NCBI GenBank assembly: GCA_003132505.1
Contig: PKXY01000034.1
Location: forward strand, 62,001-126,000
DNA length: 64,000 nucleotides
Direction: 5' to 3'
DNA from: Solirubrobacterales bacterium
GTDB taxonomy: Bacteria > Actinomycetota > Thermoleophilia > Solirubrobacterales > Solirubrobacteraceae
Numbering within the stretch: the first letter of the stretch is position 1; the number at the start of each line of letters is the position of its first letter. This document shows, piece by piece, positions 1-64,000 of the stretch. Made by a program: the position numbers and the translations under genes. The notes beneath the pieces were generated by a model. It did not search any database, had not been told where the DNA came from, and saw only the letters and a list, made by a program, of their open reading frames with translations.

Positions 1-1838
1 AGTTCGGCGAGCGCGGTCGTGCTCGCAAAGATGCATGGGCGCCCATAGGCGGCCGCCTCAAACGGCATCAAGCCTAGGCCCTCTCGCGTGCTCGGATGAC
101 ACACGGCCACCGAGTTCTCGATCATCCAGGCCTTCTCTGGCTCCGAGACCCAGGGAAGGGACAGCACCGCATCGGCCAGGTCGGGATTAGATGCCATGAA
201 TCGCGCCTCCTCACCCGCCGATGAGCCGTGGTTGGCGCGAGGCCCGGCAAACACGATCGCGCCCGGCCAGTCGTGCTCCCGACGCATCGCGGCGAGCAAC
301 TCCAGCGCGAAGATCCGGTTCTTGTGGTGAAGGTCGGTGCCGATCGACACCATGAACGGCTTGCCGGCAAGCCGTTCGATGCTCGCGGGACGGGCGCGCT
401 GGCTCCCGGCGGAGTAAGAGTATGTGACGCCCGGATGGACGACGACGGTCTGCGCCGGTTCCACGAGTTGCTCGTGCAGAGCGTCATCCGCCGCGTCACG
501 AGACAGAAACGCGACACGGTCCGCGAGCGCGAGCGCGAGCCGCGTCACCAGGCGATAGTGCTGCCAATGCGCGAACGATGGGAAGTAGCTCGCGTTGTCG
601 TAGGCGATCAGATCGAGGTGAGTGATGACGAGGCGATGGCCGAGGCTGCGCAATAAGCCGAGGTCGGCCGAGCTCGAAACCTGGAACGGTCGGTGAACGA
701 CGTCGGTCGGCTTGAGGTCCGCGGTTCCATGTTCGACGAGCGTGATGTCCATCTCGTTGAGACCGTCGCGGGCGAAGTCGGCAAGGTCGTGGGGGACGAT
801 GACCCTCAGCGTGAGCGAATCGAGCGCGGCGAGCGCGCGAATTGTTTCGAGCACGATCACGTGCGTGCCGGTCGGTGAGGCGACGAGACTGCGTCCGTCG
901 ATTGTCAGCGACATGCCGTTCAGGGCGCGCCGCGCCCGCGCGAGCGCGGCGGGCAGCGGACGGTCCGTTTCCAGCTCCGAGTCGTCGAGCGTTGGCGAGA
1001 AGAACGGGTATCGCGTCGCGATGATCGGATCCGTGGTCGCCTCGCGCGCACGGGGCAGCTCGTCTGCGGCGAGCGCACCCGACGAGTGCTGGGACACGAA
1101 CACGTCGTCGGCTGCAACGTGCACGAGGCCGCATGCCACGCAGCGCTGCGAGAAGTCCACGACCGCCGACTCGATCGAGGCAAGCGATGGATCGAAGCCG
1201 CCGACGAGATCGAGCGCGTCCCGTCGCAGGTACGCCGCGCGTCCAACTGCCGTGGGGATGCGGGGGTGGTGGTACAGCGCGTGCGCCGCCACAGCTGCGC
1301 TCGCATCGTCGATCGTCAGGGCTCTGAAATGGCTCGGTACGTTCCGCTCAGGCACGGAAAGGATGCCGGCGTCGTTGCTGAGCGCGCTCGAGCTCGCGGT
1401 GTGGGAGTCGGCGTAGGCCGCGCGACGCAGTCCCTCGAGCCAGCCTGCGCCAACCATGCAGTCGTCGCGTAGGAGCACGACATCGGCGGGCGCGGCGGCA
1501 GCAATCGCGGCTGCGAGATTTGTCGACGGCCCGAGCTGTTCGGGAGGCATGTGAATAACCGTGCGATCGCCAGCGACTTCCCGCAGGATCGCCGCCGTTG
1601 CCGGATCGGCGCTCGCGAGCTCGGCCACGAGAATCGGGATCTCCGGCGCGGTGTGCGCGACGACGCTCGTCAGGCACAGTGCCAAGACCGCCGGTGAACT
1701 CTCGGCCGCGATGCACACGACACTGTCACCGCGCGGAGACCCAGCTGACTCTCCGGCGTGTATTGCGCGCGAATCCGACCAGGGTCCCCGGGCGACCGTC
1801 GCACGGGCGACGTCGCTTTCGTCACCGTCGTGATTCAT
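1..1838 (-). CDS. bifunctional glycosyltransferase (GT2-like + GT4-like), 3' end outside window
   Basis: An open frame runs from the ATG at 1838 leftward through position 1, so 612 codons are visible and the C-terminus is missing. Residues ~40-260 resemble a GT-A (family 2-like) unit with a DVVLLRDDCMVGAGWL acidic core and a later GGFDPS motif. Residues ~300-612 are GT-B family 4-like: SIGTDLHHKN starts the second Rossmann half and STREGLGLMPFEAA is the EX7E-like donor loop. It probably adds two sugars during surface-glycan assembly on the cytoplasmic side. It is divergent from the exporter operon beginning at 1918, with under 80 bp shared. A GATGCT hexamer six bases before the ATG fits a leaderless start. 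The GT-A half is atypical and could be non-catalytic. Confidence 0.8.
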   Translation of the reverse strand, partial: MNHDGDESDVARATVARGPWSDSRAIHAGESAGSPRGDSVVCIAAESSPAVLALCLTSVVAHTAPEIPILVAELASADPATAAILREVAGDRTVIHMPPEQLGPSTNLAAAIAAAAPADVVLLRDDCMVGAGWLEGLRRAAYADSHTASSSALSNDAGILSVPERNVPSHFRALTIDDASAAVAAHALYHHPRIPTAVGRAAYLRRDALDLVGGFDPSLASIESAVVDFSQRCVACGLVHVAADDVFVSQHSSGALAADELPRAREATTDPIIATRYPFFSPTLDDSELETDRPLPAALARARRALNGMSLTIDGRSLVASPTGTHVIVLETIRALAALDSLTLRVIVPHDLADFARDGLNEMDITLVEHGTADLKPTDVVHRPFQVSSSADLGLLRSLGHRLVITHLDLIAYDNASYFPSFAHWQHYRLVTRLALALADRVAFLSRDAADDALHEQLVEPAQTVVVHPGVTYSYSAGSQRARPASIERLAGKPFMVSIGTDLHHKNRIFALELLAAMRREHDWPGAIVFAGPRANHGSSAGEEARFMASNPDLADAVLSLPWVSEPEKAWMIENSVAVCHPSTREGLGLMPFEAAAYGRPCIFASTTALAE

Positions 1839-1905
1839 TGGCCTAGCATCGCGGATCTCGGCGGCGTCTGTCGGTCCACGAGCGTCGAGCGACCATCGCT
1901 GTCGG

Positions 1906-1911
1906 TAGCCT
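1906..1911 (+). promoter_or_regulatory. -10 element TAGCCT, leaderless promoter of the Wzt gene
   Basis: TAGCCT matches the actinobacterial TANNNT -10 and sits exactly six bases before the GTG at 1918, which places the transcription start at the start codon. No Shine-Dalgarno sequence is visible upstream. The 79-bp gap 1839-1917 serves both divergent genes. Confidence 0.5.
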
Positions 1912-1917
1912 ACGCCT

Positions 1918-3171
1918 GTGCTTGAGTATCGAGGCGGTGGCCGGCCCGCGATACGCGTCGACGGTGTCTCGAAGGCGTTTCGCATACCTGAGGAGCAGAT
2001 GCACACGCTCAAGGAACGGGCGCTGCACCCGCTGCGCCGGACCGGCCATCACACGTTTCGTGCCCTCGAGAATGTCTCCTTCGAGGTTCGGCAGGGTGAG
2101 TTCTTCGGCATCGTTGGACGTAATGGGAGCGGCAAGAGCACGCTGCTCAAGTGCCTCGCCGGGATCTATTCCGCCGATCGCGGCCGGATCTGGATTCAGG
2201 GGAGGATGTCGCCGTTCATCGAGTTGGGCGTCGGCTTCAACCCCGACCTCGCCGCACGCGACAACGTCGTGCTCAACGGGATCATGCTCGGGCTCACGCC
2301 ACGCGAGGCGCGCGCCCGCTATGAGCATGTCATCGAGTTTGCCGAGCTCGAGGAGTTCCAGGAGCTCAAGCTCAAGAACTACTCGTCGGGCATGCATGTG
2401 CGGCTCGCGTTCTCGGTCGCGATCCAGGTCGACGCCGATGTCCTATTGATCGACGAGGTGCTCGCCGTCGGGGACGCGTCCTTCCAGCAGAAGTGCTTCG
2501 ACGTGTTCAACCGGCTTCGTGATCAGGGCACGACGATCGTGCTCGTGACGCATGACATGGGCGCCGTCAACAACTTCTGCCACCGAGCGCTGCTGCTCGA
2601 GCGCGGCGAGATGGTGGCCGAGGGCGATCCGGAGGACGTCGCCAACCACTATCTCGAGCTGAACTTCAACCGCGACGCGCCTGAGCACGTTGCGGGCGCT
2701 GAGCGCGTGGGCAATGGCGCCGCGCGCATTGTCGATCAGTGGTGCGAAGCCGGGGATGGAACCCAGTCACCGATGTACTTGCAGGGTCAGCAGCTGCGCT
2801 TCTGCGCTCGCGTCGAGTTCGTCGAGGAAGCCGTCGATCCGGGCCTCACCGTCGTATTCGAGAACGAGAACGACGTCCACGTGCTGGTCGCGACGACCGC
2901 CGCCGAGCACGAGCGCCCGGGCCGCTTTGCGCCGGGTGAAGAGGCGGTGTTCTCGGTCGAGTTCACGAACGTGCTAGCACCCGGACGCTACTTTCCGATC
3001 ACCACGATTTCACGACTCGGACGAGGTCTCGAGATTCTCGACCGCTCCGCTCGCGAGACCTCAATCGTCGTGCAGGGATCCGCGGCGCGCGGCGGCGTCA
3101 TTGACGTCCCGATTCGGGCGGCGGTCGAGCGCTCGCCAAGCTCTGCGCGCCGACAGGTGGAGGTTGGGTGA
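1918..3171 (+). CDS. wzt: polysaccharide ABC exporter ATPase with C-terminal Wzt_C-like domain
   Basis: This 417-residue protein powers export of a finished polysaccharide or O-antigen-like chain across the inner membrane. Walker A is GRNGSGKST at 67-75, the signature is YSSGM at 155-159, and Walker B LLIDE is at 176-180. Residues ~255-400 form a separate beta-rich tail typical of Wzt proteins that recognise the non-reducing end of the chain. The GTG start at 1918 has no ribosome site but has a -10 at the leaderless distance. The next gene starts inside its stop codon (GTGA overlap), so ATPase and permease are translationally coupled. Confidence 0.93.
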   Translation: MLEYRGGGRPAIRVDGVSKAFRIPEEQMHTLKERALHPLRRTGHHTFRALENVSFEVRQGEFFGIVGRNGSGKSTLLKCLAGIYSADRGRIWIQGRMSPFIELGVGFNPDLAARDNVVLNGIMLGLTPREARARYEHVIEFAELEEFQELKLKNYSSGMHVRLAFSVAIQVDADVLLIDEVLAVGDASFQQKCFDVFNRLRDQGTTIVLVTHDMGAVNNFCHRALLLERGEMVAEGDPEDVANHYLELNFNRDAPEHVAGAERVGNGAARIVDQWCEAGDGTQSPMYLQGQQLRFCARVEFVEEAVDPGLTVVFENENDVHVLVATTAAEHERPGRFAPGEEAVFSVEFTNVLAPGRYFPITTISRLGRGLEILDRSARETSIVVQGSAARGGVIDVPIRAAVERSPSSARRQVEVG

Positions 3172-4082
3172 GCACCTTCGACTACGCCGACCTCGGCGAG
3201 CCGATCCGCGGACCGAGCGCGCTCTCGGGCGACTGGCGCCGCTTCTGGCACCTCACCTTCACGATCGCCCGCACCGAGTTCAAGCTGCGCTTCTATGGCT
3301 CGGCGCTCGGATACGTGTGGCAGCTGATGCGGCCATTGATGATGTTCGGCGTGCTCGATCTCGTGTATTCGCTGGGCAAGCTCGGGAGCATCCCCCACTA
3401 CCCGGCGATGCTGCTGAGCGGCGTCGTCATGTACACGTTCTTCATGGAGGCGACTGCGGGTGCCGTGCGCTGCGTCGTCGACCGCGAGAACTTCGTTCGC
3501 AAGATCCAGTTTCCACGCCTCGCGATCCCGCTCGCCGTCGTGCTAACGGCGTGTTTCAACCTTGTAGTCAACTTCTTTGCGGTCGCGGTGTTTACGTTCC
3601 TCGACGGTGTGCGGCCTCGCGTGCAGTGGCTTGAGATACCTCTGATCCTCTGCGTGCTCTTGGTGCTTGCGGTCGGCGTCGCGCTGCTGCTCTCGGCGCT
3701 CTTCGTGCGCTTCCGCGACGTCCAGCCGATCTGGGATGTAATCGGTCAGGTGCTGTTCTACGCCTCACTGATCTTGATCCCGCTCGAGAAGATCCAGGCG
3801 CACACGGGACGGCTTCTTGGTGTCTCGCTGACACATCTCTGGTTGCTGAATCCGCTGGCTGACCTGATGCAGCAGTATCGACACGCGCTGCTCGGGCCGG
3901 TGCCGAGATTCTTCAATGGCAAGCCGGTCACGCCGTGGCCCGATCACGGCGGTGTTTCGGCGGCGGCGGCAATCGGCGGCTACGCCGACCTTGCGATACC
4001 TGTTGGCTTAGTGATCGCACTGCTGGCGCTCGGGTTCTGGGTCTTCAACCGCTCGGCGCCACACATCGCCGAGAATCTGTGA
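3168..4082 (+). CDS. wzm: polysaccharide ABC exporter permease (ABC-2 type)
   Basis: The 304-residue membrane protein has an amphipathic N-terminal stretch, then about six hydrophobic segments from ~residue 45 to 290. The FRDVQPIWDVIGQ loop is characteristic of ABC-2 polysaccharide permeases. It forms the channel energised by the ATPase encoded immediately upstream, with a four-base overlap between the genes. The loop between the fifth and sixth segments is long and Pro/Gly-rich. The downstream transferase begins 46 bp later, so the exporter and the next two transferases likely form one transcript. Confidence 0.93.
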   Translation: MSTFDYADLGEPIRGPSALSGDWRRFWHLTFTIARTEFKLRFYGSALGYVWQLMRPLMMFGVLDLVYSLGKLGSIPHYPAMLLSGVVMYTFFMEATAGAVRCVVDRENFVRKIQFPRLAIPLAVVLTACFNLVVNFFAVAVFTFLDGVRPRVQWLEIPLILCVLLVLAVGVALLLSALFVRFRDVQPIWDVIGQVLFYASLILIPLEKIQAHTGRLLGVSLTHLWLLNPLADLMQQYRHALLGPVPRFFNGKPVTPWPDHGGVSAAAAIGGYADLAIPVGLVIALLALGFWVFNRSAPHIAENL

Positions 4083-4127
4083 GCCGCTGTTCGCTGCCGC
4101 TCGACCTTCGCGCCTCCGGAGACTGAC

Positions 4128-6908
4128 ATGGATGCCTGCACGATCATCGCGTGCAACTACCTCGCGCCGGCTCGCGTGCTCGCGCGCTCGTTCCGCCGCC
4201 ATCACCCGGACGGGCGCTTCTGGACGCTGGTGATCGACGACGTGGACTGCTCGATCGACGCCGAAGCCGAACCGTTCGAGCTGTTGCGCCCAGCGGACAT
4301 CGACTGCGAGGAGTTCGATGCCATGGCGGCACGCTATTCGGTCCTCGAGCTCGCCACGGCAGTGAAGCCGTGGCTCCTACGTCACTTGATGGCACGGGTC
4401 GGTGGACCGATCACCTACCTGGACCCCGATATCGAGGTCTTCGCTTCGCTCACGCACCTCGATGACCTTGCGGCCGAGCACGGCGTCGTGCTCATCCCCC
4501 ACAACCGCCAGCCGCTTCCCGATGATGATCGCCGACCGTCCCAGCTCGACATCGTCGTTGCGGGCGCCTACAACCTCGGATACATCTCGCTTGCGCCGCT
4601 ACCGGAGGTGGCGGCGCTGTTCGACTGGTGGTCACAGCTCCTGATTCGTGGCTGCCGCTTCGATACGCCACGCGGCTACTTCGTCGACCAGCGCTGGTTC
4701 GATGTCGTGCCGGGCTTCCTTGATGACTACGCGATCGTGCGCGACGCCGAGTACAACGTCGCCTACTGGAATCTTCACGACCGCGAGCTCACTCGCGACG
4801 GCGGGCGCTACCTCGTCGATGGTCGCCCGCTCGGCTTCTTTCACTACAGCGGCTTTGAGCCCGCCCTTCCGCACGAGCTCAGCCGCTTTCAGAACCGGGT
4901 GCGGGTGGGGCGGGGAAGCACGCTCGAGCGGCTCCTCGACAGCTACGCTCGCTCGATCGAGGCCGAAGGCCACGCGCAGTTGCGCAAACTGCGCTACCGA
5001 TTCGCCGCGCTGCCCGACGGCACGCCACTCGATCCGGTGGTGCGCTTGATGTGGAACGACTACGAAGACGAGCATGGCGGCACAGCTCCATCGCCGTTCA
5101 CCCTGGGGGGAGGTGCGACGTTTGCCCGCTGGCTCGCGGAGCAGGCCCCCGGCGGTCCGCCCGGTGTTCACCGCGTGCTCGCGCGTGTCTGGGGCACCAA
5201 CCGAGATCTCCAGGCGCTCTATCCCGATCCCGGTGGCATCGACAAAACGAGGCTGCTGCGCTGGGCAGCGACGTACGGACCAAAGCTCGTGCCGGCGCTG
5301 GGCGTGCTTCCGCCCCCGGACGGTGCGGCGAGGCCCGCGGCAGGCGCAACGCTGTCGCCCCCTTCCGCGCCGCTGCGTTCCTCGGTCCTTCCGTGGGGCG
5401 TCAACGTCGTCGGCTACTTCAACACTGAGAGTGGCGTTGGCGAGCACGCTCGACAGGTCGTGGCCGCGCTCGACGCAAGCGACGTCCCAGTGCTGCCACT
5501 GCACGGGGAGACGGTCCCGGTTAGCCGCCAAGGCCACCCCTACGCCCAGCTCCCGGTCCGCGAGGCGGCCTTCTCAGTGAATCTTGTGTGCGTTAACGCC
5601 GACATGCTCCTCGGGTTTCGAGCGCAGGTCGGAGAGGCATTCTTCGCTGATCGCTACACGATCGGGTTGTGGGCTTGGGAAGTCGAGCACTTCCCTGAGC
5701 GCTGGCACAGCTCATTTTCGATGGTCGATGAGGTGTGGGCGGTGAGCGCTCATGCCGCCGCCGCACTCGACGCGGTGGCCAGCGTCCCGGTGCTCCCGAT
5801 CGGTTATCCGGTCGAGGTCGGCCCGTTTCCACCGCGGTCACGGACGCAGCTTGGCGTGCCGCCCGACGGCTTCCTGTTCCTGTTCGCGTTCGACTACCTC
5901 AGCGTTTTCGCCCGAAAGAACCCGCTCGCCGTGCTCGATGCGTTCGTCAACGAGTTCAAACCTGGCGAAGACGCTGTACTCGTCCTGAAGTGCATCAACG
6001 CCGAGCACGACGCCAAACACCACGGGGAGCTACTCGCTGCGGTTGCTGCGCACCCCAACGTGCATGTGATCGATCGCTACCTGGACCCGGCCGAAAAAGA
6101 CGCGCTCACGGCGAGCTGCGACTGCTACGTATCGCTACACCGCGCCGAAGGCTTTGGACTGACGATGGCCGAAGCGATGTTCCTCGGCAAGCCAGTGATC
6201 GCCACCGGCTACTCAGGCAACCTCGACTTCATGACCCCGGAGAACAGCCTGCTCGTCGACTATCGCCTCACTCCGATTGGTACCGGCGCCGATCCCTATC
6301 CCCCCGAGGCGCGATGGGCAGAGCCAGACATCACCCAGGCGTCCGCCTACATGCGTCTCGTCTTCGAGGACCGCGCGCTCGCCAGCGACCTGGGCGCACG
6401 CGCTGCCGCCGGAATTCGCAGCACCCACTCGGCGGCGGCCGTCGGGCGTGTCATGCGGGACCGGCTCGATCGTCTGCGAGAGGACCCGGAGCGTCACCCA
6501 GTCCCACCCGGGGGAGCCCAGGATGAGATCCCGCTTGCGCCCGTACCGGGCGTCGGGGCGTGGCGCGATCCGGCTGAGGCAGCGGCCAAGCGTCGAAGTC
6601 TGCGCCAGGCTGTGCGTGATGGCCTGGTGAGACTGACGGCGCCCCTCGTCGCCTATCGCGAACGGCATGTCAACCCCGAGGTGCTGCGAGCGCTCGCCGA
6701 CGCGCGGACCGAGGCAGAGCGCGAGCGAATACACACCGCCGTGGCGCACGCGCGCATGCTTGCTGCGCTGCGCCGTGTCGAACGCCAGGGCACCGCGGCC
6801 GAGGTGGGCGATCCTCAGTCGCCGGCGATCGGCGATTCCGGCATCGGGGTTGCGCAGACGGTCAGGCTAGGCGGAGCAGACCTCGCGAGCAACGGCCCGG
6901 GCAGCTGA
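4128..6908 (+). CDS. large bifunctional glycosyltransferase (GT-A N-domain, GT4 C-domain)
   Basis: The 926-residue protein is a fusion of two transferases. Residues 1-~290 are a GT-A unit of the family beginning with a CTIIACNYLAPARVLARS strand and carrying a YLDPDIEVF metal/nucleotide motif near residue 97. Residues ~420-760 are a GT-B family 4 unit: WGVNVVGYFNTESGVGEHAR opens it, FARKNPLAVLDAF lies near 595, and EGFGLTMAEAM near 673 is the donor loop. A ~160-residue Arg/Ala-rich tail follows. The C-domain is a close paralogue of the stand-alone transferase at 27904. The gene is third in the exporter operon, so it probably builds the exported glycan. Donor and acceptor cannot be read from sequence. 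Confidence 0.88.
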   Translation: MDACTIIACNYLAPARVLARSFRRHHPDGRFWTLVIDDVDCSIDAEAEPFELLRPADIDCEEFDAMAARYSVLELATAVKPWLLRHLMARVGGPITYLDPDIEVFASLTHLDDLAAEHGVVLIPHNRQPLPDDDRRPSQLDIVVAGAYNLGYISLAPLPEVAALFDWWSQLLIRGCRFDTPRGYFVDQRWFDVVPGFLDDYAIVRDAEYNVAYWNLHDRELTRDGGRYLVDGRPLGFFHYSGFEPALPHELSRFQNRVRVGRGSTLERLLDSYARSIEAEGHAQLRKLRYRFAALPDGTPLDPVVRLMWNDYEDEHGGTAPSPFTLGGGATFARWLAEQAPGGPPGVHRVLARVWGTNRDLQALYPDPGGIDKTRLLRWAATYGPKLVPALGVLPPPDGAARPAAGATLSPPSAPLRSSVLPWGVNVVGYFNTESGVGEHARQVVAALDASDVPVLPLHGETVPVSRQGHPYAQLPVREAAFSVNLVCVNADMLLGFRAQVGEAFFADRYTIGLWAWEVEHFPERWHSSFSMVDEVWAVSAHAAAALDAVASVPVLPIGYPVEVGPFPPRSRTQLGVPPDGFLFLFAFDYLSVFARKNPLAVLDAFVNEFKPGEDAVLVLKCINAEHDAKHHGELLAAVAAHPNVHVIDRYLDPAEKDALTASCDCYVSLHRAEGFGLTMAEAMFLGKPVIATGYSGNLDFMTPENSLLVDYRLTPIGTGADPYPPEARWAEPDITQASAYMRLVFEDRALASDLGARAAAGIRSTHSAAAVGRVMRDRLDRLREDPERHPVPPGGAQDEIPLAPVPGVGAWRDPAEAAAKRRSLRQAVRDGLVRLTAPLVAYRERHVNPEVLRALADARTEAERERIHTAVAHARMLAALRRVERQGTAAEVGDPQSPAIGDSGIGVAQTVRLGGADLASNGPGS

Positions 6909-6916
6909 CCGGCGAC

Positions 6917-7720
6917 ATGACCTCGTCGCGTGAGGGTGCGATTAGCGTTGTCATATCGACGTTTGAGCGTCCCGACGCATGCGAGCGAGCTCTGCGGTCC
7001 GTGTTGGACCAGGACCACCGGCCGCTTGAGGTGCTGGTCTGCGACAACGGCTCATCCGACGACACGGCGGCCCGGTTCCTCGAGTGGCAGGATCGTCGTG
7101 GTGACGTGCGCTACCTGCGCACAACGACTAACAGTGGAACTCCGGCGACGACGCGGAACCTCGGGATCGAGCATGCCCGCGGAGACTGGATCGCGTTTCT
7201 CGATGACGATGACACCTGGCTGCCCGGAAAGCTTGCGCGCCAGCAGACGATCATTACGAGCGGCGTCGCGGACGTTATCGCGACCAATGCACTGTGCAGC
7301 GATGGTGACGTGTACTTCGCGGGCGCATCGCCGCTGCAGACTCCCACGCGTAACGACCTCCTGAAGCGGAACCCAATTATCACCTCGTCGGCCGTGGTCC
7401 GGCGGTCCTTAGCCGGATTCCCAACCGCCGTCTGGATGAGCGGGATCGAGGACTACGCCGCGTGGCTCGCGTTGGCGGACCGTGGAGCGCGCTTCGCCGT
7501 GCTCGGTGAGCCGCTGGTGCTCTACAACGATGCGGGGTCTGAGCGGTTGAGCGCCGCGCGAGCGTCCCGCCAGATGGCCATGGCCCGACTCGCATGGCAG
7601 CGGGCGATGCGACGGCCGCTTGAGTCCAGCGGATTCGCCTCGGCGCTCCGGAGCACCGCCGGTGTCGCGCACGTAGCGCTGGGCGATTGGCTCGCAGCTG
7701 TGCGGCAGCGCGATCAGTGA
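6917..7720 (+). CDS. family 2 glycosyltransferase
   Basis: The 267-residue GT-A transferase starts with ISVVISTFERPDACERAL and has the nucleotide-sugar aspartate cluster FLDDDDTW near residue 95. The C-terminal GIEDYAAWLALADRG stretch matches the ED acceptor/base motif of family 2. No membrane segment is seen. It starts 8 bp after the previous stop and is the last gene of the exporter operon. It is a standard inverting transferase whose sugar is unknown. Confidence 0.92.
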   Translation: MTSSREGAISVVISTFERPDACERALRSVLDQDHRPLEVLVCDNGSSDDTAARFLEWQDRRGDVRYLRTTTNSGTPATTRNLGIEHARGDWIAFLDDDDTWLPGKLARQQTIITSGVADVIATNALCSDGDVYFAGASPLQTPTRNDLLKRNPIITSSAVVRRSLAGFPTAVWMSGIEDYAAWLALADRGARFAVLGEPLVLYNDAGSERLSAARASRQMAMARLAWQRAMRRPLESSGFASALRSTAGVAHVALGDWLAAVRQRDQ

Positions 7721-7756
7721 GGCGTCAGGCGCGGGGGTCCCGTTGAGCCGTCGAGA

Positions 7757-10075
7757 TCAGCTCGTCCTGTACCAATCTATATAGCGCCCGCAGCTACGAC
7801 TCAGCGGCAGCATCGTGCGGGTGTCTGGCAGGCGCACGGCAGCAAAGCTGCTGATCGAGGCGATGTCCTGCGGCGAGGTGAAGCGAGATGGGTGCTGCTC
7901 GTAGAGCGAAACCAACACCGGCCGCTTCACCCCTCGCCCGGCGATGTTGGCTATGTTGAAGTAAGGGCCAGGGCGCCCGAGGTAGGCCGGGAGCTGGGTG
8001 GAGAGGCCGCGCAGACTCAGATCCAGGTTCTCGGAGCTCATGTAATCGAGCGAGATGCTCCAGCGTCCTTTGGGTAGTGGCAGCGCAATCGTAATCGCGT
8101 GCCCAGCCGCGAGGGCAACGGAGGGGCTGACTACCACCGGCGTACTCATCACGGCCGCGACACCAGGGGTTCTGCTGAGCCGCTTCCCGACGCGGGTTCG
8201 GCAATCGAGAATCGCCCCCGGTGCACCGGCGGGGTCGATGTTCATGCGGGGGGCGGTCGTGCCGTCTCGTTTCCAGAGCTCATAGAGTGGCAGCGCTCGC
8301 ACGAGACGGAAGTTCGCTGGGGCCTCGCTCGCGTAAAGGCTCGATGTCGTAATGACGTAAGTGAACTTATTCAGCTCTGCAGAAGTCACCGAATCAAAGT
8401 CGGAGGACTGACCGTAGACCGCCGGCTTCGCGGATGCTGTCACGGCAATTGGGGCTGGCGTCTCGGAGAGGTCCAGGTAGCCGAGTCGGACGCCGGGCAG
8501 CTCGCTGCCAATAAAGTCATCATCACTCAAGAAGAGCGTGGGGACGCTACCGATGATCGGGCGGAACTGCGCAAACTCGGCGGCCTGAGCCGGCGTTCCA
8601 ACCTGCGCGGCTCGTACGGTAAGCGAGCTCGAGTAAAGGGCGAGCGCGGCGAACCCGAGGCCGAGCACGACCCGAGCGGCGGCACCCGAGCCCGTGGAAC
8701 CCTTCTCTCGTTCGCCGATCAGCGCGACCATGCAGAGGAGCAGTACGAGCGGCGCTTCGATCACCAGCGCTTTGGCAGTTACGTACGGTGACTGCGTACG
8801 GTTGGAGTACCAGGAGATCAACAGGCAGGCCCCGACGCCAGCCAGGATCGCGTGGTCGCGTCGACGCAGTGCCCACACGGCGCCAAAGATCACGGCGGCG
8901 AGCGCAACGGCAGCAAGTTCCCCCGCGTGAAATGAGTTGGTCGGCGGAAATCGGAAGTCTCGTTGCAGCCAGATGCCGAGACCGGCATACAGCGAGATCG
9001 GTCCGGCGAGGTTGCCAAGGTCGGTTGTCGAGATTGCCACCCCCGACTTGAGCGAGAACCCGGTGACGTTGATGTAGTCGATCAGCCGCGACAGAAGCGG
9101 GAGGTCGACGATCACGAAGAACAGCACGAGGCTGCCACACACGACGATGCCGGTACGCAGCCAGCGGACGATGCGAGCGCGATCGAGAAGGATCGTCGGC
9201 GATGTGACGAGGACAAGCAGCGCCCACAAGCCGAGGAAAACAGCGAACCAAACGAACGCGAGCCAGCTGAACGTGTTGACTGCGGCGAGGACAAGGAGCA
9301 CTGGTGGAATACCGGCTCGCAACAAGCGAGGCAAACCCCAACCTTCGCTGCTTGTCGCTGCCATCGCTCGGAGGATTACGACGAACGTGAGCAAGAACAG
9401 GGCCGTCATCGTCTCCTTGAACGAGCCCTCCCCGTAGTAGGCGGCGGCCATGTACGCCAGCGACGCGACCAGCCCAATCAACACCTGCCGCCAGAGGCTG
9501 GCTCGCGGGACCGCTGCCGCTGCCGCCAGCGCCGTGAGCGGGACGACGGCAATCAGAAGCGCGGTGAACCCGCTCCCGAGCCCGATACCGAGCAGCGTCG
9601 AAAGGGTGGCGACTACGCTGTGCGGGCCGAGCGGATAGAACCCTGGTATCGGGTACAGCGCAGCGATGCTCGGCGAACGCAGGCCCGCTGCCCACACTAG
9701 GTGCACGGCCATGTCGTTGTCGAAGCTGACGCCGAGGATCCCGACCCGTCCGTTCGCGATGAACGGGAGCGAGCAGAACGCGATCGGCGGAATGACGATG
9801 GCCAGTGCGCGCCACGGGAACGCGACGTTGCCCCGCTTCACGAGCCAGACGGCACTGGCGATCGCGAGCACGACGACAACGACCGCTGCCGTGGTGGCGC
9901 GCCCCGGAAGCCTGATCGCGATCGAGCAAACGACAACCAGCGTTGCGAAGCCGACGGCCGGAGCGGCGAGCGCGCGTCTGCCGGCACCTGCGATCGCGAA
10001 TACGGCATCGCCGAGCAGGGCGGACGCCAAGAGCAGCACCGCGACCGCCGCGTAGGTTGCGAGCATCGGCGGCAT
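7757..10075 (-). CDS. polytopic membrane protein with C-terminal extracytoplasmic domain (DUF6541/GT-C-like)
   Basis: The 772-residue protein has roughly 13-15 hydrophobic helices in residues 1-~500, then a ~270-residue soluble part. A polar loop with FDNDMAVHLVWAAGL and YPIPGFYPLGPHS after the fourth helix resembles the first catalytic loop of GT-C lipid-linked sugar transferases and of DUF6541 proteins. It is the last gene of a minus-strand group with a DUF2304 protein and a polyprenol-phosphate glycosyltransferase-like protein. That grouping suggests lipid-linked sugar transfer outside the membrane. No catalytic residues were identified with certainty. Confidence 0.72.
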   Translation of the reverse strand: MPPMLATYAAVAVLLLASALLGDAVFAIAGAGRRALAAPAVGFATLVVVCSIAIRLPGRATTAAVVVVVLAIASAVWLVKRGNVAFPWRALAIVIPPIAFCSLPFIANGRVGILGVSFDNDMAVHLVWAAGLRSPSIAALYPIPGFYPLGPHSVVATLSTLLGIGLGSGFTALLIAVVPLTALAAAAAVPRASLWRQVLIGLVASLAYMAAAYYGEGSFKETMTALFLLTFVVILRAMAATSSEGWGLPRLLRAGIPPVLLVLAAVNTFSWLAFVWFAVFLGLWALLVLVTSPTILLDRARIVRWLRTGIVVCGSLVLFFVIVDLPLLSRLIDYINVTGFSLKSGVAISTTDLGNLAGPISLYAGLGIWLQRDFRFPPTNSFHAGELAAVALAAVIFGAVWALRRRDHAILAGVGACLLISWYSNRTQSPYVTAKALVIEAPLVLLLCMVALIGEREKGSTGSGAAARVVLGLGFAALALYSSSLTVRAAQVGTPAQAAEFAQFRPIIGSVPTLFLSDDDFIGSELPGVRLGYLDLSETPAPIAVTASAKPAVYGQSSDFDSVTSAELNKFTYVITTSSLYASEAPANFRLVRALPLYELWKRDGTTAPRMNIDPAGAPGAILDCRTRVGKRLSRTPGVAAVMSTPVVVSPSVALAAGHAITIALPLPKGRWSISLDYMSSENLDLSLRGLSTQLPAYLGRPGPYFNIANIAGRGVKRPVLVSLYEQHPSRFTSPQDIASISSFAAVRLPDTRTMLPLSRSCGRYIDWYRTS

Positions 10076-10168
10076 GATAGGCGCTGCGTCAGCCGCCTAG
10101 CGGAGAGTCTCTAGGATCGGTCGTCGCCATCCCGACGGGGGTTCGACGGAATGGTCAGGCAGCGTTCG

Positions 10169-10588
10169 CTAACGCTCGGAGTCGATCGGCCCCTCGCCCG
10201 GACTCGCGGCGGCATCCTGCTCAGCCCCGTGGAACTCGGCTTCGCCATCGGACGATCGGCTTGCGGTTAGGAGTGCTATCTCCTGAATCAGGGCGGTAAG
10301 CCGCCGCTCCAACAAACTTGTACGAATCGAGAAATGGAGCAACAGTAAGATGGCGAGTAGCAGCCCGAAGAAATAGAGCGCGCTACTTTCGGAAAATGCA
10401 CCAATGGCGCTTGTCAGCCAGTGCAGCGGTCCAGTTGACGCTGCAAGGACCAGCATCGCCACGGCAATCGCCACCCAGAGGACCGAGTACTCCTCCTTGA
10501 GTCGTCGCCGGCGTACCAGTTCGATGATGCCAAACAACAGCAAAACGCTGCCAATGATCGCCACTATCCGTGTTTGGGTCGTGATCAC
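10169..10588 (-). CDS. DUF2304 small membrane protein
   Basis: The 139-residue protein has three hydrophobic helices (about 8-20, 36-52 and 68-88) separated by the conserved RRRRLKEEYSVLW loop of DUF2304. DUF2304 proteins usually sit next to a dolichol-phosphate-mannose-synthase-like transferase and are thought to help anchor it or handle its lipid product. That transferase lies directly upstream, sharing a GTGA overlap (10585-10588). The tail after residue ~115 is charged and probably cytoplasmic. Confidence 0.88.
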   Translation of the reverse strand: MITTQTRIVAIIGSVLLLFGIIELVRRRRLKEEYSVLWVAIAVAMLVLAASTGPLHWLTSAIGAFSESSALYFFGLLLAILLLLHFSIRTSLLERRLTALIQEIALLTASRSSDGEAEFHGAEQDAAASPGEGPIDSER

Positions 10589-11301
10589 GACGAGCCTCGC
10601 GACGGTGAGCGCAGCAGAGTCACGAGAATTGAAAGGGCCATTTTATAAATGTAATACAGACTGTGATGGCCAGAGTGCATCGATTTGCCTGGCGACGGGC
10701 GCATCTGGACCGCGACCTCGTGGATCCGGTAACCGGATCGGTGCAGGAGGATCAGGATGTCAGCATCCGGATAGTCGGTCGGGTAGACGCTCGAGCAGAA
10801 GAAGCGGGCGACATCTATGCGCATGAGTTGCATGCCTGAGGTTGGATCGGATAGATGCTGGTGCGTCACGAGCGAGACGATGCGGGCAAAGAGCCGCATG
10901 CCGAATCCACGGGCCAGAGACGGGCGGTAGTGGCCGTCTCGGTCAAGGAACCTTGAGCCGATGACGACATCGAAGCCATCGGTGAGTGCCGCGAGCATCG
11001 CCGGCAGAAACTCGGCACGATGTTGTCCGTCGGCATCGATTTGGCCGACGATCGAGTAGCCGCGCCGTACGGCGTATTTGTAACCGGTTTGCAGGGCTGC
11101 GCCGTAGCCGGAGTTGACCGGGAGCGAGAGTGTCACGGCGCCGGCTTGGCGCGCCTCGGCGGCCGTGTCGTCGGCCGAACCGTCGTCGACCACCACGACG
11201 TCGGCGCTCGGAAGCGTCCTCGCGACATCGCGCACCACGTCGCCGACCCGCCCGCTCTCGTTGAAGGCAGGAACGACGATCACGATGCGGTCAGTGCTCA
11301 T
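10585..11301 (-). CDS. family 2 glycosyltransferase, polyprenol-phosphate sugar synthase-like
   Basis: The 238-residue protein has the DPM/DPG-synthase-like layout: IVVPAFNESGRVGDVV at the N-terminus, VVVVDDGSADDT, and QIDADGQHRAEFL carrying the metal-binding DAD. It probably moves a sugar from a nucleotide donor to polyprenyl phosphate at the inner face. The downstream DUF2304 gene overlaps it, and the large membrane protein follows 93 bp later. Together they suggest synthesis of a lipid-linked sugar and its use outside. There is no C-terminal membrane domain, which fits a need for the DUF2304 partner. Confidence 0.9.
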   Translation of the reverse strand: MSTDRIVIVVPAFNESGRVGDVVRDVARTLPSADVVVVDDGSADDTAAEARQAGAVTLSLPVNSGYGAALQTGYKYAVRRGYSIVGQIDADGQHRAEFLPAMLAALTDGFDVVIGSRFLDRDGHYRPSLARGFGMRLFARIVSLVTHQHLSDPTSGMQLMRIDVARFFCSSVYPTDYPDADILILLHRSGYRIHEVAVQMRPSPGKSMHSGHHSLYYIYKMALSILVTLLRSPSRGSS

Positions 11302-11439
11302 AGGTCAAGGAGGAAGGGCGGCGGGCCAGCGAGGCGGTGGCGGGCCGCGAGCAAGTCTCGCGCATCGGCCTGACGCGCACACCCCGGATGGCTGCTCCGG
11401 CATGCGCTGGTCTCTGCAGAACTCGATCTCCCGCCGCGG

Positions 11440-12249
11440 CTAAGGCACCAGTCGTGAGGGCGGCGCGACCGGAACCCTGATCCAGTTTGGTGGAATCACC
11501 CACGGCGGCTGCTCGATGCCAGTGGCGACGCCGAGCCAGCTCGCGGGCGCGACGATCGTGGCGTCGGGACGCTCGTTGAGCCAACCACCCCACCATGAAA
11601 ACGAGCTGTTGCTCGCGATCACCGCGGTCGCATTCACGAGCAGCTGGAGATCGACCGCGGGCGGATTCGCGACAAAGCGTGCTCGCTCCAACCAGGAGCA
11701 GTCCGCCCGCGCACGACGAATATCGTCGGACACGACGATGACCGGCAGCTCGGAGCAGCCAGGGATCGTCGCCAGCGCATCGCGGAAGTACGACTCTGGC
11801 AAGGCCCACCCCGCCTCCGAGTAGTCGCCGCGTCTAACGTGCATGCACACGTAACGACCGATCTGTCCGTACCCGTGCTCGAACGCTGCGGCGTGCTCGC
11901 GGCGGACTTGGAAGATGCCGCGTATCTCTTGCTCGTAGCCGGCAAAGTACTCCGCGGACTGAAAGAAACCGCTGTACGGTATCCCGTTGTGAAGCGTCTC
12001 CAGCAGCTCAGCCGGATTGCTGGCATCGTCAACGAATACCCGCTTCGCCGGGCCATGAAGAAGGTAGAACATCGTCTTGGTCGCTAGCCGCATGCTGGGT
12101 CGCCGCAGCGGAACGCGCTCGAAGTGTTCAGCTAGCTCGAATGGTCCCAACACGGCGAACGACGTGCCCAGGCGCCTGCTGGCAGCGTACGCAAATGCGA
12201 CCTGAAACATCTGGTTTCCCATGCGGCCCCGCATGTCGACCGCGATCAC
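11440..12249 (-). CDS. alpha-1,2-fucosyltransferase family protein (GT11)
   Basis: Family 11 motifs are clear in this ~269-residue protein: MGNQMFQVAFAYA at the N-terminus, HVRRGDYSE (the HxRRxD nucleotide site), and NSSFSWWGGWL near the C-terminus. Family members transfer fucose from GDP-fucose to a galactose or similar residue. I place the start at GTG 12249 because family proteins begin a few residues before GNQMF. An upstream ATG at 12312 would add 21 unlike residues and overlap the divergent gene at 12294. No intact GDP-fucose synthesis gene is in the window, but a broken epimerase resembling GDP-fucose synthase lies at 19489. Confidence 0.9.
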   Translation of the reverse strand: MIAVDMRGRMGNQMFQVAFAYAASRRLGTSFAVLGPFELAEHFERVPLRRPSMRLATKTMFYLLHGPAKRVFVDDASNPAELLETLHNGIPYSGFFQSAEYFAGYEQEIRGIFQVRREHAAAFEHGYGQIGRYVCMHVRRGDYSEAGWALPESYFRDALATIPGCSELPVIVVSDDIRRARADCSWLERARFVANPPAVDLQLLVNATAVIASNSSFSWWGGWLNERPDATIVAPASWLGVATGIEQPPWVIPPNWIRVPVAPPSRLVP

Positions 12250-12293
12250 GGCCAGAGCATACTTAGCGCGTTGCAGAATCTGATGGGCTGTAC

Positions 12294-13187
12294 GTGAGTA
12301 CGCAACGGGCAACGCCCATCGACGTCGTCATACCAGCGCACACCAAGGACTTTGACGTCCTGCGTCATGCAGTACGCGGCGTTCTGCGCTACATCACGCC
12401 GTTACGATTCGTCTACGTAGTCGCCGCGGACCGATTCGCGACAGACGACCACCGGGTTGTCTGGATCCGTGAGCAATCCGGCCCCCGCGTTCCGAGCCTG
12501 ACCGACGTCAGTGAGCGCTGGGCAACGCATGGCCCCGCCGCCGTCGCCCGAGCCGGGTGGGTGTATCAGCAGATCCTGAAGCTTGGTATCCCCGAAATTA
12601 TCCCCGGCCTGTCTGACGCTTACATGCTTATCGATGCCGATGTGGTGTGGCTGAGAGAGCAGCACGTTGATGTGTCTGAGACAGTCCGCTTTCCGTATAC
12701 GCAAGCGTTCGAGTATCACCCGCCATACCGTCAGGCATACGAGCGCCTGTTTGGCGCCGTGCCACAGCATCCATTCTCCCTAACCGCCCACCAGATGGTC
12801 TACGACCAAGCCCTACTGAGCGAGATGAAGCACCGAATCGAATCGAGGCACGGCGTCGAGTGGTGGAAGGCCTACATCGCTGCCGCCGACCCCTCGGAGT
12901 CGTCGGCGATCAGTGAGCTCGACATCTATGGTCACTGGGTTCTCGATAATCGCCCTGACGTTGCGCGCCATCGCCAACTGACCTACCTCAACGTGCCGGT
13001 CATCCCGGGTCCTGTCGGTCGCGCTGCCTACGCTCGAGATTTTGACTTTGTCGCCGCGCACGCCTGGATGCGAGCTCCACGCTGGGTTCGCGCGGCGCAG
13101 ATCGCCGCCAGCCTGGCTCGGGACCTTCGCGCCGGCGCGAAGCACAGTGACGTTGCCCCGGAGGATCGCGCTGGACGGGGCGGCTGA
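12294..13187 (+). CDS. DUF6492-like glycosyltransferase-fold protein
   Basis: The 297-residue protein begins IDVVIPAHTKDFDVLRHAV and carries YMLIDADVVWL, an acidic GT-A-like donor site. TAHQMVYDQALL and SELDIYGHWVLD follow as in DUF6492 proteins found in polysaccharide loci. It probably transfers a sugar in the cytoplasm. It is divergent from the fucosyltransferase, and its stop shares one base with the next start (TGATG), so the two plus-strand genes are coupled. Confidence 0.78.
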   Translation: MSTQRATPIDVVIPAHTKDFDVLRHAVRGVLRYITPLRFVYVVAADRFATDDHRVVWIREQSGPRVPSLTDVSERWATHGPAAVARAGWVYQQILKLGIPEIIPGLSDAYMLIDADVVWLREQHVDVSETVRFPYTQAFEYHPPYRQAYERLFGAVPQHPFSLTAHQMVYDQALLSEMKHRIESRHGVEWWKAYIAAADPSESSAISELDIYGHWVLDNRPDVARHRQLTYLNVPVIPGPVGRAAYARDFDFVAAHAWMRAPRWVRAAQIAASLARDLRAGAKHSDVAPEDRAGRGG

Positions 13188-14155
13188 TGGCGTCGGCGAA
13201 GGCGACCGTCGGAGCGTCGGCGCGGTGGCTGATCGAGGCCAGCGAATTGACGCTCTCGCGCCTGCCGCAGCGGCGACTACATTCCGGCGCGGGCGACGAC
13301 GAGCGCGTGCCGATCGTGATAATCCACCTGGGGTCGCGCTTTCCGCCGTATCTGCGCGCGTGCGTCGCACAGGTCGAACGAGTGGGTGGACGGCCGCTAA
13401 TCGTCGGCCACTCGCGTGCCGCGAGATATGGCGGCGATCAACTCGCGCGGTTTCGATCCTCAGAGACTCTCAGCGCGATGGGGGGAAGGCGCTTTTGGCG
13501 TTACGCCTGCGAGCGATTCTTTGTACTCGAGGAGTTCATGAGAGAGAGCGGCATCGACCGCTGTGTCCACATAGAGTCGGACGTGCTGCTTTACCAGTCT
13601 GCAGGGCAGCTGGCGGCCGGGCTTGAGGCCACGTACGGCGATGAAATAGCTGTCTGTCCGTTGACGGACGCCGAGGACACAGCTGCCGTGATGTACGTTG
13701 GCTCACTTGTCGCTTTGAGACGCTTCAATGCCGGCCTGCTTCAGCTGGTGACGCTGGGCGCGGACGGACTATTGGCACGATACGGCGGCAGCATGGCCAA
13801 TGAAATGCGAATGTTGCATGTATTGCGCACGCAGCTTGGCCTATGCGCGGCGTTGACAACAACCATCGAGCAGGCAACCGCCAGCGGTGTCTCATTCCTC
13901 TTCGACCCGGCCTCCTACGGTCAGTGGGTGGACGGGATACCCGGTCAGCCGGGTATCCCGTATGCCGGCGAGCATCACGCCATCGGGCGGGAGTTCCTCA
14001 GCGGCAATTACGAGCTGTTTTGGGATGCACAGGTCCGTGTTCCAAAGGTCCGCATCGGGTCGCAACCGCAGGATGCCTGGCCGCTCGCCAATCTGCACGT
14101 CCATTCAAAGCGCCTCGCTTTGTTTGCCGCGCACACCGTCGATCGCTCAGCGTGA
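13187..14155 (+). CDS. uncharacterised GT-A-like protein of a polysaccharide locus
   Basis: I do not recognise a named family. The 322-residue protein has a GT-A-like first strand (VPIVIIHLGSRFPPYLRACV), then RCVHIESDVLLYQ, which resembles the acidic donor site of small transferases, and a late EHHAIGREFLSGNYELFWD stretch. No signal peptide or membrane helix is seen. Translation is coupled to the DUF6492-like gene by a one-base overlap, so a joint role in one glycan step is likely. It could also be a sugar-modifying enzyme. Confidence 0.65.
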   Translation: MASAKATVGASARWLIEASELTLSRLPQRRLHSGAGDDERVPIVIIHLGSRFPPYLRACVAQVERVGGRPLIVGHSRAARYGGDQLARFRSSETLSAMGGRRFWRYACERFFVLEEFMRESGIDRCVHIESDVLLYQSAGQLAAGLEATYGDEIAVCPLTDAEDTAAVMYVGSLVALRRFNAGLLQLVTLGADGLLARYGGSMANEMRMLHVLRTQLGLCAALTTTIEQATASGVSFLFDPASYGQWVDGIPGQPGIPYAGEHHAIGREFLSGNYELFWDAQVRVPKVRIGSQPQDAWPLANLHVHSKRLALFAAHTVDRSA

Positions 14156-14176
14156 CGATCTGGCACGGCGCGCTTG

Positions 14177-14935
14177 TCAGAAGCGGTAGAGCGCTTGATA
14201 GCCGTGGCGAAGCGGCCGGATACCGCGGCCAGCGAGAAATGTCTGAGCCAGCATGCCTTTGCCGGGCCAGGCACCGAACTCGGCATACAGTGCGGGCGCA
14301 GATTCGCGTGCCGCCACCGGAACGTCCGCCAGCGTGCCCGGCGAGTCGTCGATCAGCAGCAGTGCCCCGGCGCGTAACGCCGGCGTCACCGCTTCGAGCT
14401 CGCGCAAGCAATGCTCGGCGGCCGGGAGCGGCGCTGAGAAATCGACATCCCAGCTGTCGAGATAGACGACGTCAGCGCCTTCGCCTGGGTGTTCGCCAAC
14501 CCATCGATCCAGAAACACGACACTGTCATCGCAAACGAGTCTGGTCGCACCGCCGACAGACTTACGAAGCCAGGCGACGCGTTGTGAATCGATATCGACG
14601 GACCAGAACGCACCGCCAAACGAGCGCACGTAGGAGTCGAACAATCGCGTCGAATCGGTACCCCACGCGGACACCCCTGTCTCGAGAATGGTCTGCGGGC
14701 GGCCGCCCATCTGTCCGATGAGAAAGCACAGCGATGCATAATTGACGTGGTCGACGCTACTGCGCCAGCGAAAGTGGTCGTGGCACAACGCCGACGGATC
14801 GGTGTAGCGAGCCCAACGGCCCGCGCGCAGCCGATCCGCCATAGCGCGAGCTCGGTCCGAAATGCGGCGAAGGGCTGGTGGGGTCGCCCGTCGCTTCAGC
14901 GTCGTCGTGCTCCTTGGTCGGACATCATGCTGCAA
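14177..14935 (-). CDS. class I SAM-dependent methyltransferase-like protein
   Basis: The 252-residue protein has a Rossmann methyltransferase core: TILETGVSAWGTDS is the SAM loop, FWSVDIDS is the acidic ribose-binding strand, and DVVYLDSWD and LLLIDDSP are later strands. This arrangement is common among methyltransferases encoded in glycan loci. The longest frame starts at TTG 14935, which overlaps no real gene. An ATG at 14842 would remove a 31-residue basic leader and is also possible. It is transcribed convergently with the pair ending at 14155. Confidence 0.75.
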   Translation of the reverse strand: MQHDVRPRSTTTLKRRATPPALRRISDRARAMADRLRAGRWARYTDPSALCHDHFRWRSSVDHVNYASLCFLIGQMGGRPQTILETGVSAWGTDSTRLFDSYVRSFGGAFWSVDIDSQRVAWLRKSVGGATRLVCDDSVVFLDRWVGEHPGEGADVVYLDSWDVDFSAPLPAAEHCLRELEAVTPALRAGALLLIDDSPGTLADVPVAARESAPALYAEFGAWPGKGMLAQTFLAGRGIRPLRHGYQALYRF

Positions 14936-15062
14936 CTGTAGTGAGGTAGACCGAGTACAACTGCGCGACGGGTTTACGAGCGCTGTAGTCTGCGCTGGAG
15001 CCGCACCGTCTTCGCGTCTCCTCTATGCAGTGGCTAACGCAGATCGATCCGGAGTCTCCCGG

Positions 15063-15845
15063 ATGAGGCCTACCGAACTGCTTTACGGCAGGACTCGATT
15101 CCAGCGGCTGTTTCGCGCGGCCCACCGCGCGTCCCTGATTGGCCTCGGCTACGGTAACGCTGACCCGGAGCGCAATGGCGAGTACGCGGCTCTCAGGCGC
15201 CTTGCGCCGACCTGGCCCCGCTATCCCTGCATGGTCGACGTCGGCGCCCACACCGGAGAATGGTCGCGCGCTGCTCTGCGCTATGCGCCCGGCGGAACCA
15301 TCTTTGCGCTTGAGCCATCGCCTGAGCCTTACGCCCAGCTGGCTGCGACGACGGATACTCGGATGCGGCCGTTCCTCACCGGTCTCAGCGACGCCGCCGG
15401 GACGCGAACTCTCTGGATGCCGACCGGGAAGCCAGAGCTCGCGTCAGTCCATCGCCGCGACCTACGCGAGTTTGACATGACCGCCGACTCGTCTGTCGGC
15501 GTAGAAATGACGACCCTGGACGCATTCTGCGAGGCTAACGGCATCGAGCACATAACCATGTTGAAACTCGATGTCGAAGGCCATGAACTTGCCGTGCTCG
15601 CCGGTGCACAGGCGACGCTGTCGGCCGAGCGGGTGGACGTGATTCAGCTGGAGTTCGGTGGATCAAACCTCGATTCGCGCACATATCTTCGCGACTTCAT
15701 CGACGCCCTCGCGCCATACGGCTTCGGCCTCGCGAGAATATTGCGCGACGGTCTGGCACCGGTATCGAGAGAGGAGTCGGCTGAGATCTTCGTCTACTGC
15801 AACCTCCTCGCCGTGCGCAAAGGAACTGCCGCGTGGGCACTATAG
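15063..15845 (+). CDS. FkbM-family methyltransferase
   Basis: The 260-residue protein has the FkbM pattern: MVDVGAHTGEWSRAAL as SAM loop, FALEPSPEPYAQLA as acidic strand, and MLKLDVEGHELAVLAGA, the hallmark LDVEG motif. These enzymes O-methylate sugars or polyketides. The start is the ATG at 15063, preceded by a CCGGAG-like ribosome site. In-frame extensions further upstream read as non-coding. The following methyltransferase begins about 28 bp later on the same strand. Confidence 0.88.
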   Translation: MRPTELLYGRTRFQRLFRAAHRASLIGLGYGNADPERNGEYAALRRLAPTWPRYPCMVDVGAHTGEWSRAALRYAPGGTIFALEPSPEPYAQLAATTDTRMRPFLTGLSDAAGTRTLWMPTGKPELASVHRRDLREFDMTADSSVGVEMTTLDAFCEANGIEHITMLKLDVEGHELAVLAGAQATLSAERVDVIQLEFGGSNLDSRTYLRDFIDALAPYGFGLARILRDGLAPVSREESAEIFVYCNLLAVRKGTAAWAL

Positions 15846-15873
15846 GCCTGCGGGTCACCTGCTGGAGCACCTG

Positions 15874-16617
15874 GTGCACGATGTTTTATTCGAGCAGGGC
15901 CGCAGATCCATGCGTTGGCTGAATCGACTCCGAGACCCACAGTGGGCGAGCCCCGTCGCAACGCACCAACCCGTGCTGTGGGAGATCGCAAACCGCTCAA
16001 CACTTCCGATTCTGGAGTTTGGGTGCGGTGAAGGAAGTACGAGGATGCTGCATCAAGTGTCACAAAGGCGGAACGTTCCTCTCATCACGTTCGAAACCGA
16101 CCCGAGCTGGATGGCGCGCTATGCGCCTGGCATGGAATCACCGCTGCACCAGTTTCGCCTCGTATCCAGTTGGGAAGACGAGCTGACATCGAGTGAGTGG
16201 GACGACTACCGCTGCGGCCTGGCCTTCGTCGATCAGGCGCCGTGGGAAGCACGCGTTATCACGATCGAGCGCTTTCGGTTTACCGCCGATTACGTGATTC
16301 TCCACGACTCGCTCTACTATCCCGTCCACGGGCTGATGGGTAAATCCGTACGAGACCTAGTCGGGCCGACCGATGTAGGCGTGCGCACGTATGACGACAT
16401 GTTCACCTCGTACAAGGAGTTCTTTCCGCAGGAGCCGTGGCCGCTGCCGGACGGTCCGCCGACACTACTGGGTAGCAATGTCCACGACTGCAACATCGAA
16501 GTCGATCCTGCTGCGCTGTCGCCGCCGCGCTGGGCGCGACGCCCAATTCTTGCGTACCATGCCGCGGCCGGTCGTGTGGGCCAGTCCCTGAGGAAGACTG
16601 GTAGATCGGCGCGTTGA
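15874..16617 (+). CDS. SAM-dependent methyltransferase-like protein
   Basis: The 247-residue protein has a degenerate Rossmann methyltransferase signature: PILEFGCGEGSTRML, then ITFETDPSW, then CGLAFVDQAPWEAR. I place the start at GTG 15874 because GGAG lies seven bases before it. An ATG at 15910 is the alternative. It follows the FkbM gene closely and is probably co-transcribed. A strong hairpin two bases after the stop ends the pair. Substrate is unknown, most likely a sugar of the exported glycan. Confidence 0.75.
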   Translation: MHDVLFEQGRRSMRWLNRLRDPQWASPVATHQPVLWEIANRSTLPILEFGCGEGSTRMLHQVSQRRNVPLITFETDPSWMARYAPGMESPLHQFRLVSSWEDELTSSEWDDYRCGLAFVDQAPWEARVITIERFRFTADYVILHDSLYYPVHGLMGKSVRDLVGPTDVGVRTYDDMFTSYKEFFPQEPWPLPDGPPTLLGSNVHDCNIEVDPAALSPPRWARRPILAYHAAAGRVGQSLRKTGRSAR

Positions 16618-16618
16618 T

Positions 16619-16658
16619 GCCGGGCCGTACCTCGTTGCGCCCGGCTCATCGGCCCGGC
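16619..16658 (+). terminator. GC-rich hairpin after the methyltransferase pair
   Basis: Nine-base perfect arms GCCGGGCCG (16619-16627) and CGGCCCGGC (16650-16658) enclose a 22-base loop. No T-tract follows, so this is a terminator-like or mRNA-protecting hairpin, not a classical intrinsic terminator. Confidence 0.5.
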
Positions 16659-16738
16659 GGGCGGCCTCGCAATGTGGTGGACATGCGCTGCGCTCCCATG
16701 CATGCTCGGTGATGCGCCGGAACTAGACACCTTCGCAA

Positions 16739-17731
16739 ATGCTTGTCCGCAACCGCAACCGCAACCGCAACCGCAGCGATCCGCCGATCTCGCACAGCGT
16801 GGCGTCAATCATTACCGGCGAGCGACTGCAAGGTCTCGCAGACGTGTCTCTGGTCTCACCCCGAACGAGGGCCTTCCATCGGAACGTCGATCGCTTCGCG
16901 TCCACCATCGTCTTTGTGGATGACTACGCCCGGCTGCCGGAGCGCGATATCGATCAGCTGTCGCGCGCTCGCTCGCTGTTCGTATACACCCATGAGCTAG
17001 CTGCCTTCACTCATCACGTTTGGCCAAGGCTCCGAGGGGCCGCGTACGTGCTGATCACGCACAACAGCGATGACGAGATAGGGCCGGCGCAAGCCGCGTG
17101 GATTGATGCGGCGGGCGCAAAGCTCACTGCTTGGTTTGCCCAAAACGTGACGGTTGAGCACGCAAAGCTCGTGCCATTGCCGTTGGGGATCGCCAACAGC
17201 ATGTGGGCACACGGAAACCTACGCATCCTGGCTACCGCGGCGAAGCGAGCGCCGCGGCACGATCCGACGGAGGTCCTTTTCGCTCGCTACTCGCCTGGGA
17301 CCCATGCGGAGCGAACGGAACTGGGATCCGCACTGGAGCGCGGGTTTCCAAAGCTCGCGACCGACCACGCGCGGCGAATCAGCTTTCGTCAGTATCTGCG
17401 TGAGCTGTCGGCTGCTGAGTTCTGCGTCTGCCCGCGCGGCAACGGCATCGATACGCACCGGCTCTGGGAGGCGTTGTACTTGGGCGTCACGCCAATCGTG
17501 AAGCGCTCGACGCATACGGAACATTGGCAGCGCATCGGACTTCCTCTGCTGATCGTCGATGACTGGAGGAACCTCACTCCGACGCTGCTTGATCGGCATC
17601 GGGCGGCCGCGGCGAGTCCGCTGTCCGACGGACCCCTGCACCTCGACTACTGGAGTAGGCCCGTGTTCGCCTCGATGTCTGAAGGGGCATCGACAGAGTC
17701 GACAGACTCAGCCGGCACGCCAGCGCGGTAG
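16739..17731 (+). CDS. exostosin-like glycosyltransferase family protein
   Basis: The 330-residue protein ends in the exostosin/GT47-like block FCVCPRGNGIDTHRLWEA followed by LYLGVTPIVKRS, a donor-site signature. The middle holds LITHNSDDEIG and a PLPLGIANSMW motif common in bacterial members. The N-terminus begins with an Arg-Asn dipeptide repeat encoded by a hexanucleotide tract. The last 85 bp overlap antisense with the tail of the convergent ATPase gene. It probably adds a sugar to the exported glycan. Confidence 0.78.
   Translation: MLVRNRNRNRNRSDPPISHSVASIITGERLQGLADVSLVSPRTRAFHRNVDRFASTIVFVDDYARLPERDIDQLSRARSLFVYTHELAAFTHHVWPRLRGAAYVLITHNSDDEIGPAQAAWIDAAGAKLTAWFAQNVTVEHAKLVPLPLGIANSMWAHGNLRILATAAKRAPRHDPTEVLFARYSPGTHAERTELGSALERGFPKLATDHARRISFRQYLRELSAAEFCVCPRGNGIDTHRLWEALYLGVTPIVKRSTHTEHWQRIGLPLLIVDDWRNLTPTLLDRHRAAAASPLSDGPLHLDYWSRPVFASMSEGASTESTDSAGTPAR
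16747..16775 (+). repeat. hexanucleotide tandem repeat (CCGCAA)n inside the coding start
   Basis: Four full CCGCAA units and a partial fifth follow the ATG at 16739 and encode alternating Arg-Asn. As the unit is six bases, slippage would change N-terminal length without breaking the frame. Confidence 0.9.
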
Positions 17732-18477
17732 GCCGACGCGACTTCGTCAATCGGGCCGATGTAGCGCGCGCGTCCCCTCTCTATCCACATGCCGCTCGAG
17801 CAGATCTCAGTGACGAGGTCCAGATCGTGACTCATGAAGATGATCGTGCTGCCCTCCCGATTCAGAGTTGCGAGCGCACGCTGGCAGCGGAAGCGAAAGT
17901 CGTCGTCGACCACGGCTAGCACTTCGTCAAAGACGAAGATCTCGGCCGGAAAGCAGATGGCGGTGGCGAATGAAAGGCGGGCTCTCATGCCGCTGGAATA
18001 CCGCTTCATTGGAGTGTCGAAATGCGCGTGCACGCCAGCGAAGTCGATGATGCGGTCGAGGGTGGCAACGACCTCTCGCGTCGTCAACCCCAAGATGGCG
18101 CCGAGCAGGAAGACGTTTTCGCGCCCGGTGAGCTCCTCGTGGAAGCCGGCGCCCACCTCGAGCAGCGGCAACACGCGGCCGACTACTCGTGCCTCTCCGG
18201 CTGTGGGCACGGTGATCCCGGAAATGACCTGGGTCAATGTCGACTTTCCGGACCCGTTCGGACCGACTATGCCAAAGAATGCACCGCGAGGAACTGTGAA
18301 CGTAAGCTCGTTGAGTGCCGTGAACCGGCCAATCGGAACTGGACGCCAAGGCCGCAATGCGCGGCGCAGCGAGCGTCTAAGCGAGAGGTCCTGGCCAAGG
18401 ACATATTCCTTTGTCAGCCCGACGCATTGAATCGCATAGTCATACGGAGCGGTGTCCAAGGCCTCATCACTAGACAA
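17647..18477 (-). CDS. second polysaccharide ABC exporter ATPase (short form)
   Basis: The 276-residue ATPase has Walker A GPNGSGKST at 72-80, a YSSGMRARLSF signature, and Walker B EIFVFDEVLAV. It has the long N-terminal insertion of Wzt/TagH-like ATPases before Walker A. Unlike the ATPase at 1918 it lacks the extended C-terminal glycan-recognition domain and stops soon after the nucleotide domain. The permease gene is directly upstream with an eight-base overlap. Its 3' end overlaps the convergent exostosin-like gene by 85 bp. Confidence 0.92.
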   Translation of the reverse strand: MSSDEALDTAPYDYAIQCVGLTKEYVLGQDLSLRRSLRRALRPWRPVPIGRFTALNELTFTVPRGAFFGIVGPNGSGKSTLTQVISGITVPTAGEARVVGRVLPLLEVGAGFHEELTGRENVFLLGAILGLTTREVVATLDRIIDFAGVHAHFDTPMKRYSSGMRARLSFATAICFPAEIFVFDEVLAVVDDDFRFRCQRALATLNREGSTIIFMSHDLDLVTEICSSGMWIERGRARYIGPIDEVASAYRAGVPAESVDSVDAPSDIEANTGLLQ

Positions 18478-19315
18478 AGTCAGCGAACTTCACCTCCAGC
18501 CGTGTAAAAATTCGCCACCCGAGTACACCGATGATCACTGTCCACACGCCGGCCACTGCGATCGCGAGCCAGTCAGGGTCGGGAATATTGAGCAGTGACC
18601 AGCGCCACGCCTCGATCAGGCCTGAAGCTGGATTCAAGGTGAGAATGGCGCGAATGTGGCTGGGCTCGCCATGGAGGGAGTATCCGACGGGCGTAAGAAA
18701 AATGCCCGCCTGGAGTACGAGCGGTAACAGCTGCGTGATGTCGCGGAAGCGAGCGGCGAGCGCTGAGAGCATGAGGGCGAGGAACAACGCAAACACAAAC
18801 ACCCAGGCGATCATGAGCGGCAACAGGAGTGCTTGGATCGGCAGGCCGCGCGTGGCGACGGCATCGATGAGGGTGATCGCCAGCATCAGGGCTACTGGCG
18901 GCAGGTTGCCGAGGAGAGCTCCCGTTATGAGCCCGACCCGGGGGATCGGGCTTCGGCGCACGAGCGAAGCGTTGCCGACTATGGCCTGACCTGCGAGCGT
19001 GGCGCACAGCTGGATAAAAGTCCACACGGTCAAGCCCGTGAGGGCGAAAAGCAGGTACGGGACACCGCCCGTCCCGACATGCGTGACGCTCGAGAATGCG
19101 ACGACGATCGCGACGAGCATGCCCATCGGGGCCAGCACCAGCCAGAGCGGACCGAGTGCCGCTTGTTTGTACTTTGCGCGAATGTCGCGGGTGCCGATGA
19201 TTCGGGCGATCCGCGCTGTTGTCCAGAGGTTCGAAAACCGAACACGTCGGGCGACCGGCCGGTAGATCCGAAGCGTGTGCGCGGGGTTAGGTTCCTCGTG
19301 GGCCGAGTCGATCAT
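18470..19315 (-). CDS. second polysaccharide ABC exporter permease (ABC-2 type)
   Basis: The protein of about 281 residues has the ABC-2 pattern: a soluble N-terminus, RDIRAKYKQAALGPLWLVLA before the first helix, about six hydrophobic segments, and the ARFRDITQLLPLVLQAG loop. I choose ATG 19315, since the extra 39 residues available from 19432 are low-complexity Arg/Pro/Ala and unlike the family. It pairs with the ATPase encoded downstream (eight-base overlap). The pair is a second export route distinct from the one at 1.9-4.1 kb. Confidence 0.9.
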   Translation of the reverse strand: MIDSAHEEPNPAHTLRIYRPVARRVRFSNLWTTARIARIIGTRDIRAKYKQAALGPLWLVLAPMGMLVAIVVAFSSVTHVGTGGVPYLLFALTGLTVWTFIQLCATLAGQAIVGNASLVRRSPIPRVGLITGALLGNLPPVALMLAITLIDAVATRGLPIQALLLPLMIAWVFVFALFLALMLSALAARFRDITQLLPLVLQAGIFLTPVGYSLHGEPSHIRAILTLNPASGLIEAWRWSLLNIPDPDWLAIAVAGVWTVIIGVLGWRIFTRLEVKFADFV

Positions 19316-19488
19316 GCGGAAGAGCGCAGTGTAAACGCAAGAGCAGCGGGCGTCAGCGCGTTGCACAGTTCGAGAACGCGGCGTCGGCGCTGGATCGGGC
19401 TCGGCGGCACGCGGCCGACGTGCGGTCGACAAGCCAGTTCGCGACGCACTGTCCTAGTCGAGACGGTCATGAACTAACCTTCAGTGCT

Positions 19489-19718
19489 ATGCGCGAGCCG
19501 ACCGGAGGCTTCTGGCAAGGGCGATCGGTGGTCGCCACCGGCGGCGCCGGATTCGTCGGTATAGCCGTGGTACGCGAGCTTGAGGCGATCTGATCGGCTT
19601 TGAGGCTACAACGAGCCTTGAGGACGGACTCAAGGAAACAGAATCTTGGTATCTCGCGCAGGTTGCGGCCCACGGTGTGGATTTTGAGCTTCACGAGCGC
19701 TCCTTGTCGGTCGGCTGA
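19489..19718 (+). pseudogene. remnant of an NAD-dependent sugar epimerase (GDP-fucose-synthase-like), internally deleted
   Basis: From the ATG at 19489, 34 codons read as an epimerase N-terminus: FWQGRSVVATGGAGFVG is the NAD-binding GxxGxxG start typical of GDP-fucose synthase and related SDRs. The frame then stops at 19591. From 19596, in another frame, GFEATTSLEDGLKETESWY continues to the stop at 19716-19718. This matches the C-terminal TSLEEGL..T..WY end of the same family. The ~250 residues between, including the YxxxK active site, are gone. So the gene lost its middle and its frame and cannot make an active enzyme. A GT11 fucosyltransferase lies at 11440. Confidence 0.8.
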
Positions 19719-19824
19719 AGCCCTAAAGGCTGGGTGTCGCTGCAGACGAGTTTGTGGGCCGTGAGAGATTAGACGCCTCCTTTCCGATAGCGACGTCGCG
19801 GAGCTCCATGCGGCCAAGGTAGCG

Positions 19825-20580
19825 GTGAATGACACCAAGGAGTACTGCGCGCGCTACAACGACTACGACTTTAAGACCCGCTTTGGCCAGCTTCTGGAGG
19901 TCATGGACTTTCCTCGGGTCATCATCTTGCTCGAGTTCGAGCGGCTAATCACCAAGCACCACATCAGCGCGACCAACGTACTAATGCTTAACGGGGGCGC
20001 AACTGGCGATCCTGAGCTCGACTGCCTCACGCACGAGCGCGTGGACGTGGCAGACTACGAGGCGGATCCAACGCGCTACGACCTGCACGCGCCGCGGTTC
20101 GAGCGCAGCGATTACGACTTTGTGTTCCTGTCGCAAACGCTCGAACATCTGTACGACCCGAGCCTCGCCCTAGAGCAGCTTTTCGGAGCCATGGCGCCCG
20201 GGGCATATCTGTGGGCGTCAAACCCCACCGTCGCCCGGCAGCATCAGCTGCCTCAACATTTCGCGACCGGCTTTACGCCGACCGGTATGGCTTGCTTGTT
20301 TGCTCATTCGGGCTTTGACGTCGTGGAGATCGGCCAATGGGGGAACTCGACGTACATCGACCAGACCTTTGCCCTCGGCCTGTTCCCGACCTATTACGAC
20401 CTCGTGCCTCTTCGTTGGCGAGGCGTACGGCATCTACTTTGGACCCTGGGAGCCTCGGCACCACGGAGGCGAATGGCCAGAAGGTGGGCGCGATTGTCAC
20501 CGGCAGACTGGGTGATGGATGGACTGCGGAACGACTTTCACAATCCCGCACAAACGTGGGCGCTGGTAAGAAAGCCGTGA
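19825..20580 (+). CDS. methyltransferase-domain protein
   Basis: The 251-residue protein has a compact methyltransferase-like layout: VLMLNGGATGDPELDCL in place of the canonical SAM loop, then DYDFVFLSQTLEHLYDP (the E-H-L of type 11 enzymes) and APGAYLWASNP. The glycine loop is weak, so it may be an inactive or divergent methyltransferase. The GTG at 19825 is the first start after an in-frame TGA upstream. It lies about 105 bp after the epimerase remnant. Confidence 0.72.
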   Translation: MNDTKEYCARYNDYDFKTRFGQLLEVMDFPRVIILLEFERLITKHHISATNVLMLNGGATGDPELDCLTHERVDVADYEADPTRYDLHAPRFERSDYDFVFLSQTLEHLYDPSLALEQLFGAMAPGAYLWASNPTVARQHQLPQHFATGFTPTGMACLFAHSGFDVVEIGQWGNSTYIDQTFALGLFPTYYDLVPLRWRGVRHLLWTLGASAPRRRMARRWARLSPADWVMDGLRNDFHNPAQTWALVRKP

Positions 20581-20646
20581 TCGATGGAAGATAGGGTGCA
20601 CCGACGAGCTGGCGCCCGACTGCGGGCGAACTGCGGCAGCTTTACG

Positions 20647-21564
20647 CTACACCGTGCAGGTATAGCGCCCCGCGCGATCGACGAAGTAGCTGTTAATGCG
20701 GCTGATGGCCTCACTGGGTTGAACGTCACCAAGTCCTCTCAGCTGCGGCGGCGCCTCCGCACTGTCGGGGTATCGCGATCGGTATCCCGTCGCAAAGAGC
20801 TCGGCTGGCGACCGACGCGGTTGCGGGTCGAGGTCGGCCGGCATCAGGAACGCTGCGTAACCGTTAAGGTCAACAATATTGTACCCGGCTTGGTCCGCGA
20901 GCGCGTCGAGCTGGGAGACGCTCATTCCATAGAACCAATCCGCCTGGCTCGAAGACTCGCCGCCAACTAACACCGTAAATTTGATAGGGGGCGGAAACAT
21001 CGGATTGATTTCAGTGACGATCAGGCTGGGCCGGTACCGATCGAGGATGGCCTCTAATACGAAGTAGTCGTATGTGTCCAAGTCTAAGTCGAGCACGGCA
21101 AACTCGCGGGGGCAGCGGGCGCCCTCAAGCAGCGCGACCACGTTCTCGGGGGTTATGCGGGCTCTGCCCAGAGAGACGGATGGAAAACGCGCGTAAGTAA
21201 CCGCGAGGCGGGCGAAGCGGGCGGGGTCGGCTTCGACCGAGAGTCCACTCCAGCCGCGCGTACAGAGCTGATAGACGTTGTTGATCTCGATGCCGTCACT
21301 GGCGCCAAGATCGACAAAGAAGCGGTTCTCCGCGCTCGGCGGTGGCATGAGTCGATCGATGTACTCGTGTTCATCGAAAAACGTTCTGAAAGTGCCCGAT
21401 GTCTTCTGCGGAAAGTAGATGCCGCGACGTGCGAGCGGTGCCTCGAATGCGGCCCACAGGAGAGGGTTGTAATTGCCGTTGTAGTTGGTGGGCGGTAACA
21501 CACCCTGACGTCGCCAATACCCTTCGATGTAGCGGATCCAGAGACGTTCCAGGTAGCGCTTCAC
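20647..21564 (-). CDS. FkbM-like methyltransferase-fold protein
   Basis: The 305-residue protein carries FVDLGASDGIEINN as SAM loop, GLSVEADPARFARL as acidic strand, and EFAVLDLDLDTYDYFVLEA, resembling the LDVDG-like motif of FkbM relatives. The N-terminus is aromatic and basic and may contact a glycan or membrane. It is convergent with the gene at 19825 and co-directional with the transferase at 21687. Substrate unknown. Confidence 0.75.
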   Translation of the reverse strand: MKRYLERLWIRYIEGYWRRQGVLPPTNYNGNYNPLLWAAFEAPLARRGIYFPQKTSGTFRTFFDEHEYIDRLMPPPSAENRFFVDLGASDGIEINNVYQLCTRGWSGLSVEADPARFARLAVTYARFPSVSLGRARITPENVVALLEGARCPREFAVLDLDLDTYDYFVLEAILDRYRPSLIVTEINPMFPPPIKFTVLVGGESSSQADWFYGMSVSQLDALADQAGYNIVDLNGYAAFLMPADLDPQPRRSPAELFATGYRSRYPDSAEAPPQLRGLGDVQPSEAISRINSYFVDRAGRYTCTV

Positions 21565-21686
21565 TGCGGCCTCCTCGAGTACCGGACTGTTGTGGCTATG
21601 CTCCCCGCCGGTGATATGACAGCCACGATCAAGGCGGAAGTCTAGTTCGACGCCCCACGAACGTGACGCGGCGGGTGGTGGCCCGG

Positions 21687-22592
21687 TCAGTCGCTCGGAG
21701 CTGCGTGGCGCCCATTGCTCCGCACCCGACTAGCTAACAGTCGCAGCCCGCGTCTGTGAGCCACGTGATTTGCCGCGCCGGCGATCTGGCGGCGGTGGCT
21801 CGCCGAGAGCGGAAGCGAGAAGATCACCGGCAGCATCACCCGCAGCGGGAGCGGCGCTTGAGACTGGCGCCAAGCGCGTCGGCGATCGGCGAATAGCTGC
21901 ACGTGTCTCGTCTGCAGTAGGCGGTATGTATCGCCGTGCTTGTTCGCCGAGTCACCGAGCATCCGCGGTCCGTGCTGTCGGTACTCGTACACGACGAGCG
22001 GAACTCGTGCCCCTCGCTCGCCGCGCTCGGCAAGCGCCATCCACAGGTCCCAGTCTTCGTAGCCGCCGCGCAACTCCCAGCCACCGGCGGCTAGGAGCGC
22101 GGAGCGACGAACCAATGCGGACGCGGGCAGGTCATTCTGGTAGGTGATCTGCCAGCGGTCCAACGTGTCGGCGGTGCGCTGTAGGTAGTGGCGCGTGCCG
22201 AACAGCTGGTAGTCCCCCCAGACGAGCGCGAGCCCCGGGTTTGCGTCGAGCTTGTCCGCTAATGCACTCAGCGCCCCGGGCAGCAGCCGATCGTCGGCAT
22301 CGAGCGGAAACACGTAGTCGGCCGATGTCGCCTCGACACCTGTCATGCGTGCGAGACCGAGGCCGCCGTTTGCGCGACGGGCAACTCGAACGCCGGTCTC
22401 CTCGAGGCGTGCCAGCACGGCAATCGTGGACGGGTCCGTCGAGCCGTCGTCTACAACGACCAGCTCGTCGAGACGATCTTGCGCCGCGGCCGACCGGACG
22501 GCGGCGGGGACCGTCTCGCCGTCGTTGAAGCAAGGTATGACCACCGCGACGCGCCCGCGCTCGCCGCTTCCCGGCGGATTGACCTCAACCAT
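21687..22592 (-). CDS. family 2 glycosyltransferase
   Basis: The 301-residue GT-A transferase shows VAVVIPCFNDGETVPAAV, LVVVDDGSTDPS, YVFPLDADDRLLPGAL (the DxD region) and GGYEDWDLWMALAERG (the ED-W acceptor motif). All core family 2 elements are present, so it should be active. The last ~60 residues are basic with a short hydrophobic patch that may dock to the membrane. It is divergent from the GT4 gene that begins near 22697. Confidence 0.93.
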   Translation of the reverse strand: MVEVNPPGSGERGRVAVVIPCFNDGETVPAAVRSAAAQDRLDELVVVDDGSTDPSTIAVLARLEETGVRVARRANGGLGLARMTGVEATSADYVFPLDADDRLLPGALSALADKLDANPGLALVWGDYQLFGTRHYLQRTADTLDRWQITYQNDLPASALVRRSALLAAGGWELRGGYEDWDLWMALAERGERGARVPLVVYEYRQHGPRMLGDSANKHGDTYRLLQTRHVQLFADRRRAWRQSQAPLPLRVMLPVIFSLPLSASHRRQIAGAANHVAHRRGLRLLASRVRSNGRHAAPSD

Positions 22593-22696
22593 TGAGCCTA
22601 TGATGCCGCGATGGTGGTGAGCGGTGTTGGCTTCCCAGACGGCCGACCCCTCGCTCGGGCGGTTGAACCCCGCATCTCCGACATCGCGGCACAGCG

Positions 22697-23875
22697 CTGA
22701 AGCTCCTCGTCTTCAGCCCGTATTTTGCGCCGCACGTGGGTGGAGTCGAGAGCTACGTCGCTGAGCTGAACCGCGAGCTCCTGGCGGCTGGGCACGCGGA
22801 CGCGATCACTGTGATCGCGCCGCGCCTCCCCCACTTCGCCGCATCCAGCGAAGCCTTGTCGCCGGGCTACCGCGTCGTGCGCTTCCCAGCCGCGGAGCCG
22901 ACGGCGAACTTCCCGTTGCCAGCCGTCTGGCGGCCGGCGCTCTGGCGTGCGCTGCGCGAGGCCCGTGCCCGCGATCACGATCTGATCGTCTCCCACACGC
23001 GCTTCTTCCCCAGCTCGTTGCTCGCTCTCGTCTGGGCTCGGATCACGAATCGCCCGCTGTTGCACGTCGAACACGGGGCCGACTACGTTCAGCTCCAGTC
23101 CAGAGGCCCGCGGGCGCTCTCGCGTCTTTACGACCGTGGGCCGGGGCGCCTTGTGCTCAGACGAGCCGACGCCGTCGTTGGCGTCTCGTCGGCGGCTGCG
23201 GCGTTCGTGACGCGCCTGTCGGGTCGAACCGCGGCGGTGATCTATCGCGGCGCCGCGCCGAATCTCGATGCAGTGCTCGCAGATCCCGTGCTGGCGAAGC
23301 AGGCGCGCGACGTGTCGGTCATCCTCTACGCCGGCAGACTCATCGATGGCAAGGGAGTGCCCGATCTCATCGACGCTTTGGCCGCCCTCCCTGCCGCAGC
23401 GTTGCTGTGCATAGTTGGCGACGGTCCCAAGCGCGCCGATCTCGAAGCCCAGGCGACTCGGCTTGGTGTCGCCGATCGCGTGTCCTTCCGCGGGTACCTG
23501 CCGGTAACCGAGACGCTCTCACTGATGCGCGCCGCCGACGTTGTCGTGAGTCCGAGCTACACCGAGGGGCTGCCAACGGCGGTGTTGGAGGCCGCGTTGC
23601 TTGGGCGCGCCATCGTTGCCAGCGATGTCGGTGGCACTGGCGAAATTGTCAGGAACGAGCACAGCGCGCTGCTGTATCCGCCGCGCGATGTGGGCGCGCT
23701 CACTGCAGCGCTCGCGCGCCTGCTCGCAGATCCTCCGCTGCGCGACCGCCTCGGTCGTGCGGCGCGTGACGACGCCCGCGAGCGCTTCAGCTGGGAGGTG
23801 AGTGCCCGCGAGTTCGCCGCGGTGGCTCAGCGAGTGGCCCGTTCTCGCTCGAGCGCGACGAACGTCGCCTCGTAA
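22697..23875 (+). CDS. family 4 glycosyltransferase, probable CTG start
   Basis: The 392-residue GT-B transferase reads LKLLVFSPYFAPHVGGVESYV from a CTG at 22697, exactly where family 4 proteins begin. No ATG, GTG or TTG exists in frame between the upstream TGA (22664-22666) and a GTG at 22736, which would delete the first beta strand. Later motifs are ILYAGRLIDGKGVPDLI and SPSYTEGLPTAVLEA (EX7E). The 3' end overlaps the convergent GT4 gene by 49 bp. A conservative annotation would start at 22736. Confidence 0.85.
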   Translation: MKLLVFSPYFAPHVGGVESYVAELNRELLAAGHADAITVIAPRLPHFAASSEALSPGYRVVRFPAAEPTANFPLPAVWRPALWRALREARARDHDLIVSHTRFFPSSLLALVWARITNRPLLHVEHGADYVQLQSRGPRALSRLYDRGPGRLVLRRADAVVGVSSAAAAFVTRLSGRTAAVIYRGAAPNLDAVLADPVLAKQARDVSVILYAGRLIDGKGVPDLIDALAALPAAALLCIVGDGPKRADLEAQATRLGVADRVSFRGYLPVTETLSLMRAADVVVSPSYTEGLPTAVLEAALLGRAIVASDVGGTGEIVRNEHSALLYPPRDVGALTAALARLLADPPLRDRLGRAARDDARERFSWEVSAREFAAVAQRVARSRSSATNVAS

Positions 23876-24927
23876 GCCGCGACGATGTCCTCCCAGCGGT
23901 GGTGGGCTGACCACGCAGACCGACCATCGCCGCCAAGGCCGGGGTGCGCGCCGTCGAGGATTGCCGCAGCGGCCTGCTCGGAATCGGCGGCGGACCGGAC
24001 GACGATGCCGCCGGGCAGCTCGGCGACGTTGCCGACGTCATAGCTCACCCATGGCACGCCGGCTGCCATCGCCTCCACGATCACCAGCGGCGCACATTCG
24101 ACGGTGGAGGTGAAGAGAAAAAGCTCGGCGGCAGCTATCCACTCGGCCGTCGTGCCGCTGGCGCTGCCGTCGACGACGCGCAGCCGGCGCGGGCGTGCTC
24201 GTGCTCGAGCGGCGCAGGCGGCGCCGCAGCCACGGAGCGCTTCAGCCCCGTGTCGAGGTGGGGCCACGATCGCACCGAGGATGTCGCGCTGCGCGCTGAG
24301 CCGGCCGACGATGCGGGCGAAACCGGCGTGACCCTTCGTGCCCACGTGGCTGCCAACTGTTACTACCAGCGGTCGCTCCAGAGCTGCTCGCAGGCCGCGA
24401 CCGTCGGCCGCCGGGTCGGCGCCATTCGGAATCACGACCATGCGCTCGGCCCCGGCTTGCTCGCAGAATGCCCGGTCGCGGTACACGTTCGAGTGCAGGA
24501 TCAGCGAGTCGTAGGCGCGCAGACGCTGCGGCATCGCGCGGAAGTAGCCGTCGTAACGGCGAGTGCCCAACCCCGAGAAGCCGCACGGGGCGAGCACCAT
24601 CCTCGCGCGTGTCGCCCGGTCGAGCAACGGGAAGCACACGTCGGTCGTCCAGGACTGCGCGGCGTAGTTCAAAATAACGGCCGGGTCGAGCCTGTCGATC
24701 AGCTCCAGCGGCTCACGCGCATCGCCACGGATGCCACGCGCCTCGTTGCCGCTCAAGGGCAGTCGGTGCACGTCTACGCCGTTGAGCTCTTGGATCGAGC
24801 GCACGCCACTCGTCATGACGTGGACCTCGTGTTCGCGGGCAGCGAGACCTTCGGCTACGCGCTGGACGACGCGCTCAGCGCCGCCGATCGCGGGCGCGTA
24901 GCGTTCGACGGTCAGGAGGATGCGCAC
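23827..24927 (-). CDS. family 4 glycosyltransferase
   Basis: The protein of about 366 residues starts VRILLTVERYAPAIGGAERVV, a classical GT4 opening, so I take GTG 24927 and not the 28-residue-longer frame. VTVGSHVGTKGHAGFARIV begins the donor domain, and LFTSTVECAPLVIVEAMAAG is the EX7E region. Its C-terminal tail overlaps the end of the gene at 22697 antisense. It is divergent from the CgeB-like gene at 25028. Confidence 0.9.
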   Translation of the reverse strand: MRILLTVERYAPAIGGAERVVQRVAEGLAAREHEVHVMTSGVRSIQELNGVDVHRLPLSGNEARGIRGDAREPLELIDRLDPAVILNYAAQSWTTDVCFPLLDRATRARMVLAPCGFSGLGTRRYDGYFRAMPQRLRAYDSLILHSNVYRDRAFCEQAGAERMVVIPNGADPAADGRGLRAALERPLVVTVGSHVGTKGHAGFARIVGRLSAQRDILGAIVAPPRHGAEALRGCGAACAARARARPRRLRVVDGSASGTTAEWIAAAELFLFTSTVECAPLVIVEAMAAGVPWVSYDVGNVAELPGGIVVRSAADSEQAAAAILDGAHPGLGGDGRSAWSAHHRWEDIVAAYEATFVALERERATR

Positions 24928-25013
24928 GTTCGCCCCGCGATGTCGTCGCTGATGTCGGCAGCCTTCGCGTGGGGACGACCTAGCCAGGTGACGAAAGGCA
25001 CGACACTGCAATA

Positions 25014-25019
25014 TAGACT
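25014..25019 (+). promoter_or_regulatory. -10 element TAGACT (within TATAGACT)
   Basis: TAGACT ends eight bases before the GTG at 25028 and would give a leaderless or near-leaderless message. No matching -35 is obvious. Confidence 0.45.
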
Positions 25020-25027
25020 CGCCTGCA

Positions 25028-26023
25028 GTGCGGATTCTCTACGTTGCCATGCGCTACGACTACGGTAACCCGGCGCGCGGACTCTCATTTGAGGAAACGA
25101 ACTTCCGCAGTGCGCTCGAAGGAATGGGCCACGACGTGGTGCCATTTGACTTCATGGCTCGGGAGAAGGCCGTCGGTCGCCAGCGAATGCGCCACGAGTT
25201 GATCGACGCCGCGAGCGCCACGCAACCCGACTTCGCGTTCTTCGTCTTGTTCACGGACCAGATTGATCCTCGTACAATCGAGCTCGTTTGTGAGGGCGGC
25301 TCGTGCCGGACCGCAAATTGGTTTGCCGACGATCACTGGCGGTTTGACACGTTCACACGCCACTACGCCCCGGCGTTCGACCTTGCGGTGACAACAGACG
25401 CTGACTCGCTTGCTCGGTACCGTGAGCTGGCGGGCGTCCGGGTCCATCTCTCCCAGTGGGCTTGCAACAAGTATTTGTACAAGCGAACGACTAGCGAGAT
25501 TCGCCATCGGGTCACCTTCGTCGGCCAGCCGCATGGTACCCGCCGTCAGGCGATCGCTGAGCTCCGCCGCTCGGCCATCGAGGTCGAGTGCTGGGGTCAC
25601 GGCTGGCCGAACGGGCGACTCTCGCACGCCGACATGGTCGACGTGTTCAGCTCGAGCGAGATCAACCTCAATCTTTCGAACTCGTCAGGTATCCGGGGAT
25701 GGCGATCGGCTCTCGACAGGATCCTCGGTCGCCCAGCAGCGAGCGACCGTCGACCGCAGATCAAGGGTCGCAATTTCGAGGTTCCCGGATGCGGCGGGTT
25801 CATTCTCACCGAGCGGCTCCCCCATCTCGAGGAGTACTTCACGTATGACCGCGAGATCGGCGTGTACTCGGGTGAGGCCGAGCTCGCTGAGCGGATCAAC
25901 TGGTGGCTGGATCATCCAACCGAGCGGGCAGCCGTGGCCGAAGCCGGGTACCGGCGCGTCCTTGCCGACCACACCTACGACCACCGCTTCGCCGCGATCT
26001 TCGCCGAGCTGCACCTTCAGTAG
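25028..26023 (+). CDS. CgeB-like glycosyltransferase (DUF3880/Glyco_trans_1_2 type)
   Basis: The 331-residue protein resembles the CgeB/spore-maturation group. It has MRILYVAMRYDYGNP at the N-terminus, TANWFADDHWRFD, SSSEINLNLSNSSG, and a C-terminal GRNFEVPGCGGFILTE motif diagnostic of the family. These GT-B enzymes act in spore-coat and surface glycan synthesis. There is no membrane segment. It precedes a methyltransferase on the same strand, separated by 75 bp that contain a separate promoter-like hexamer. Confidence 0.88.
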   Translation: MRILYVAMRYDYGNPARGLSFEETNFRSALEGMGHDVVPFDFMAREKAVGRQRMRHELIDAASATQPDFAFFVLFTDQIDPRTIELVCEGGSCRTANWFADDHWRFDTFTRHYAPAFDLAVTTDADSLARYRELAGVRVHLSQWACNKYLYKRTTSEIRHRVTFVGQPHGTRRQAIAELRRSAIEVECWGHGWPNGRLSHADMVDVFSSSEINLNLSNSSGIRGWRSALDRILGRPAASDRRPQIKGRNFEVPGCGGFILTERLPHLEEYFTYDREIGVYSGEAELAERINWWLDHPTERAAVAEAGYRRVLADHTYDHRFAAIFAELHLQ

Positions 26024-26086
26024 CGGCGCGGGGCACGCCGCGGCGAAGCGGCGGCCAAACGAATCGCCCGTGCGGCAGCGTCTGGC

Positions 26087-26092
26087 TAGGAT
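26087..26092 (+). promoter_or_regulatory. -10 element TAGGAT, leaderless promoter
   Basis: TAGGAT sits exactly six bases before the ATG at 26099, the same spacing as at 1906 and 27655, so transcription likely begins at the A of the start codon. Confidence 0.5.
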
Positions 26093-26098
26093 GGCGCC

Positions 26099-26803
26099 AT
26101 GGGTCTACGCCTGAACCTGGGCTCGGGAACGACCCCGCTGCAGGGGTTCACCAACGTCGACGCGCTGCCCGACGCTCCTGGCGTCGACGTGGTTGCCGAC
26201 CTCTCAGAGCCGCTCCCGTTCGCCGACGGCGAGGCAGACCTGATCTACGTCAGCCACGTTCTCGAGCACTTCGCGACGGCGGCGGTTCCGACGCTCCTCT
26301 CAGACTGGCGTCGCGTGCTGCGGACAGGGGGCCTGCTGCTCGTAGCCGTACCCGACCTCGATGTGATCGCCCGCGTCCTGGTCGAGCGGGCAGGGTGGTT
26401 CACGCCGCCGCATCAGCCGTGGCTGGGCGCGATTTACGGGGGGCAGAAGGACAACTATGACTTTCACAAGACCGGCTTCAACGCTCCATGGCTCGCGGCG
26501 CTGCTCCGTGACGCGGACTTTGGCGCCGTTGAGCGCGTCGAGCGCTTCCGCGAGATCGGGGCGGCCGACACATCGTTCTCGCCGCTGCCCTTTGGCGTCA
26601 ACGTGTCGCTCAACATGCGCGCCGTTGCTGGAGCAAGCTCGCTGCCGTTCGACTTGTTCGAGCGCACGCTCGTCGAGCGCGCGCTCGATCGACTGGACTT
26701 CCTGCTGCTTGCCGGAATGGTTGTCTCTACTCGCACGCGGAGTCGGGTGATGGCCGGCCGGCGCAAGCGACTCGAGGACGCGTTGGGCGGCCCCGGCGGC
26801 TGA
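26099..26803 (+). CDS. SAM-dependent methyltransferase (type 11-like)
   Basis: The 234-residue protein matches predicted SAM methyltransferases of glycan loci. LRLNLGSGTTPLQGFTNVDA contains the SAM loop, ADLIYVSHVLEHF the E-H motif, and WRRVLRTGGLLLVAVPDL the post-core strand. The late KTGFNAPWLAALLRDADF helix is typical for this subgroup. It is convergent with the methyltransferase at 26854 and follows the CgeB-like gene. Most likely substrate is a sugar or lipid-linked oligosaccharide. Confidence 0.88.
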   Translation: MGLRLNLGSGTTPLQGFTNVDALPDAPGVDVVADLSEPLPFADGEADLIYVSHVLEHFATAAVPTLLSDWRRVLRTGGLLLVAVPDLDVIARVLVERAGWFTPPHQPWLGAIYGGQKDNYDFHKTGFNAPWLAALLRDADFGAVERVERFREIGAADTSFSPLPFGVNVSLNMRAVAGASSLPFDLFERTLVERALDRLDFLLLAGMVVSTRTRSRVMAGRRKRLEDALGGPGG

Positions 26804-26853
26804 TCGCCCTCTGCGGCAGGTCGTCAATCCGACCGTGGCAGCGAGACGGGCAG

Positions 26854-27648
26854 CTACCGGATCTCGTGCGGTGCCGTTGCGCCGACCGGTGGCGGCATGC
26901 GCCCGAACGGAGCATCGTCGGACGGGAGCGAAATTGATCCTCGGCCGGGGACGATCTCGGTCACCCACTGAAAGCCTCGTATCTCCGGCGGCGTCACTGC
27001 TCTGATCCTCAGGTCTCGCGCCTCGAGCGTGGCGAGCAGCCACTGCCGGTCGAAGATCACGGCATTTGTCACATCTGTGTCGTTTATATACAGCGCATTC
27101 TGAAAGTCATGCATCATCGGAAAGTGGGCTTTGTCAAACAAAAACCATGACGCAACCATAACGCCGTTGGGTCGGAGCACGCGTGCCACTTCGTCGAGGT
27201 AGTACTCCGCCTGTGATTGTGTGAGGTGCGTAAAGACGGACCATGCAATCAGGAGCGTGACGCTGGCGCTGTCGACCGGGAAGGGAGCAGCCAGCGGAAG
27301 CTGGGGATCCGGATTGAAGCCCCCGTTGAACACGTTGTGGTGCGCGAACGAGAACTGCGGTAGCTGAGGCGCCAGGTTCTCGTTGGCCCATTGGATCATC
27401 CCGCGGTGGAGGTCAATCCCTACGTAGCGATCGGGCATCGGGGCGGCCGCGAGTGCAAGCTTTCTCGCCACGCGACCGCAGCCGCAGCCGAAGTCGAACA
27501 CGAACGCATACTGCTCGGCGGCGATAGTCGGAAAGACGGGCTCGCCTGCCGGCTGGTCGAAGGCTTCCGGATCTGTGGGGCCCACGAGCTCGCGCATCTC
27601 CGGGCGCGGCAGCGGCAGAGCGGCGCCTAATTGTCGACGGTGGCGCAC
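26854..27648 (-). CDS. SAM-dependent methyltransferase
   Basis: The 264-residue protein has FVFDFGCGCGRVARKL (SAM loop), YVGIDLHRGMIQWA (acidic strand), LLIAWSVFTHLTQSQ and VLRPNGVMVASWF, all standard for class I methyltransferases. Translation starts at GTG 27648, six bases after a TAGACT hexamer on the same strand, so the message is probably leaderless. The start codon lies inside an 18-bp inverted repeat whose other arm is 45 bp upstream. Confidence 0.87.
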   Translation of the reverse strand: MRHRRQLGAALPLPRPEMRELVGPTDPEAFDQPAGEPVFPTIAAEQYAFVFDFGCGCGRVARKLALAAAPMPDRYVGIDLHRGMIQWANENLAPQLPQFSFAHHNVFNGGFNPDPQLPLAAPFPVDSASVTLLIAWSVFTHLTQSQAEYYLDEVARVLRPNGVMVASWFLFDKAHFPMMHDFQNALYINDTDVTNAVIFDRQWLLATLEARDLRIRAVTPPEIRGFQWVTEIVPGRGSISLPSDDAPFGRMPPPVGATAPHEIR

Positions 27649-27713
27649 GCGCCGAGTCTATCTTTGGGGATGGCGACGACTACGGTAGCTCGCGTGCGTG
27701 CGCCACCGTCGAC
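27633..27713. repeat. 18-bp perfect inverted repeat flanking a 45-bp divergent promoter-like spacer
   Basis: Left arm 27633-27650 and right arm 27696-27713 are exact reverse complements. The left arm holds the GTG start of the methyltransferase on the minus strand. The right arm holds a mirror GTG at 27698 on the plus strand that reads six codons and stops at TAA 27716. Each GTG is preceded at six bases by a TAGNN(T/C) hexamer (27655-27660 minus; 27686-27691 plus). Confidence 0.85.
27655..27660 (-). promoter_or_regulatory. -10 element TAGACT, leaderless promoter of the methyltransferase
   Basis: On the minus strand TAGACT is followed by six bases and the GTG at 27648. It lies within the spacer of the inverted repeat. 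Confidence 0.5.
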
Positions 27714-27903
27714 GCTAACCGGCTGCACGCGCGAACCCTGAATGCCGACGCATCGTGGTATCCGTGCGGACCGCCGATGCGCTCTGATCGCAAATGCGCA
27801 CCTCGCGAAAGTCTCGCTGAAGAGGAGACCAGCCTAATAGGCTGCCTGAAGTGTTCGCGCTTTTGCTCATTTACGATCCAGGGCGACGAGTGCGATTCCT
27901 TCC

Positions 27904-29061
27904 GTGAGCCCTGCGAGCTCTCGCTCCCTCGATGCGCGTCGCGCCCTGATGCAGCGACTCCCCAGGGTCGAGCTTGCCGGCTTTCTCGAGAGCGCCGTCG
28001 GGGCGGGCGAGGCAGCGCGGCGCTACCTCGGGGCGCTGCGCTCGGTTGGCGTACCCGTGCGCCCGCGCGACGTCGAACTCCCGGGTCGCGACCCCGCGCG
28101 GACCGCCTTTGACCAGGGCGGCCGCTTCGCCCTGCGCACGACGCGCTTCAACCTTATCTGCCTCAACCCGGAGCAGCTGATCCCATACCGCTCTTCTCAC
28201 GCGGCTCCGAGCGGGCACCGGCGAACGACCGTCGCAGCCTGGAATTGGGAGGTTGACATCTTGCCTCCGGGATGGGCCGACGCGGCGAGCGAGGTCGCGG
28301 AGATCTGGGCCTGTTCGGAGTTCACGGCGAGCTTCATCCGTGCTGGTACCGGCGCGCCGGTCGTGGCGATGCCTCTCCCGTTGGCGACCGCGATCGCGCG
28401 TCCTCCGGCATTGGCGCCGGACTTGCCCGCCGGCTTTCGCGTTCTGATGATCTTCGACTATCTCTCGACGATCCAGCGCAAGAACCCGATCGGGGCGATC
28501 GAGGCCTACCGCCAGGCATTTGCTCCGAGCGATGGCGCGCAGCTGATCGTGAAGTCGATCAATGGCGCGCACCGTGTGGAGGCCCGCGAGCAGGTCGAGC
28601 GCGCAGCCATCGGTCGCAGCGACATCGTCCTGATGGAGGAGACTATCTCGGGTGCCGCGCGCGACGCACTGGTCGCCGCCTGCGACTGCTTGCTGTCCTT
28701 GCATCGCGGCGAGGGCTTCGGACTCTCGCTCGCCGACGCGATGGTCGCCGGCAAGCCGGTTGTTGCCACTGCCTACGGCGGCAACACCGAGTTCATGAGG
28801 CCCACGAACTCCTACCTCGTTCCCTACGAGATGACGAATGTCGGCCCGGGCTGCGAGCACTACCCGCCTGAGGCGCGGTGGGCCGAGCCCGACGTGTCAA
28901 GCGCGGCGGCAGCGCTGCGCGAGATCGCCGGCGACGTCGGAGTGGCACGGGAGCGCGGCCTAACGGCTCAGGCCGACGTCCGTACGCTTCTCGCCCCCGA
29001 ACGCATCGGGCGACTGATGCTCAGACGCTTCGAGGCGCTTCGTAGCGACCCAGCCGCTTGA
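27904..29061 (+). CDS. family 4 glycosyltransferase, paralogue of the C-domain of the 4128 protein
   Basis: The 385-residue protein is a GT-B transferase that parallels the C-terminal half of the 926-residue protein. Shared blocks are QRKNPIGAIEAYRQAF, LLSLHRGEGFGLSLADAM, GNTEFMRPTNSYLVPY and YPPEARWAEPD. The N-terminus PRVELAGFLESAVGAGEAAR corresponds to the GYFNTESGVGEHAR opening of the paralogue. The GTG at 27904 is the start used here. Upstream 255 bp hold the inverted repeat and a small AGCCT-AAT-AGGCT palindrome near 27832. Confidence 0.88.
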   Translation: MSPASSRSLDARRALMQRLPRVELAGFLESAVGAGEAARRYLGALRSVGVPVRPRDVELPGRDPARTAFDQGGRFALRTTRFNLICLNPEQLIPYRSSHAAPSGHRRTTVAAWNWEVDILPPGWADAASEVAEIWACSEFTASFIRAGTGAPVVAMPLPLATAIARPPALAPDLPAGFRVLMIFDYLSTIQRKNPIGAIEAYRQAFAPSDGAQLIVKSINGAHRVEAREQVERAAIGRSDIVLMEETISGAARDALVAACDCLLSLHRGEGFGLSLADAMVAGKPVVATAYGGNTEFMRPTNSYLVPYEMTNVGPGCEHYPPEARWAEPDVSSAAAALREIAGDVGVARERGLTAQADVRTLLAPERIGRLMLRRFEALRSDPAA

Positions 29062-29173
29062 GGCGCCTAGGCGCAGCTGATCGATGCGACGCTCGCTCGG
29101 GAGTGCAGCCGCGTGCCGGGACGCTTGCTCGGGAATGCGATTCATCGCTTCGGGTGCCGGAGTGCGCCGCTGC

Positions 29174-29179
29174 TAGCCT
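29174..29179 (+). promoter_or_regulatory. -10 element TAGCCT upstream of rfbC
   Basis: TAGCCT lies nine bases before the ATG at 29189. The remaining 29062-29173 shows no gene or clear structure. Confidence 0.4.
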
Positions 29180-29188
29180 CCTGCCGCG

Positions 29189-29752
29189 ATGGAGGTCCAC
29201 GAGGCGAAGCTAACCGACGTGCTCATGATCGTGCCGGTGATCCACGGTGACGAGCGGGGCTTCTTCCACGAGACCTACAGGCGCGACCAGCTCGCCGCCA
29301 CGCCGCTCCGGTCGGTCGAGTTCGTGCAGGAGAATCACTCGCGCTCGGCCGCGGGTGTTCTGCGGGGGATGCACTTTCAGGTCGGTGAGGGGATAGGCAA
29401 GCTCGTGCGCTGCCCGCGCGGCGCGATCTTCGACGTCGTCGTCGATCTTCGGCGCGGATCGCCGACCTTCGCCGGTTGGGAGGGCTTCGAGCTCGACGAC
29501 GAGAGCCTGCGCCAGCTCTGGGTGCCCGTGGGGTTTGCCCACGGCTTCTTGACGCGGTCGGCGGTCGCCGACGTCATCTATAAACAGACCGGCTACTACG
29601 ATCCGGCACTTGAGCGCGCGATCGCCTGGAACGATCCTGACGTCGCCGTGCGCTGGCCACTCGAAGGCGCTCCCGTGCTGTCGGCCAAGGACGCGGCAGC
29701 GCCGCGGCTCGCGGACATCGCCGACGAGCTGCCGTTCACCTACGAGGTGTGA
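29189..29752 (+). CDS. rfbC: dTDP-4-dehydrorhamnose 3,5-epimerase
   Basis: The 187-residue cupin enzyme epimerises dTDP-4-keto-6-deoxyglucose at C3 and C5 on the way to dTDP-L-rhamnose. Seen motifs are DERGFFHETYRRDQ, GVLRGMHFQ (catalytic His), FDVVVDLRRGSPTF, VPVGFAHGF and YKQTGYYDP. Length is normal. RfbA, RfbB and RfbD are not in the window, so they must be encoded elsewhere if rhamnose is made. It sits at the right edge of the polysaccharide locus. Confidence 0.94.
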   Translation: MEVHEAKLTDVLMIVPVIHGDERGFFHETYRRDQLAATPLRSVEFVQENHSRSAAGVLRGMHFQVGEGIGKLVRCPRGAIFDVVVDLRRGSPTFAGWEGFELDDESLRQLWVPVGFAHGFLTRSAVADVIYKQTGYYDPALERAIAWNDPDVAVRWPLEGAPVLSAKDAAAPRLADIADELPFTYEV

Positions 29753-29800
29753 CCCCTCAGGCGACACGGCCGGTCGATTGCCCTGGCATCCTTTGGCCCA

Positions 29801-30769
29801 ATGCGTGAGCGCCTAGCAGCCATCGAGATTACCCCGCGACGATTCGAGATGGTCGCGCTTCTGGCGCTCGTCTCGCTGACACTGATCGTCATCACCGGCG
29901 CGGCGGTGCGACTCAGCGGCTCTGGTCTCGGCTGCCCCGACTGGCCGCGCTGCTACGGGCATGTCTACCCCCCGCTCAAAACGCACGCCTTGATCGAATT
30001 CTCAAACCGGATCGTGTCGGGCCTGGTCGGAGTGATGACCGTCGCGGCCGGTCTGTGCGCCTGGCGGCGACGTCCGTTTCGCCGCGACCTGCTCGCGCTC
30101 GGTGTGGCGCTACCGCTCGGTGTCGCCGCGCAGGCGGTTCTCGGCGGCTACACCGTCGAGAACAAGCTCGCGCCGGGCTTCGTCATGGCCCATTTCAGCC
30201 TCTCGATGGTGATCCTGGTCGCGGCGGTTGCGCTCTACTGGCGCGCGCGCGGGCCAGCCGTCAGTCCGGTCGCCGAGCCGACAACCGATCGCGTCGCGGT
30301 ATGGGCGGTGCGGGCGCTCGCGCCGTTTGCAGCCGTGGTCCTGGTGGCCGGCACCGCGGCGACCGCCGCCGGGCCGCACTCGGGCGGTGCTGTGGGGCAG
30401 ATGATCAAGCGACTTCACTTCTTCGGCGCTAGCACGTTGAGCTGGACGGTTCACGTGCATGGAGCGATCGCGTTCGCCTTCGGCCTCGCTGCCGTGACGG
30501 TCTGGGTGATGCTCGAGCGGCGCCAGGCGGAGCCGATGGTGCGGCGCGCCGTGAGCTGGGTTTGCGTGTTCGTGGCGGCTCAGGGCGTGGTCGGCGCGGT
30601 CCAGTATGAGACCCATCTTCCCAGTGAATTGGTCTGGGTTCACGTGGCTGGAGCCACCCTCACGTGGCTCTGTGTGCTGTGGGGTGTCGCCGCGGCGGGC
30701 CGGCTGGAGCCGCGCTTCGCGCGAACCGGCTCGCAAATTCGGGCTTCTATGGCTGCCCGTAATACCTGA
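29801..30769 (+). CDS. ctaA: heme A synthase (COX15/CtaA family)
   Basis: The 322-residue membrane protein has about eight helices. GAAVRLSGSGLGCPDWPRCYG near residue 40 is the CtaA signature with its extracellular Cys pair. HLIEFSNRIVSGL-type sequence follows (seen here as LIEFSNRIVSG, with Asn where many members have His), and histidines KRLHFFGAS and VHVHGAIAF mark the second heme site. It converts heme O to heme A for cytochrome oxidase. No oxidase genes are adjacent. The ATG at 29801 follows rfbC by 48 bp. Confidence 0.9.
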   Translation: MRERLAAIEITPRRFEMVALLALVSLTLIVITGAAVRLSGSGLGCPDWPRCYGHVYPPLKTHALIEFSNRIVSGLVGVMTVAAGLCAWRRRPFRRDLLALGVALPLGVAAQAVLGGYTVENKLAPGFVMAHFSLSMVILVAAVALYWRARGPAVSPVAEPTTDRVAVWAVRALAPFAAVVLVAGTAATAAGPHSGGAVGQMIKRLHFFGASTLSWTVHVHGAIAFAFGLAAVTVWVMLERRQAEPMVRRAVSWVCVFVAAQGVVGAVQYETHLPSELVWVHVAGATLTWLCVLWGVAAAGRLEPRFARTGSQIRASMAARNT

Positions 30770-30846
30770 ACATCCGTGATGAGCGCTAGCGTTGGGCCTG
30801 TAGCTGTCCAGTTTGGGCGTCAACTTGCCCATCAGAGAGGAGCGTC

Positions 30847-31122
30847 ATGACGAAGAACGAGCTCGCTGGCACGGTCGCCGAGAGCGCTGGCATCGGCGTA
30901 GGCCAGGCCCGGAGCGCGGTGGATGCGGTGTTCGACACCATCTCCTCGCAGCTTGCGTCCGGCAGCGAGGTATCGATCGCCGGCTTCGGGAAGTTCGGCG
31001 TAAGCAACCGCGCGGCTCGCATGGGACGCAACCCTGCGACCGGTGCGACGATTCAGATTCGAGCGAGCAAGGCAGCGAAGTTCTCGGCCGCCAGCGCACT
31101 GAAGAAGCACCTCAACCCGTAG
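30847..31122 (+). CDS. HU family DNA-binding protein
   Basis: This 91-residue protein has the HU/IHF fold: MTKNELAGTVAESAGIG helix, GSEVSIAGFGKFGVSNRAAR beta arm entry, GRNPATGATIQIRASKAAKF arm return with the conserved RNP-type tip. It lacks the Lys/Ala-rich C-terminal extension of mycobacterial and Streptomyces HupS-like proteins. A clear GAGAGGAG ribosome site precedes the ATG. It probably compacts and bends DNA as a nucleoid protein. Confidence 0.96.
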   Translation: MTKNELAGTVAESAGIGVGQARSAVDAVFDTISSQLASGSEVSIAGFGKFGVSNRAARMGRNPATGATIQIRASKAAKFSAASALKKHLNP

Positions 31123-31130
31123 GCCGCGGC

Positions 31131-31158
31131 GGGCGCGAGGTCGTGCGGCCTCGCGCCC
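31131..31158 (+). terminator. 10-bp perfect hairpin after the HU gene
   Basis: GGGCGCGAGG (31131-31140) pairs with CCTCGCGCCC (31149-31158) around an eight-base loop, nine bases after the stop. There is no T-tract. Confidence 0.55.
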
Positions 31159-31221
31159 CGCTGGCGGGAAGACGATCCACAAGCCGCGAGGTCTTCCGTC
31201 ACTTAGTGCGAGAATCGGCGC

Positions 31222-31680
31222 ATGCGCGTCACTGCCAAGGCCGACTACGCCGTGCGGGCTGCGATCGAGCTGGTCGGTGCCAGCGAGGACGCGCCGCGCA
31301 AGGCGGACTCGATCGCAGTCGCGCAGGGTATCCCGCCATCGTTCCTCGAGAACATCCTCAACCAGCTCAAGAGCGCCGGCATCGTCCGCTCGCAACGCGG
31401 ACCGGACGGCGGCTGGTGGCTGCGGCGCCCGGCCGAGGAGCTGACCCTGGCCGACGTGATCCGCGCGGTCGAGGGACCGCTCGCGAGCGTCCGCGGCGAG
31501 CGGCCTGAGCACCTTCACTACGCAGGGTCCGCCGCTCCGCTTCAGGAGGTCTGGATCGCGCTGCGCGCGAATATCCGTGATGTGCTTGAGCACGTCACGG
31601 TGGGGGCGTTGGCGGCAGGCGAGCTCCCCGACTTCGTCAGCTCGCTCGCCCGCGTGCCTGGCGCCTGGACAAGCGGCTGA
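31222..31680 (+). CDS. Rrf2-family transcriptional regulator lacking Fe-S cysteines
   Basis: The 152-residue protein has the Rrf2 winged helix: MRVTAKADYAVRAAIELV, IPPSFLENILNQLKSAGIV, SQRGPDGGWWLRRP wing and LADVIRAVEGPL. The cluster loop that carries three Cys in IscR/NsrR reads SVRGERPEHLHYAGSAAP here, with no Cys, so it probably does not bind a [2Fe-2S] cluster in the usual way. Target genes are not evident. The next gene starts 23 bp later and could be co-transcribed. Confidence 0.9.
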   Translation: MRVTAKADYAVRAAIELVGASEDAPRKADSIAVAQGIPPSFLENILNQLKSAGIVRSQRGPDGGWWLRRPAEELTLADVIRAVEGPLASVRGERPEHLHYAGSAAPLQEVWIALRANIRDVLEHVTVGALAAGELPDFVSSLARVPGAWTSG

Positions 31681-31703
31681 CCGCCGCGGCTCGTGACTCG
31701 CTG

Positions 31704-32933
31704 ATGAGTTGGCCGCGCCTGCGCAGCGTCGGCCGCAAAAACACCACCACGAGCACCGCCACGGGTCCGCTGGAGATGACCGCGCTCCGCGATAACTGGG
31801 AGGAGCTTGCGAGGTCGATACCGATGCGCTCGATTCTTTGGCGGCAGCGGCCCTGGGAGGCGGAGGAATTCTTCGCCACAGGCCGCGAGCAGGTTGATCG
31901 ATCGATGACGACGTTGAGTGACCTCGGCATTCGACCGGCGGGCCGAGCACTCGACTTCGGGTGCGGCATCGGCAGGCTGACCCAGGCGCTCGCGAACCAG
32001 TTCGATGAGGTGGTCGGCGTGGATGTAGCGGCCCCGATGATCGAGCAGGCAAAGAACTACAACCGCTTTGGCGAACGCTGTCGCTACTTGGTTAACGCCA
32101 CTGACGACCTACGCCAATTTGAGAACGCTAGCTTCGACTTCGTCTTCAGTCTGATCGTCCTGCAGCACGTCGGCACACCGCTCGCCATGCGCTACATCTC
32201 CGAATTCGTGCGGGTGCTGCGTCCGGGCGGCGTCGCAATGTTTCAAGCGCCCAGCGAGATCGTCTCTACGCTGCCGCTTGCGCCGTCGGCTATTCGGGCC
32301 GAGCTCGAGCTGATCGAGCCACCGCTGGAGGGGCTGGAGAACTTGCCCAGCGCCTCGATCGTGTCGCTTCAGATCCGTGTCCGTAACGCGTCGTCGCTGC
32401 CATGGCTACCCGAGCACCGGATCATCGTGGCCGGTAAGTGGCGCGATCGTGACGGGCGCACCGTTGTCGACCCGGAGCAGGGTCCGCGGACGCCGCTCAC
32501 ACTCGGCATCGACGCTGCAGCCTCGGCGGACATCGCCGCCGAGGTCTCTCTGCCCAGCGAGCCTGGACCTCACGTCCTCGAGTTCGACCTCCATCAGGTC
32601 GGCCACGGCTGGTTTGCCGAGCAGGGGTCACGGCCCTTGGCGATCCCGATTTCGGTGATCGGCGGTGTAGCGCCAGAGAACACGCGTGCCCCTGGACCTG
32701 AGCAGCCTGACCGCGCGGTCGCCGCAACGCCTCCGCCAATCGAGATGCATGCCGTTCCACGGGCCGAGGTGCTCAGAATTCTGCAGGCGGGCGGAGCTGA
32801 GCCGGTTGCGGTCCTGGACGACACTTCCGCCGGCTACGAGTGGGTCAGCTTCACTTATGTGGCTCAGAAAAGGTCGTCTGGACTGCGTCGTTGGCTCCGA
32901 GGCGCGGCGGGACAGCGCCGCATGAACAGCTGA
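31704..32933 (+). CDS. SAM methyltransferase with C-terminal Ig-like beta-sandwich domain
   Basis: The 409-residue protein has a methyltransferase core at ~75-210: ALDFGCGIGRLTQALA, VVGVDVAAPMIEQA, FVFSLIVLQHVGTP, VLRPGGVAMFQAP. Residues ~225-330 form a beta domain with LQIRVRNASSLPW, VVDPEQGPRTPLTL and VLEFDLHQVGHGWFAEQG, a pattern also found in tails of glycan-export and glycosyltransferase proteins. A short C-terminal segment ends in RRWLRG. An ATG at 31776 could be the true start. By analogy with chain-terminating methyltransferases it may cap a glycan, but that is inference. Confidence 0.8.
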   Translation: MSWPRLRSVGRKNTTTSTATGPLEMTALRDNWEELARSIPMRSILWRQRPWEAEEFFATGREQVDRSMTTLSDLGIRPAGRALDFGCGIGRLTQALANQFDEVVGVDVAAPMIEQAKNYNRFGERCRYLVNATDDLRQFENASFDFVFSLIVLQHVGTPLAMRYISEFVRVLRPGGVAMFQAPSEIVSTLPLAPSAIRAELELIEPPLEGLENLPSASIVSLQIRVRNASSLPWLPEHRIIVAGKWRDRDGRTVVDPEQGPRTPLTLGIDAAASADIAAEVSLPSEPGPHVLEFDLHQVGHGWFAEQGSRPLAIPISVIGGVAPENTRAPGPEQPDRAVAATPPPIEMHAVPRAEVLRILQAGGAEPVAVLDDTSAGYEWVSFTYVAQKRSSGLRRWLRGAAGQRRMNS

Positions 32934-33023
32934 TCCCTGCGGGCGTGCCCCGCTCGCTTGGGGCTCGTCAACACCGCAGCGGGCCGGAAGGTTCGTTTGC
33001 TTCGTTATGCCGCGGTAACACGC

Positions 33024-33056
33024 CCGAGCGCATCGTGAGTCGGCGCTCGGGGTTTT
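33024..33056 (+). terminator. intrinsic terminator-like hairpin with T-tract
   Basis: CCGAGCGC (33024-33031) pairs with GCGCTCGG (33043-33050), followed by GGTTTT. It lies 90 bp after the methyltransferase stop and before the secreted-protein gene, separating the two units. Confidence 0.6.
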
Positions 33057-33102
33057 AGGCGTGCAAGCAATTCTGTTCAGCTTCTGGAGGAGGCTCACAA
33101 CA

Positions 33103-34530
33103 ATGCAATCGAGAAATCTCAGAGGGGTGGTCTGCGCCGGCGTGCTCGCGCTCACCAGCCTTGCCGTGCTCGCTCCGTCTGGCGCCAGCGCGCATTCCAT
33201 TCAGCGGCTCCGGTTCCGGGGACCGCATCGCATCACGATCCACGCCCAACCGAATCCGATCGTTGCCGGGGAGCCAGTCGTCATCTTCGGACGTCTGCTC
33301 GGCCGCGACGATCAGGACCGCCTGGTGGTTCTGTACCACCGCGCCGCCGGCAGCCTGCTTGGCTTCGTTCCGGTGCAGACGACGCAAACGGACGTCAACG
33401 GCGCCTATGAGTTCTCACGCGCCGATGGTCGCGTCGATACGAGTCGCGAGTGGTACGTCGCGTCCGCAGGCGCCGTCAGTCGGGTCGTCAACGAGCGCGT
33501 TGCAAGTCTTGTCACGCTCGGCGTGACGGGGCCAGACAATCAGGCCGAGCCGGACGGCTCGGTGCTCTACACCGGCAAGGGCTTTGTCTACACCTTCGCT
33601 GGAAATGACGCTCCCGGCGTGCCCGGAGCGCGCGTCCTGCTGCAGCGTCAGGCCGCAGCCGGCGGGCTCAACGACTGGGTGACGATCGGGCGCGGAACGC
33701 TCGACGCGAGCGACGACTTCTCGATCGTCCACTCGTTCGTGATCCCGTCGAGCAGCGGCGGTGATGCAAATGTCCGGGTCCTCGTGCCGGCGGACGGTAC
33801 GAACATCGCCAGCCCGTCGCAATCGTTCTCTTATGAGATCGAGCAGACGCAGAACCCCAAGCTCACGATTCTGCCCGCCTCCTACGTGATCGAAGAGGGC
33901 TCGAAGGACACGATCAACGGAGTCGACGCAGCCGGCGCGGGTCAGACGGTGACGCTGTACGCGCACGTCGCGCACGAGCAATTCCAGTCGATCGCGACGA
34001 TCGTCAGCGGCTCCGGGGGAACCTACTCGTTCGGCGTGAGCCCGGTGTACAGCACCTACTATCGCGTCACGAGCAGCAGTCCCGTGGCAGCCAAGCTCTC
34101 GACCGGTCCGAGCGGCACCGTCGGTCCGACCGGCCCGACGGGCGCCACGAACGCGGTTGCACGACCGGCGACGACCTCCGCCGTCGCATTCGTCGGCGTG
34201 CGTGTCGTGCTGACCCTGAAGACGACCGCTACGACGATCAACCAGGGCCAGTCGGTGACGTTCAGCGGATCTGTCAACCCCGATGAGACCGGCCGCAACA
34301 TCTACCTCGAGCGCCTCAACGCGACGGGTACGCAGTGGCACATCATCGCGAGTGCCGTGGTCGGTTCCGACTCGCAGTACTCGCTCTCGTGGTCCTTCTA
34401 TGAGATCGGCAGCGAAACGCTGCGGGTCGCAATGGTCGGTAGCCCCGAGAACCAAGGCAACGCGACAACCCCGGTGAACGTCACCGTAAAAGCAGTACCG
34501 GTCACCGCGCTGGTCCCAGCCGGCGGCTGA
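33103..34530 (+). CDS. secreted protein with Ig-like beta-sandwich repeats
   Basis: The 475-residue protein starts at ATG 33103, preceded by a strong GGAGGAGG ribosome site nine bases upstream. It has a signal peptide (VVCAGVLALTSLAVLAPSGASA) cut near residue 30. Repeated units with openings like ITIHAQPNPIVAGEPVVIFG and TINQGQSVTFSGSVNPDETG look like bacterial Ig-like domains that give extended cell-surface or extracellular proteins. A short GPTGPTG collagen-like stretch lies near residue 345. No catalytic motif is seen, and a structural or adhesive role is plausible. Confidence 0.78.
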   Translation: MQSRNLRGVVCAGVLALTSLAVLAPSGASAHSIQRLRFRGPHRITIHAQPNPIVAGEPVVIFGRLLGRDDQDRLVVLYHRAAGSLLGFVPVQTTQTDVNGAYEFSRADGRVDTSREWYVASAGAVSRVVNERVASLVTLGVTGPDNQAEPDGSVLYTGKGFVYTFAGNDAPGVPGARVLLQRQAAAGGLNDWVTIGRGTLDASDDFSIVHSFVIPSSSGGDANVRVLVPADGTNIASPSQSFSYEIEQTQNPKLTILPASYVIEEGSKDTINGVDAAGAGQTVTLYAHVAHEQFQSIATIVSGSGGTYSFGVSPVYSTYYRVTSSSPVAAKLSTGPSGTVGPTGPTGATNAVARPATTSAVAFVGVRVVLTLKTTATTINQGQSVTFSGSVNPDETGRNIYLERLNATGTQWHIIASAVVGSDSQYSLSWSFYEIGSETLRVAMVGSPENQGNATTPVNVTVKAVPVTALVPAGG

Positions 34531-34553
34531 CCGCAACACCAGCACGTCGAGAC

Positions 34554-34583
34554 GGAAGGGGTCGCCAACAGGCGGCCCCTTCC
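34554..34583 (+). terminator. strong hairpin terminator after the secreted-protein gene
   Basis: GGAAGGGG (34554-34561) pairs with CCCCTTCC (34576-34583), with an inner CGCC/GGCG stem extending it. ATTTACGG follows. It lies 24 bases after the stop. Confidence 0.7.
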
Positions 34584-34662
34584 ATTTACGGCTAAGCCAC
34601 CAGCAACACGGCGACCAAGAACGATGGCACTAGCAACAAGCGCCGACTGAGCCAGGAGGCCG

Positions 34663-34681
34663 CTGCCGGCGAAGCCGGCAG
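34663..34681 (-). terminator. hairpin after the wall-hydrolase gene
   Basis: CTGCCGGC and GCCGGCAG form an eight-base perfect stem with a GAA loop, about 12 bases past the minus-strand stop at 34693. No T-run follows. Confidence 0.5.
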
Positions 34682-34692
34682 CCCGGGTCTCT

Positions 34693-36291
34693 CTAGTAGC
34701 CGACCGGGTGGCGCACGACGTAGCCGGCGAACTCGCCGCCGCCGTCGGCCCAGCGCGAACCGTCCTCTGAAAGGGCGACCGTGTCGAAGCGCCTGCCATC
34801 GATCGTCATCCAGGCGTGACCGTCGGTCGCATAGATCGTGATGTACCGGCCGGGACCGGGAGCGCCGTAGCTCTCGAGCTCACTCGAGTCCTCGGGCGCG
34901 CTCAACAGTCCCGCAGCGTGCAGCACGAACGAGACCGACCCCGAGCAGTCGTAGCCGGGCGAGATCCACGATCCATGGCCGCCGCCCCAGATGTAGGGCA
35001 GCACCGCGATCGACTGGGCTGCTGAGACCATCTCCGACATTCCGGCCGCGACGTCTGCCGGCTCTCCGGTACTCGTCGTCGTGTCGCTCGAGTCGCCACT
35101 CGTCCCGCTGCTGGGGCTCGAGTCGCTCGAGCTGGTGGTCGTCTGACTGGTCGTCTGATCGCCGGACGCCGTAGTGCTGCCGTCGCTGGTGGCCTCGGTC
35201 GTCGCGGGCGGTGGCGGCGGTGGCTCGGTGTCACGCAGGATCGGACCGGCGCCGAGGCCCAGCGCATCGCGCGTCTGCGGACCGACGACGCCGTCGACCG
35301 CGAGGCCATGGGCGCTCTGGAACGCTTCGACCGCTGCCTTGGTCTGCGCGCCGAAGGTCCCGTCCGCCGGGATGTTGAGGGCAGTCTGCAGTGCGGTCAC
35401 GCCCAGCGGAACCGCGGGCTGAGTCGCGACAGTCGTGTCGGCCGCCGTGGTTGTCGTCGCGTCGGCAGTCCCGTCGAGTGTGGTGGTCCCGCTCGTGGCG
35501 CCGCCGGTGTCCGCTGCCGGCGTGGTGGTGGTCGTCGTCGCGCTCGAGCCGGTCGACGAAGCCTCGACGGGTGCGGTAACAGGCACTGTGGCCGCGGCGC
35601 TCGCGTCGTGCGCGCTGATCGTGCTGCTCACGATCGTCGTCGCCGCGGTCTGGGTTGGCGCGGGGTCGACGGCCTGCATCGCGTCATAGGTCGTCTGGTC
35701 GACTATCCCGTTCGCGCTCAGACCGTGCGCGGCCTGGAAATGACGGATCGCGGCCGCCGTCGCGGGCCCGATCTCGCCGTCCGCCGTGACGCCGAGCATC
35801 CGCTGAACGTGCTCGACGCTGCCGTAGATCACCTTGCCGGATGCCTTCGGCACGGCAACGGCGCTCGTGGCCGCTGCGGCCTGTCCAAGACCGCTCGCCT
35901 TGCTCGCCTGAAACGTCTTCCCGGTCGCGGTTGCCCGCTGTACGAGCTCGGTTCGCGTCCCGCGGACGCCGGCGCCCCCGCCGGCGCGGCGAACGAGGGT
36001 CTTGGCCGAGTCGGAATGCCCGGCGGTCAGGGCCGGCAGCGTCGTCGCGGCAAGCAGCGCAAGCGCAGTCGCGCCGCCGGCGGCGGGAATCGTCGAGCTG
36101 CTCGATGCAGCGCGGCGCGTTCGCCAGTAGACGACCGACTCGGCGCAGTTGTCGGGATCGCTCAGATCGCGCGGCGGCGTCAGCTTTCCGAGCTCGAGCG
36201 AGGCGCGCCGTGGTCGGCCGCGGCGCGCGAGCGAGCGTTCTAGCGATTCCACCCACAGATTGTTGCTGGCGAGATCACGGCTGAGCGCCAC
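34693..36291 (-). CDS. NlpC/P60-like cell-wall hydrolase with two peptidoglycan-binding domains
   Basis: The 532-residue protein has a ~65-residue cytoplasmic N-terminus, one hydrophobic helix at ~68-90, and two PG_binding_1 domains (~158-208 with GEIGPATAAAIRHFQAAHG; ~294-343 with GTFGAQTKAAVEAFQ). A long Thr/Ser/Asp-rich linker follows, then a C-terminal NlpC/P60-like domain. The catalytic Cys is in YDCSGSVSFVL near residue 445 and the His in DGHAWMTI near 492. It should cut peptide stems in peptidoglycan outside the membrane. GTG 36291 has a GGGAGGAAG ribosome site. A c-di-AMP riboswitch precedes it. Confidence 0.88.
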   Translation of the reverse strand: MALSRDLASNNLWVESLERSLARRGRPRRASLELGKLTPPRDLSDPDNCAESVVYWRTRRAASSSSTIPAAGGATALALLAATTLPALTAGHSDSAKTLVRRAGGGAGVRGTRTELVQRATATGKTFQASKASGLGQAAAATSAVAVPKASGKVIYGSVEHVQRMLGVTADGEIGPATAAAIRHFQAAHGLSANGIVDQTTYDAMQAVDPAPTQTAATTIVSSTISAHDASAAATVPVTAPVEASSTGSSATTTTTTPAADTGGATSGTTTLDGTADATTTTAADTTVATQPAVPLGVTALQTALNIPADGTFGAQTKAAVEAFQSAHGLAVDGVVGPQTRDALGLGAGPILRDTEPPPPPPATTEATSDGSTTASGDQTTSQTTTSSSDSSPSSGTSGDSSDTTTSTGEPADVAAGMSEMVSAAQSIAVLPYIWGGGHGSWISPGYDCSGSVSFVLHAAGLLSAPEDSSELESYGAPGPGRYITIYATDGHAWMTIDGRRFDTVALSEDGSRWADGGGEFAGYVVRHPVGY

Positions 36292-36308
36292 GGTCTTCCT
36301 CCCGTTGT

Positions 36309-36455
36309 CTTGCGTATGAGCCTGCGGGGTTAGCTGACGGGCTCGCGCATCGCGCTACGCCACTCGCGGTGGCGATTCGCCCCATGGCCAAGGGGACCAA
36401 TTGGTTCCCCCGCTCGCCGGCCCGCTGAAGGCGCGACGATTCGGCTTCCTTATGT
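36309..36455 (-). promoter_or_regulatory. c-di-AMP riboswitch (ydaO-yuaA leader type)
   Basis: On the minus strand the leader contains, in order, the conserved ydaO blocks: GCCGAATC, GGGGGAACCAATTGG, GGGGCGAATCGCC, and GCCCGTCAGCTAACCCCGC followed by AGGC. These are the hallmark purine-rich loops and the final CAGCUAACC...GCAGGC arm of the c-di-AMP aptamer. It ends about 18 bases before the hydrolase start. In actinobacteria this class commonly precedes NlpC/P60 and Rpf wall-hydrolase genes, which is exactly the setting here. Exact aptamer ends are estimated. Confidence 0.88.
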
Positions 36456-36559
36456 GGCCGATGAGGCTAGCATGTTCCATCGTCGCCGGACCATCACAAC
36501 TGGGCGAAATTCCTGCCCATGCACGCCAAGTTGCAAATCGTCCGGCTGCAGGACGGCCC

Positions 36560-37378
36560 TCACGGCGTCCGTAGCTGACCTTCATAGGGGCCGCGACCGC
36601 TGGCGCACCACGCTCCGCAGCGCGCGGCCAGTGCGATCGCGTCGGCTGTGCTGAGCCCGCTGCCGAGCCCAAACGTCAAGCCTGCGGCGAAGCAGTCCCC
36701 GGCTCCGTACTGGTCCACCACCGGACCCGGAGGCAACGCCGACGTCCAGCGACCAGAGATTCCGCGGGACGAGCGCCAGCTTCCGCCCGACGCGCCGTCG
36801 GTGGCGACGAGCAGCGAGGGTGGCGGGATCAGCGTTTCGGCCGCAGAACGCTCGTCCTCGTCGCTGGCGCTGTAGACCAGCGCGTCGAGCGGCACGTTGG
36901 CTAGAGCTTGGGCGCCGCGCGGCGTCCCGACGAGCACGCGCGCCGCGCGTGCGTAACGGGCGGCGTCCGCGTCGCCGGCCGTGAAGTAGACCGCGTCGGC
37001 CTCGGCGAGCGCGGCCCACGGCAGCTGGTCGGCGCCGTGCGGCTCGAGCCGTTCGCCGAGCGTCGTGATCGTGCGCTCGGCGCTGGCGTCGAGGAAGGTG
37101 AAAGCCCGGCGCGTCGGCTCAGAGCGTCGCGCCGCGTGAACGGCGACGCCAAGCTCTGCCAGGCGACTTTGCGATCGCGTTCCGAGCACGTCGTCGCCGA
37201 GCGCCGTGAAGAAGCTGCCCCCGCCAGCAAGCCGCGCGAGCTGCACGGCAGCCCCGGCCCCAGAGCCCGCCGGCTCCGCCCACGAGCCCTCGGCATGGAC
37301 GATCTCGCCCGCCGAGGGCACGTGATCGACCGCCACGAAGTCGACCCACTCGACGTGTCCGACCACCGCGACGCGCAC
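36560..37378 (-). CDS. PfkB-family carbohydrate kinase
   Basis: The protein of about 272 residues begins VRVAVVGHVEWVDFVAVD and has the ribokinase-fold EPAGSGAGAAVQLARLAGG glycine block, a GDDVLG element, and DQYGAGDCFAAGLTFGLG. The last is the PfkB signature 2 with catalytic Asp, with Gln-Tyr in place of the usual Thr-Thr. GTG 37378 is chosen because TACGAT lies seven bases upstream and the 35-residue longer frame is unlike the family. It phosphorylates a sugar or nucleoside not identifiable here. It is short for a PfkB protein. Confidence 0.86.
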   Translation of the reverse strand: MRVAVVGHVEWVDFVAVDHVPSAGEIVHAEGSWAEPAGSGAGAAVQLARLAGGGSFFTALGDDVLGTRSQSRLAELGVAVHAARRSEPTRRAFTFLDASAERTITTLGERLEPHGADQLPWAALAEADAVYFTAGDADAARYARAARVLVGTPRGAQALANVPLDALVYSASDEDERSAAETLIPPPSLLVATDGASGGSWRSSRGISGRWTSALPPGPVVDQYGAGDCFAAGLTFGLGSGLSTADAIALAARCGAWCASGRGPYEGQLRTP

Positions 37379-37385
37379 GCGCCGG

Positions 37386-37391
37386 ATCGTA
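37386..37391 (-). promoter_or_regulatory. -10 element TACGAT, leaderless promoter of the PfkB gene
   Basis: TACGAT on the minus strand is seven bases before the GTG at 37378 and fits TANNNT with transcription starting at the start codon. Confidence 0.45.
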
Positions 37392-37455
37392 GTGGCGCAC
37401 GACGGCGCGGCGCAGCCCGCAGACCACACCAAAGCGCTAGCCTGGCGCCGGCAAG

Positions 37456-38085
37456 ATGGCTGACTGGTCGACGATCGCCTCACTTAGCACGGCCGGCGGC
37501 ACGTTGGTTCTTGCGATTGCGACGTTCTCCTCCGTCCGCGCGTCGCAGCGCACAGCGCGGATCGCCGAGCAGTCGCTGCTAATCGGGCTGCGACCGGTCC
37601 TGGCACCGACGAATGAGGACGACACGCCGATCACGGTGACGTTTGGCGATCAGCACCTCGTCAGCGTGGCTGGCGGCACCGGCTCGGTGGAGCTCGAGGC
37701 AGGGCGCCTGTACTTCGTCATCCCGCTGCGCAACGTCGGCCAGGGGCTCGCCGTGCTGCACTCCTGGCGTGCGGAGCCGCGCGGTCTGCGGCCCGGTGAA
37801 CAACCTGCGCCCGAGAGCTTCCGGCGGCTGCAGCGAGACCTCTACATACCCGCCGGCGGAACCGGCTTCTGGCAGGGGGCTATTCGCGAGCTCGAGGACG
37901 ATATGCGCGGTGGGCTCGACGATGCGGTGGCCGCAGGTGAGCCGCTGCTCGTCGACCTGCTCTACGGCGATTACGAGGGAGGCCAGCGCACGATCAGCCG
38001 CTTCTCGCTCGTGCACACTGACGGCGGCTGGCTCGCCGGCGTTGTGCGCCACTGGCGGCTGGACGGCGTCAACCCGCGAGACTGA
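37456..38085 (+). CDS. hypothetical membrane-anchored protein
   Basis: I do not recognise a named family. The 209-residue protein has one N-terminal hydrophobic helix (TIASLSTAGGTLVLAIATFSS, split by small residues) followed by a coiled region and a ~150-residue soluble beta-rich domain with LEAGRLYFVIPLRNVGQG and DLLYGDYEGGQRTISRF. Such short-helix proteins are widespread in actinobacteria with unknown role. A TAGCCT -10 at 37438-37443 precedes the ATG by 12 bases. It is divergent from the PfkB gene. Confidence 0.75.
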   Translation: MADWSTIASLSTAGGTLVLAIATFSSVRASQRTARIAEQSLLIGLRPVLAPTNEDDTPITVTFGDQHLVSVAGGTGSVELEAGRLYFVIPLRNVGQGLAVLHSWRAEPRGLRPGEQPAPESFRRLQRDLYIPAGGTGFWQGAIRELEDDMRGGLDDAVAAGEPLLVDLLYGDYEGGQRTISRFSLVHTDGGWLAGVVRHWRLDGVNPRD

Positions 38086-38175
38086 CTCGCAGGCGCCGCT
38101 CGCTCGGCTGCGAACGAAGCGCTAGCGTGCACGTTCGGCCCATGTCGGGCGAACTTTCGACGTAGGGAGGGCGGG

Positions 38176-38988
38176 GTGTCGGAGCTTGCCGGAAAGACAG
38201 TTCTAATCACGGGTGCCTCCCGAGGTATCGGCGAGGCGAGCGCTCGGCAGTTCGCCGCACGGGGGGCGAGCGTTGGCCTTGTTGCTCGGGATGGCCGGCT
38301 GCTCGGCGAGTTGGCGACCCAGCTCGGGGAGCGATCCCACGCGGTTGTGGCCGACGTCACCGATCCATCGCAGTGTGCGCGCGCCGTGGATGAGGTCGTG
38401 GCGGCGCTCGGAGCGGTCGACGTGCTGGTGAGCTGCGCCGGGGTCCTGCACCGCGACTTCGTCGAGGACGTCAAGCCCGCGGACTTCGAACAGAGCTGGC
38501 GCGTCCACGTCGGCGGCGCGCTGTGGCTCACCCAGTGCGTGCTGCCGGGCATGCGGACGCGCGGCGAGGGGCGGATCGTTCTGGTCTCCTCCGAGCTGGG
38601 CCTGATCGGAGGACCGTCCTACGCCTCTTACTGCACGAGCAAGTGGGGCCTCGTTGGTTTCGCAGAGGTGCTGCAGCACGAGCTCGCCGGAAGTGGCGTG
38701 AGCGCGTGCGTGATCTGCCCGGGAGACGTGCAGACCGAACAACTGCGCGGTGAGATCGCATGGGGCCAAACCGGCGGCGCGAGCTTCGACAAGGCGATGA
38801 GCGCGGATCACGTTGCGCGCGCAATCGTCCGCGCTGCGAGTGGCCGCGCGCCGCTCGTGATCGTCGACCGTCCGCATCTGCGCGCCGTTTTCAAGCTGCT
38901 CGGCGGCCCCCGCGGCCTCAGCCGTGCGATCGTCCACGGCGCCTACAAGCCGCTCTTGAAGTCGCGTACGGACGCCGGAACCAGCTAG
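38176..38988 (+). CDS. short-chain dehydrogenase/reductase
   Basis: The 270-residue SDR has TGASRGIGEASARQFA (NAD(P) loop), a VVADVTDPSQ adenine-ribose strand, VSCAGV (NAG-like), and the YASYCTSKWG active-site YxxxK with an upstream SSELGL Ser. The sequence after the core, VDRPHLRAVFKLLGGPRG, is typical of SDRs acting on lipids or retinoid-like substrates, but substrate cannot be named. GTG 38176 follows GGGAGGGCGG. It lies just upstream of tRNA-Asp. Confidence 0.92.
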   Translation: MSELAGKTVLITGASRGIGEASARQFAARGASVGLVARDGRLLGELATQLGERSHAVVADVTDPSQCARAVDEVVAALGAVDVLVSCAGVLHRDFVEDVKPADFEQSWRVHVGGALWLTQCVLPGMRTRGEGRIVLVSSELGLIGGPSYASYCTSKWGLVGFAEVLQHELAGSGVSACVICPGDVQTEQLRGEIAWGQTGGASFDKAMSADHVARAIVRAASGRAPLVIVDRPHLRAVFKLLGGPRGLSRAIVHGAYKPLLKSRTDAGTS

Positions 38989-39029
38989 TCAGCCGACAGC
39001 CAGCCCGCTTGCCATACTTCCCGCTCCCC

Positions 39030-39103
<74 letters not shown>

Positions 39104-39173
39104 TAGGGAAAGCCTCGCGACGAGTCGGTTGAACCAGCCGCGGCTGAACTGCTGCCCGTATGTTTAGGCGAGG

Positions 39174-39701
39174 ATGCGAAGGCGTTCCTGGTTCGGCGTC
39201 GCATGGCTGCTCTGTGCGGCGGCGGTCGTGTCGATCGCTGGGGCCGCGGGCGCGGCTGCGGTTCGCTTCCCCGCCGCGGTGTACCCACCACCGGTGAGCT
39301 CCGCCGGTGGCGCATTGGCCGCTTGCCCAAGCCCGGCGGGCCTCGAGCCCTTTGACCGACGGGCCAAGGACAGCGCGCTGCGCGCCGCAAGCACCTACGG
39401 CCGCGTCAGCCTCGACTTCGACTTGCGAAACTCCGATCGCGCGTGGTGGCCGCGGCTGCGCGAGCTGTGGCGACCGGATCACCCGGCAGCGGGGGCGACG
39501 AGCGAGGTGGCCGGTGGACTGTCGCCTGGACCAAAGACCGCTTACGCCGTAGTCGTGCGGTACTCCTGCGGGCTGGCGCTCGTCAGGAAGTCGATCGCGG
39601 TCTATCTGGCACCGCGGCATCGCCACAACTGTGACGCGTGCGTGGCCAGCGTCTACTTCGTCGATCGTCGCGGCCACGCCTTGATCTATTGGCTGAACTG
39701 A
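39174..39701 (+). CDS. hypothetical secreted or membrane-anchored protein
   Basis: This 175-residue protein has an N-terminal hydrophobic segment (FGVAWLLCAAAVVSIAGAAG) after a basic MRRRSW start, consistent with a signal peptide or anchor. The mature part has four Cys and a block KTAYAVVVRYSCGLALVRKS followed by NCDACVASVYFVDRRGHALIYW, suggesting a small disulfide-bonded beta domain. No family is recognised. It begins 70 bp after tRNA-Asp with a GGCGAGG ribosome site. Confidence 0.72.
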   Translation: MRRRSWFGVAWLLCAAAVVSIAGAAGAAAVRFPAAVYPPPVSSAGGALAACPSPAGLEPFDRRAKDSALRAASTYGRVSLDFDLRNSDRAWWPRLRELWRPDHPAAGATSEVAGGLSPGPKTAYAVVVRYSCGLALVRKSIAVYLAPRHRHNCDACVASVYFVDRRGHALIYWLN

Positions 39702-39754
39702 ACGGCTAGCTGGATCCAGTCGCCATTTGGTCGGGCTCGCACAACCGCCGGCAT

Positions 39755-40204
39755 CTAGGCCGACTTTTCGCACACCAACAGCCCGAGCTTGGACTCCTGG
39801 TTGTACACGGCGAGGGCGGCCGGACTGACGCTCGAAGAAAACTGCCTCGCTTCATCGAGCTTGTTGGCGAGCAGCGGCGGAATGGCCTCGCGGAGCAGCT
39901 CATTCTCCGTGCTCAGTGCCCGCAACAGCGCTGAATAGTCCGCTCTGTCCTGGGAAGGGACCTTGACCGCCGAAAGCTCGTGCAGCTCCTTGACGTAGAT
40001 CTTTAGGTCCGCGGCGACTTCGCGGCCAAACGAAGGCAGGTTCTTGATCGACTTGGGCGAGGGGCCGAGTGCGGTCTCCGCTCGATAGCAGACGAGGTCC
40101 GCGGCGTTGACGAACTGCTTCTGGCTGGATGCACCACCCGATCCGCATGCGGCGAGAATTGCGGCAAGAACCGTGACTAGGGCTGCGACTCGGATATGTG
40201 ACAC
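39755..40204 (-). CDS. hypothetical lipoprotein
   Basis: The 149-residue protein has a lipoprotein signal peptide with lipobox LAAC, the acylated Cys at residue 20. The mature part is mostly helical, with Leu-rich heptad-like stretches (KIYVKELHELSAVKV, ALLRALSTENELLREAI) and two Cys. No family is recognised. It is immediately downstream of the LLM oxidoreductase operon on the same strand, 33 bp after its stop, but a link to it is unproven. Confidence 0.78.
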   Translation of the reverse strand: MSHIRVAALVTVLAAILAACGSGGASSQKQFVNAADLVCYRAETALGPSPKSIKNLPSFGREVAADLKIYVKELHELSAVKVPSQDRADYSALLRALSTENELLREAIPPLLANKLDEARQFSSSVSPAALAVYNQESKLGLLVCEKSA

Positions 40205-40237
40205 GGATCCGCTCGTCGTTCGATCGGCTTTGAAGTG

Positions 40238-41116
40238 CTACCCGGCGACTGCCCGCGCCAGCTCGCCGAGTACCGCCACCATGTCGACATCGTCGTGAAC
40301 CAGGTGCTGCAGCATGGCTCGCCCGACGCCGACGGCCTCGTACGCGCCCAGCTTCTCCGCGACCTGCTCGACGGTGCCGACGAGCTGGGGCGGCCCGCCC
40401 AACGTCGTGAAGTCGGTCCATGCGCGCAGGCGGTCCCGCGCCTCGGCCTCGTCGCGCCCGATTGCGCATCCGATCAGCATTGAGAACGTGAGCTGCTCGC
40501 GGCCGGCACTCTCGGCTGCGCGCTTGACGATCACGCAGCGCTCCCGCGCCTCCTCGACGCTCGGCATGACCGTGTTGTACTCGTCTGCGAAGCGGACGGC
40601 CGCGCGGACCGAGCGCGGCTTTGCGTGGCCCCCGACGATGATCGGCGGGTGGGGCTGCTGGAGCGGCTTCGGCCAGACGTCGTCGGCGTCCGACCACTGC
40701 CGGCTGATCTCCGCTAGCTGGCGCTCGAACTCGTCGAAGCGCTCCGGCGGCATCTTGAACGGGAAGCCGTAGGCGGTGTGCTCGGACTCAAGCCAGCCGG
40801 CGCCGATGCCGAGCTCGACGCGTCCGCCCGAGATGTGGTCGACCGTGACGACTGACTTGGCAAGTACCGAGGCGGGACGAAACGTCGTCGGTGAGACGAG
40901 CGTGCCGAGGCGCAGCCGCTCTGTGCGCGCGGCAAGACCAGCGAGCGTGGTCCAAGCATCGAGCGCGCCCACCGACTCGCCGGGGTGATGGATCGAGCCG
41001 TAATGGTCGGAGCGAAAGAGGCCCTCGAGCCCGGCGTCCTCGGCCGCGAGTGCCAGTCTCAGCCAGCCGCCCCAATTAAGGCCCTCTTGGCCTTCGAACA
41101 TCACGCAGATCCGCAT
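40238..41116 (-). CDS. LLM-class (F420-dependent type) oxidoreductase
   Basis: The 292-residue TIM-barrel protein of the luciferase-like monooxygenase class starts at ATG 41116 (MRICVMFEGQEGLNW). LFRSDHYGS, ERLRLGTLVSPTTFRPASVLA, and GRVELGIGAGWLESEHTAYG are the F420/FMN-binding signatures of actinobacterial members. It probably oxidises or reduces a small substrate with F420 or flavin. It is third in a ugpC-xylB-oxidoreductase operon, 10 bp after xylB, which suggests a sugar-linked substrate. The 5' extension of the frame past 41116 is antisense noise. Confidence 0.9.
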   Translation of the reverse strand: MRICVMFEGQEGLNWGGWLRLALAAEDAGLEGLFRSDHYGSIHHPGESVGALDAWTTLAGLAARTERLRLGTLVSPTTFRPASVLAKSVVTVDHISGGRVELGIGAGWLESEHTAYGFPFKMPPERFDEFERQLAEISRQWSDADDVWPKPLQQPHPPIIVGGHAKPRSVRAAVRFADEYNTVMPSVEEARERCVIVKRAAESAGREQLTFSMLIGCAIGRDEAEARDRLRAWTDFTTLGGPPQLVGTVEQVAEKLGAYEAVGVGRAMLQHLVHDDVDMVAVLGELARAVAG

Positions 41117-41126
41117 TGGCCGCGCC

Positions 41127-42515
<1,389 letters not shown>

Positions 42516-42522
42516 GCCTCGC

Positions 42523-43623
<1,101 letters not shown>

Positions 43624-43642
43624 GAAGGTTCTTTCGATCTGA

Positions 43643-43663
43643 CGTGTGAGGTTGCGTCACACG
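43643..43663. promoter_or_regulatory. 7-bp inverted repeat, possible operator
   Basis: CGTGTGA (43643-43649) and TCACACG (43657-43663) are perfect inverted arms separated by seven bases, 20 bp upstream of the ugpC-type start in the 149-bp gap to the divergent gene at 43773. Size and symmetry suit a dimeric regulator. It does not resemble the 16-bp LacI-type palindromes at 45618 and 58744. Confidence 0.4.
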
Positions 43664-43772
43664 CGTCACCGCCAGGTGAACGGGCTAATGATCTCGGCGC
43701 CTGGTGGCTCTCGCAGCTCGAATGCCGGCGCCGGAGCGCGACGCCAGTCGGCGCCGTGTAGGTTTCTCGCGC

Positions 43773-44099
43773 TTGGAGTTTCTCGTGGAAATCGATATCA
43801 GCCTGCCCCCTGACCTCGACGAGGCGCCGCGCGCGGCGCTCCTTGAGGCGGAGGTCGCCCGCGGTGGCGAGCTCGCGGACTCGGGCATGCTCCGCGCCGT
43901 CTGGCGCGTCCCCGGTCGCTTCGCGAACCGAGCCATCTGGAGTGCGGACGATGCGACGGCCCTCCATGTAGCACTCGTCAGCCTGCCGCTGTGGCCCTAC
44001 ATGGATGTGCGCGTGACCGCGCTCGCTCGTCACGCACTCGCCGACCGCTGCCCGGGCCTCCCGGCCGGCCTGGCGCCAAGTGAGGCTGGCGCCGGCTGA
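43773..44099 (+). CDS. muconolactone delta-isomerase family protein
   Basis: The 108-residue protein matches the muconolactone isomerase fold. It starts LEFLVEIDISLPPDL from TTG 43773, where the family begins (M)EFLV, followed by LLEAEVARGGELADSGMLRAVW, WRVPGRFANRAIWSADDAT and LPLWPYMDVRVTALARH. Known members isomerise muconolactone in the beta-ketoadipate pathway and form decamers. No other catechol-pathway gene is nearby. In this sugar-acid cluster it may act on a lactone or simply reuse the fold. Translation starts at TTG with no strong ribosome site. Confidence 0.82.
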   Translation: MEFLVEIDISLPPDLDEAPRAALLEAEVARGGELADSGMLRAVWRVPGRFANRAIWSADDATALHVALVSLPLWPYMDVRVTALARHALADRCPGLPAGLAPSEAGAG

Positions 44100-44103
44100 C
44101 GTC

Positions 44104-45258
44104 TCAATATGTGGTGCCGACGGAGCCATCGGCTCGCAGTAGCTCCTCTGCATTGAAGGGCCGGTCGGCGACAGGTGCCACCGTGGCGTGATTCTCGACC
44201 AGGCTGATGCCGAGGCCGGGAACTTCTGGAATCTCACAGTAGCCTCCATCGCGCACGACGGCGGTCAAAAACGCTGCCGCGGACGAGGTCGGATCCTCTT
44301 CTTGGGGCAGGTACTCCATCGTCACGAGGTTCTGGATCGTCGCGCAGAAATGCAGCGTCGGCGCGGTGAGCCCGGGACCGAGCACGTTGTGGGGCGTCAC
44401 GCCGCAGTGGTGCGCCTCGGCGATCGCGGCGATCTTCCGGCAGGCCGACAGGCCGCCCGCCAGCCCGACGTCGGGGCGCACGAGGATCGCTACGTTGCGT
44501 GAAAGGAGTTCGCTGAACTCCCAGATCGAGCAGAGGCGCTCGCCCATCGCGATCGGGGCGTTGACGCGCCTGGCGATCTCGGTCTGAGTGTCGATCGAAT
44601 CGATCTGCACCGGGTCTTCGATGAACAGCGGGTGGAATTGCGCAAGGGCGTTGCAGACGACGATCGCCTTGGTCGGATCGAGCTTGCGGTGAAGCTCGAA
44701 GATCAGGTCGATCTCATCGCCGCCGGCCTCGCGCGCGGCGGCCGCCATCGAACAGGTCGAGCTCACGAGCTTCTCGATCGACAGGTCCTCGTAGCCGTGA
44801 GCGAGCGGGTCGAACTTGACCGCGGTGAAGCCTTCCTCGACGGCCCAGTTGACCGACGAGACGATGTCATCCGGGGTGCCGCCGCCGACGAGGACGTGCA
44901 GGCGTACGCGATCGCGAGTGCGCCCTCCGATCAGCTCCCAGACCGGTACCTCGAGCGCCTTACCCTTGATGTCCCACAGCGCAAGATCAATCGCGGACAC
45001 CGCTCCCGCGAGCAGGTTGCCGCGAAACGGTCGCGCGCGATATGCGAGATGCCAGAGGTGTTCGATGCGAAACGGGTCGGCGCCGATCAGCAGCGGTGAG
45101 AGTTCGCCCAAGACGCCGGCGACCCCTTTGGGATACCCCCAGCACCCCGACTGACCAAGACCGGAGACGCCGGTGTCGGTGGTCAGGCGCACAAGCGTGT
45201 TCTCTCCGGCGAGGAGGTCGGCGCCGACGCCAAGCACCTCTACCGAGGCAATCCTCAT
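44104..45258 (-). CDS. enolase-superfamily (mandelate racemase/sugar-acid dehydratase) protein
   Basis: The 384-residue protein starts at ATG 45258 after a GGAGGGAGG ribosome site. It has the MR/MLE layout: a capping domain (MRIASVEVLGVGADLL, YRARPFRGNLLAGAVSAIDLA), then a TIM barrel with AVKFDPL, IDLIFELHRK (first metal ligand region, Glu where many have Asp), LFIEDPVQ, MGERLCSIWEF and a VTPHNVLGPG His. This resembles galactonate-type sugar-acid dehydratases, which make 2-keto-3-deoxy acids. It is a paralogue of the protein at 51876. Exact substrate is unknown. Confidence 0.88.
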   Translation of the reverse strand: MRIASVEVLGVGADLLAGENTLVRLTTDTGVSGLGQSGCWGYPKGVAGVLGELSPLLIGADPFRIEHLWHLAYRARPFRGNLLAGAVSAIDLALWDIKGKALEVPVWELIGGRTRDRVRLHVLVGGGTPDDIVSSVNWAVEEGFTAVKFDPLAHGYEDLSIEKLVSSTCSMAAAAREAGGDEIDLIFELHRKLDPTKAIVVCNALAQFHPLFIEDPVQIDSIDTQTEIARRVNAPIAMGERLCSIWEFSELLSRNVAILVRPDVGLAGGLSACRKIAAIAEAHHCGVTPHNVLGPGLTAPTLHFCATIQNLVTMEYLPQEEDPTSSAAAFLTAVVRDGGYCEIPEVPGLGISLVENHATVAPVADRPFNAEELLRADGSVGTTY

Positions 45259-45579
45259 CCTCCCTCCAATCGTCCTTGCGTGCGCCACACGGTAGCGGTC
45301 TTGATCGGACGGCGCCGCGCTCAAACGACCGGTCGGGTTCGCCAGCGCGGTGCTCAACGAACTGCTCCGGCTGTACGGGAGCCGGAGCGACGCTCGCCGG
45401 CCGCCTGGCCGCCGCGAACGGCGCCGGCTGGCTGCGCGCAACGCTTCGTCCCGATCACGATGCGGATGCTCCGTTGGCGCTTTGGGCAGCGCTTCGCACT
45501 GTGTTGTTGGCTCCCCATCCGTTGTCTCGTCGGCGTCACGCCCAGAACCGCCGGCGTACTCGCTAACCATGGTTCTGGC
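45259..45579. other. about 320 bp without a recognised gene
   Basis: Between the dehydratase start and the importer promoter. Six frames give only short, Arg-rich or low-complexity readings, no family motif and no convincing ribosome site. It may hold the dehydratase promoter or decayed coding sequence. I see nothing more specific. Confidence 0.5.
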
Positions 45580-45607
45580 TTGACAGCCGTGCGACGCGTG
45601 CTGTAAC
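45580..45607 (+). promoter_or_regulatory. sigma70-type promoter of the sugar-importer operon
   Basis: A perfect TTGACA -35 (45580-45585) and TGTAAC -10 (45602-45607) are 16 bases apart. The palindrome at 45618 starts ten bases after the -10, covering the expected start site, so a repressor bound there would block transcription. Confidence 0.65.
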
Positions 45608-45617
45608 GTCGGGCCGA

Positions 45618-45633
45618 GTTGAAACATTACAAC
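45618..45633. promoter_or_regulatory. putative LacI-family operator upstream of the importer
   Basis: GTTGAAACATTACAAC is a 16-bp imperfect palindrome (12 of 16 positions symmetric) in LacI/GalR style. An almost identical element, GTTGAAAGGTTTCAGC, lies at 58744-58759 in the same position relative to another TTGACA promoter. Confidence 0.65.
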
Positions 45634-45755
45634 TGTGCCGACGCGGGGCACACTAACAGATGGGGTGTTGGAGCGAGACGGCTCGCAAAGGCGCCGTGAT
45701 CAGGTCAGGGACGCAGCAGTTTGTTTGCGTCCAAATCGTTGGGAGAGGAGATGCA

Positions 45756-47159
45756 ATGACTAGACGGACACCCGTCCGGCTGGGCAGGAAACTTGCCGCG
45801 GTAGCCGGCGCTTCGGCGCTTGCCGTCGGCGTTTTTAGCGCCTACGCGAGCGAATCGGGCGCGGCGACCGCCCACAAGGCTGCCGGCGGCAACCTCAGTA
45901 TTACCTTCAGCACGTTCGACTTCTCGACGTTGGACGTTGGCCTCAAGGCTTGGGAGGCCCTGAACCCGAGCGTGAACGTCACGGTCGCGGATGACTCGAA
46001 CAACCCGACCACGTACGTACCGGCTCTGCAAGCGGAGAAGGCGGCGGGCAACGAGCCCGACATCAACGAGTCCTACGACGCCGAGACGCCGACCCTTGAG
46101 GTCGATGGGCTGGCCGGGGACATGAAGAACGTCCTCACCTCCAGCGGGATCTACCCGGTGAGCTACTGGTACAAGCCGTTCATTGGGGCCTACATTCCGG
46201 TCTCCTCGACCGGTGGCGTGACCGTCGGTGACCCCTACGGCGTGCCGCTCGAAGCTGACGCCACGGTGCTTCTCTACAACGAGAACGAGTTCAAGGCGGC
46301 GCACCTCGCGTTCCCGAAGGACGGCTGGACCTGGCAGCAGATGCTGGCCGACGCGAAGAAGCTCCGTAAGGGCAGTGGTGCCACGCAGTCGCAGTACGGC
46401 ATCTGCCTGCGCTCGGACTGGCAGGCTCTGTACAACCACGTCATGCAGGCCTACGGTGCAACGGCGTTCACGCAGACCAAGGCGAACTTCGACTCGAAGG
46501 GCGCAATCGCCGCGTGGAAGCTGCTGCTCACTCCGTTCGAGAACGGCGACGCCGTTCCAGAGTCGCAGATCGGCGCCAACGCCGCGGGCGACTGTGGTGG
46601 TGTCTTCGCGTCCGGTGAAGCCGCAATGGCGATGGCCGTCCGCGGCGGCGCTGCAGGTTACGCCGCGAACATCGGCAACAAGTTCAAGTGGAACGACGTG
46701 ACGATGCCGGAGATCAAGGTCGGCAAGAACAAGCCGGTCATTCCGTCCGGTGGCGGTAGCGTCAGCTTCACCATGTCGCCCGCCGTCCTGAACGGTGGCC
46801 CCGACCTGGCGAACGCCGAATCGTTCATGAAGTACCTGTTCTCGGCCGCAGGTCAGAAGGTGCTCGAGGACACGTTCGGTGTCATTCCATCGGTTCCATC
46901 CCTGAACACCGCCAAAGCTGAGTGGCGTCACCTCGCGGGTGGTCCTGGTCCGAACCAGTCGTTCCCAACCAACAACGCCCCATGGTCGGTCGACGCTGCT
47001 GCGGCGCTGATCGCCCCGAACCCGCCCGGCACGGTGTTCACGCTGTCGAACACGGCCGTCCCGAACATGGTTCAAAGCGTGACTACGGGAGGGGAGAGCC
47101 TGTCGTCCGCGCTGAGCCAGCTGCAGTCACAGTTGACCGCGGCATACGCGAGCCAGTAG
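45756..47159 (+). CDS. carbohydrate ABC importer substrate-binding protein
   Basis: The 467-residue extracellular binding protein (SBP_bac_1 type, CUT1 importers) starts at ATG 45756 with GGGAGAGGAG before it. It has a signal sequence (LAAVAGASALAVGVFSAYASES). LSITFSTFDFSTLDVGLKAW opens domain 1, and YGVPLEADATVLLYNENEF and WTWQQMLADAKKL are typical of sugar-binding members. No lipobox Cys is obvious. It is the first gene of a long plus-strand operon with two permeases and catabolic enzymes, under the operator-controlled promoter at 45580. Confidence 0.92.
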   Translation: MTRRTPVRLGRKLAAVAGASALAVGVFSAYASESGAATAHKAAGGNLSITFSTFDFSTLDVGLKAWEALNPSVNVTVADDSNNPTTYVPALQAEKAAGNEPDINESYDAETPTLEVDGLAGDMKNVLTSSGIYPVSYWYKPFIGAYIPVSSTGGVTVGDPYGVPLEADATVLLYNENEFKAAHLAFPKDGWTWQQMLADAKKLRKGSGATQSQYGICLRSDWQALYNHVMQAYGATAFTQTKANFDSKGAIAAWKLLLTPFENGDAVPESQIGANAAGDCGGVFASGEAAMAMAVRGGAAGYAANIGNKFKWNDVTMPEIKVGKNKPVIPSGGGSVSFTMSPAVLNGGPDLANAESFMKYLFSAAGQKVLEDTFGVIPSVPSLNTAKAEWRHLAGGPGPNQSFPTNNAPWSVDAAAALIAPNPPGTVFTLSNTAVPNMVQSVTTGGESLSSALSQLQSQLTAAYASQ

Positions 47160-47191
47160 GAACGGCACGTTAGTACTGGACAAAGAGTGAG

Positions 47192-47307
47192 ATGAATGCA
47201 GAACGGTCGGCTCAGGATGATCCGGCCGTTCTCATTCTTCTGGCGTGAGTAGTTGATATGAAGTGGAGCGGTCGGCTCGAAGATGAGCCGGCCGTTCTCA
47301 TCTACCG
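47192..47307 (+). repeat. two tandem ~66-bp imperfect repeats, each forming a long hairpin
   Basis: Copy 1 (from 47192) pairs AGAACGGTCGG with CCGGCCGTTCT (47200-47232). Copy 2 (from 47258) pairs a 13-base arm 47266-47278 with 47285-47297. Both lie between the binding-protein stop and the permease start at 47366. Such hairpins often stabilise the abundant binding-protein message or attenuate read-through. Each copy begins with ATG and reads similarly (copy 1: 18 codons then TGA), with PAVLI in both. Confidence 0.7.
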
Positions 47308-47365
47308 ACCAACTGGTAATGATTCTCGACCCCCAAACCCGGCAGACCATCGAGTAGCGGCTTCC

Positions 47366-48313
47366 ATGCCCGAACCCTCCATCGCGACGAACAACGCTCC
47401 CGCGGCCTCCGTTGCGCCCAAGCGCCCGCGCACCGGCCGTCGCGACGGCCGCTCGGCCATTCTGATGATGGGCCCGAACGTTGGGATGTTCAGCCTCTTC
47501 GTCGTGATCCCCATCGTCGCCGGGATCTATCTCAGCTTCACGACCTGGAACATCGACAACTCGCCAAAATGGGTGGGACTCGCCAACTACACGAAGATGT
47601 TCAACGACCCGATTGTCGGCGTCGCCGTAGGGAACACCGTGAAGTTCATGCTGTTCGGCGTCATCCCCACGGTCCTGATAGCGCTCGGTCTGGCGATGCT
47701 GATAAACGTTCGCTTTCGGTTCGTCGGCGTCGTGCGCTCGCTTTACCTGATTCCCGCGGCGATGTCCTTCGCCGCCTCGGCGATTGTCTGGCGCTACATC
47801 TTTCTCGACGGTCCGGGCTACGGCGTCGTCAACTGGGTCATCTCGCAGTTCGGCGTTCCTCCGCCGAACTGGCTCGTGAGCACGACGTACGCGCTGCCCG
47901 CACTGGACGTCATCGCGATCTGGCTGAGCCTGCCGGTTGCGACGATCCTGTACCTCGCCGCGCTGCAGCGCATTCCCGCGTCGGTCATCGAGGCCGCAAC
48001 GCTCGATGGCGCCGGCCTGATCAGGCGGGTCCGCTACATCATCTGGCCGATGGTTCGGCCGATGACGATCCTTGTGGCGATCGTTGCGCTCCTGTCGTTC
48101 ACAAACGGATCGTTCGACCTCGTCAACATTCTCACTCCAACGGGCGGCACGAACTACGCCACGACGACACTGATCTTTTACATTTACCAGCAGGCCTTCG
48201 CGTACGGACTGTATGGCTACGCGGCGGCCCTGGCGGTTCTGCAGATCGTACTGATCGGCGGCGCCTTGGTCGCGCTGCGGGTCTTTTATCTGCTGGGGAA
48301 TAGGCGCAGCTGA
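47366..48313 (+). CDS. carbohydrate ABC importer permease 1 (MalF/UgpA-like)
   Basis: The 315-residue permease starts at ATG 47366 and has about six helices after a ~40-residue polar N-terminus. The cytoplasmic EAATLDGAGLIRRVRYIIWP loop is the EAA motif that docks to the ATPase. An upstream ATG at 47258 would add 36 residues encoded by the hairpin repeat and is unlikely. It forms a heterodimer with the following permease, which starts in its stop codon (TGATG). Confidence 0.93.
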   Translation: MPEPSIATNNAPAASVAPKRPRTGRRDGRSAILMMGPNVGMFSLFVVIPIVAGIYLSFTTWNIDNSPKWVGLANYTKMFNDPIVGVAVGNTVKFMLFGVIPTVLIALGLAMLINVRFRFVGVVRSLYLIPAAMSFAASAIVWRYIFLDGPGYGVVNWVISQFGVPPPNWLVSTTYALPALDVIAIWLSLPVATILYLAALQRIPASVIEAATLDGAGLIRRVRYIIWPMVRPMTILVAIVALLSFTNGSFDLVNILTPTGGTNYATTTLIFYIYQQAFAYGLYGYAAALAVLQIVLIGGALVALRVFYLLGNRRS

Positions 48314-49161
48314 TGTCTTCCGCAAAGATCGCGCATTCCGCCCGGGTTCTGTTCGCGACGCTCGTCGGGCTGCTGATGGCCGCACCGCTTTTCTACATGC
48401 TCACCAACTCGCTGATGACGGCTGCGCAGACCTCGGATCTGACCCCTCAGCTCATCCCGCACAACTTGGATCTGCACTTCAGCAACTACACAGCAGCGCT
48501 TTCCGGGCCTACGGAGGTGATCTACGCTCAGAGCTTCATCAACTCGGGGATCTTTACGTTTTTTGTGGTTCTGCTGCAGTGGGCGCTTTGCGTCAGCGGC
48601 GGTCTCGTGATCGCAAAGATGCGCTTCCGCTCGCGCAACGTGATCACGGCCTTGCTTGGGGTCTCGCTTTTCATTCCGATCCTGACGACGCTGATTCCGA
48701 CGTTCTTCGTCACGCTCAAGCTTGGAATCGTCAACACCTACCCCGGTTTGATACTTCCGATTGTAGCCCAGACCGGGTTCGGAACGCTGCTGTTTCGTCA
48801 GTACATTTCGCAAATGCCGGAGGAGCTTTTTGACGCTGCACGAATTGACGGTGCGAACTGGTGGATGATTTTGCGCAGGATGGTGATTCCTTTGGCTCGA
48901 CCGGCGACCGGCGCGTACGTCGCCATCTCGGTTTTGACGGCCTGGAACATGTACCTGTGGCCGTTGGTCGCGGCGCAGTCGTCGCATCTGGAGGTGCTCA
49001 CGCAGACGCTGGCGAGCCTCGGGAATCAGACGTTCGGGGCGACGAGTCCGCAGAACATTGTCTACGCCGCGATCGTGATTGTCACGCTTCCGATGATCAT
49101 CGTGTTCCTCGCCGTTCAGCCCGCTTTTGTTCGCGGCCTCACGGGTTCGGGAGTCGAGTGA
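48313..49161 (+). CDS. carbohydrate ABC importer permease 2 (MalG/UgpE-like)
   Basis: The 282-residue partner permease has six helices and the EAA-like ELFDAARIDGANWWMILRRM loop near residue 180, plus the RATGAYVAISVL-type final helices (seen as RPATGAYVAISVLTAWNMY). It begins one base inside the stop of permease 1. With the binding protein and the ATPase at 42523 it completes a CUT1 importer. The SDR gene starts 12 bp later, so transport and catabolism are one transcript. Confidence 0.93.
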   Translation: MSSAKIAHSARVLFATLVGLLMAAPLFYMLTNSLMTAAQTSDLTPQLIPHNLDLHFSNYTAALSGPTEVIYAQSFINSGIFTFFVVLLQWALCVSGGLVIAKMRFRSRNVITALLGVSLFIPILTTLIPTFFVTLKLGIVNTYPGLILPIVAQTGFGTLLFRQYISQMPEELFDAARIDGANWWMILRRMVIPLARPATGAYVAISVLTAWNMYLWPLVAAQSSHLEVLTQTLASLGNQTFGATSPQNIVYAAIVIVTLPMIIVFLAVQPAFVRGLTGSGVE

Positions 49162-49173
49162 CGACGGTCCGAC

Positions 49174-50016
49174 ATGGCTTCACGACGCCGCGAGGCGCCG
49201 GGCGTGGCTGAGCGCGACGGAGAGGTCTCGGCTTTCGCCGAGTTCGTCGGCGCGCGCGCGGTGGTCACCGGCGGCGGGCAAGGGATTGGCGCTGCGATTG
49301 CGGCGGGCCTCGCAGACCGCGGGGCGCACGTTCTCGTAAGCGGTCGCCGTCAAGCTACCCTCGACGCCGTCTGCGCGTCGATCACTGCCGGTGGCGGCTC
49401 GGCCGAAGGCTGCGCCGGCGACATCACCGACCCCGACCACGTCCATCGGCTGATGGCGCTCGCCGGCGGTAGCGAGGGAGTGATCGACATCCTTGTCAAT
49501 AACGCCGGCATCCCTGGGCCGACCGCGCCGCTGGTCGAGGTCACACTCGCGGAGTGGGAGGAGACGATCGCCGTCAACCTCACCGGGGTGTTCCTCGCGT
49601 GCAAGCTCGCCGTTCCCTACCTTGAGCGTGCCGCGCACGGCAAGATCGTCAACATCGGTTCGGTGACGGGGAAGCAGCCGCTGGTAAACCGCGCGCCATA
49701 CGCGGCGGCGAAGCTCGGTGTCGTCGGTCTGACGCGCACGCTCGCGCATGAGCTCGGACCGAGCGGGATCAACGTCAACGTAATTTCGCCGTGGCTGGTG
49801 GGAGGTGAGCGCCTCGACAGCGTGATCGCCACGATGGCCAAAGAGCGTGGTGTCAGCACCGACGAGCTTCGCGCCGAGATGACCGCCGGCACCGCGTTCA
49901 AGCGGACCGTGTCCGAAGCGGAGGTCGTGGAGATGACGCTGTTCCTCTCCTCGACGGCGTCGAGCAGCATCACCGGCCAGGACATCAACGTGTCGGCCGG
50001 CGCGGTGATGTACTGA
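49174..50016 (+). CDS. short-chain dehydrogenase/reductase of the sugar cluster
   Basis: This 280-residue SDR has AVVTGGGQGIGAAIAAGLA, CAGDITDPDHV, ILVNNAGIPGP, NIGSVTGKQP (catalytic Ser) and YAAAKLGVVGLT (Tyr/Lys), then NVNVISPWLVGG. It is a classical NAD(P) alcohol dehydrogenase of the type that oxidises sugars or 2-keto-3-deoxy acids. The first ~25 residues before the Rossmann strand are unusual, and an internal GTG near 49204 may be the true start. It is co-directional with the importer genes. Confidence 0.92.
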   Translation: MASRRREAPGVAERDGEVSAFAEFVGARAVVTGGGQGIGAAIAAGLADRGAHVLVSGRRQATLDAVCASITAGGGSAEGCAGDITDPDHVHRLMALAGGSEGVIDILVNNAGIPGPTAPLVEVTLAEWEETIAVNLTGVFLACKLAVPYLERAAHGKIVNIGSVTGKQPLVNRAPYAAAKLGVVGLTRTLAHELGPSGINVNVISPWLVGGERLDSVIATMAKERGVSTDELRAEMTAGTAFKRTVSEAEVVEMTLFLSSTASSSITGQDINVSAGAVMY

Positions 50017-50049
50017 TGCACTTGGCACACCGCGGGGCTTGAGGGTCGC

Positions 50050-51306
50050 GTGGCTGCGGTGAGCGATTTCGCAATCGGCCTGGTCGGGTGCGGCGGCATG
50101 GGTCACCGGCACCTGCGCTCCTACGGCGCGCTCCGCAGCGTTGGCGCGAACGGCTTCAAACTCGCCGCCGTATGTGACCCGCGGCGGGAAGCGGCCGAGC
50201 ACGCCGCGGACCTCGTGGAGGAGCTGCTCGGGTCGCGGCCCGCGGTCTTTGCGAGCGCCGAGGAGCTGATCGCGAGCCGAGTAGTCGAGGCGATCGACCT
50301 CGTTACCGAGCCCTCGATCCATCACCAGATCGCCGTTCCCGCATTGGCCGCAGGAATCCACGTCCTCAGCGAGAAGCCGCTCGGTGTTACCGTGCGCGCC
50401 TGCCGCGAGATGGTCGATGCGGCTGCCTCCTCCGGAGCGATCCTCGCGACCGCCGAGAACTACCGCCGCGACGGTCCCAACCGCCTCGCGCGCGCCGTCA
50501 TCGACAGCGGCATACTCGGCGACATTCACCTGATGATCGAGAGCAATATCGGCGGCGACAACGGCGTGCTGATAAGCCCCTGGCGCCACCTGCGCGAGAA
50601 GGGATCTATCGCGCTCGACATGGGGGTTCACTACACGGACATCTTCGCCTACCTGCTCGGGGACCTCGAGCGTGCGTGTGGCGTCGCGTTCATCGCCGAG
50701 CCGGGTCGCGTGCTCGCTGGCGCGATGGTGTCCGGGGGAGAGGTCGAGGAGCTCGCGCCGGGGGTGATGCGCGCGACGGGCGACGACTCGCTCGTCGCTC
50801 TGTACGAGACGGCCGGCGGAGCGCTGATACAGCTCACCTACCTCCCATCAGGGCCGGGCCGCAAATGGATTCAGCGCAGCCTGCACGGGCGCAACGGTTC
50901 GATGAGCGTGCCGTTCGACCGCACCGGCGGAGCCGTTGTCGTTGAGCTCGGCGAGCGCAAGCTGAGCGGCGCAGAGCTTCGCGCCGAGCTCGGGGACTTC
51001 CGCCTTCACGGCGTGACGGCCGACTTCTTTGGCCCCGAGGGGACCGAGTACGAACTGCCGTTCGCCGAGGTCGACGCGGCCACGATCGCGATCGAGCTCG
51101 ACGACTTTATCGGAGCACTCAACGAGGGACGAGCGCCCGAGGTGGACGGACTGGGAGGCCTGTTGGCGGTCGCCGGCGTGTGGGCCGTCGCGGAGTCGCG
51201 TGCACTCGGCGGCTTCGTACAGATCGCCGACATCGCCGACGGCACGATCTCCTCGGTGCAGGACCCGATCGATGCTGCGATCGGCCTACTAACGAAAGCG
51301 AGTTGA
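50050..51306 (+). CDS. Gfo/Idh/MocA-family oxidoreductase
   Basis: The 418-residue protein has an N-terminal Rossmann domain (AIGLVGCGGMGHRHLRSY), the HVLSEKPLGVTVRACREMV motif with the catalytic Lys of E-K-P, a GDIHLMIESNIGG turn and DMGVHYTDIFAYLLG as the C-terminal-domain Asp/His region. Family members oxidise sugars, inositols or 3-keto-glycosides using tightly held NAD(P). It lies 33 bp after the SDR in the same operon. Its exact hydroxyl position is unknown. Confidence 0.92.
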   Translation: MAAVSDFAIGLVGCGGMGHRHLRSYGALRSVGANGFKLAAVCDPRREAAEHAADLVEELLGSRPAVFASAEELIASRVVEAIDLVTEPSIHHQIAVPALAAGIHVLSEKPLGVTVRACREMVDAAASSGAILATAENYRRDGPNRLARAVIDSGILGDIHLMIESNIGGDNGVLISPWRHLREKGSIALDMGVHYTDIFAYLLGDLERACGVAFIAEPGRVLAGAMVSGGEVEELAPGVMRATGDDSLVALYETAGGALIQLTYLPSGPGRKWIQRSLHGRNGSMSVPFDRTGGAVVVELGERKLSGAELRAELGDFRLHGVTADFFGPEGTEYELPFAEVDAATIAIELDDFIGALNEGRAPEVDGLGGLLAVAGVWAVAESRALGGFVQIADIADGTISSVQDPIDAAIGLLTKAS

Positions 51307-51309
51307 GCC

Positions 51310-51822
51310 GTGGCCGACGATCCGTCCCCGTTCCTGACGCCCGACATCAAGCAATGCGCGATCGTCGTCCATGACCTCGTGGCGGCCGTGCGGCGATTTC
51401 ACGCCGAGCTCGGCATCGGTCCCTGGACCGCCTACCGTCTCGAGCCACCGATCCTCAAAGGGATGCGCTATGGCGGCGTGGACAGCGAGTTCTCGCTCCG
51501 CCATGCGCTCGCCTGGCAGGGGGAGATGCAGTTCGAACTCGTCCAGCCGCTGGCCGGGCCGAGCATCTTCGCCGCCCACCTCGAGGCACATGGCGAGGGC
51601 CTCCACCACGTCGGCAAGTTCGTTGCCGACCATCCCGCGGCCGTTGCCGAGGCGCTCGCGGCGGGTTTCGTCGAGCTCCAGAGCGCGCGCGGCTACGGCG
51701 CCGAGGGCGACGGAGCGTTCGCCTACTTCAGGCATCCGGCCGTCCCCCTGATCGTCGAGCTCATCTCGGCTCCGCGCGTCAGGATCGAGCCGGAGTTCGT
51801 CTACCCGCCGAGCGGCGACTAG
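51310..51822 (+). CDS. VOC (glyoxalase-like) family protein
   Basis: The 170-residue protein has two beta-alpha-beta-beta-beta halves: IKQCAIVVHDLVAAVRRFHAELGIGPW, then GLHHVGKFVADHPAAVAEAL and a final LIVELISAP. Histidines in HHVG and the Glu of VELIS fit metal-binding positions of this fold, like methylmalonyl-CoA epimerase relatives. It could epimerise, isomerise or cleave a cluster intermediate. It starts 4 bp after the preceding stop. Confidence 0.87.
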   Translation: MADDPSPFLTPDIKQCAIVVHDLVAAVRRFHAELGIGPWTAYRLEPPILKGMRYGGVDSEFSLRHALAWQGEMQFELVQPLAGPSIFAAHLEAHGEGLHHVGKFVADHPAAVAEALAAGFVELQSARGYGAEGDGAFAYFRHPAVPLIVELISAPRVRIEPEFVYPPSGD

Positions 51823-51875
51823 GCTCACCTCCCGGTAGACCGAGGCGACCTGCGGTCGCGAGGAGCGTCAAGACA

Positions 51876-53006
51876 ATGCGCATTGAATCCGTTGAGGCGA
51901 TCCCAGCCGACGGCGCCTGCTACGTCCGCATAACAACCGACGATGGAACGACCGGCGTCGGCGAGTCGACCTTCTTCACCTGGCCGACCGCCGTCGCCGA
52001 GATCGTCAAGGGCATCGCCGGCTTCTTGCGGGGCAAGGATCCGCTCGACGTCGAGTACCTGTGGCTTGCGATCTACCGTGCGTTCAGCTTCCGCGGGATG
52101 GCGGTCGGCGGCGCGCTAAGCGCGGTTGACCAGGCGCTGTGGGACATCAGGGGCAAGCACTTCGAGGCGCCGGTATGGCAGCTCCTGGGCGGCCGCGCTC
52201 GGCGCGCCGTGCGGGCGATCCGCGTGATCGACACGGGGACGCTCGACGAGGTTGTCGCCGCGGCGCGACGGGCCGTCGAGCAAGAGCACTACACGGCGCT
52301 CAAGGTGATCCTCTTCCAGCACGACCATCATCCGCGCCGCCAGGCCTCACGGATTGACGATCTAGTGGCGCGTTTCGCCGCGATCCGCGAGACGGTCGGC
52401 TGGGATATCGACCTCGGCGTCGAGCTCCACCGCAACATGCAGGCCGGCGACGCGGTGATGCTGGCCGACGAGCTCGTCCGGCTGCGTCCGCTGTTCGTCG
52501 AGGATCCGATCCCCCCGGACAGCGTGATGGCGATGCGGGCGTTCGCCGCCCGCGTGCGCGTGCCAGTGTCGGCGGGCGAGCGGAACACGACGATCTGGGA
52601 GTTCGCCGAGTACCTCGAGCGCCCCGGCGTCGCCTACGTGCGCCCCGATGTCGGTATCGCCGGGGGGATTACGCACGTCAAGAAAATCTGCGCTCTCGCA
52701 GAGGCGTTTCACGCACAGGTCCTGCCACACTGCGTCCCGTCGGGACCTGTTGCGGTCGCCGCCCACGTGCAGCTCGGTATCTGCGTTCCCAATTGGGAGC
52801 TCCAGGAGCACGTGCCCCAGGACGCGCCACGCTGGACCGATGTCGTCGACCGCGTGATCGACGTGCGCGACGGCTACTTGATCGCCCCGGAGCGCCCCGG
52901 ACTGGGGATCGAGCTGAACGACGCCGGCATCGCCAAGCACCCAGCGCGTGCGATCGACGTCTCGGACCCACCGCTCCGTGAGGACGGCTCGGTCTCGGTC
53001 CGATGA
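51876..53006 (+). CDS. enolase-superfamily (sugar-acid dehydratase-like) protein
   Basis: The 376-residue MR/MLE protein parallels the one at 44104. It has MRIESVEAIPADGACYVRI capping strand, YRAFSFRGMAVGGALSAVDQA, ALKVILFQ, IDLGVELHRNMQ, LFVEDPIPPD, VSAGERNTTIWEF and LPHCVPSGP. The metal and acid/base positions are kept, so it should be catalytic. Most likely it dehydrates an aldonic acid to a 2-keto-3-deoxy acid. The following gene overlaps its stop (ATGA). A GAGGAGCG ribosome site precedes the ATG. Confidence 0.9.
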   Translation: MRIESVEAIPADGACYVRITTDDGTTGVGESTFFTWPTAVAEIVKGIAGFLRGKDPLDVEYLWLAIYRAFSFRGMAVGGALSAVDQALWDIRGKHFEAPVWQLLGGRARRAVRAIRVIDTGTLDEVVAAARRAVEQEHYTALKVILFQHDHHPRRQASRIDDLVARFAAIRETVGWDIDLGVELHRNMQAGDAVMLADELVRLRPLFVEDPIPPDSVMAMRAFAARVRVPVSAGERNTTIWEFAEYLERPGVAYVRPDVGIAGGITHVKKICALAEAFHAQVLPHCVPSGPVAVAAHVQLGICVPNWELQEHVPQDAPRWTDVVDRVIDVRDGYLIAPERPGLGIELNDAGIAKHPARAIDVSDPPLREDGSVSVR

Positions 53007-54082
53007 GCGCACGGCGCAAGCGGGTCGGCCTGGCTGCCAACGAGTACGTTCACACCCACTACGTCGACCCCGCGGACCTCGAACGGCTCGAAGCGGTCGC
53101 CGACTTCTCCTACCGCGCCTTCGCGCTGCCCGGCGGGCTGCACGGCGCAGTCCCCCACGACGCTGCCGCGGAGGCGTCGATCGCAGAGTTCGCGGCTGAC
53201 CTCGACGTCCTCATCGTCTGCCACGGATCTCCGTTCGTCAGCGCTGAGGTCCTCGCCGCGGCCGGGCGCCTGACGCTGATCGGCGAGCTCGACGGCGACC
53301 GCTTCGCCTACCGCATCGACATCGCCGAGGCACAGCGGCGCGGCGTCCGCGTGGTTGACACCACGCATGCCTCCTCCTACCCGACCGCCGAGTGGGCGCT
53401 CGGCCTCGCCCTCGTCGGCCTGCGCAACGCCGGCGCCCTGTTTCGTAGGATTATCGCCCACGAGCCGCCGTTCGAGGAGCCCGTCGAGCGGCGCTCAGGA
53501 CCGGGTTACGACCGCGCCGAGCTCAGCGAGAAGCTCGTCGGCATGGTCGGATTCGGCCACCTGGCGCGCCGCCTGACGGAGCTGCTGGGTCCGTTCGACG
53601 TCGCCGTACGCGCCTACGATCCGTTCGCCCCGCGCGCGCTCGCCGAGCCTTACGGTGTCGTCTTCACCGAGCTCGACGACGTGCTCGAGTGCGACATCGT
53701 GTTCGTCCTCGCGCCGCTGACACCCGCGACCGAGCGGATGATCGGCGCGGCGCAGCTCGCGCTCCTGCGGCCGGGAAGCGTCTTTGTCAACGTCAGCCGC
53801 GGCAAGGTCGTCGACAGCGCAGCGCTGCTCACGCGCCTGCAGCGCGGCGATGTGACTGCCTGTCTCGATGTGTTCGATCCCGAGCCGCTCCCGCCGGACT
53901 CACCGATCGCCGACCTGCCGAACGTATTCCTGAGCCCGCACATCGCCGGAGTGACCGAGGAGAGTCGCCGGCGCTTCTTCAGGCTGATGGTCGACGAGTG
54001 TCTACGTCACTTCGAGGGCCTCGAGCCGCTCGCTGAGCTGACGCCCGAGAACGCCCGGCTCGCCCCCGCGCCCAGCAGCTGA
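53003..54082 (+). CDS. D-2-hydroxyacid dehydrogenase (NAD-binding)
   Basis: The 359-residue protein has the D-isomer hydroxyacid dehydrogenase layout. It has GMVGFGHLARRLTELL nucleotide loop (with Ala in place of the last Gly), VNVSRGKVVDSAAL with catalytic Arg, DVFDPEPLP with catalytic Glu, and LSPHIAGVTEESR with catalytic His. It interconverts a 2-keto acid and D-2-hydroxy acid. In a sugar-acid pathway it could oxidise or reduce a keto-acid product. It overlaps the dehydratase by four bases and ends the plus-strand operon. Confidence 0.9.
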   Translation: MSARRKRVGLAANEYVHTHYVDPADLERLEAVADFSYRAFALPGGLHGAVPHDAAAEASIAEFAADLDVLIVCHGSPFVSAEVLAAAGRLTLIGELDGDRFAYRIDIAEAQRRGVRVVDTTHASSYPTAEWALGLALVGLRNAGALFRRIIAHEPPFEEPVERRSGPGYDRAELSEKLVGMVGFGHLARRLTELLGPFDVAVRAYDPFAPRALAEPYGVVFTELDDVLECDIVFVLAPLTPATERMIGAAQLALLRPGSVFVNVSRGKVVDSAALLTRLQRGDVTACLDVFDPEPLPPDSPIADLPNVFLSPHIAGVTEESRRRFFRLMVDECLRHFEGLEPLAELTPENARLAPAPSS

Positions 54083-54089
54083 CGCGCCC

Positions 54090-54941
54090 TCACCGGCGAG
54101 GGCTACGCGGGCCGAGCAGCCGGCCGAGGTTCTCGCCGAGGATCAGGCCGAGATCCTCCTCGCTGAGGAACGGGCAGTGCGAGCGCACGGCCTCGAGCGC
54201 CTGACGGTAGGTCGTGAAACGCTTCGACGCCGGGAAGTCCGAGCCCCAGTAGAGGCGCTCAGGCCCGTAGGCCTCGCGAACGCGCTCGAACGCAGCGAGC
54301 ACGTCCGGCCAGGGATGATTCCAACCGCGGTCGGTGCAGTAGTGGAGGCCGGCGACCTTGACCTGGATGTTCGGCACATCGGCCGACGCGAGCAGCTCGC
54401 CAAGGCCACGCGACTCGAGTCCCTCATGCGCCCGGATCCCGCCCAGCGTGTGGCACAGGATCGGCACGCTCGGGTGCCGGCGCGCGATCTCGCGCAGGTC
54501 GGCCTGCCAGGCAGGGCTCGCGGCCAGGTTCACGATCAGCGCTCGCTCGGCCGCGAGCGCGAAGACCGAGTCGGCTTCACCGCTGCGCAGCCAGCCGTCG
54601 TTCTCCTCGAATACGTAGTGGGTGAAGCCAACGAGGTCGTAGCGCTCGGCGAGCTCACTCAGGCGCTCGGCGCTCGCGGGCGTGTGGTAGGTCGCGCTCC
54701 AAGAGCAGTCGTGGTCGGCGACCATCGCGAGTCTCCCGGGGTGGCGCTCGCACGCAAACGACACGTAATCCAGGTTGTCCGCGTTGTTGTCGATCGCCGC
54801 ACACACGACCGTCGCGAACTCGACGCCGTGCAAGTCCATCTCGTAGATCAGCTGCTCGACTGTTCCGCGCCCGTCCTCGTCCGGCGCGAGGGGCGGATAG
54901 GGCCAGCGCCGCCACGCGTGACAGTGGCAATCGGCGATCAA
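54090..54941 (-). CDS. amidohydrolase_2 family protein, lactonase-like
   Basis: The 283-residue metal-dependent hydrolase begins MIADCHCHAWRRWPY (His-x-His metal site) and carries PILCHTLGG (metal His) and LYWGSDFPASKRF (Asp). Relatives include L-fucono-lactonase, L-rhamnono-lactonase and 2-pyrone-4,6-dicarboxylate lactonase, so opening of a sugar lactone is the best fit here. It is second in an operon with the LacI regulator, one base after the regulator's stop. It is convergent with the main operon. Confidence 0.87.
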   Translation of the reverse strand: MIADCHCHAWRRWPYPPLAPDEDGRGTVEQLIYEMDLHGVEFATVVCAAIDNNADNLDYVSFACERHPGRLAMVADHDCSWSATYHTPASAERLSELAERYDLVGFTHYVFEENDGWLRSGEADSVFALAAERALIVNLAASPAWQADLREIARRHPSVPILCHTLGGIRAHEGLESRGLGELLASADVPNIQVKVAGLHYCTDRGWNHPWPDVLAAFERVREAYGPERLYWGSDFPASKRFTTYRQALEAVRSHCPFLSEEDLGLILGENLGRLLGPRSPRR

Positions 54942-54942
54942 G

Positions 54943-56112
54943 TCATCCGCCGCGCGGGTTGTACTGGTTGAGGCGCGAGCGGGCCGTCGTCGACTGACGC
55001 TCGATCAGCTCGGGGTTGAAGCGGATATCGCTGTGGCGGTGGTGGGGGTCGGCGGTTTCGGCGAACAGCAGCTCCGCCGCGGCGCGACCGAGGTCGTACT
55101 TAGGCAGGCGGATCGAGGTCAGCGAGGGCGAAAGCATCGCGGCGAATTCGACATCGTCGTAGCCGACGACGCTGACATCCCGTGGTACCCGGATGCCACG
55201 CTCGACCAGCGCTCGCAGAACCATGAGGGCGATCTGGTCGTTCACGCAGACGACGGCGGTGGGGCGTTCCTCGAGCTCGAGGAACGAGTCGACGATCGGT
55301 TCCACCTGCCCAAACGCGGTCAGCGGCTCGATCGTGTATTCGATTATCGCCTCCGACTCGTCGAGCCCGGCAAGCCGCGCGGCTCGGCGCATACCCCGCC
55401 GGCGCGCCAGGCACTGCGCGAGGTGGACAGGTCCGTTGATGAAAGCGATTCGCGTGTGGCCGAGGTCGAACAGGTGGCGCGCCGTCAGCTCGCCGCCGCC
55501 GGCGTGATCCACCGACACCGAGCACAGCTCACCGCTCTGGCCGTTTCGGTCGAGCAGGACGACGACGATTCCGCGGTCGCGCAGTGTGTGTAGGTGGCTC
55601 ACGTTTCGCGTCGCCGGCGTTATCACGATTCCCTGCACACGCTGCTCTTCGAGCAGCCTCAGGTAGCGCGCCTCGCGCTCTGGCGAGCCATCGGTCGAGC
55701 AGACGACGACGGCGCAGTCCTGCTCGTGGACCGCGTCCTCGAGCCCGCGGATCGTCTCGGTCGACGAGGGGCTCGACGCGTCAAGCACCACCGCTCCGAA
55801 GCAGCGGCTGTTGCCCCCGCGCATCTGATGTGCGGCCGAGCTGCGGACGAAGCCAAGCTTGTCGATCGCTTCGAGCACCCGTGCAAGCGTGTCCGCGGCC
55901 ACGCGGTCAGGCCGATTCAGCACGTTCGAAACGGTGCCGATCGACACACGAGCCGCGTCGGCGACTTCCCTGATGGTTGCGCGCCCAACCGGCGGTCGCC
56001 GGCTTGCGGGCGCGCGAGGCCGCTGAGCTGTGACTTTTGAGTTATTGATACGGCGCGTCAACGCTGTTCTCTGCTTGGAAGGAGGCGGGCAACGGCTTGT
56101 CGCCCGAGTCAT
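54943..56112 (-). CDS. LacI-family transcriptional regulator
   Basis: This 389-residue protein has a LacI helix-turn-helix after a ~43-residue basic leader: RATIREVADAARVSIGTVS with NVLNRPDRVA hinge-side sequence. A periplasmic-binding-like ligand domain follows (GAVVLDASSPSS, GIVITPATR, LGHTRIAFINGP, DVSVVGYDDVEFA). It should sense a sugar or sugar acid and control the cluster. The two 16-bp palindromes at 45618 and 58744 are its likely sites. ATG 56112 gives a longer N-terminus than usual, and a TTG at 56061 is an alternative. Confidence 0.93.
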   Translation of the reverse strand: MTRATSRCPPPSKQRTALTRRINNSKVTAQRPRAPASRRPPVGRATIREVADAARVSIGTVSNVLNRPDRVAADTLARVLEAIDKLGFVRSSAAHQMRGGNSRCFGAVVLDASSPSSTETIRGLEDAVHEQDCAVVVCSTDGSPEREARYLRLLEEQRVQGIVITPATRNVSHLHTLRDRGIVVVLLDRNGQSGELCSVSVDHAGGGELTARHLFDLGHTRIAFINGPVHLAQCLARRRGMRRAARLAGLDESEAIIEYTIEPLTAFGQVEPIVDSFLELEERPTAVVCVNDQIALMVLRALVERGIRVPRDVSVVGYDDVEFAAMLSPSLTSIRLPKYDLGRAAAELLFAETADPHHRHSDIRFNPELIERQSTTARSRLNQYNPRGG

Positions 56113-56210
56113 GCGGAGGCCGTCGCCACAGCATAGCGTCGGCTATTCCAGCGGCTTCGGTGTAACCGGCGTGGCGTGACGGCGCCGCCGCGCCGCGCCG
56201 GCCGGTGTCC

Positions 56211-56699
56211 TCAAGCAAGCCCGGGCTCACGCAGACGGCTGACCGGAGGCTGCAGAAGCTCCAACGTGATGCCGTCGGGGTCGCAGAAGTAGCAGGCGAA
56301 GCCGCCCTCGTTTGCGCCGGCGGTGATCGCCACCGGCGGGTTTCGGAAAGGCACGCCCTGAGCGCCCATCCGCACGTAACGCTCGTGGATGTCGTCCACC
56401 ATCAGGGCCAGGTGCGCGCAGCCGACGCTGTTCGTTGCGAGCTCGCCGAGATCGCGACCGCGCGGCTCGATGTACTCGACGAGCTCAAGCATGTGCGTCG
56501 AGCGCGCCGGCGGCACGCCCGGCACGGCGAACTGGGCGACCTCGAGAATCGCGCCCGGGATTCCCACGAGCTTGCAGGTGTACTCGTTGTCCTGGCGCTG
56601 GCGGTGAACCAGCTGGAGTTCGAGCACGCGCGTGTACCAGTCGACCGATCGCTCGATGTCGCTGACGGTGAACGAGAAATGCAGAACGTCGGCGATCAC
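56211..56699 (-). CDS. VOC (glyoxalase/dioxygenase-like) family protein
   Basis: The 162-residue protein has VLHFSFTVSDIERSVDWYT (first metal His), VGCAHLALMVDDIHERYVRMG (second metal His) and FCDPDGITLELLQPP (metal Glu), the classic VOC set. It is the last gene of the E1 operon, 12 bp after the beta subunit. Substrate is unknown. A lyase, isomerase or ring-opening role on a cluster intermediate is possible. Confidence 0.88.
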   Translation of the reverse strand: MIADVLHFSFTVSDIERSVDWYTRVLELQLVHRQRQDNEYTCKLVGIPGAILEVAQFAVPGVPPARSTHMLELVEYIEPRGRDLGELATNSVGCAHLALMVDDIHERYVRMGAQGVPFRNPPVAITAGANEGGFACYFCDPDGITLELLQPPVSRLREPGLA

Positions 56700-56711
56700 T
56701 TGGGGCGCATC

Positions 56712-57692
56712 TCAGTACGCGAGCGTTCTGCGGACCGCATCGACGATCCGCTCAGGGCTCGGCAACCAGGCTGCTTCGAGCGCGCCGGAATAGGGGATCG
56801 GCGTGTTGTCCCCCCCGACCAGCAGCGGCGGCGCGTCGAACAGTTCGAGCGAGTCCCCCGCCAGCGTCGCGATCAGCGTCGCTCCCCAGCTCCCGCCGGG
56901 CGAGCATTCCTGTACGCAGATCAGGTTGTTGGTCTTGGTGATGCTCGAGCGAACCGTCTCGTAGTCGAACGGCACCATCGTGCGCGGGTCGATCACTTCG
57001 GCCGAGACGTTCTCGGCGGCGAGCAGCTCGGCCGCCTCGAGCGCGCGGTGGCGCATCAGCTGGCTCGCCACGAGCGTGATGTCCGACCCCTCGCGCACGA
57101 CGCTCGCGCGGCCGATCACGTCGAGATCGGCGTCGCTGACCGGACCGGTCAGGTTGTAGAGGCCCTTGTGTTCGAGGTAGAGCACCGGGTTGACGTCGCG
57201 AATCGCGGCTCTCAGCAGGGCATAGGCGTCGCCTGGCGTCGCGGGTGTGAGGATCGTCAGTCCCGGGACGTTGAGGAACCAGTTCTCGACCGACTGCGAG
57301 TGCTGCGCCCCGAAGCCGCCGCCGGCTCCGTTCGCGAGGCGCACGGTGACCGGGACCGTCACCTGGCCATTGGTCATGTAGCGGTACTTCGCGAGCTCGT
57401 TGGCCAGCTGATCGAAGCAGACGCCGGCGAAGTCCGCGAACATGATCTCGATCACCGGCCGCAGGCCACGGAGCGACGCGCCGATCGCGCAGCCGACGAT
57501 CGCCTGCTCGGAGATCGGCGTATCGAGCACGCGCGCGGGGCCGAAGCGCTCCTGCAGTCCCTCGGTCGCCTTGAACACGCCGCCCGCGGCGCCGACGTCC
57601 TCGCCAAACAGCAGGACGCGGTCGTCAATCTCCATCTCGTCGGCGATCGCGCGGGCGATCGCCTGGCGGTAGGTGAGCTCGGTGACGCTCAT
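56712..57692 (-). CDS. thiamine-diphosphate E1 beta subunit (2-oxoacid/acetoin dehydrogenase-like)
   Basis: The 326-residue protein has the transketolase-like pyrimidine and C-terminal domains of E1 beta subunits: LTYRQAIARAIADEMEID, LLFGEDVGAAGGVFK, VLDTPISEQAIVGCAIG, IEIMFADFAGVCFDQLANE and the C-terminal ECSPGGSWGATLI. It pairs with the alpha subunit encoded upstream (ATGA overlap). Acetoin dehydrogenase AcoB is the closest well-known type. No E2 or E3 is in the window. Confidence 0.92.
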   Translation of the reverse strand: MSVTELTYRQAIARAIADEMEIDDRVLLFGEDVGAAGGVFKATEGLQERFGPARVLDTPISEQAIVGCAIGASLRGLRPVIEIMFADFAGVCFDQLANELAKYRYMTNGQVTVPVTVRLANGAGGGFGAQHSQSVENWFLNVPGLTILTPATPGDAYALLRAAIRDVNPVLYLEHKGLYNLTGPVSDADLDVIGRASVVREGSDITLVASQLMRHRALEAAELLAAENVSAEVIDPRTMVPFDYETVRSSITKTNNLICVQECSPGGSWGATLIATLAGDSLELFDAPPLLVGGDNTPIPYSGALEAAWLPSPERIVDAVRRTLAY

Positions 57693-58687
57693 GCGAGTAC
57701 GTTGGCGAAGCGCGCGTCGAGCTCCGGATCAGGCCAGGACTTTGCGCGCTCGAGCGCTTCGAGCACCGCTTGGCGTACCTGCTCCTTAAGCTCTGCGATC
57801 CTTGCCGGATCGGTCACGTCCTCGGCCAGCTTGCGCTCCAGCAGGACGATCGGGTCGCGCGCGAGCCACTCCTCGAGCTCGCCCGGCGGCCGGTACTTCG
57901 CCGGATCGGATCGCGAGTGGCCCACCTGCCGGTAGGTCAGGGCCTCGATCAGCGTTGGTCCCTCGCCTGCGCGCGCCCGGGCCACGGCCTCCTCCGCAGT
58001 GTCGATTACAGCAAATACGTCGTTACCGTCAACGACGACCCCCGGCATTCCGTAGGACGCTGCGCGGTCTGCCAAGCGCTCGATCGGCGTCGTGGTCCGC
58101 AACGGCGAGTACTCGCCGTAGAGGTTGTTCTCGCAGACGAAGATCGCCGGCGTCTTCCACAGCGACGCGAGGTTCAGTGCCTCGTGGAAGGCGCCGATGT
58201 TGGTCGTGCCGTCGCCGAAGAAGCACACGCTGACGCCGTCATCGCCGAGGTAGCGGGATGCGAACGCGAGTCCCACCGTGATCGGTAGATGCGCGCCGAC
58301 GATCGCGAAGGCGCCGTACGCGCCGACGGCGACGTCTGTGAGGTGCATCGAGCCTCCCTTGCCGCCGCAGAGGCCCTTCGCCTTGCCCATGATCTCGCCG
58401 AACACCGCGTCGGCCTGCGCGCCCATCGCGAGCACGGCTCCGTGGCCGCGGTAGGTGCACGTCATCGAGTCGCCCTGCTTCAGCGTCGCGCAGACCCCGA
58501 CCGCCACTGCCTCCTGCCCCTGACATAGGTGCGTCGTCCCGCGGACCAGGCCCTGCGTGAACATCCGCTGAACCTCGTCCTCGACGCCGCGGATCTCGAG
58601 CATCTTCGCGAGCAGCTCGAGGCCACGCTCGTCGCTTTTCGTCTTCTCCACGACCCGCCTGGTCGCGGCGGTGCGCTCGGCTGCCAT
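57689..58687 (-). CDS. thiamine-diphosphate E1 alpha subunit (2-oxoacid/acetoin dehydrogenase-like)
   Basis: The 332-residue protein carries the ThDP-binding motif FGDGTTNIGAFHEALN through VCENNLYGEYS, the GLCGGKGGSMH loop and the YRQVGHSRSDPAKYR C-terminal region of E1 alpha proteins. ATG 58687 is chosen because GAGGAG lies seven bases before it. A TTG two codons earlier is the only longer option. It decarboxylates a 2-oxo acid or cleaves acetoin. It heads the alpha-beta-VOC operon, whose promoter carries the 16-bp palindrome at 58744. Confidence 0.92.
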   Translation of the reverse strand: MAAERTAATRRVVEKTKSDERGLELLAKMLEIRGVEDEVQRMFTQGLVRGTTHLCQGQEAVAVGVCATLKQGDSMTCTYRGHGAVLAMGAQADAVFGEIMGKAKGLCGGKGGSMHLTDVAVGAYGAFAIVGAHLPITVGLAFASRYLGDDGVSVCFFGDGTTNIGAFHEALNLASLWKTPAIFVCENNLYGEYSPLRTTTPIERLADRAASYGMPGVVVDGNDVFAVIDTAEEAVARARAGEGPTLIEALTYRQVGHSRSDPAKYRPPGELEEWLARDPIVLLERKLAEDVTDPARIAELKEQVRQAVLEALERAKSWPDPELDARFANVLA

Positions 58688-58743
58688 CTGCAAGCTCCTC
58701 GAAGGGGTTGTCCGGATCGCGCGCCGGACGACGCGACGTACCG

Positions 58744-58759
58744 GCTGAAACCTTTCAAC
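58744..58759. promoter_or_regulatory. putative LacI-family operator upstream of the E1 operon
   Basis: On the minus strand it reads GTTGAAAGGTTTCAGC, a near-perfect palindrome that matches the element at 45618 in 12 of 16 positions. It begins 11 bases after the -10 of the promoter below, over the expected start site. Confidence 0.65.
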
Positions 58760-58770
58760 GGTCGGCGCCT

Positions 58771-58800
58771 AGTCTGATCGCTGCGGTCGACGGTTGTCAA
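58771..58800 (-). promoter_or_regulatory. sigma70-type promoter of the E1 operon
   Basis: On the minus strand a perfect TTGACA (58795-58800) is followed after 18 bases by CAGACT (58771-58776). The -10 is weak, but the -35 and the operator placement copy the promoter at 45580. Confidence 0.55.
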
Positions 58801-58853
58801 CTCTACGGGGCGGCCTGCGCCCAACTGCGCTTCGCGCGTGTGACCATTCCACC

Positions 58854-59510
58854 ATGGTGTTCGCAGACCGCAGGCATGCAGGACGGCTGCTGGCCGCTCA
58901 GCTCCAGCGGTTCGCGGCTGACCGTCCGGTGGTAGTGGCGCTGCCGCGCGGCGGCGTTCCCGTCGGTTTCGAGATCGCCCGGGCGCTCGGTGCGCCGCTC
59001 GAGATCCTCGCCGTGCGCAAGCTCGGTGCACCCGCCAACCCCGAGTTCGGCGTCGGTGCGATCGCCGAAGACGGCACGGTCGTCCTCGACCGGGTCACGG
59101 CAAGCCGCGTTGGACTGACCTCCAGCGTGCTCGACGAGACCGTCGCGCGTGAGGCGCGGGAGCTGCGCCGCCGTGTCGCCCGCTACCGCGGGGACCGCCC
59201 TGCGCTCGACGTCCGCGACCGAACGGTGATCGTCGCCGATGACGGTCTTGCGACGGGGGTCACGGACGTGGCCGCGGTACGCGCGCTGCGCGGACTGCTG
59301 GCGGCGCGCGTCATCGTCGCGGTTCCCGTCGGGGTGCGCGCTTCACTGGCACGCGTAGGCGAGGAGGCCGACGAGGTCGTCTGTCACACGGTGCCTGCCG
59401 AGCTCCGCGGTGTCGGCTTTTGGTACGAGGACTTCACGCCGGTCAGCGACGAGCAGGTGCTGGAGCTGCTGAACGGCGCAGACGCATGGGGTCGCAGGGA
59501 ACCTGGGTAG
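58854..59510 (+). CDS. phosphoribosyltransferase family protein
   Basis: The 218-residue protein has VVVALPRGGVPVGFEIARAL and the PRPP-binding motif VIVADDGLATGVTDVAAVRAL. These define the type I PRTase-fold proteins often found with stress or phosphate genes in actinobacteria, sometimes fused to dienelactone hydrolase-like domains. Its true substrate is unsettled for the family. The ATG at 58854 is used because the frame upstream lacks family similarity. It is divergent from the E1 operon and convergent with ackA. Confidence 0.9.
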   Translation: MVFADRRHAGRLLAAQLQRFAADRPVVVALPRGGVPVGFEIARALGAPLEILAVRKLGAPANPEFGVGAIAEDGTVVLDRVTASRVGLTSSVLDETVAREARELRRRVARYRGDRPALDVRDRTVIVADDGLATGVTDVAAVRALRGLLAARVIVAVPVGVRASLARVGEEADEVVCHTVPAELRGVGFWYEDFTPVSDEQVLELLNGADAWGRREPG

Positions 59511-59556
59511 CGGCGACACCCAGCGCCGCTGCGGCCGCGATCCCGGCGACGACCGC

Positions 59557-60645
59557 TCACGCGAGCACCGCGCGCGTCTGGCGAGCGATCTCAAGATCCT
59601 CGCGCGCCTTCACCACAAGCACCCGAGCCGTCGCCCCTTCCACGCTGACGTCAGCGTCGCCGGTCACGGCACGGTTGCGCGCCTCGTCCAGCCCGATCCC
59701 AAGAAACCCGAGCCCGCCCACCGCGCGTTCCCTGACCGCCGGCGCATTCTCTCCGACGCCCCCCGTGAATGCGAGCACGTCGATCCCGCCGAGCGCCGCG
59801 GCCATCGTCGCGATGCCCCCGCGCAGCCGGTGCGTGTAGACGTCGAGTGCGATAGCCGCGCGCCGGTCGCCGCTCTCCGCGCTCCGCAGCACCTCGCGCA
59901 TGTCGGCGCTGCCGGCGAGTCCGAGCAATCCCGCCTCGTGTTCGAGCCCATGGGCGAGCGCCGGAGCCGGAAGCCGCCCGTCGGCGAGCCAGAGCAGCAT
60001 GCCTGGATCGACGCTGCCCGACCGCGTGGCCATGACGAGCCCCTCCAGTGGTGTAAAGCCCATCGTGGTGTCGATCGACCGCCCGCCGGCGATCGCACAG
60101 AGCGAGGCGCCAGCGCCGAGGTGAGCGCTGACCAGCCGTAGATCGTCGCGCTCGCCGCCGACCAGCTCAGCGGCACGCCGCGCGACGTAGGCGTGCGAGA
60201 GACCATGGAAGCCGAAGCGTCGCAGCGGCCAGCGCTCGCGCCAAGCGGCCGGCAGAGCGTAGGTCGTGGCGGCGAGGGGGATCGTCGTGTGGAACGCGGT
60301 GTCAAAGCAGGCGACGGCCGGCACCCCCGGGAGAGCGAGACTGACGGCATCGAACGCGGCGAGCGAACGCGCTTGGTGAAGCGGCGCCAGCTCGATCAGC
60401 TCACGCAGCTCCGATTCGACGCTGCGATCGATGCGGACTGCGGCGCTGAACCGCTCGCCGCCGTGGACGATCCGGTGCCCGACGGCGTCGGCCCCCTCCA
60501 AGGCGTCGAGCTCAACAGCGAGCAAAGCCTGATCCACCGCCTCATCGGTGACGGTCAGCTCGCGCTCGCCAAGTGCCTCGTCACAGGGGCCGAGCAGCGA
60601 CAGCTTGAGGCTGCTCGAGCCGGCGTTTACGACCAATACCCGCAC
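59557..60645 (-). CDS. ackA: acetate kinase
   Basis: This 362-residue ASKHA-fold kinase starts VRVLVVNAGSSSLKLSLLG at GTG 60645. It has GFHGLSHAYVARRA (catalytic-site His-Gly-x-Ser-His), LVSAHLGAGASLCAI, TRSGSVDPGMLLWL and a C-terminal FTGGVGENAPAVRE. It converts acetyl phosphate and ADP to acetate and ATP. It is short for the family (about 400), mainly from tighter loops. It follows the phosphoketolase gene by one base, so product and enzyme are co-expressed. Confidence 0.95.
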   Translation of the reverse strand: MRVLVVNAGSSSLKLSLLGPCDEALGERELTVTDEAVDQALLAVELDALEGADAVGHRIVHGGERFSAAVRIDRSVESELRELIELAPLHQARSLAAFDAVSLALPGVPAVACFDTAFHTTIPLAATTYALPAAWRERWPLRRFGFHGLSHAYVARRAAELVGGERDDLRLVSAHLGAGASLCAIAGGRSIDTTMGFTPLEGLVMATRSGSVDPGMLLWLADGRLPAPALAHGLEHEAGLLGLAGSADMREVLRSAESGDRRAAIALDVYTHRLRGGIATMAAALGGIDVLAFTGGVGENAPAVRERAVGGLGFLGIGLDEARNRAVTGDADVSVEGATARVLVVKAREDLEIARQTRAVLA

Positions 60646-60646
60646 G

Positions 60647-63028
60647 CTAGGCGGTGTGCCTCGGCCAGGTCCAGTCGCGGATCTCCGCGGGATCGTCACC
60701 GTGCTCGCGGGTGTACGCGCGACAGCACAGGCGGGCGTCCTCCATCTCCTGGCGCAGGTGCGCGCAGTGCTCACCGAGGCCAGGGACGCGGTCGATCACG
60801 TCCATCACGAGGTGGAAGCGGTCGAGGTCGTTGAGCATCACCATGTCGAACGGCGTCGTCGTCGTGCCCTCCTCCTTGTAGCCGCGCACGTGCAGGTTGT
60901 CGTGGTTGTGGCGGCGGTAGGTGAGCCGGTGGATCAGCCAGGGGTAGCCGTGGTAAGCAAAGATCACAGGCTGGGCGGTCGTGAACAGTGCGTCGAACTC
61001 GCTGTCGGAGAGCCCGTGCGGATGTTCGCTGTCGGGCTCGAGCCGCATCAGGTCGACGACGTTGATCACGCGGACGCGCAGGTCTGGCAGGCGCTCGCGC
61101 AGGATCGCTGTGGCCGCGAGGGTCTCCAATGTCGGGACGTCGCCGGCGCACGCGAGCACAACATCCGGCTCACCGTCGCCGTCGTTGCTCGCCCATTCCC
61201 AGATCCCGAGGCCGCGTGTGCAGTGGAGCGTCGCCGCCTCGATGTCGAGGTAGTTGAGCTGCGGCTGCTTGCCGGCGACGATCAGGTTGACGTAGTTGTA
61301 CGAGCGCAGGCAGTGGTCGGCCACCGACAGCAGCGTGTTCGTGTCCGGCGGCAGGTAGACGCGGATGATCTCGGACTTCTTGTTGACGACGTGGTCGATG
61401 AAGCCGGGATCCTGGTGTGAGAAGCCGTTGTGGTCCTGGCGCCAGACGTGCGAGGAGAGCAGGTAGTTGAGCGATGCGATCTGCCGCCGCCAGGGGATCT
61501 CGCGCGTCACCTTGAGCCACTTGGCGTGCTGGTTGAACATCGAGTCGATGATGTGGATGAACGCCTCGTAGCAGTTGAAGAGGCCGTGGCGCCCCGTCAG
61601 CAGGTAGCCCTCCAGCCACCCCTGGCAGAGGTGCTCGCTCAGCACCTCCATGACGCGGCCCTCCGGCGCAAGGTGATCGTCGCCCGGTATCCGCTCCGCT
61701 TCCCAGGTGCGATCCGTCGCCTCGAGCAGCGCCCCAAGCCGATTCGAAACGGTCTCGTCCGGCCCCATCACGCGAAAGTTGTCCGCATTGTCAAGCATCA
61801 CGTCCCGCAGAAATCCGCCGAGCACCCGAGTCGCCTCAGCAAAAGTCGTTCCCGGCGCCGGAACCGGCACCCCGTAGCGCCGAAAATCCCTCAGCTCGAG
61901 CTCGCGCAACAGCAGGCCCCCGTTGGCGTGCGGATTCGCTCCCATCCGCCGCTCCCCGACAGGTGCCAGCGCAGCCAACTCGGCGCGCAGTGCGCCGCCC
62001 TCTTCGAACAGCTCCTCTGGACGGTAGGAGAGCATCCACTCCTCGAGCTGCGCGAGATGCGTCGGGTTCGTGCGCACCTCGGCCAGCGGAACCTGGTGGG
62101 CGCGGAAGGTTCCCTCCACCGGCACTCCGTCGACCATCTTCGGCCCGGTCCAGCCCTTCGGCGTGCGCAGGACGATCATCGGCCAGCGCGGTCGCTCCTC
62201 GTCGCCGTCCTCGCGGGCGCGGCGCTGGATCTCAGCGATCTCCTCGCTCACCTCGTCGAGCGTCGCCGCCATCAGCTGGTGCATCCTCGCCGGATCCGAA
62301 CCTTCGACGAAGCGCGGCGCGTAGCCGTAGCCCTCGAGCAGCGAGCGAAGCTCCTCGTGCGTGATCCTCGCGAGCACCGTCGGGTTGGCGATCTTGTAGC
62401 CGTTGAGGTGGAGGATCGGTAGCACCACCCCGTCGCGGCGCGCGTTGAGGAACTTGTTCGAGTGCCAGCTTGCGGCGAGCGGTCCGGTCTCCGCCTCGCC
62501 GTCGCCGATCACGCAGACGACCAGCAGGTCGGGGTTGTCGAATGCGGCTCCGTAGGCGTGGAGGAGCGAATAGCCGAGCTCGCCGCCCTCGTTGATCGAA
62601 CCGGGGGTCTCCGGTGCGGCGTGGCTCGGGATCCCTCCCGGGAAGGAGAACTGGCGGAACAGCCGCCGCAGCCCTTCCACGTCCTGACCGATGCGGTGGT
62701 AGATCTCGCTGTAGGTGCCTTCGAGGTAGGTGTTCGCGACGACACCCGGGCCCCCGTGACCAGGGCCGGTGACGAAGATCGCGTTCAGCTCGCGAGTCTT
62801 GATCACGCGGTTCATGTGCGCGTAGATGAAGTTCAGCCCGGGCGTCGTTCCCCAGTGGCCGAGCAGGCGCGGCTTGACGTGATCGGCCCGTAGCGGCTCG
62901 CGCAACAGCGGGTTGTCGAGCAGGTAGATCTGGCCTACCGACAGGTAGTTGGCTGCCCGCCACCAGGCGTTGATCAGTTCCAGCTCGCTCGTCGCGAGCG
63001 GCTCGGCCGCTGTCCCGCTCGCCGCCAT
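60647..63028 (-). CDS. xfp: phosphoketolase (xylulose-5-P/fructose-6-P)
   Basis: The 793-residue ThDP enzyme splits xylulose 5-phosphate (and often fructose 6-phosphate) into acetyl phosphate and glyceraldehyde 3-phosphate or erythrose 4-phosphate. Typical blocks are [68 protein letters not shown] and [11 protein letters not shown], with a C-terminal [18 protein letters not shown]. Length is standard. ackA follows at once. Together with xylB at 41127 it gives a route from xylulose to acetate. Confidence 0.97.
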
Positions 63029-63290
63029 CGGCTAACCAGCGACCGAGGATCGCAGCGGCGCCGTCTTGCTACGCGCCCAGGCTCGGGCGGTGGTTGCGGC
63101 TCTGGCTGTGGCTGGGCTCACCCGGATGGCTCGGTGCTCGGTTTGCTCACGCTAATCATCCGAGCCGCAGAACGGTGCTTCATCGGCGGGGCGCCGCGTG
63201 GCCGATCCGTGTTAAGTACGTAGTGAGCGTCGCTCCGCTGGGGGTCGATACCGCAACGGCTCCTGGCGCTGCTCGCGGGTCGCTGTATCG

Positions 63291-64000
63291 TTGCTCGCGG
63301 GCAGCGCAACACCTCGACTTCGGTACGGGCTGATCACAGACAAGCTCAACGCGGATCGCCTGCGCACGCTGATCGACCTCGGGGGTGTAATCGTCTCCGA
63401 GTTGGACCTTGACGCGGCGCTGGCGCGCGTTCTCGATGCGGCTCGCGAGTTGACCGGCGCGCGCTACGCGGCGCTTGGCGTGTTGAACGCAGAGCGCAGC
63501 GAGCTCGAGCGCTTCATCACCGCGGGCATCGATGACGACACGGCGCGACGGATCGGCGCTCGGCCTCGCGGGCGGGGCGTGCTCGGGGTTCTGACGCACG
63601 ACCCCAAGCCGCTGCGACTCGCCCGCGTCAGCGACCATCCCGCCTCCTACGGGTTCCCGGCCGGCCATCCCCCGATGGAGAGCTTTCTCGGCGTTCCGGT
63701 TGTGATCCAAGCCGAGGCGTGGGGGAACCTCTACCTGACCGAGAAGCAAGGCGGCGAGTTCGATGAAGCCGACGAGGAGGCGGTCGTGGTGCTCGCCCGA
63801 TGGGCGGCGATCGCCGTGGAGAATGCGCGCCTGTACCGGGATGTCGAGACTCAGCGCGTTGAGCTCGAGCGGGCTGCGAGCGGCCTGCGCGCGACGCAGG
63901 CCGTGGCGCTAGCCGTCGGCGCGGAGGTCGATCTCGAGCGCTCCCTGGAGCTGATCGTCAAACGCGGCCGAGCGCTGGTCGAGGCGCGCGCCGTGTTGAT
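63291..64000 (+). CDS. GAF-domain sensor kinase-like protein, 3' end outside window
   Basis: The open frame runs to the window end. From TTG 63291 it reads LRYGLITDKLNADRLRTLI then a GAF domain: ELTGARYAALGVLNAER, ARPRGRGVLGVLTHDPKPLRL, HPASYGFPAGHPPMESFLG, GNLYLTEKQGGEFDEADEEA. A helix and the start of a second GAF follow. This is the DevS/DosT-like arrangement, so a histidine kinase core probably lies beyond the edge. The start codon is uncertain: no ATG or GTG was found close by. The 262 bp upstream (63029-63290) show no other gene. Confidence 0.82.
   Translation, partial: MLAGSATPRLRYGLITDKLNADRLRTLIDLGGVIVSELDLDAALARVLDAARELTGARYAALGVLNAERSELERFITAGIDDDTARRIGARPRGRGVLGVLTHDPKPLRLARVSDHPASYGFPAGHPPMESFLGVPVVIQAEAWGNLYLTEKQGGEFDEADEEAVVVLARWAAIAVENARLYRDVETQRVELERAASGLRATQAVALAVGAEVDLERSLELIVKRGRALVEARAVL

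Follow-up and report, generated by a model that had tools for sequence, protein, structure and literature searches.

Leaderless genes in high-GC bacteria are marked by a TANNNT hexamer adjoining the start codon (PMC3160421, PMC3898074). According to the sections of these papers cited here, such genes in Actinobacteria, Deinococcus-Thermus and Mycobacterium have the hexamer about 12 bp ahead of their start codon, lack a Shine-Dalgarno sequence and may begin with GTG. The methyltransferase gene described here has the same features but differs from these genes in one respect, since an inverted copy of its start is present upstream. Short inverted repeats have been described in several other settings. 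In invertons they are 10-40 nt long (PMC11892184), and during replication template switching creates reverse-complement copies and homogenises short inverted repeats (PMC8794818, PMC8604942). Template switching also inverts spacers, the cases reported in the part of the source cited here being changes of 2-5 bp (PMC8604942). In bidirectional promoters of E. coli, the start sites are commonly 10, 18 or 23 bp apart (PMC12825309).

The stretch of 64,000 nucleotides that was analysed (G000:C26:62001-126000), here called the window, belongs to a genome of 2.75 Mb in 45 contigs that is 91% complete and whose GC content and leaderless-type starts would suit an actinobacterium. The repeat lies between two divergent genes, the methyltransferase on the minus strand, starting at 27648, and a glycosyltransferase on the plus strand (Glyco_trans_1_4, 27904-29061). 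Neighbouring genes encode glycosyltransferases, methyltransferases and a dTDP-sugar epimerase, and the neighbourhood appears to be a surface-polysaccharide-type cluster. A search against a plasmid collection returned one weak match, to a glycosyltransferase. No Rfam family was found at the repeat locus, the two matches in the window lying elsewhere. The window also contains a c-di-AMP riboswitch (RF00379; 36304-36456, minus strand) and a tRNA gene (39030-39103, plus strand).

The 18-bp inverted repeat that the initial annotation had claimed at the methyltransferase start is real. Its left arm (27633-27650, plus strand; GTCGACGGTGGCGCACGC) holds the start codon and the first codons of the methyltransferase on the minus strand, and its right arm (27696-27713, minus strand) is 100% complementary to the left one. 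Between them lies a spacer of 45 bp (27651-27695, assigned to no strand) that is weakly self-complementary beside the arms. An arm of 16 bp or longer was found in none of 150 windows simulated with a second-order Markov model, and the maximum of 15 bp was reached in four of them. We also sampled 461 kb of real sequence, made up of the window and a further 396,806 bases (approximately 17% of the genome). This sample contains two arms of at least 18 bp, the one at the methyltransferase start with 18 bp and another with 20 bp, the next longest being 14 bp; in ten third-order simulations of the whole sample, an 18-bp arm appeared once. Since no simulated window exceeded 15 bp and the repeat is one of two arms of at least 18 bp in 461 kb, it is not explained by chance. 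The RNA folds of region 27625-27725 have a minimum free energy of -61.2 kcal/mol (z -6.8) on the plus strand and of -51.8 (z -5.5) on the minus strand. In the fold the stem extends imperfectly into the spacer; 227 of 5,000 shuffles were equally good, and the extension is only marginally beyond chance.

The methyltransferase (Methyltransf_25/11 domain, 264 amino acids) occupies positions 26854-27648 on the minus strand. From the in-frame stop to the LPLP motif conserved in the protein, GTG 27648 is the sole ATG, GTG or TTG. Six nucleotides (CGGCGC) before it lies TAGACT (27655-27660, minus strand), the putative -10 element, which falls into the leaderless class as we defined it (TANNNT 6-9 nt before the start codon). 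Five SD-like words were sought 4-16 nt ahead of GTG 27648 and none was present. No sigma-70 consensus promoter was detected between 26700 and 28200, a result that is uninformative since the signal of this genome is TANNNT. With this arrangement RNA polymerase would recognise TAGACT and transcription would begin at or beside GTG 27648, giving a message that starts with its own start codon.

That TANNNT is indeed used in this genome is suggested by a set of 289 long frames, chosen by a simple rule on GC content by codon position, of which 281 have an ATG or GTG in their first 300 bases. TANNNT was located 6-9 nt upstream of the first start codon in 46 of these 281 frames, compared with 5 of 260 and 0 of 164 when the first start codons of the two shifted frames served as controls. 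The counts at distances of 6, 7, 8 and 9 nt were 17, 8, 7 and 14, where those at 6 and 9 nt may partly reflect the in-frame stops that delimit the frames; distances 7 and 8, which are out of phase with these stops, are also raised, and distances 0, 3, 12 and 15 are not (1, 1, 2 and 3). TANNNC, in contrast, is not enriched (9 of 281 versus 7 of 260 and 6 of 164). This class includes TAGCTC (27686-27691, plus strand), which is followed by GCGTGC and then by GTG 27698. The proposal of a promoter hexamer on each side of the repeat is thus supported for TAGACT, which appears to be part of an ordinary leaderless-type start, and not supported for TAGCTC as its plus-strand counterpart, which lies outside the TANNNT class.

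Orthologues of the methyltransferase are rare. Of the 232 genomes from the order, only 4, among them the source genome, have the gene at E <= 1e-30. The three orthologues from the same order (L010, L048 and L049) have TANNNT 7, 7 and 9 nt, respectively, before a start that is located 4-5 residues ahead of a conserved LPxP motif. L010 and L048 have further in-frame starts upstream, one of those in L048 having an SD-like GAGG; the start with TANNNT is the closest to the motif. In the Mesorhizobium orthologue (L050), TANNNT precedes no start, and one possible start has an SD-like GGAG. None of these four orthologues contains an inverted-repeat arm longer than 10 bp around the start, compared with 18 bp here; they are distant, with 46-59% protein identity. 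Because the orthologues of the order share the TANNNT start and their arms do not exceed 10 bp, the predicted start layout is conserved and the repeat is not. TAGACT-6-GTG is thus, as far as can be read from the sequences, an ordinary leaderless-type start with a layout common to the orthologues of the order. The relative in Mesorhizobium hawassense is 58% identical, yet the remaining three genomes from the genus gave no orthologue (limit 1e-30), which suggests horizontal transfer of the methyltransferase gene.

In the genomes searched, the repeat itself is confined to this locus. Among the 232 genomes of the order, the exact arm occurs at the methyltransferase start locus only; with up to one mismatch it occurs in 28 of them, the source genome included. 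We fetched 30 loci in which the arm is exact or has one mismatch, and an inverted partner with up to three mismatches was present only at the methyltransferase start locus; in L068 a partner with four mismatches lies approximately 110 bp away. The genome contains no second copy of the repeat, and viral contigs gave no match when two paired arms separated by 15-45 bp were sought. DNA matches in relatives were obtained in at least 9 of 61 genomes (E <= 0.01, the source genome included, most genomes being scored on 12 first-look candidates), and among the listed matches outside the locus none spans both arms.

Three options had been offered for the repeat in the initial annotation, an invertible promoter, a regulatory hairpin or the scar of an inverted duplication. 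The last of these fits best, since the repeat is present as a single copy, is absent from the four orthologues examined and has no recombinase match on its contig. Our main reading, to which we assign a probability of about 0.6, is that a conserved leaderless start was joined by a recent local inverted duplication, probably made by replication template switching and without function. The mirror copy would have arisen once in this lineage, either because a short segment was duplicated in inverted orientation or because an imperfect palindrome was homogenised, and template switching of the polymerase during replication would be the most likely route. A part of the mirror copy in methyltransferase expression is not visible in the sequence; the copy is probably neutral and would add at most a weak rightward start to an intergenic region that is already divergent. 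With quasipalindromes and template-switch inverted duplications the locus shares a short local reverse-complement copy at a single locus with perfect arms. It differs from them in its 45-bp spacer and in that the ancestral state was not found: the search gave no relative in which the locus is present and the repeat missing, and the duplication event itself was thus not seen. Further points speak against a scar. The spacer is far longer than the reported template-switch spacer inversions, the arms are perfect but the spacer is not, and selection on the arms could give the same pattern. In addition, a pure scar does not predict a second, outward-facing signal of the leaderless type (TACGGT-7-GTG).

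This second signal lies on the plus strand. There the mirror GTG (27698-27718) opens six codons followed by TAA (27716-27718; VRHRRR*), and the earlier statement that the plus-strand copy stops after six codons was right: GTG 27698 is followed by five more codons and the stop. Judged by the start signals of the genome itself, the plausible plus-strand -10 element is TACGGT (27681-27686) and not TAGCTC. TACGGT is located 7 nt before GTG 27694, a distance that places it in the leaderless class of this genome, and GTG 27694 opens a putative frame of 15 codons ending with TGA (27694-27741, plus strand; VRAPPSTLTGCTREP) in a leaderless-type layout. It might therefore be asked whether the two elements form a mirrored divergent promoter pair, in which TAGACT would serve the methyltransferase leftward and TACGGT would serve rightward either the leaderless short frame or a leader of the glycosyltransferase, both giving RNAs with much the same first bases. 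The two -10 elements stand back to back, 20 bp apart, in a divergent intergenic region, which speaks for such a pair. However, an opposite TANNNT at a distance of 10-30 bp was found in 7 of the 46 leaderless-type genes, the methyltransferase included, and in four of the seven a start codon follows after a further 6-9 nt; for this reason the pair is only suggestive. A peak at 20 bp, as expected if mirrored -10 elements had a fixed spacing in this genome, was absent. Bacterial bidirectional promoters likewise have divergent -10-like elements within one short region, but here the divergent starts, placed by their start codons, would be 46 bp apart, more than in E. coli, and a single shared symmetric -10 element is missing.

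The glycosyltransferase, moreover, has a nearer candidate. TAGGCT (27838-27843, plus strand), 7 nt before GTG 27851, is more likely to be the -10 element of the rightward glycosyltransferase region than TACGGT, and with it the mirrored start would not be needed for this gene. GTG 27851 opens a frame of 18 codons (VFALLLIYDPGRRVRFLP; 27838-27907 together with the hexamer). Its stop codon, TGA, shares bases with the GTG at which the glycosyltransferase begins, and a coupling of this putative leaderless frame to the glycosyltransferase is possible. In three relatives of the glycosyltransferase (L102, L103 and L104), no in-frame start has TANNNT at a distance of 4-13 nt upstream; L104 is uninformative since its frame runs far upstream. 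The palindrome AGCCTAATAGGCT (27831-27843) contains TAGGCT on both strands and resembles a symmetric two-way -10 element. Taken as an explanation of the repeat, the mirrored pair is doubtful.

A hairpin is the next explanation to be considered. For the methyltransferase itself, the regulatory hairpin put forward earlier finds no support: a start at or near GTG 27648, as implied by the TANNNT-6-GTG layout, means that the predicted leaderless mRNA would hold one arm only and would lack the complete hairpin. Upstream of the glycosyltransferase, the structure might still regulate or terminate an antisense RNA or one produced by rightward read-through. The plus-strand fold is very stable, and a short terminator-like site was called at 27638-27654, where the region gave 2 such sites and shuffles gave 0.8. 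The sampled genome also offers a precedent for a hairpin without a U-tract between convergent genes. This site (L086:4871-4915) is a perfect 20-bp hairpin with a loop of five bases and is possibly a two-way terminator. At the methyltransferase start, however, no gene ends, both neighbours beginning there, and the U-rich tail of an intrinsic terminator is missing after the 18-bp stem on both strands (tails GCTAACCG and AATTAGGC). We regard a function of the repeat as hairpin on such RNAs as improbable.

Apart from the repeat itself nothing supports an invertible promoter, in which a flip of the 45-bp spacer would switch methyltransferase expression. Like the invertons, the locus has a promoter-like element between the arms of a short inverted repeat, which here is perfect and has 18-bp arms that fall within the inverton range. 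The register would change upon inversion: the computed inversion places TACGGT on the methyltransferase side, where it lies 11 nt upstream of the gene's own GTG and 7 nt upstream of a GTG that is out of frame. It differs from the invertons in its 45-bp spacer, which is short for recombinase synapsis, and in the lack of a recombinase match on the contig. The resolvase family PF00239 had no match in the genome (91% complete), and of the ten genome matches to the tyrosine recombinase family PF00589 none was on contig C26. An invertible promoter is therefore unlikely here, and a flip that switches expression very much so. Since template switching has also been reported, in the source cited, to invert spacers, a small chance of a flipping start remains. 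Inversion by this route or by a distant recombinase would exchange the in-frame TAGACT-6-GTG for the out-of-frame TACGGT-7-GTG and turn the methyltransferase off with its start codon unmoved; the chance of this is slimmer still, and such a switch, acting on the reading register, is not described in the sections of the literature cited here. Least probable of all is a mobile element, small and non-autonomous, that would have carried in the start codon together with its terminal inverted repeats. In its favour, the ends are perfect, the interior is less matched, and on the minus strand TTAG is seen by eye close to each end. However, the TTAG copies have unequal offsets and do not adjoin the ends of the repeat in a symmetrical way, the genome has no second copy, none of the 232 genomes has the exact arm at another locus, and the -10/GTG layout is present in orthologues that lack the repeat.

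We thus return to the inverted duplication beside a conserved leaderless start. As it stands, the locus represents an ordinary start with an unusual scar. In a genome of this type, the strict spacing of leaderless starts would allow a short copying accident to create a second, outward-facing start-like sequence.
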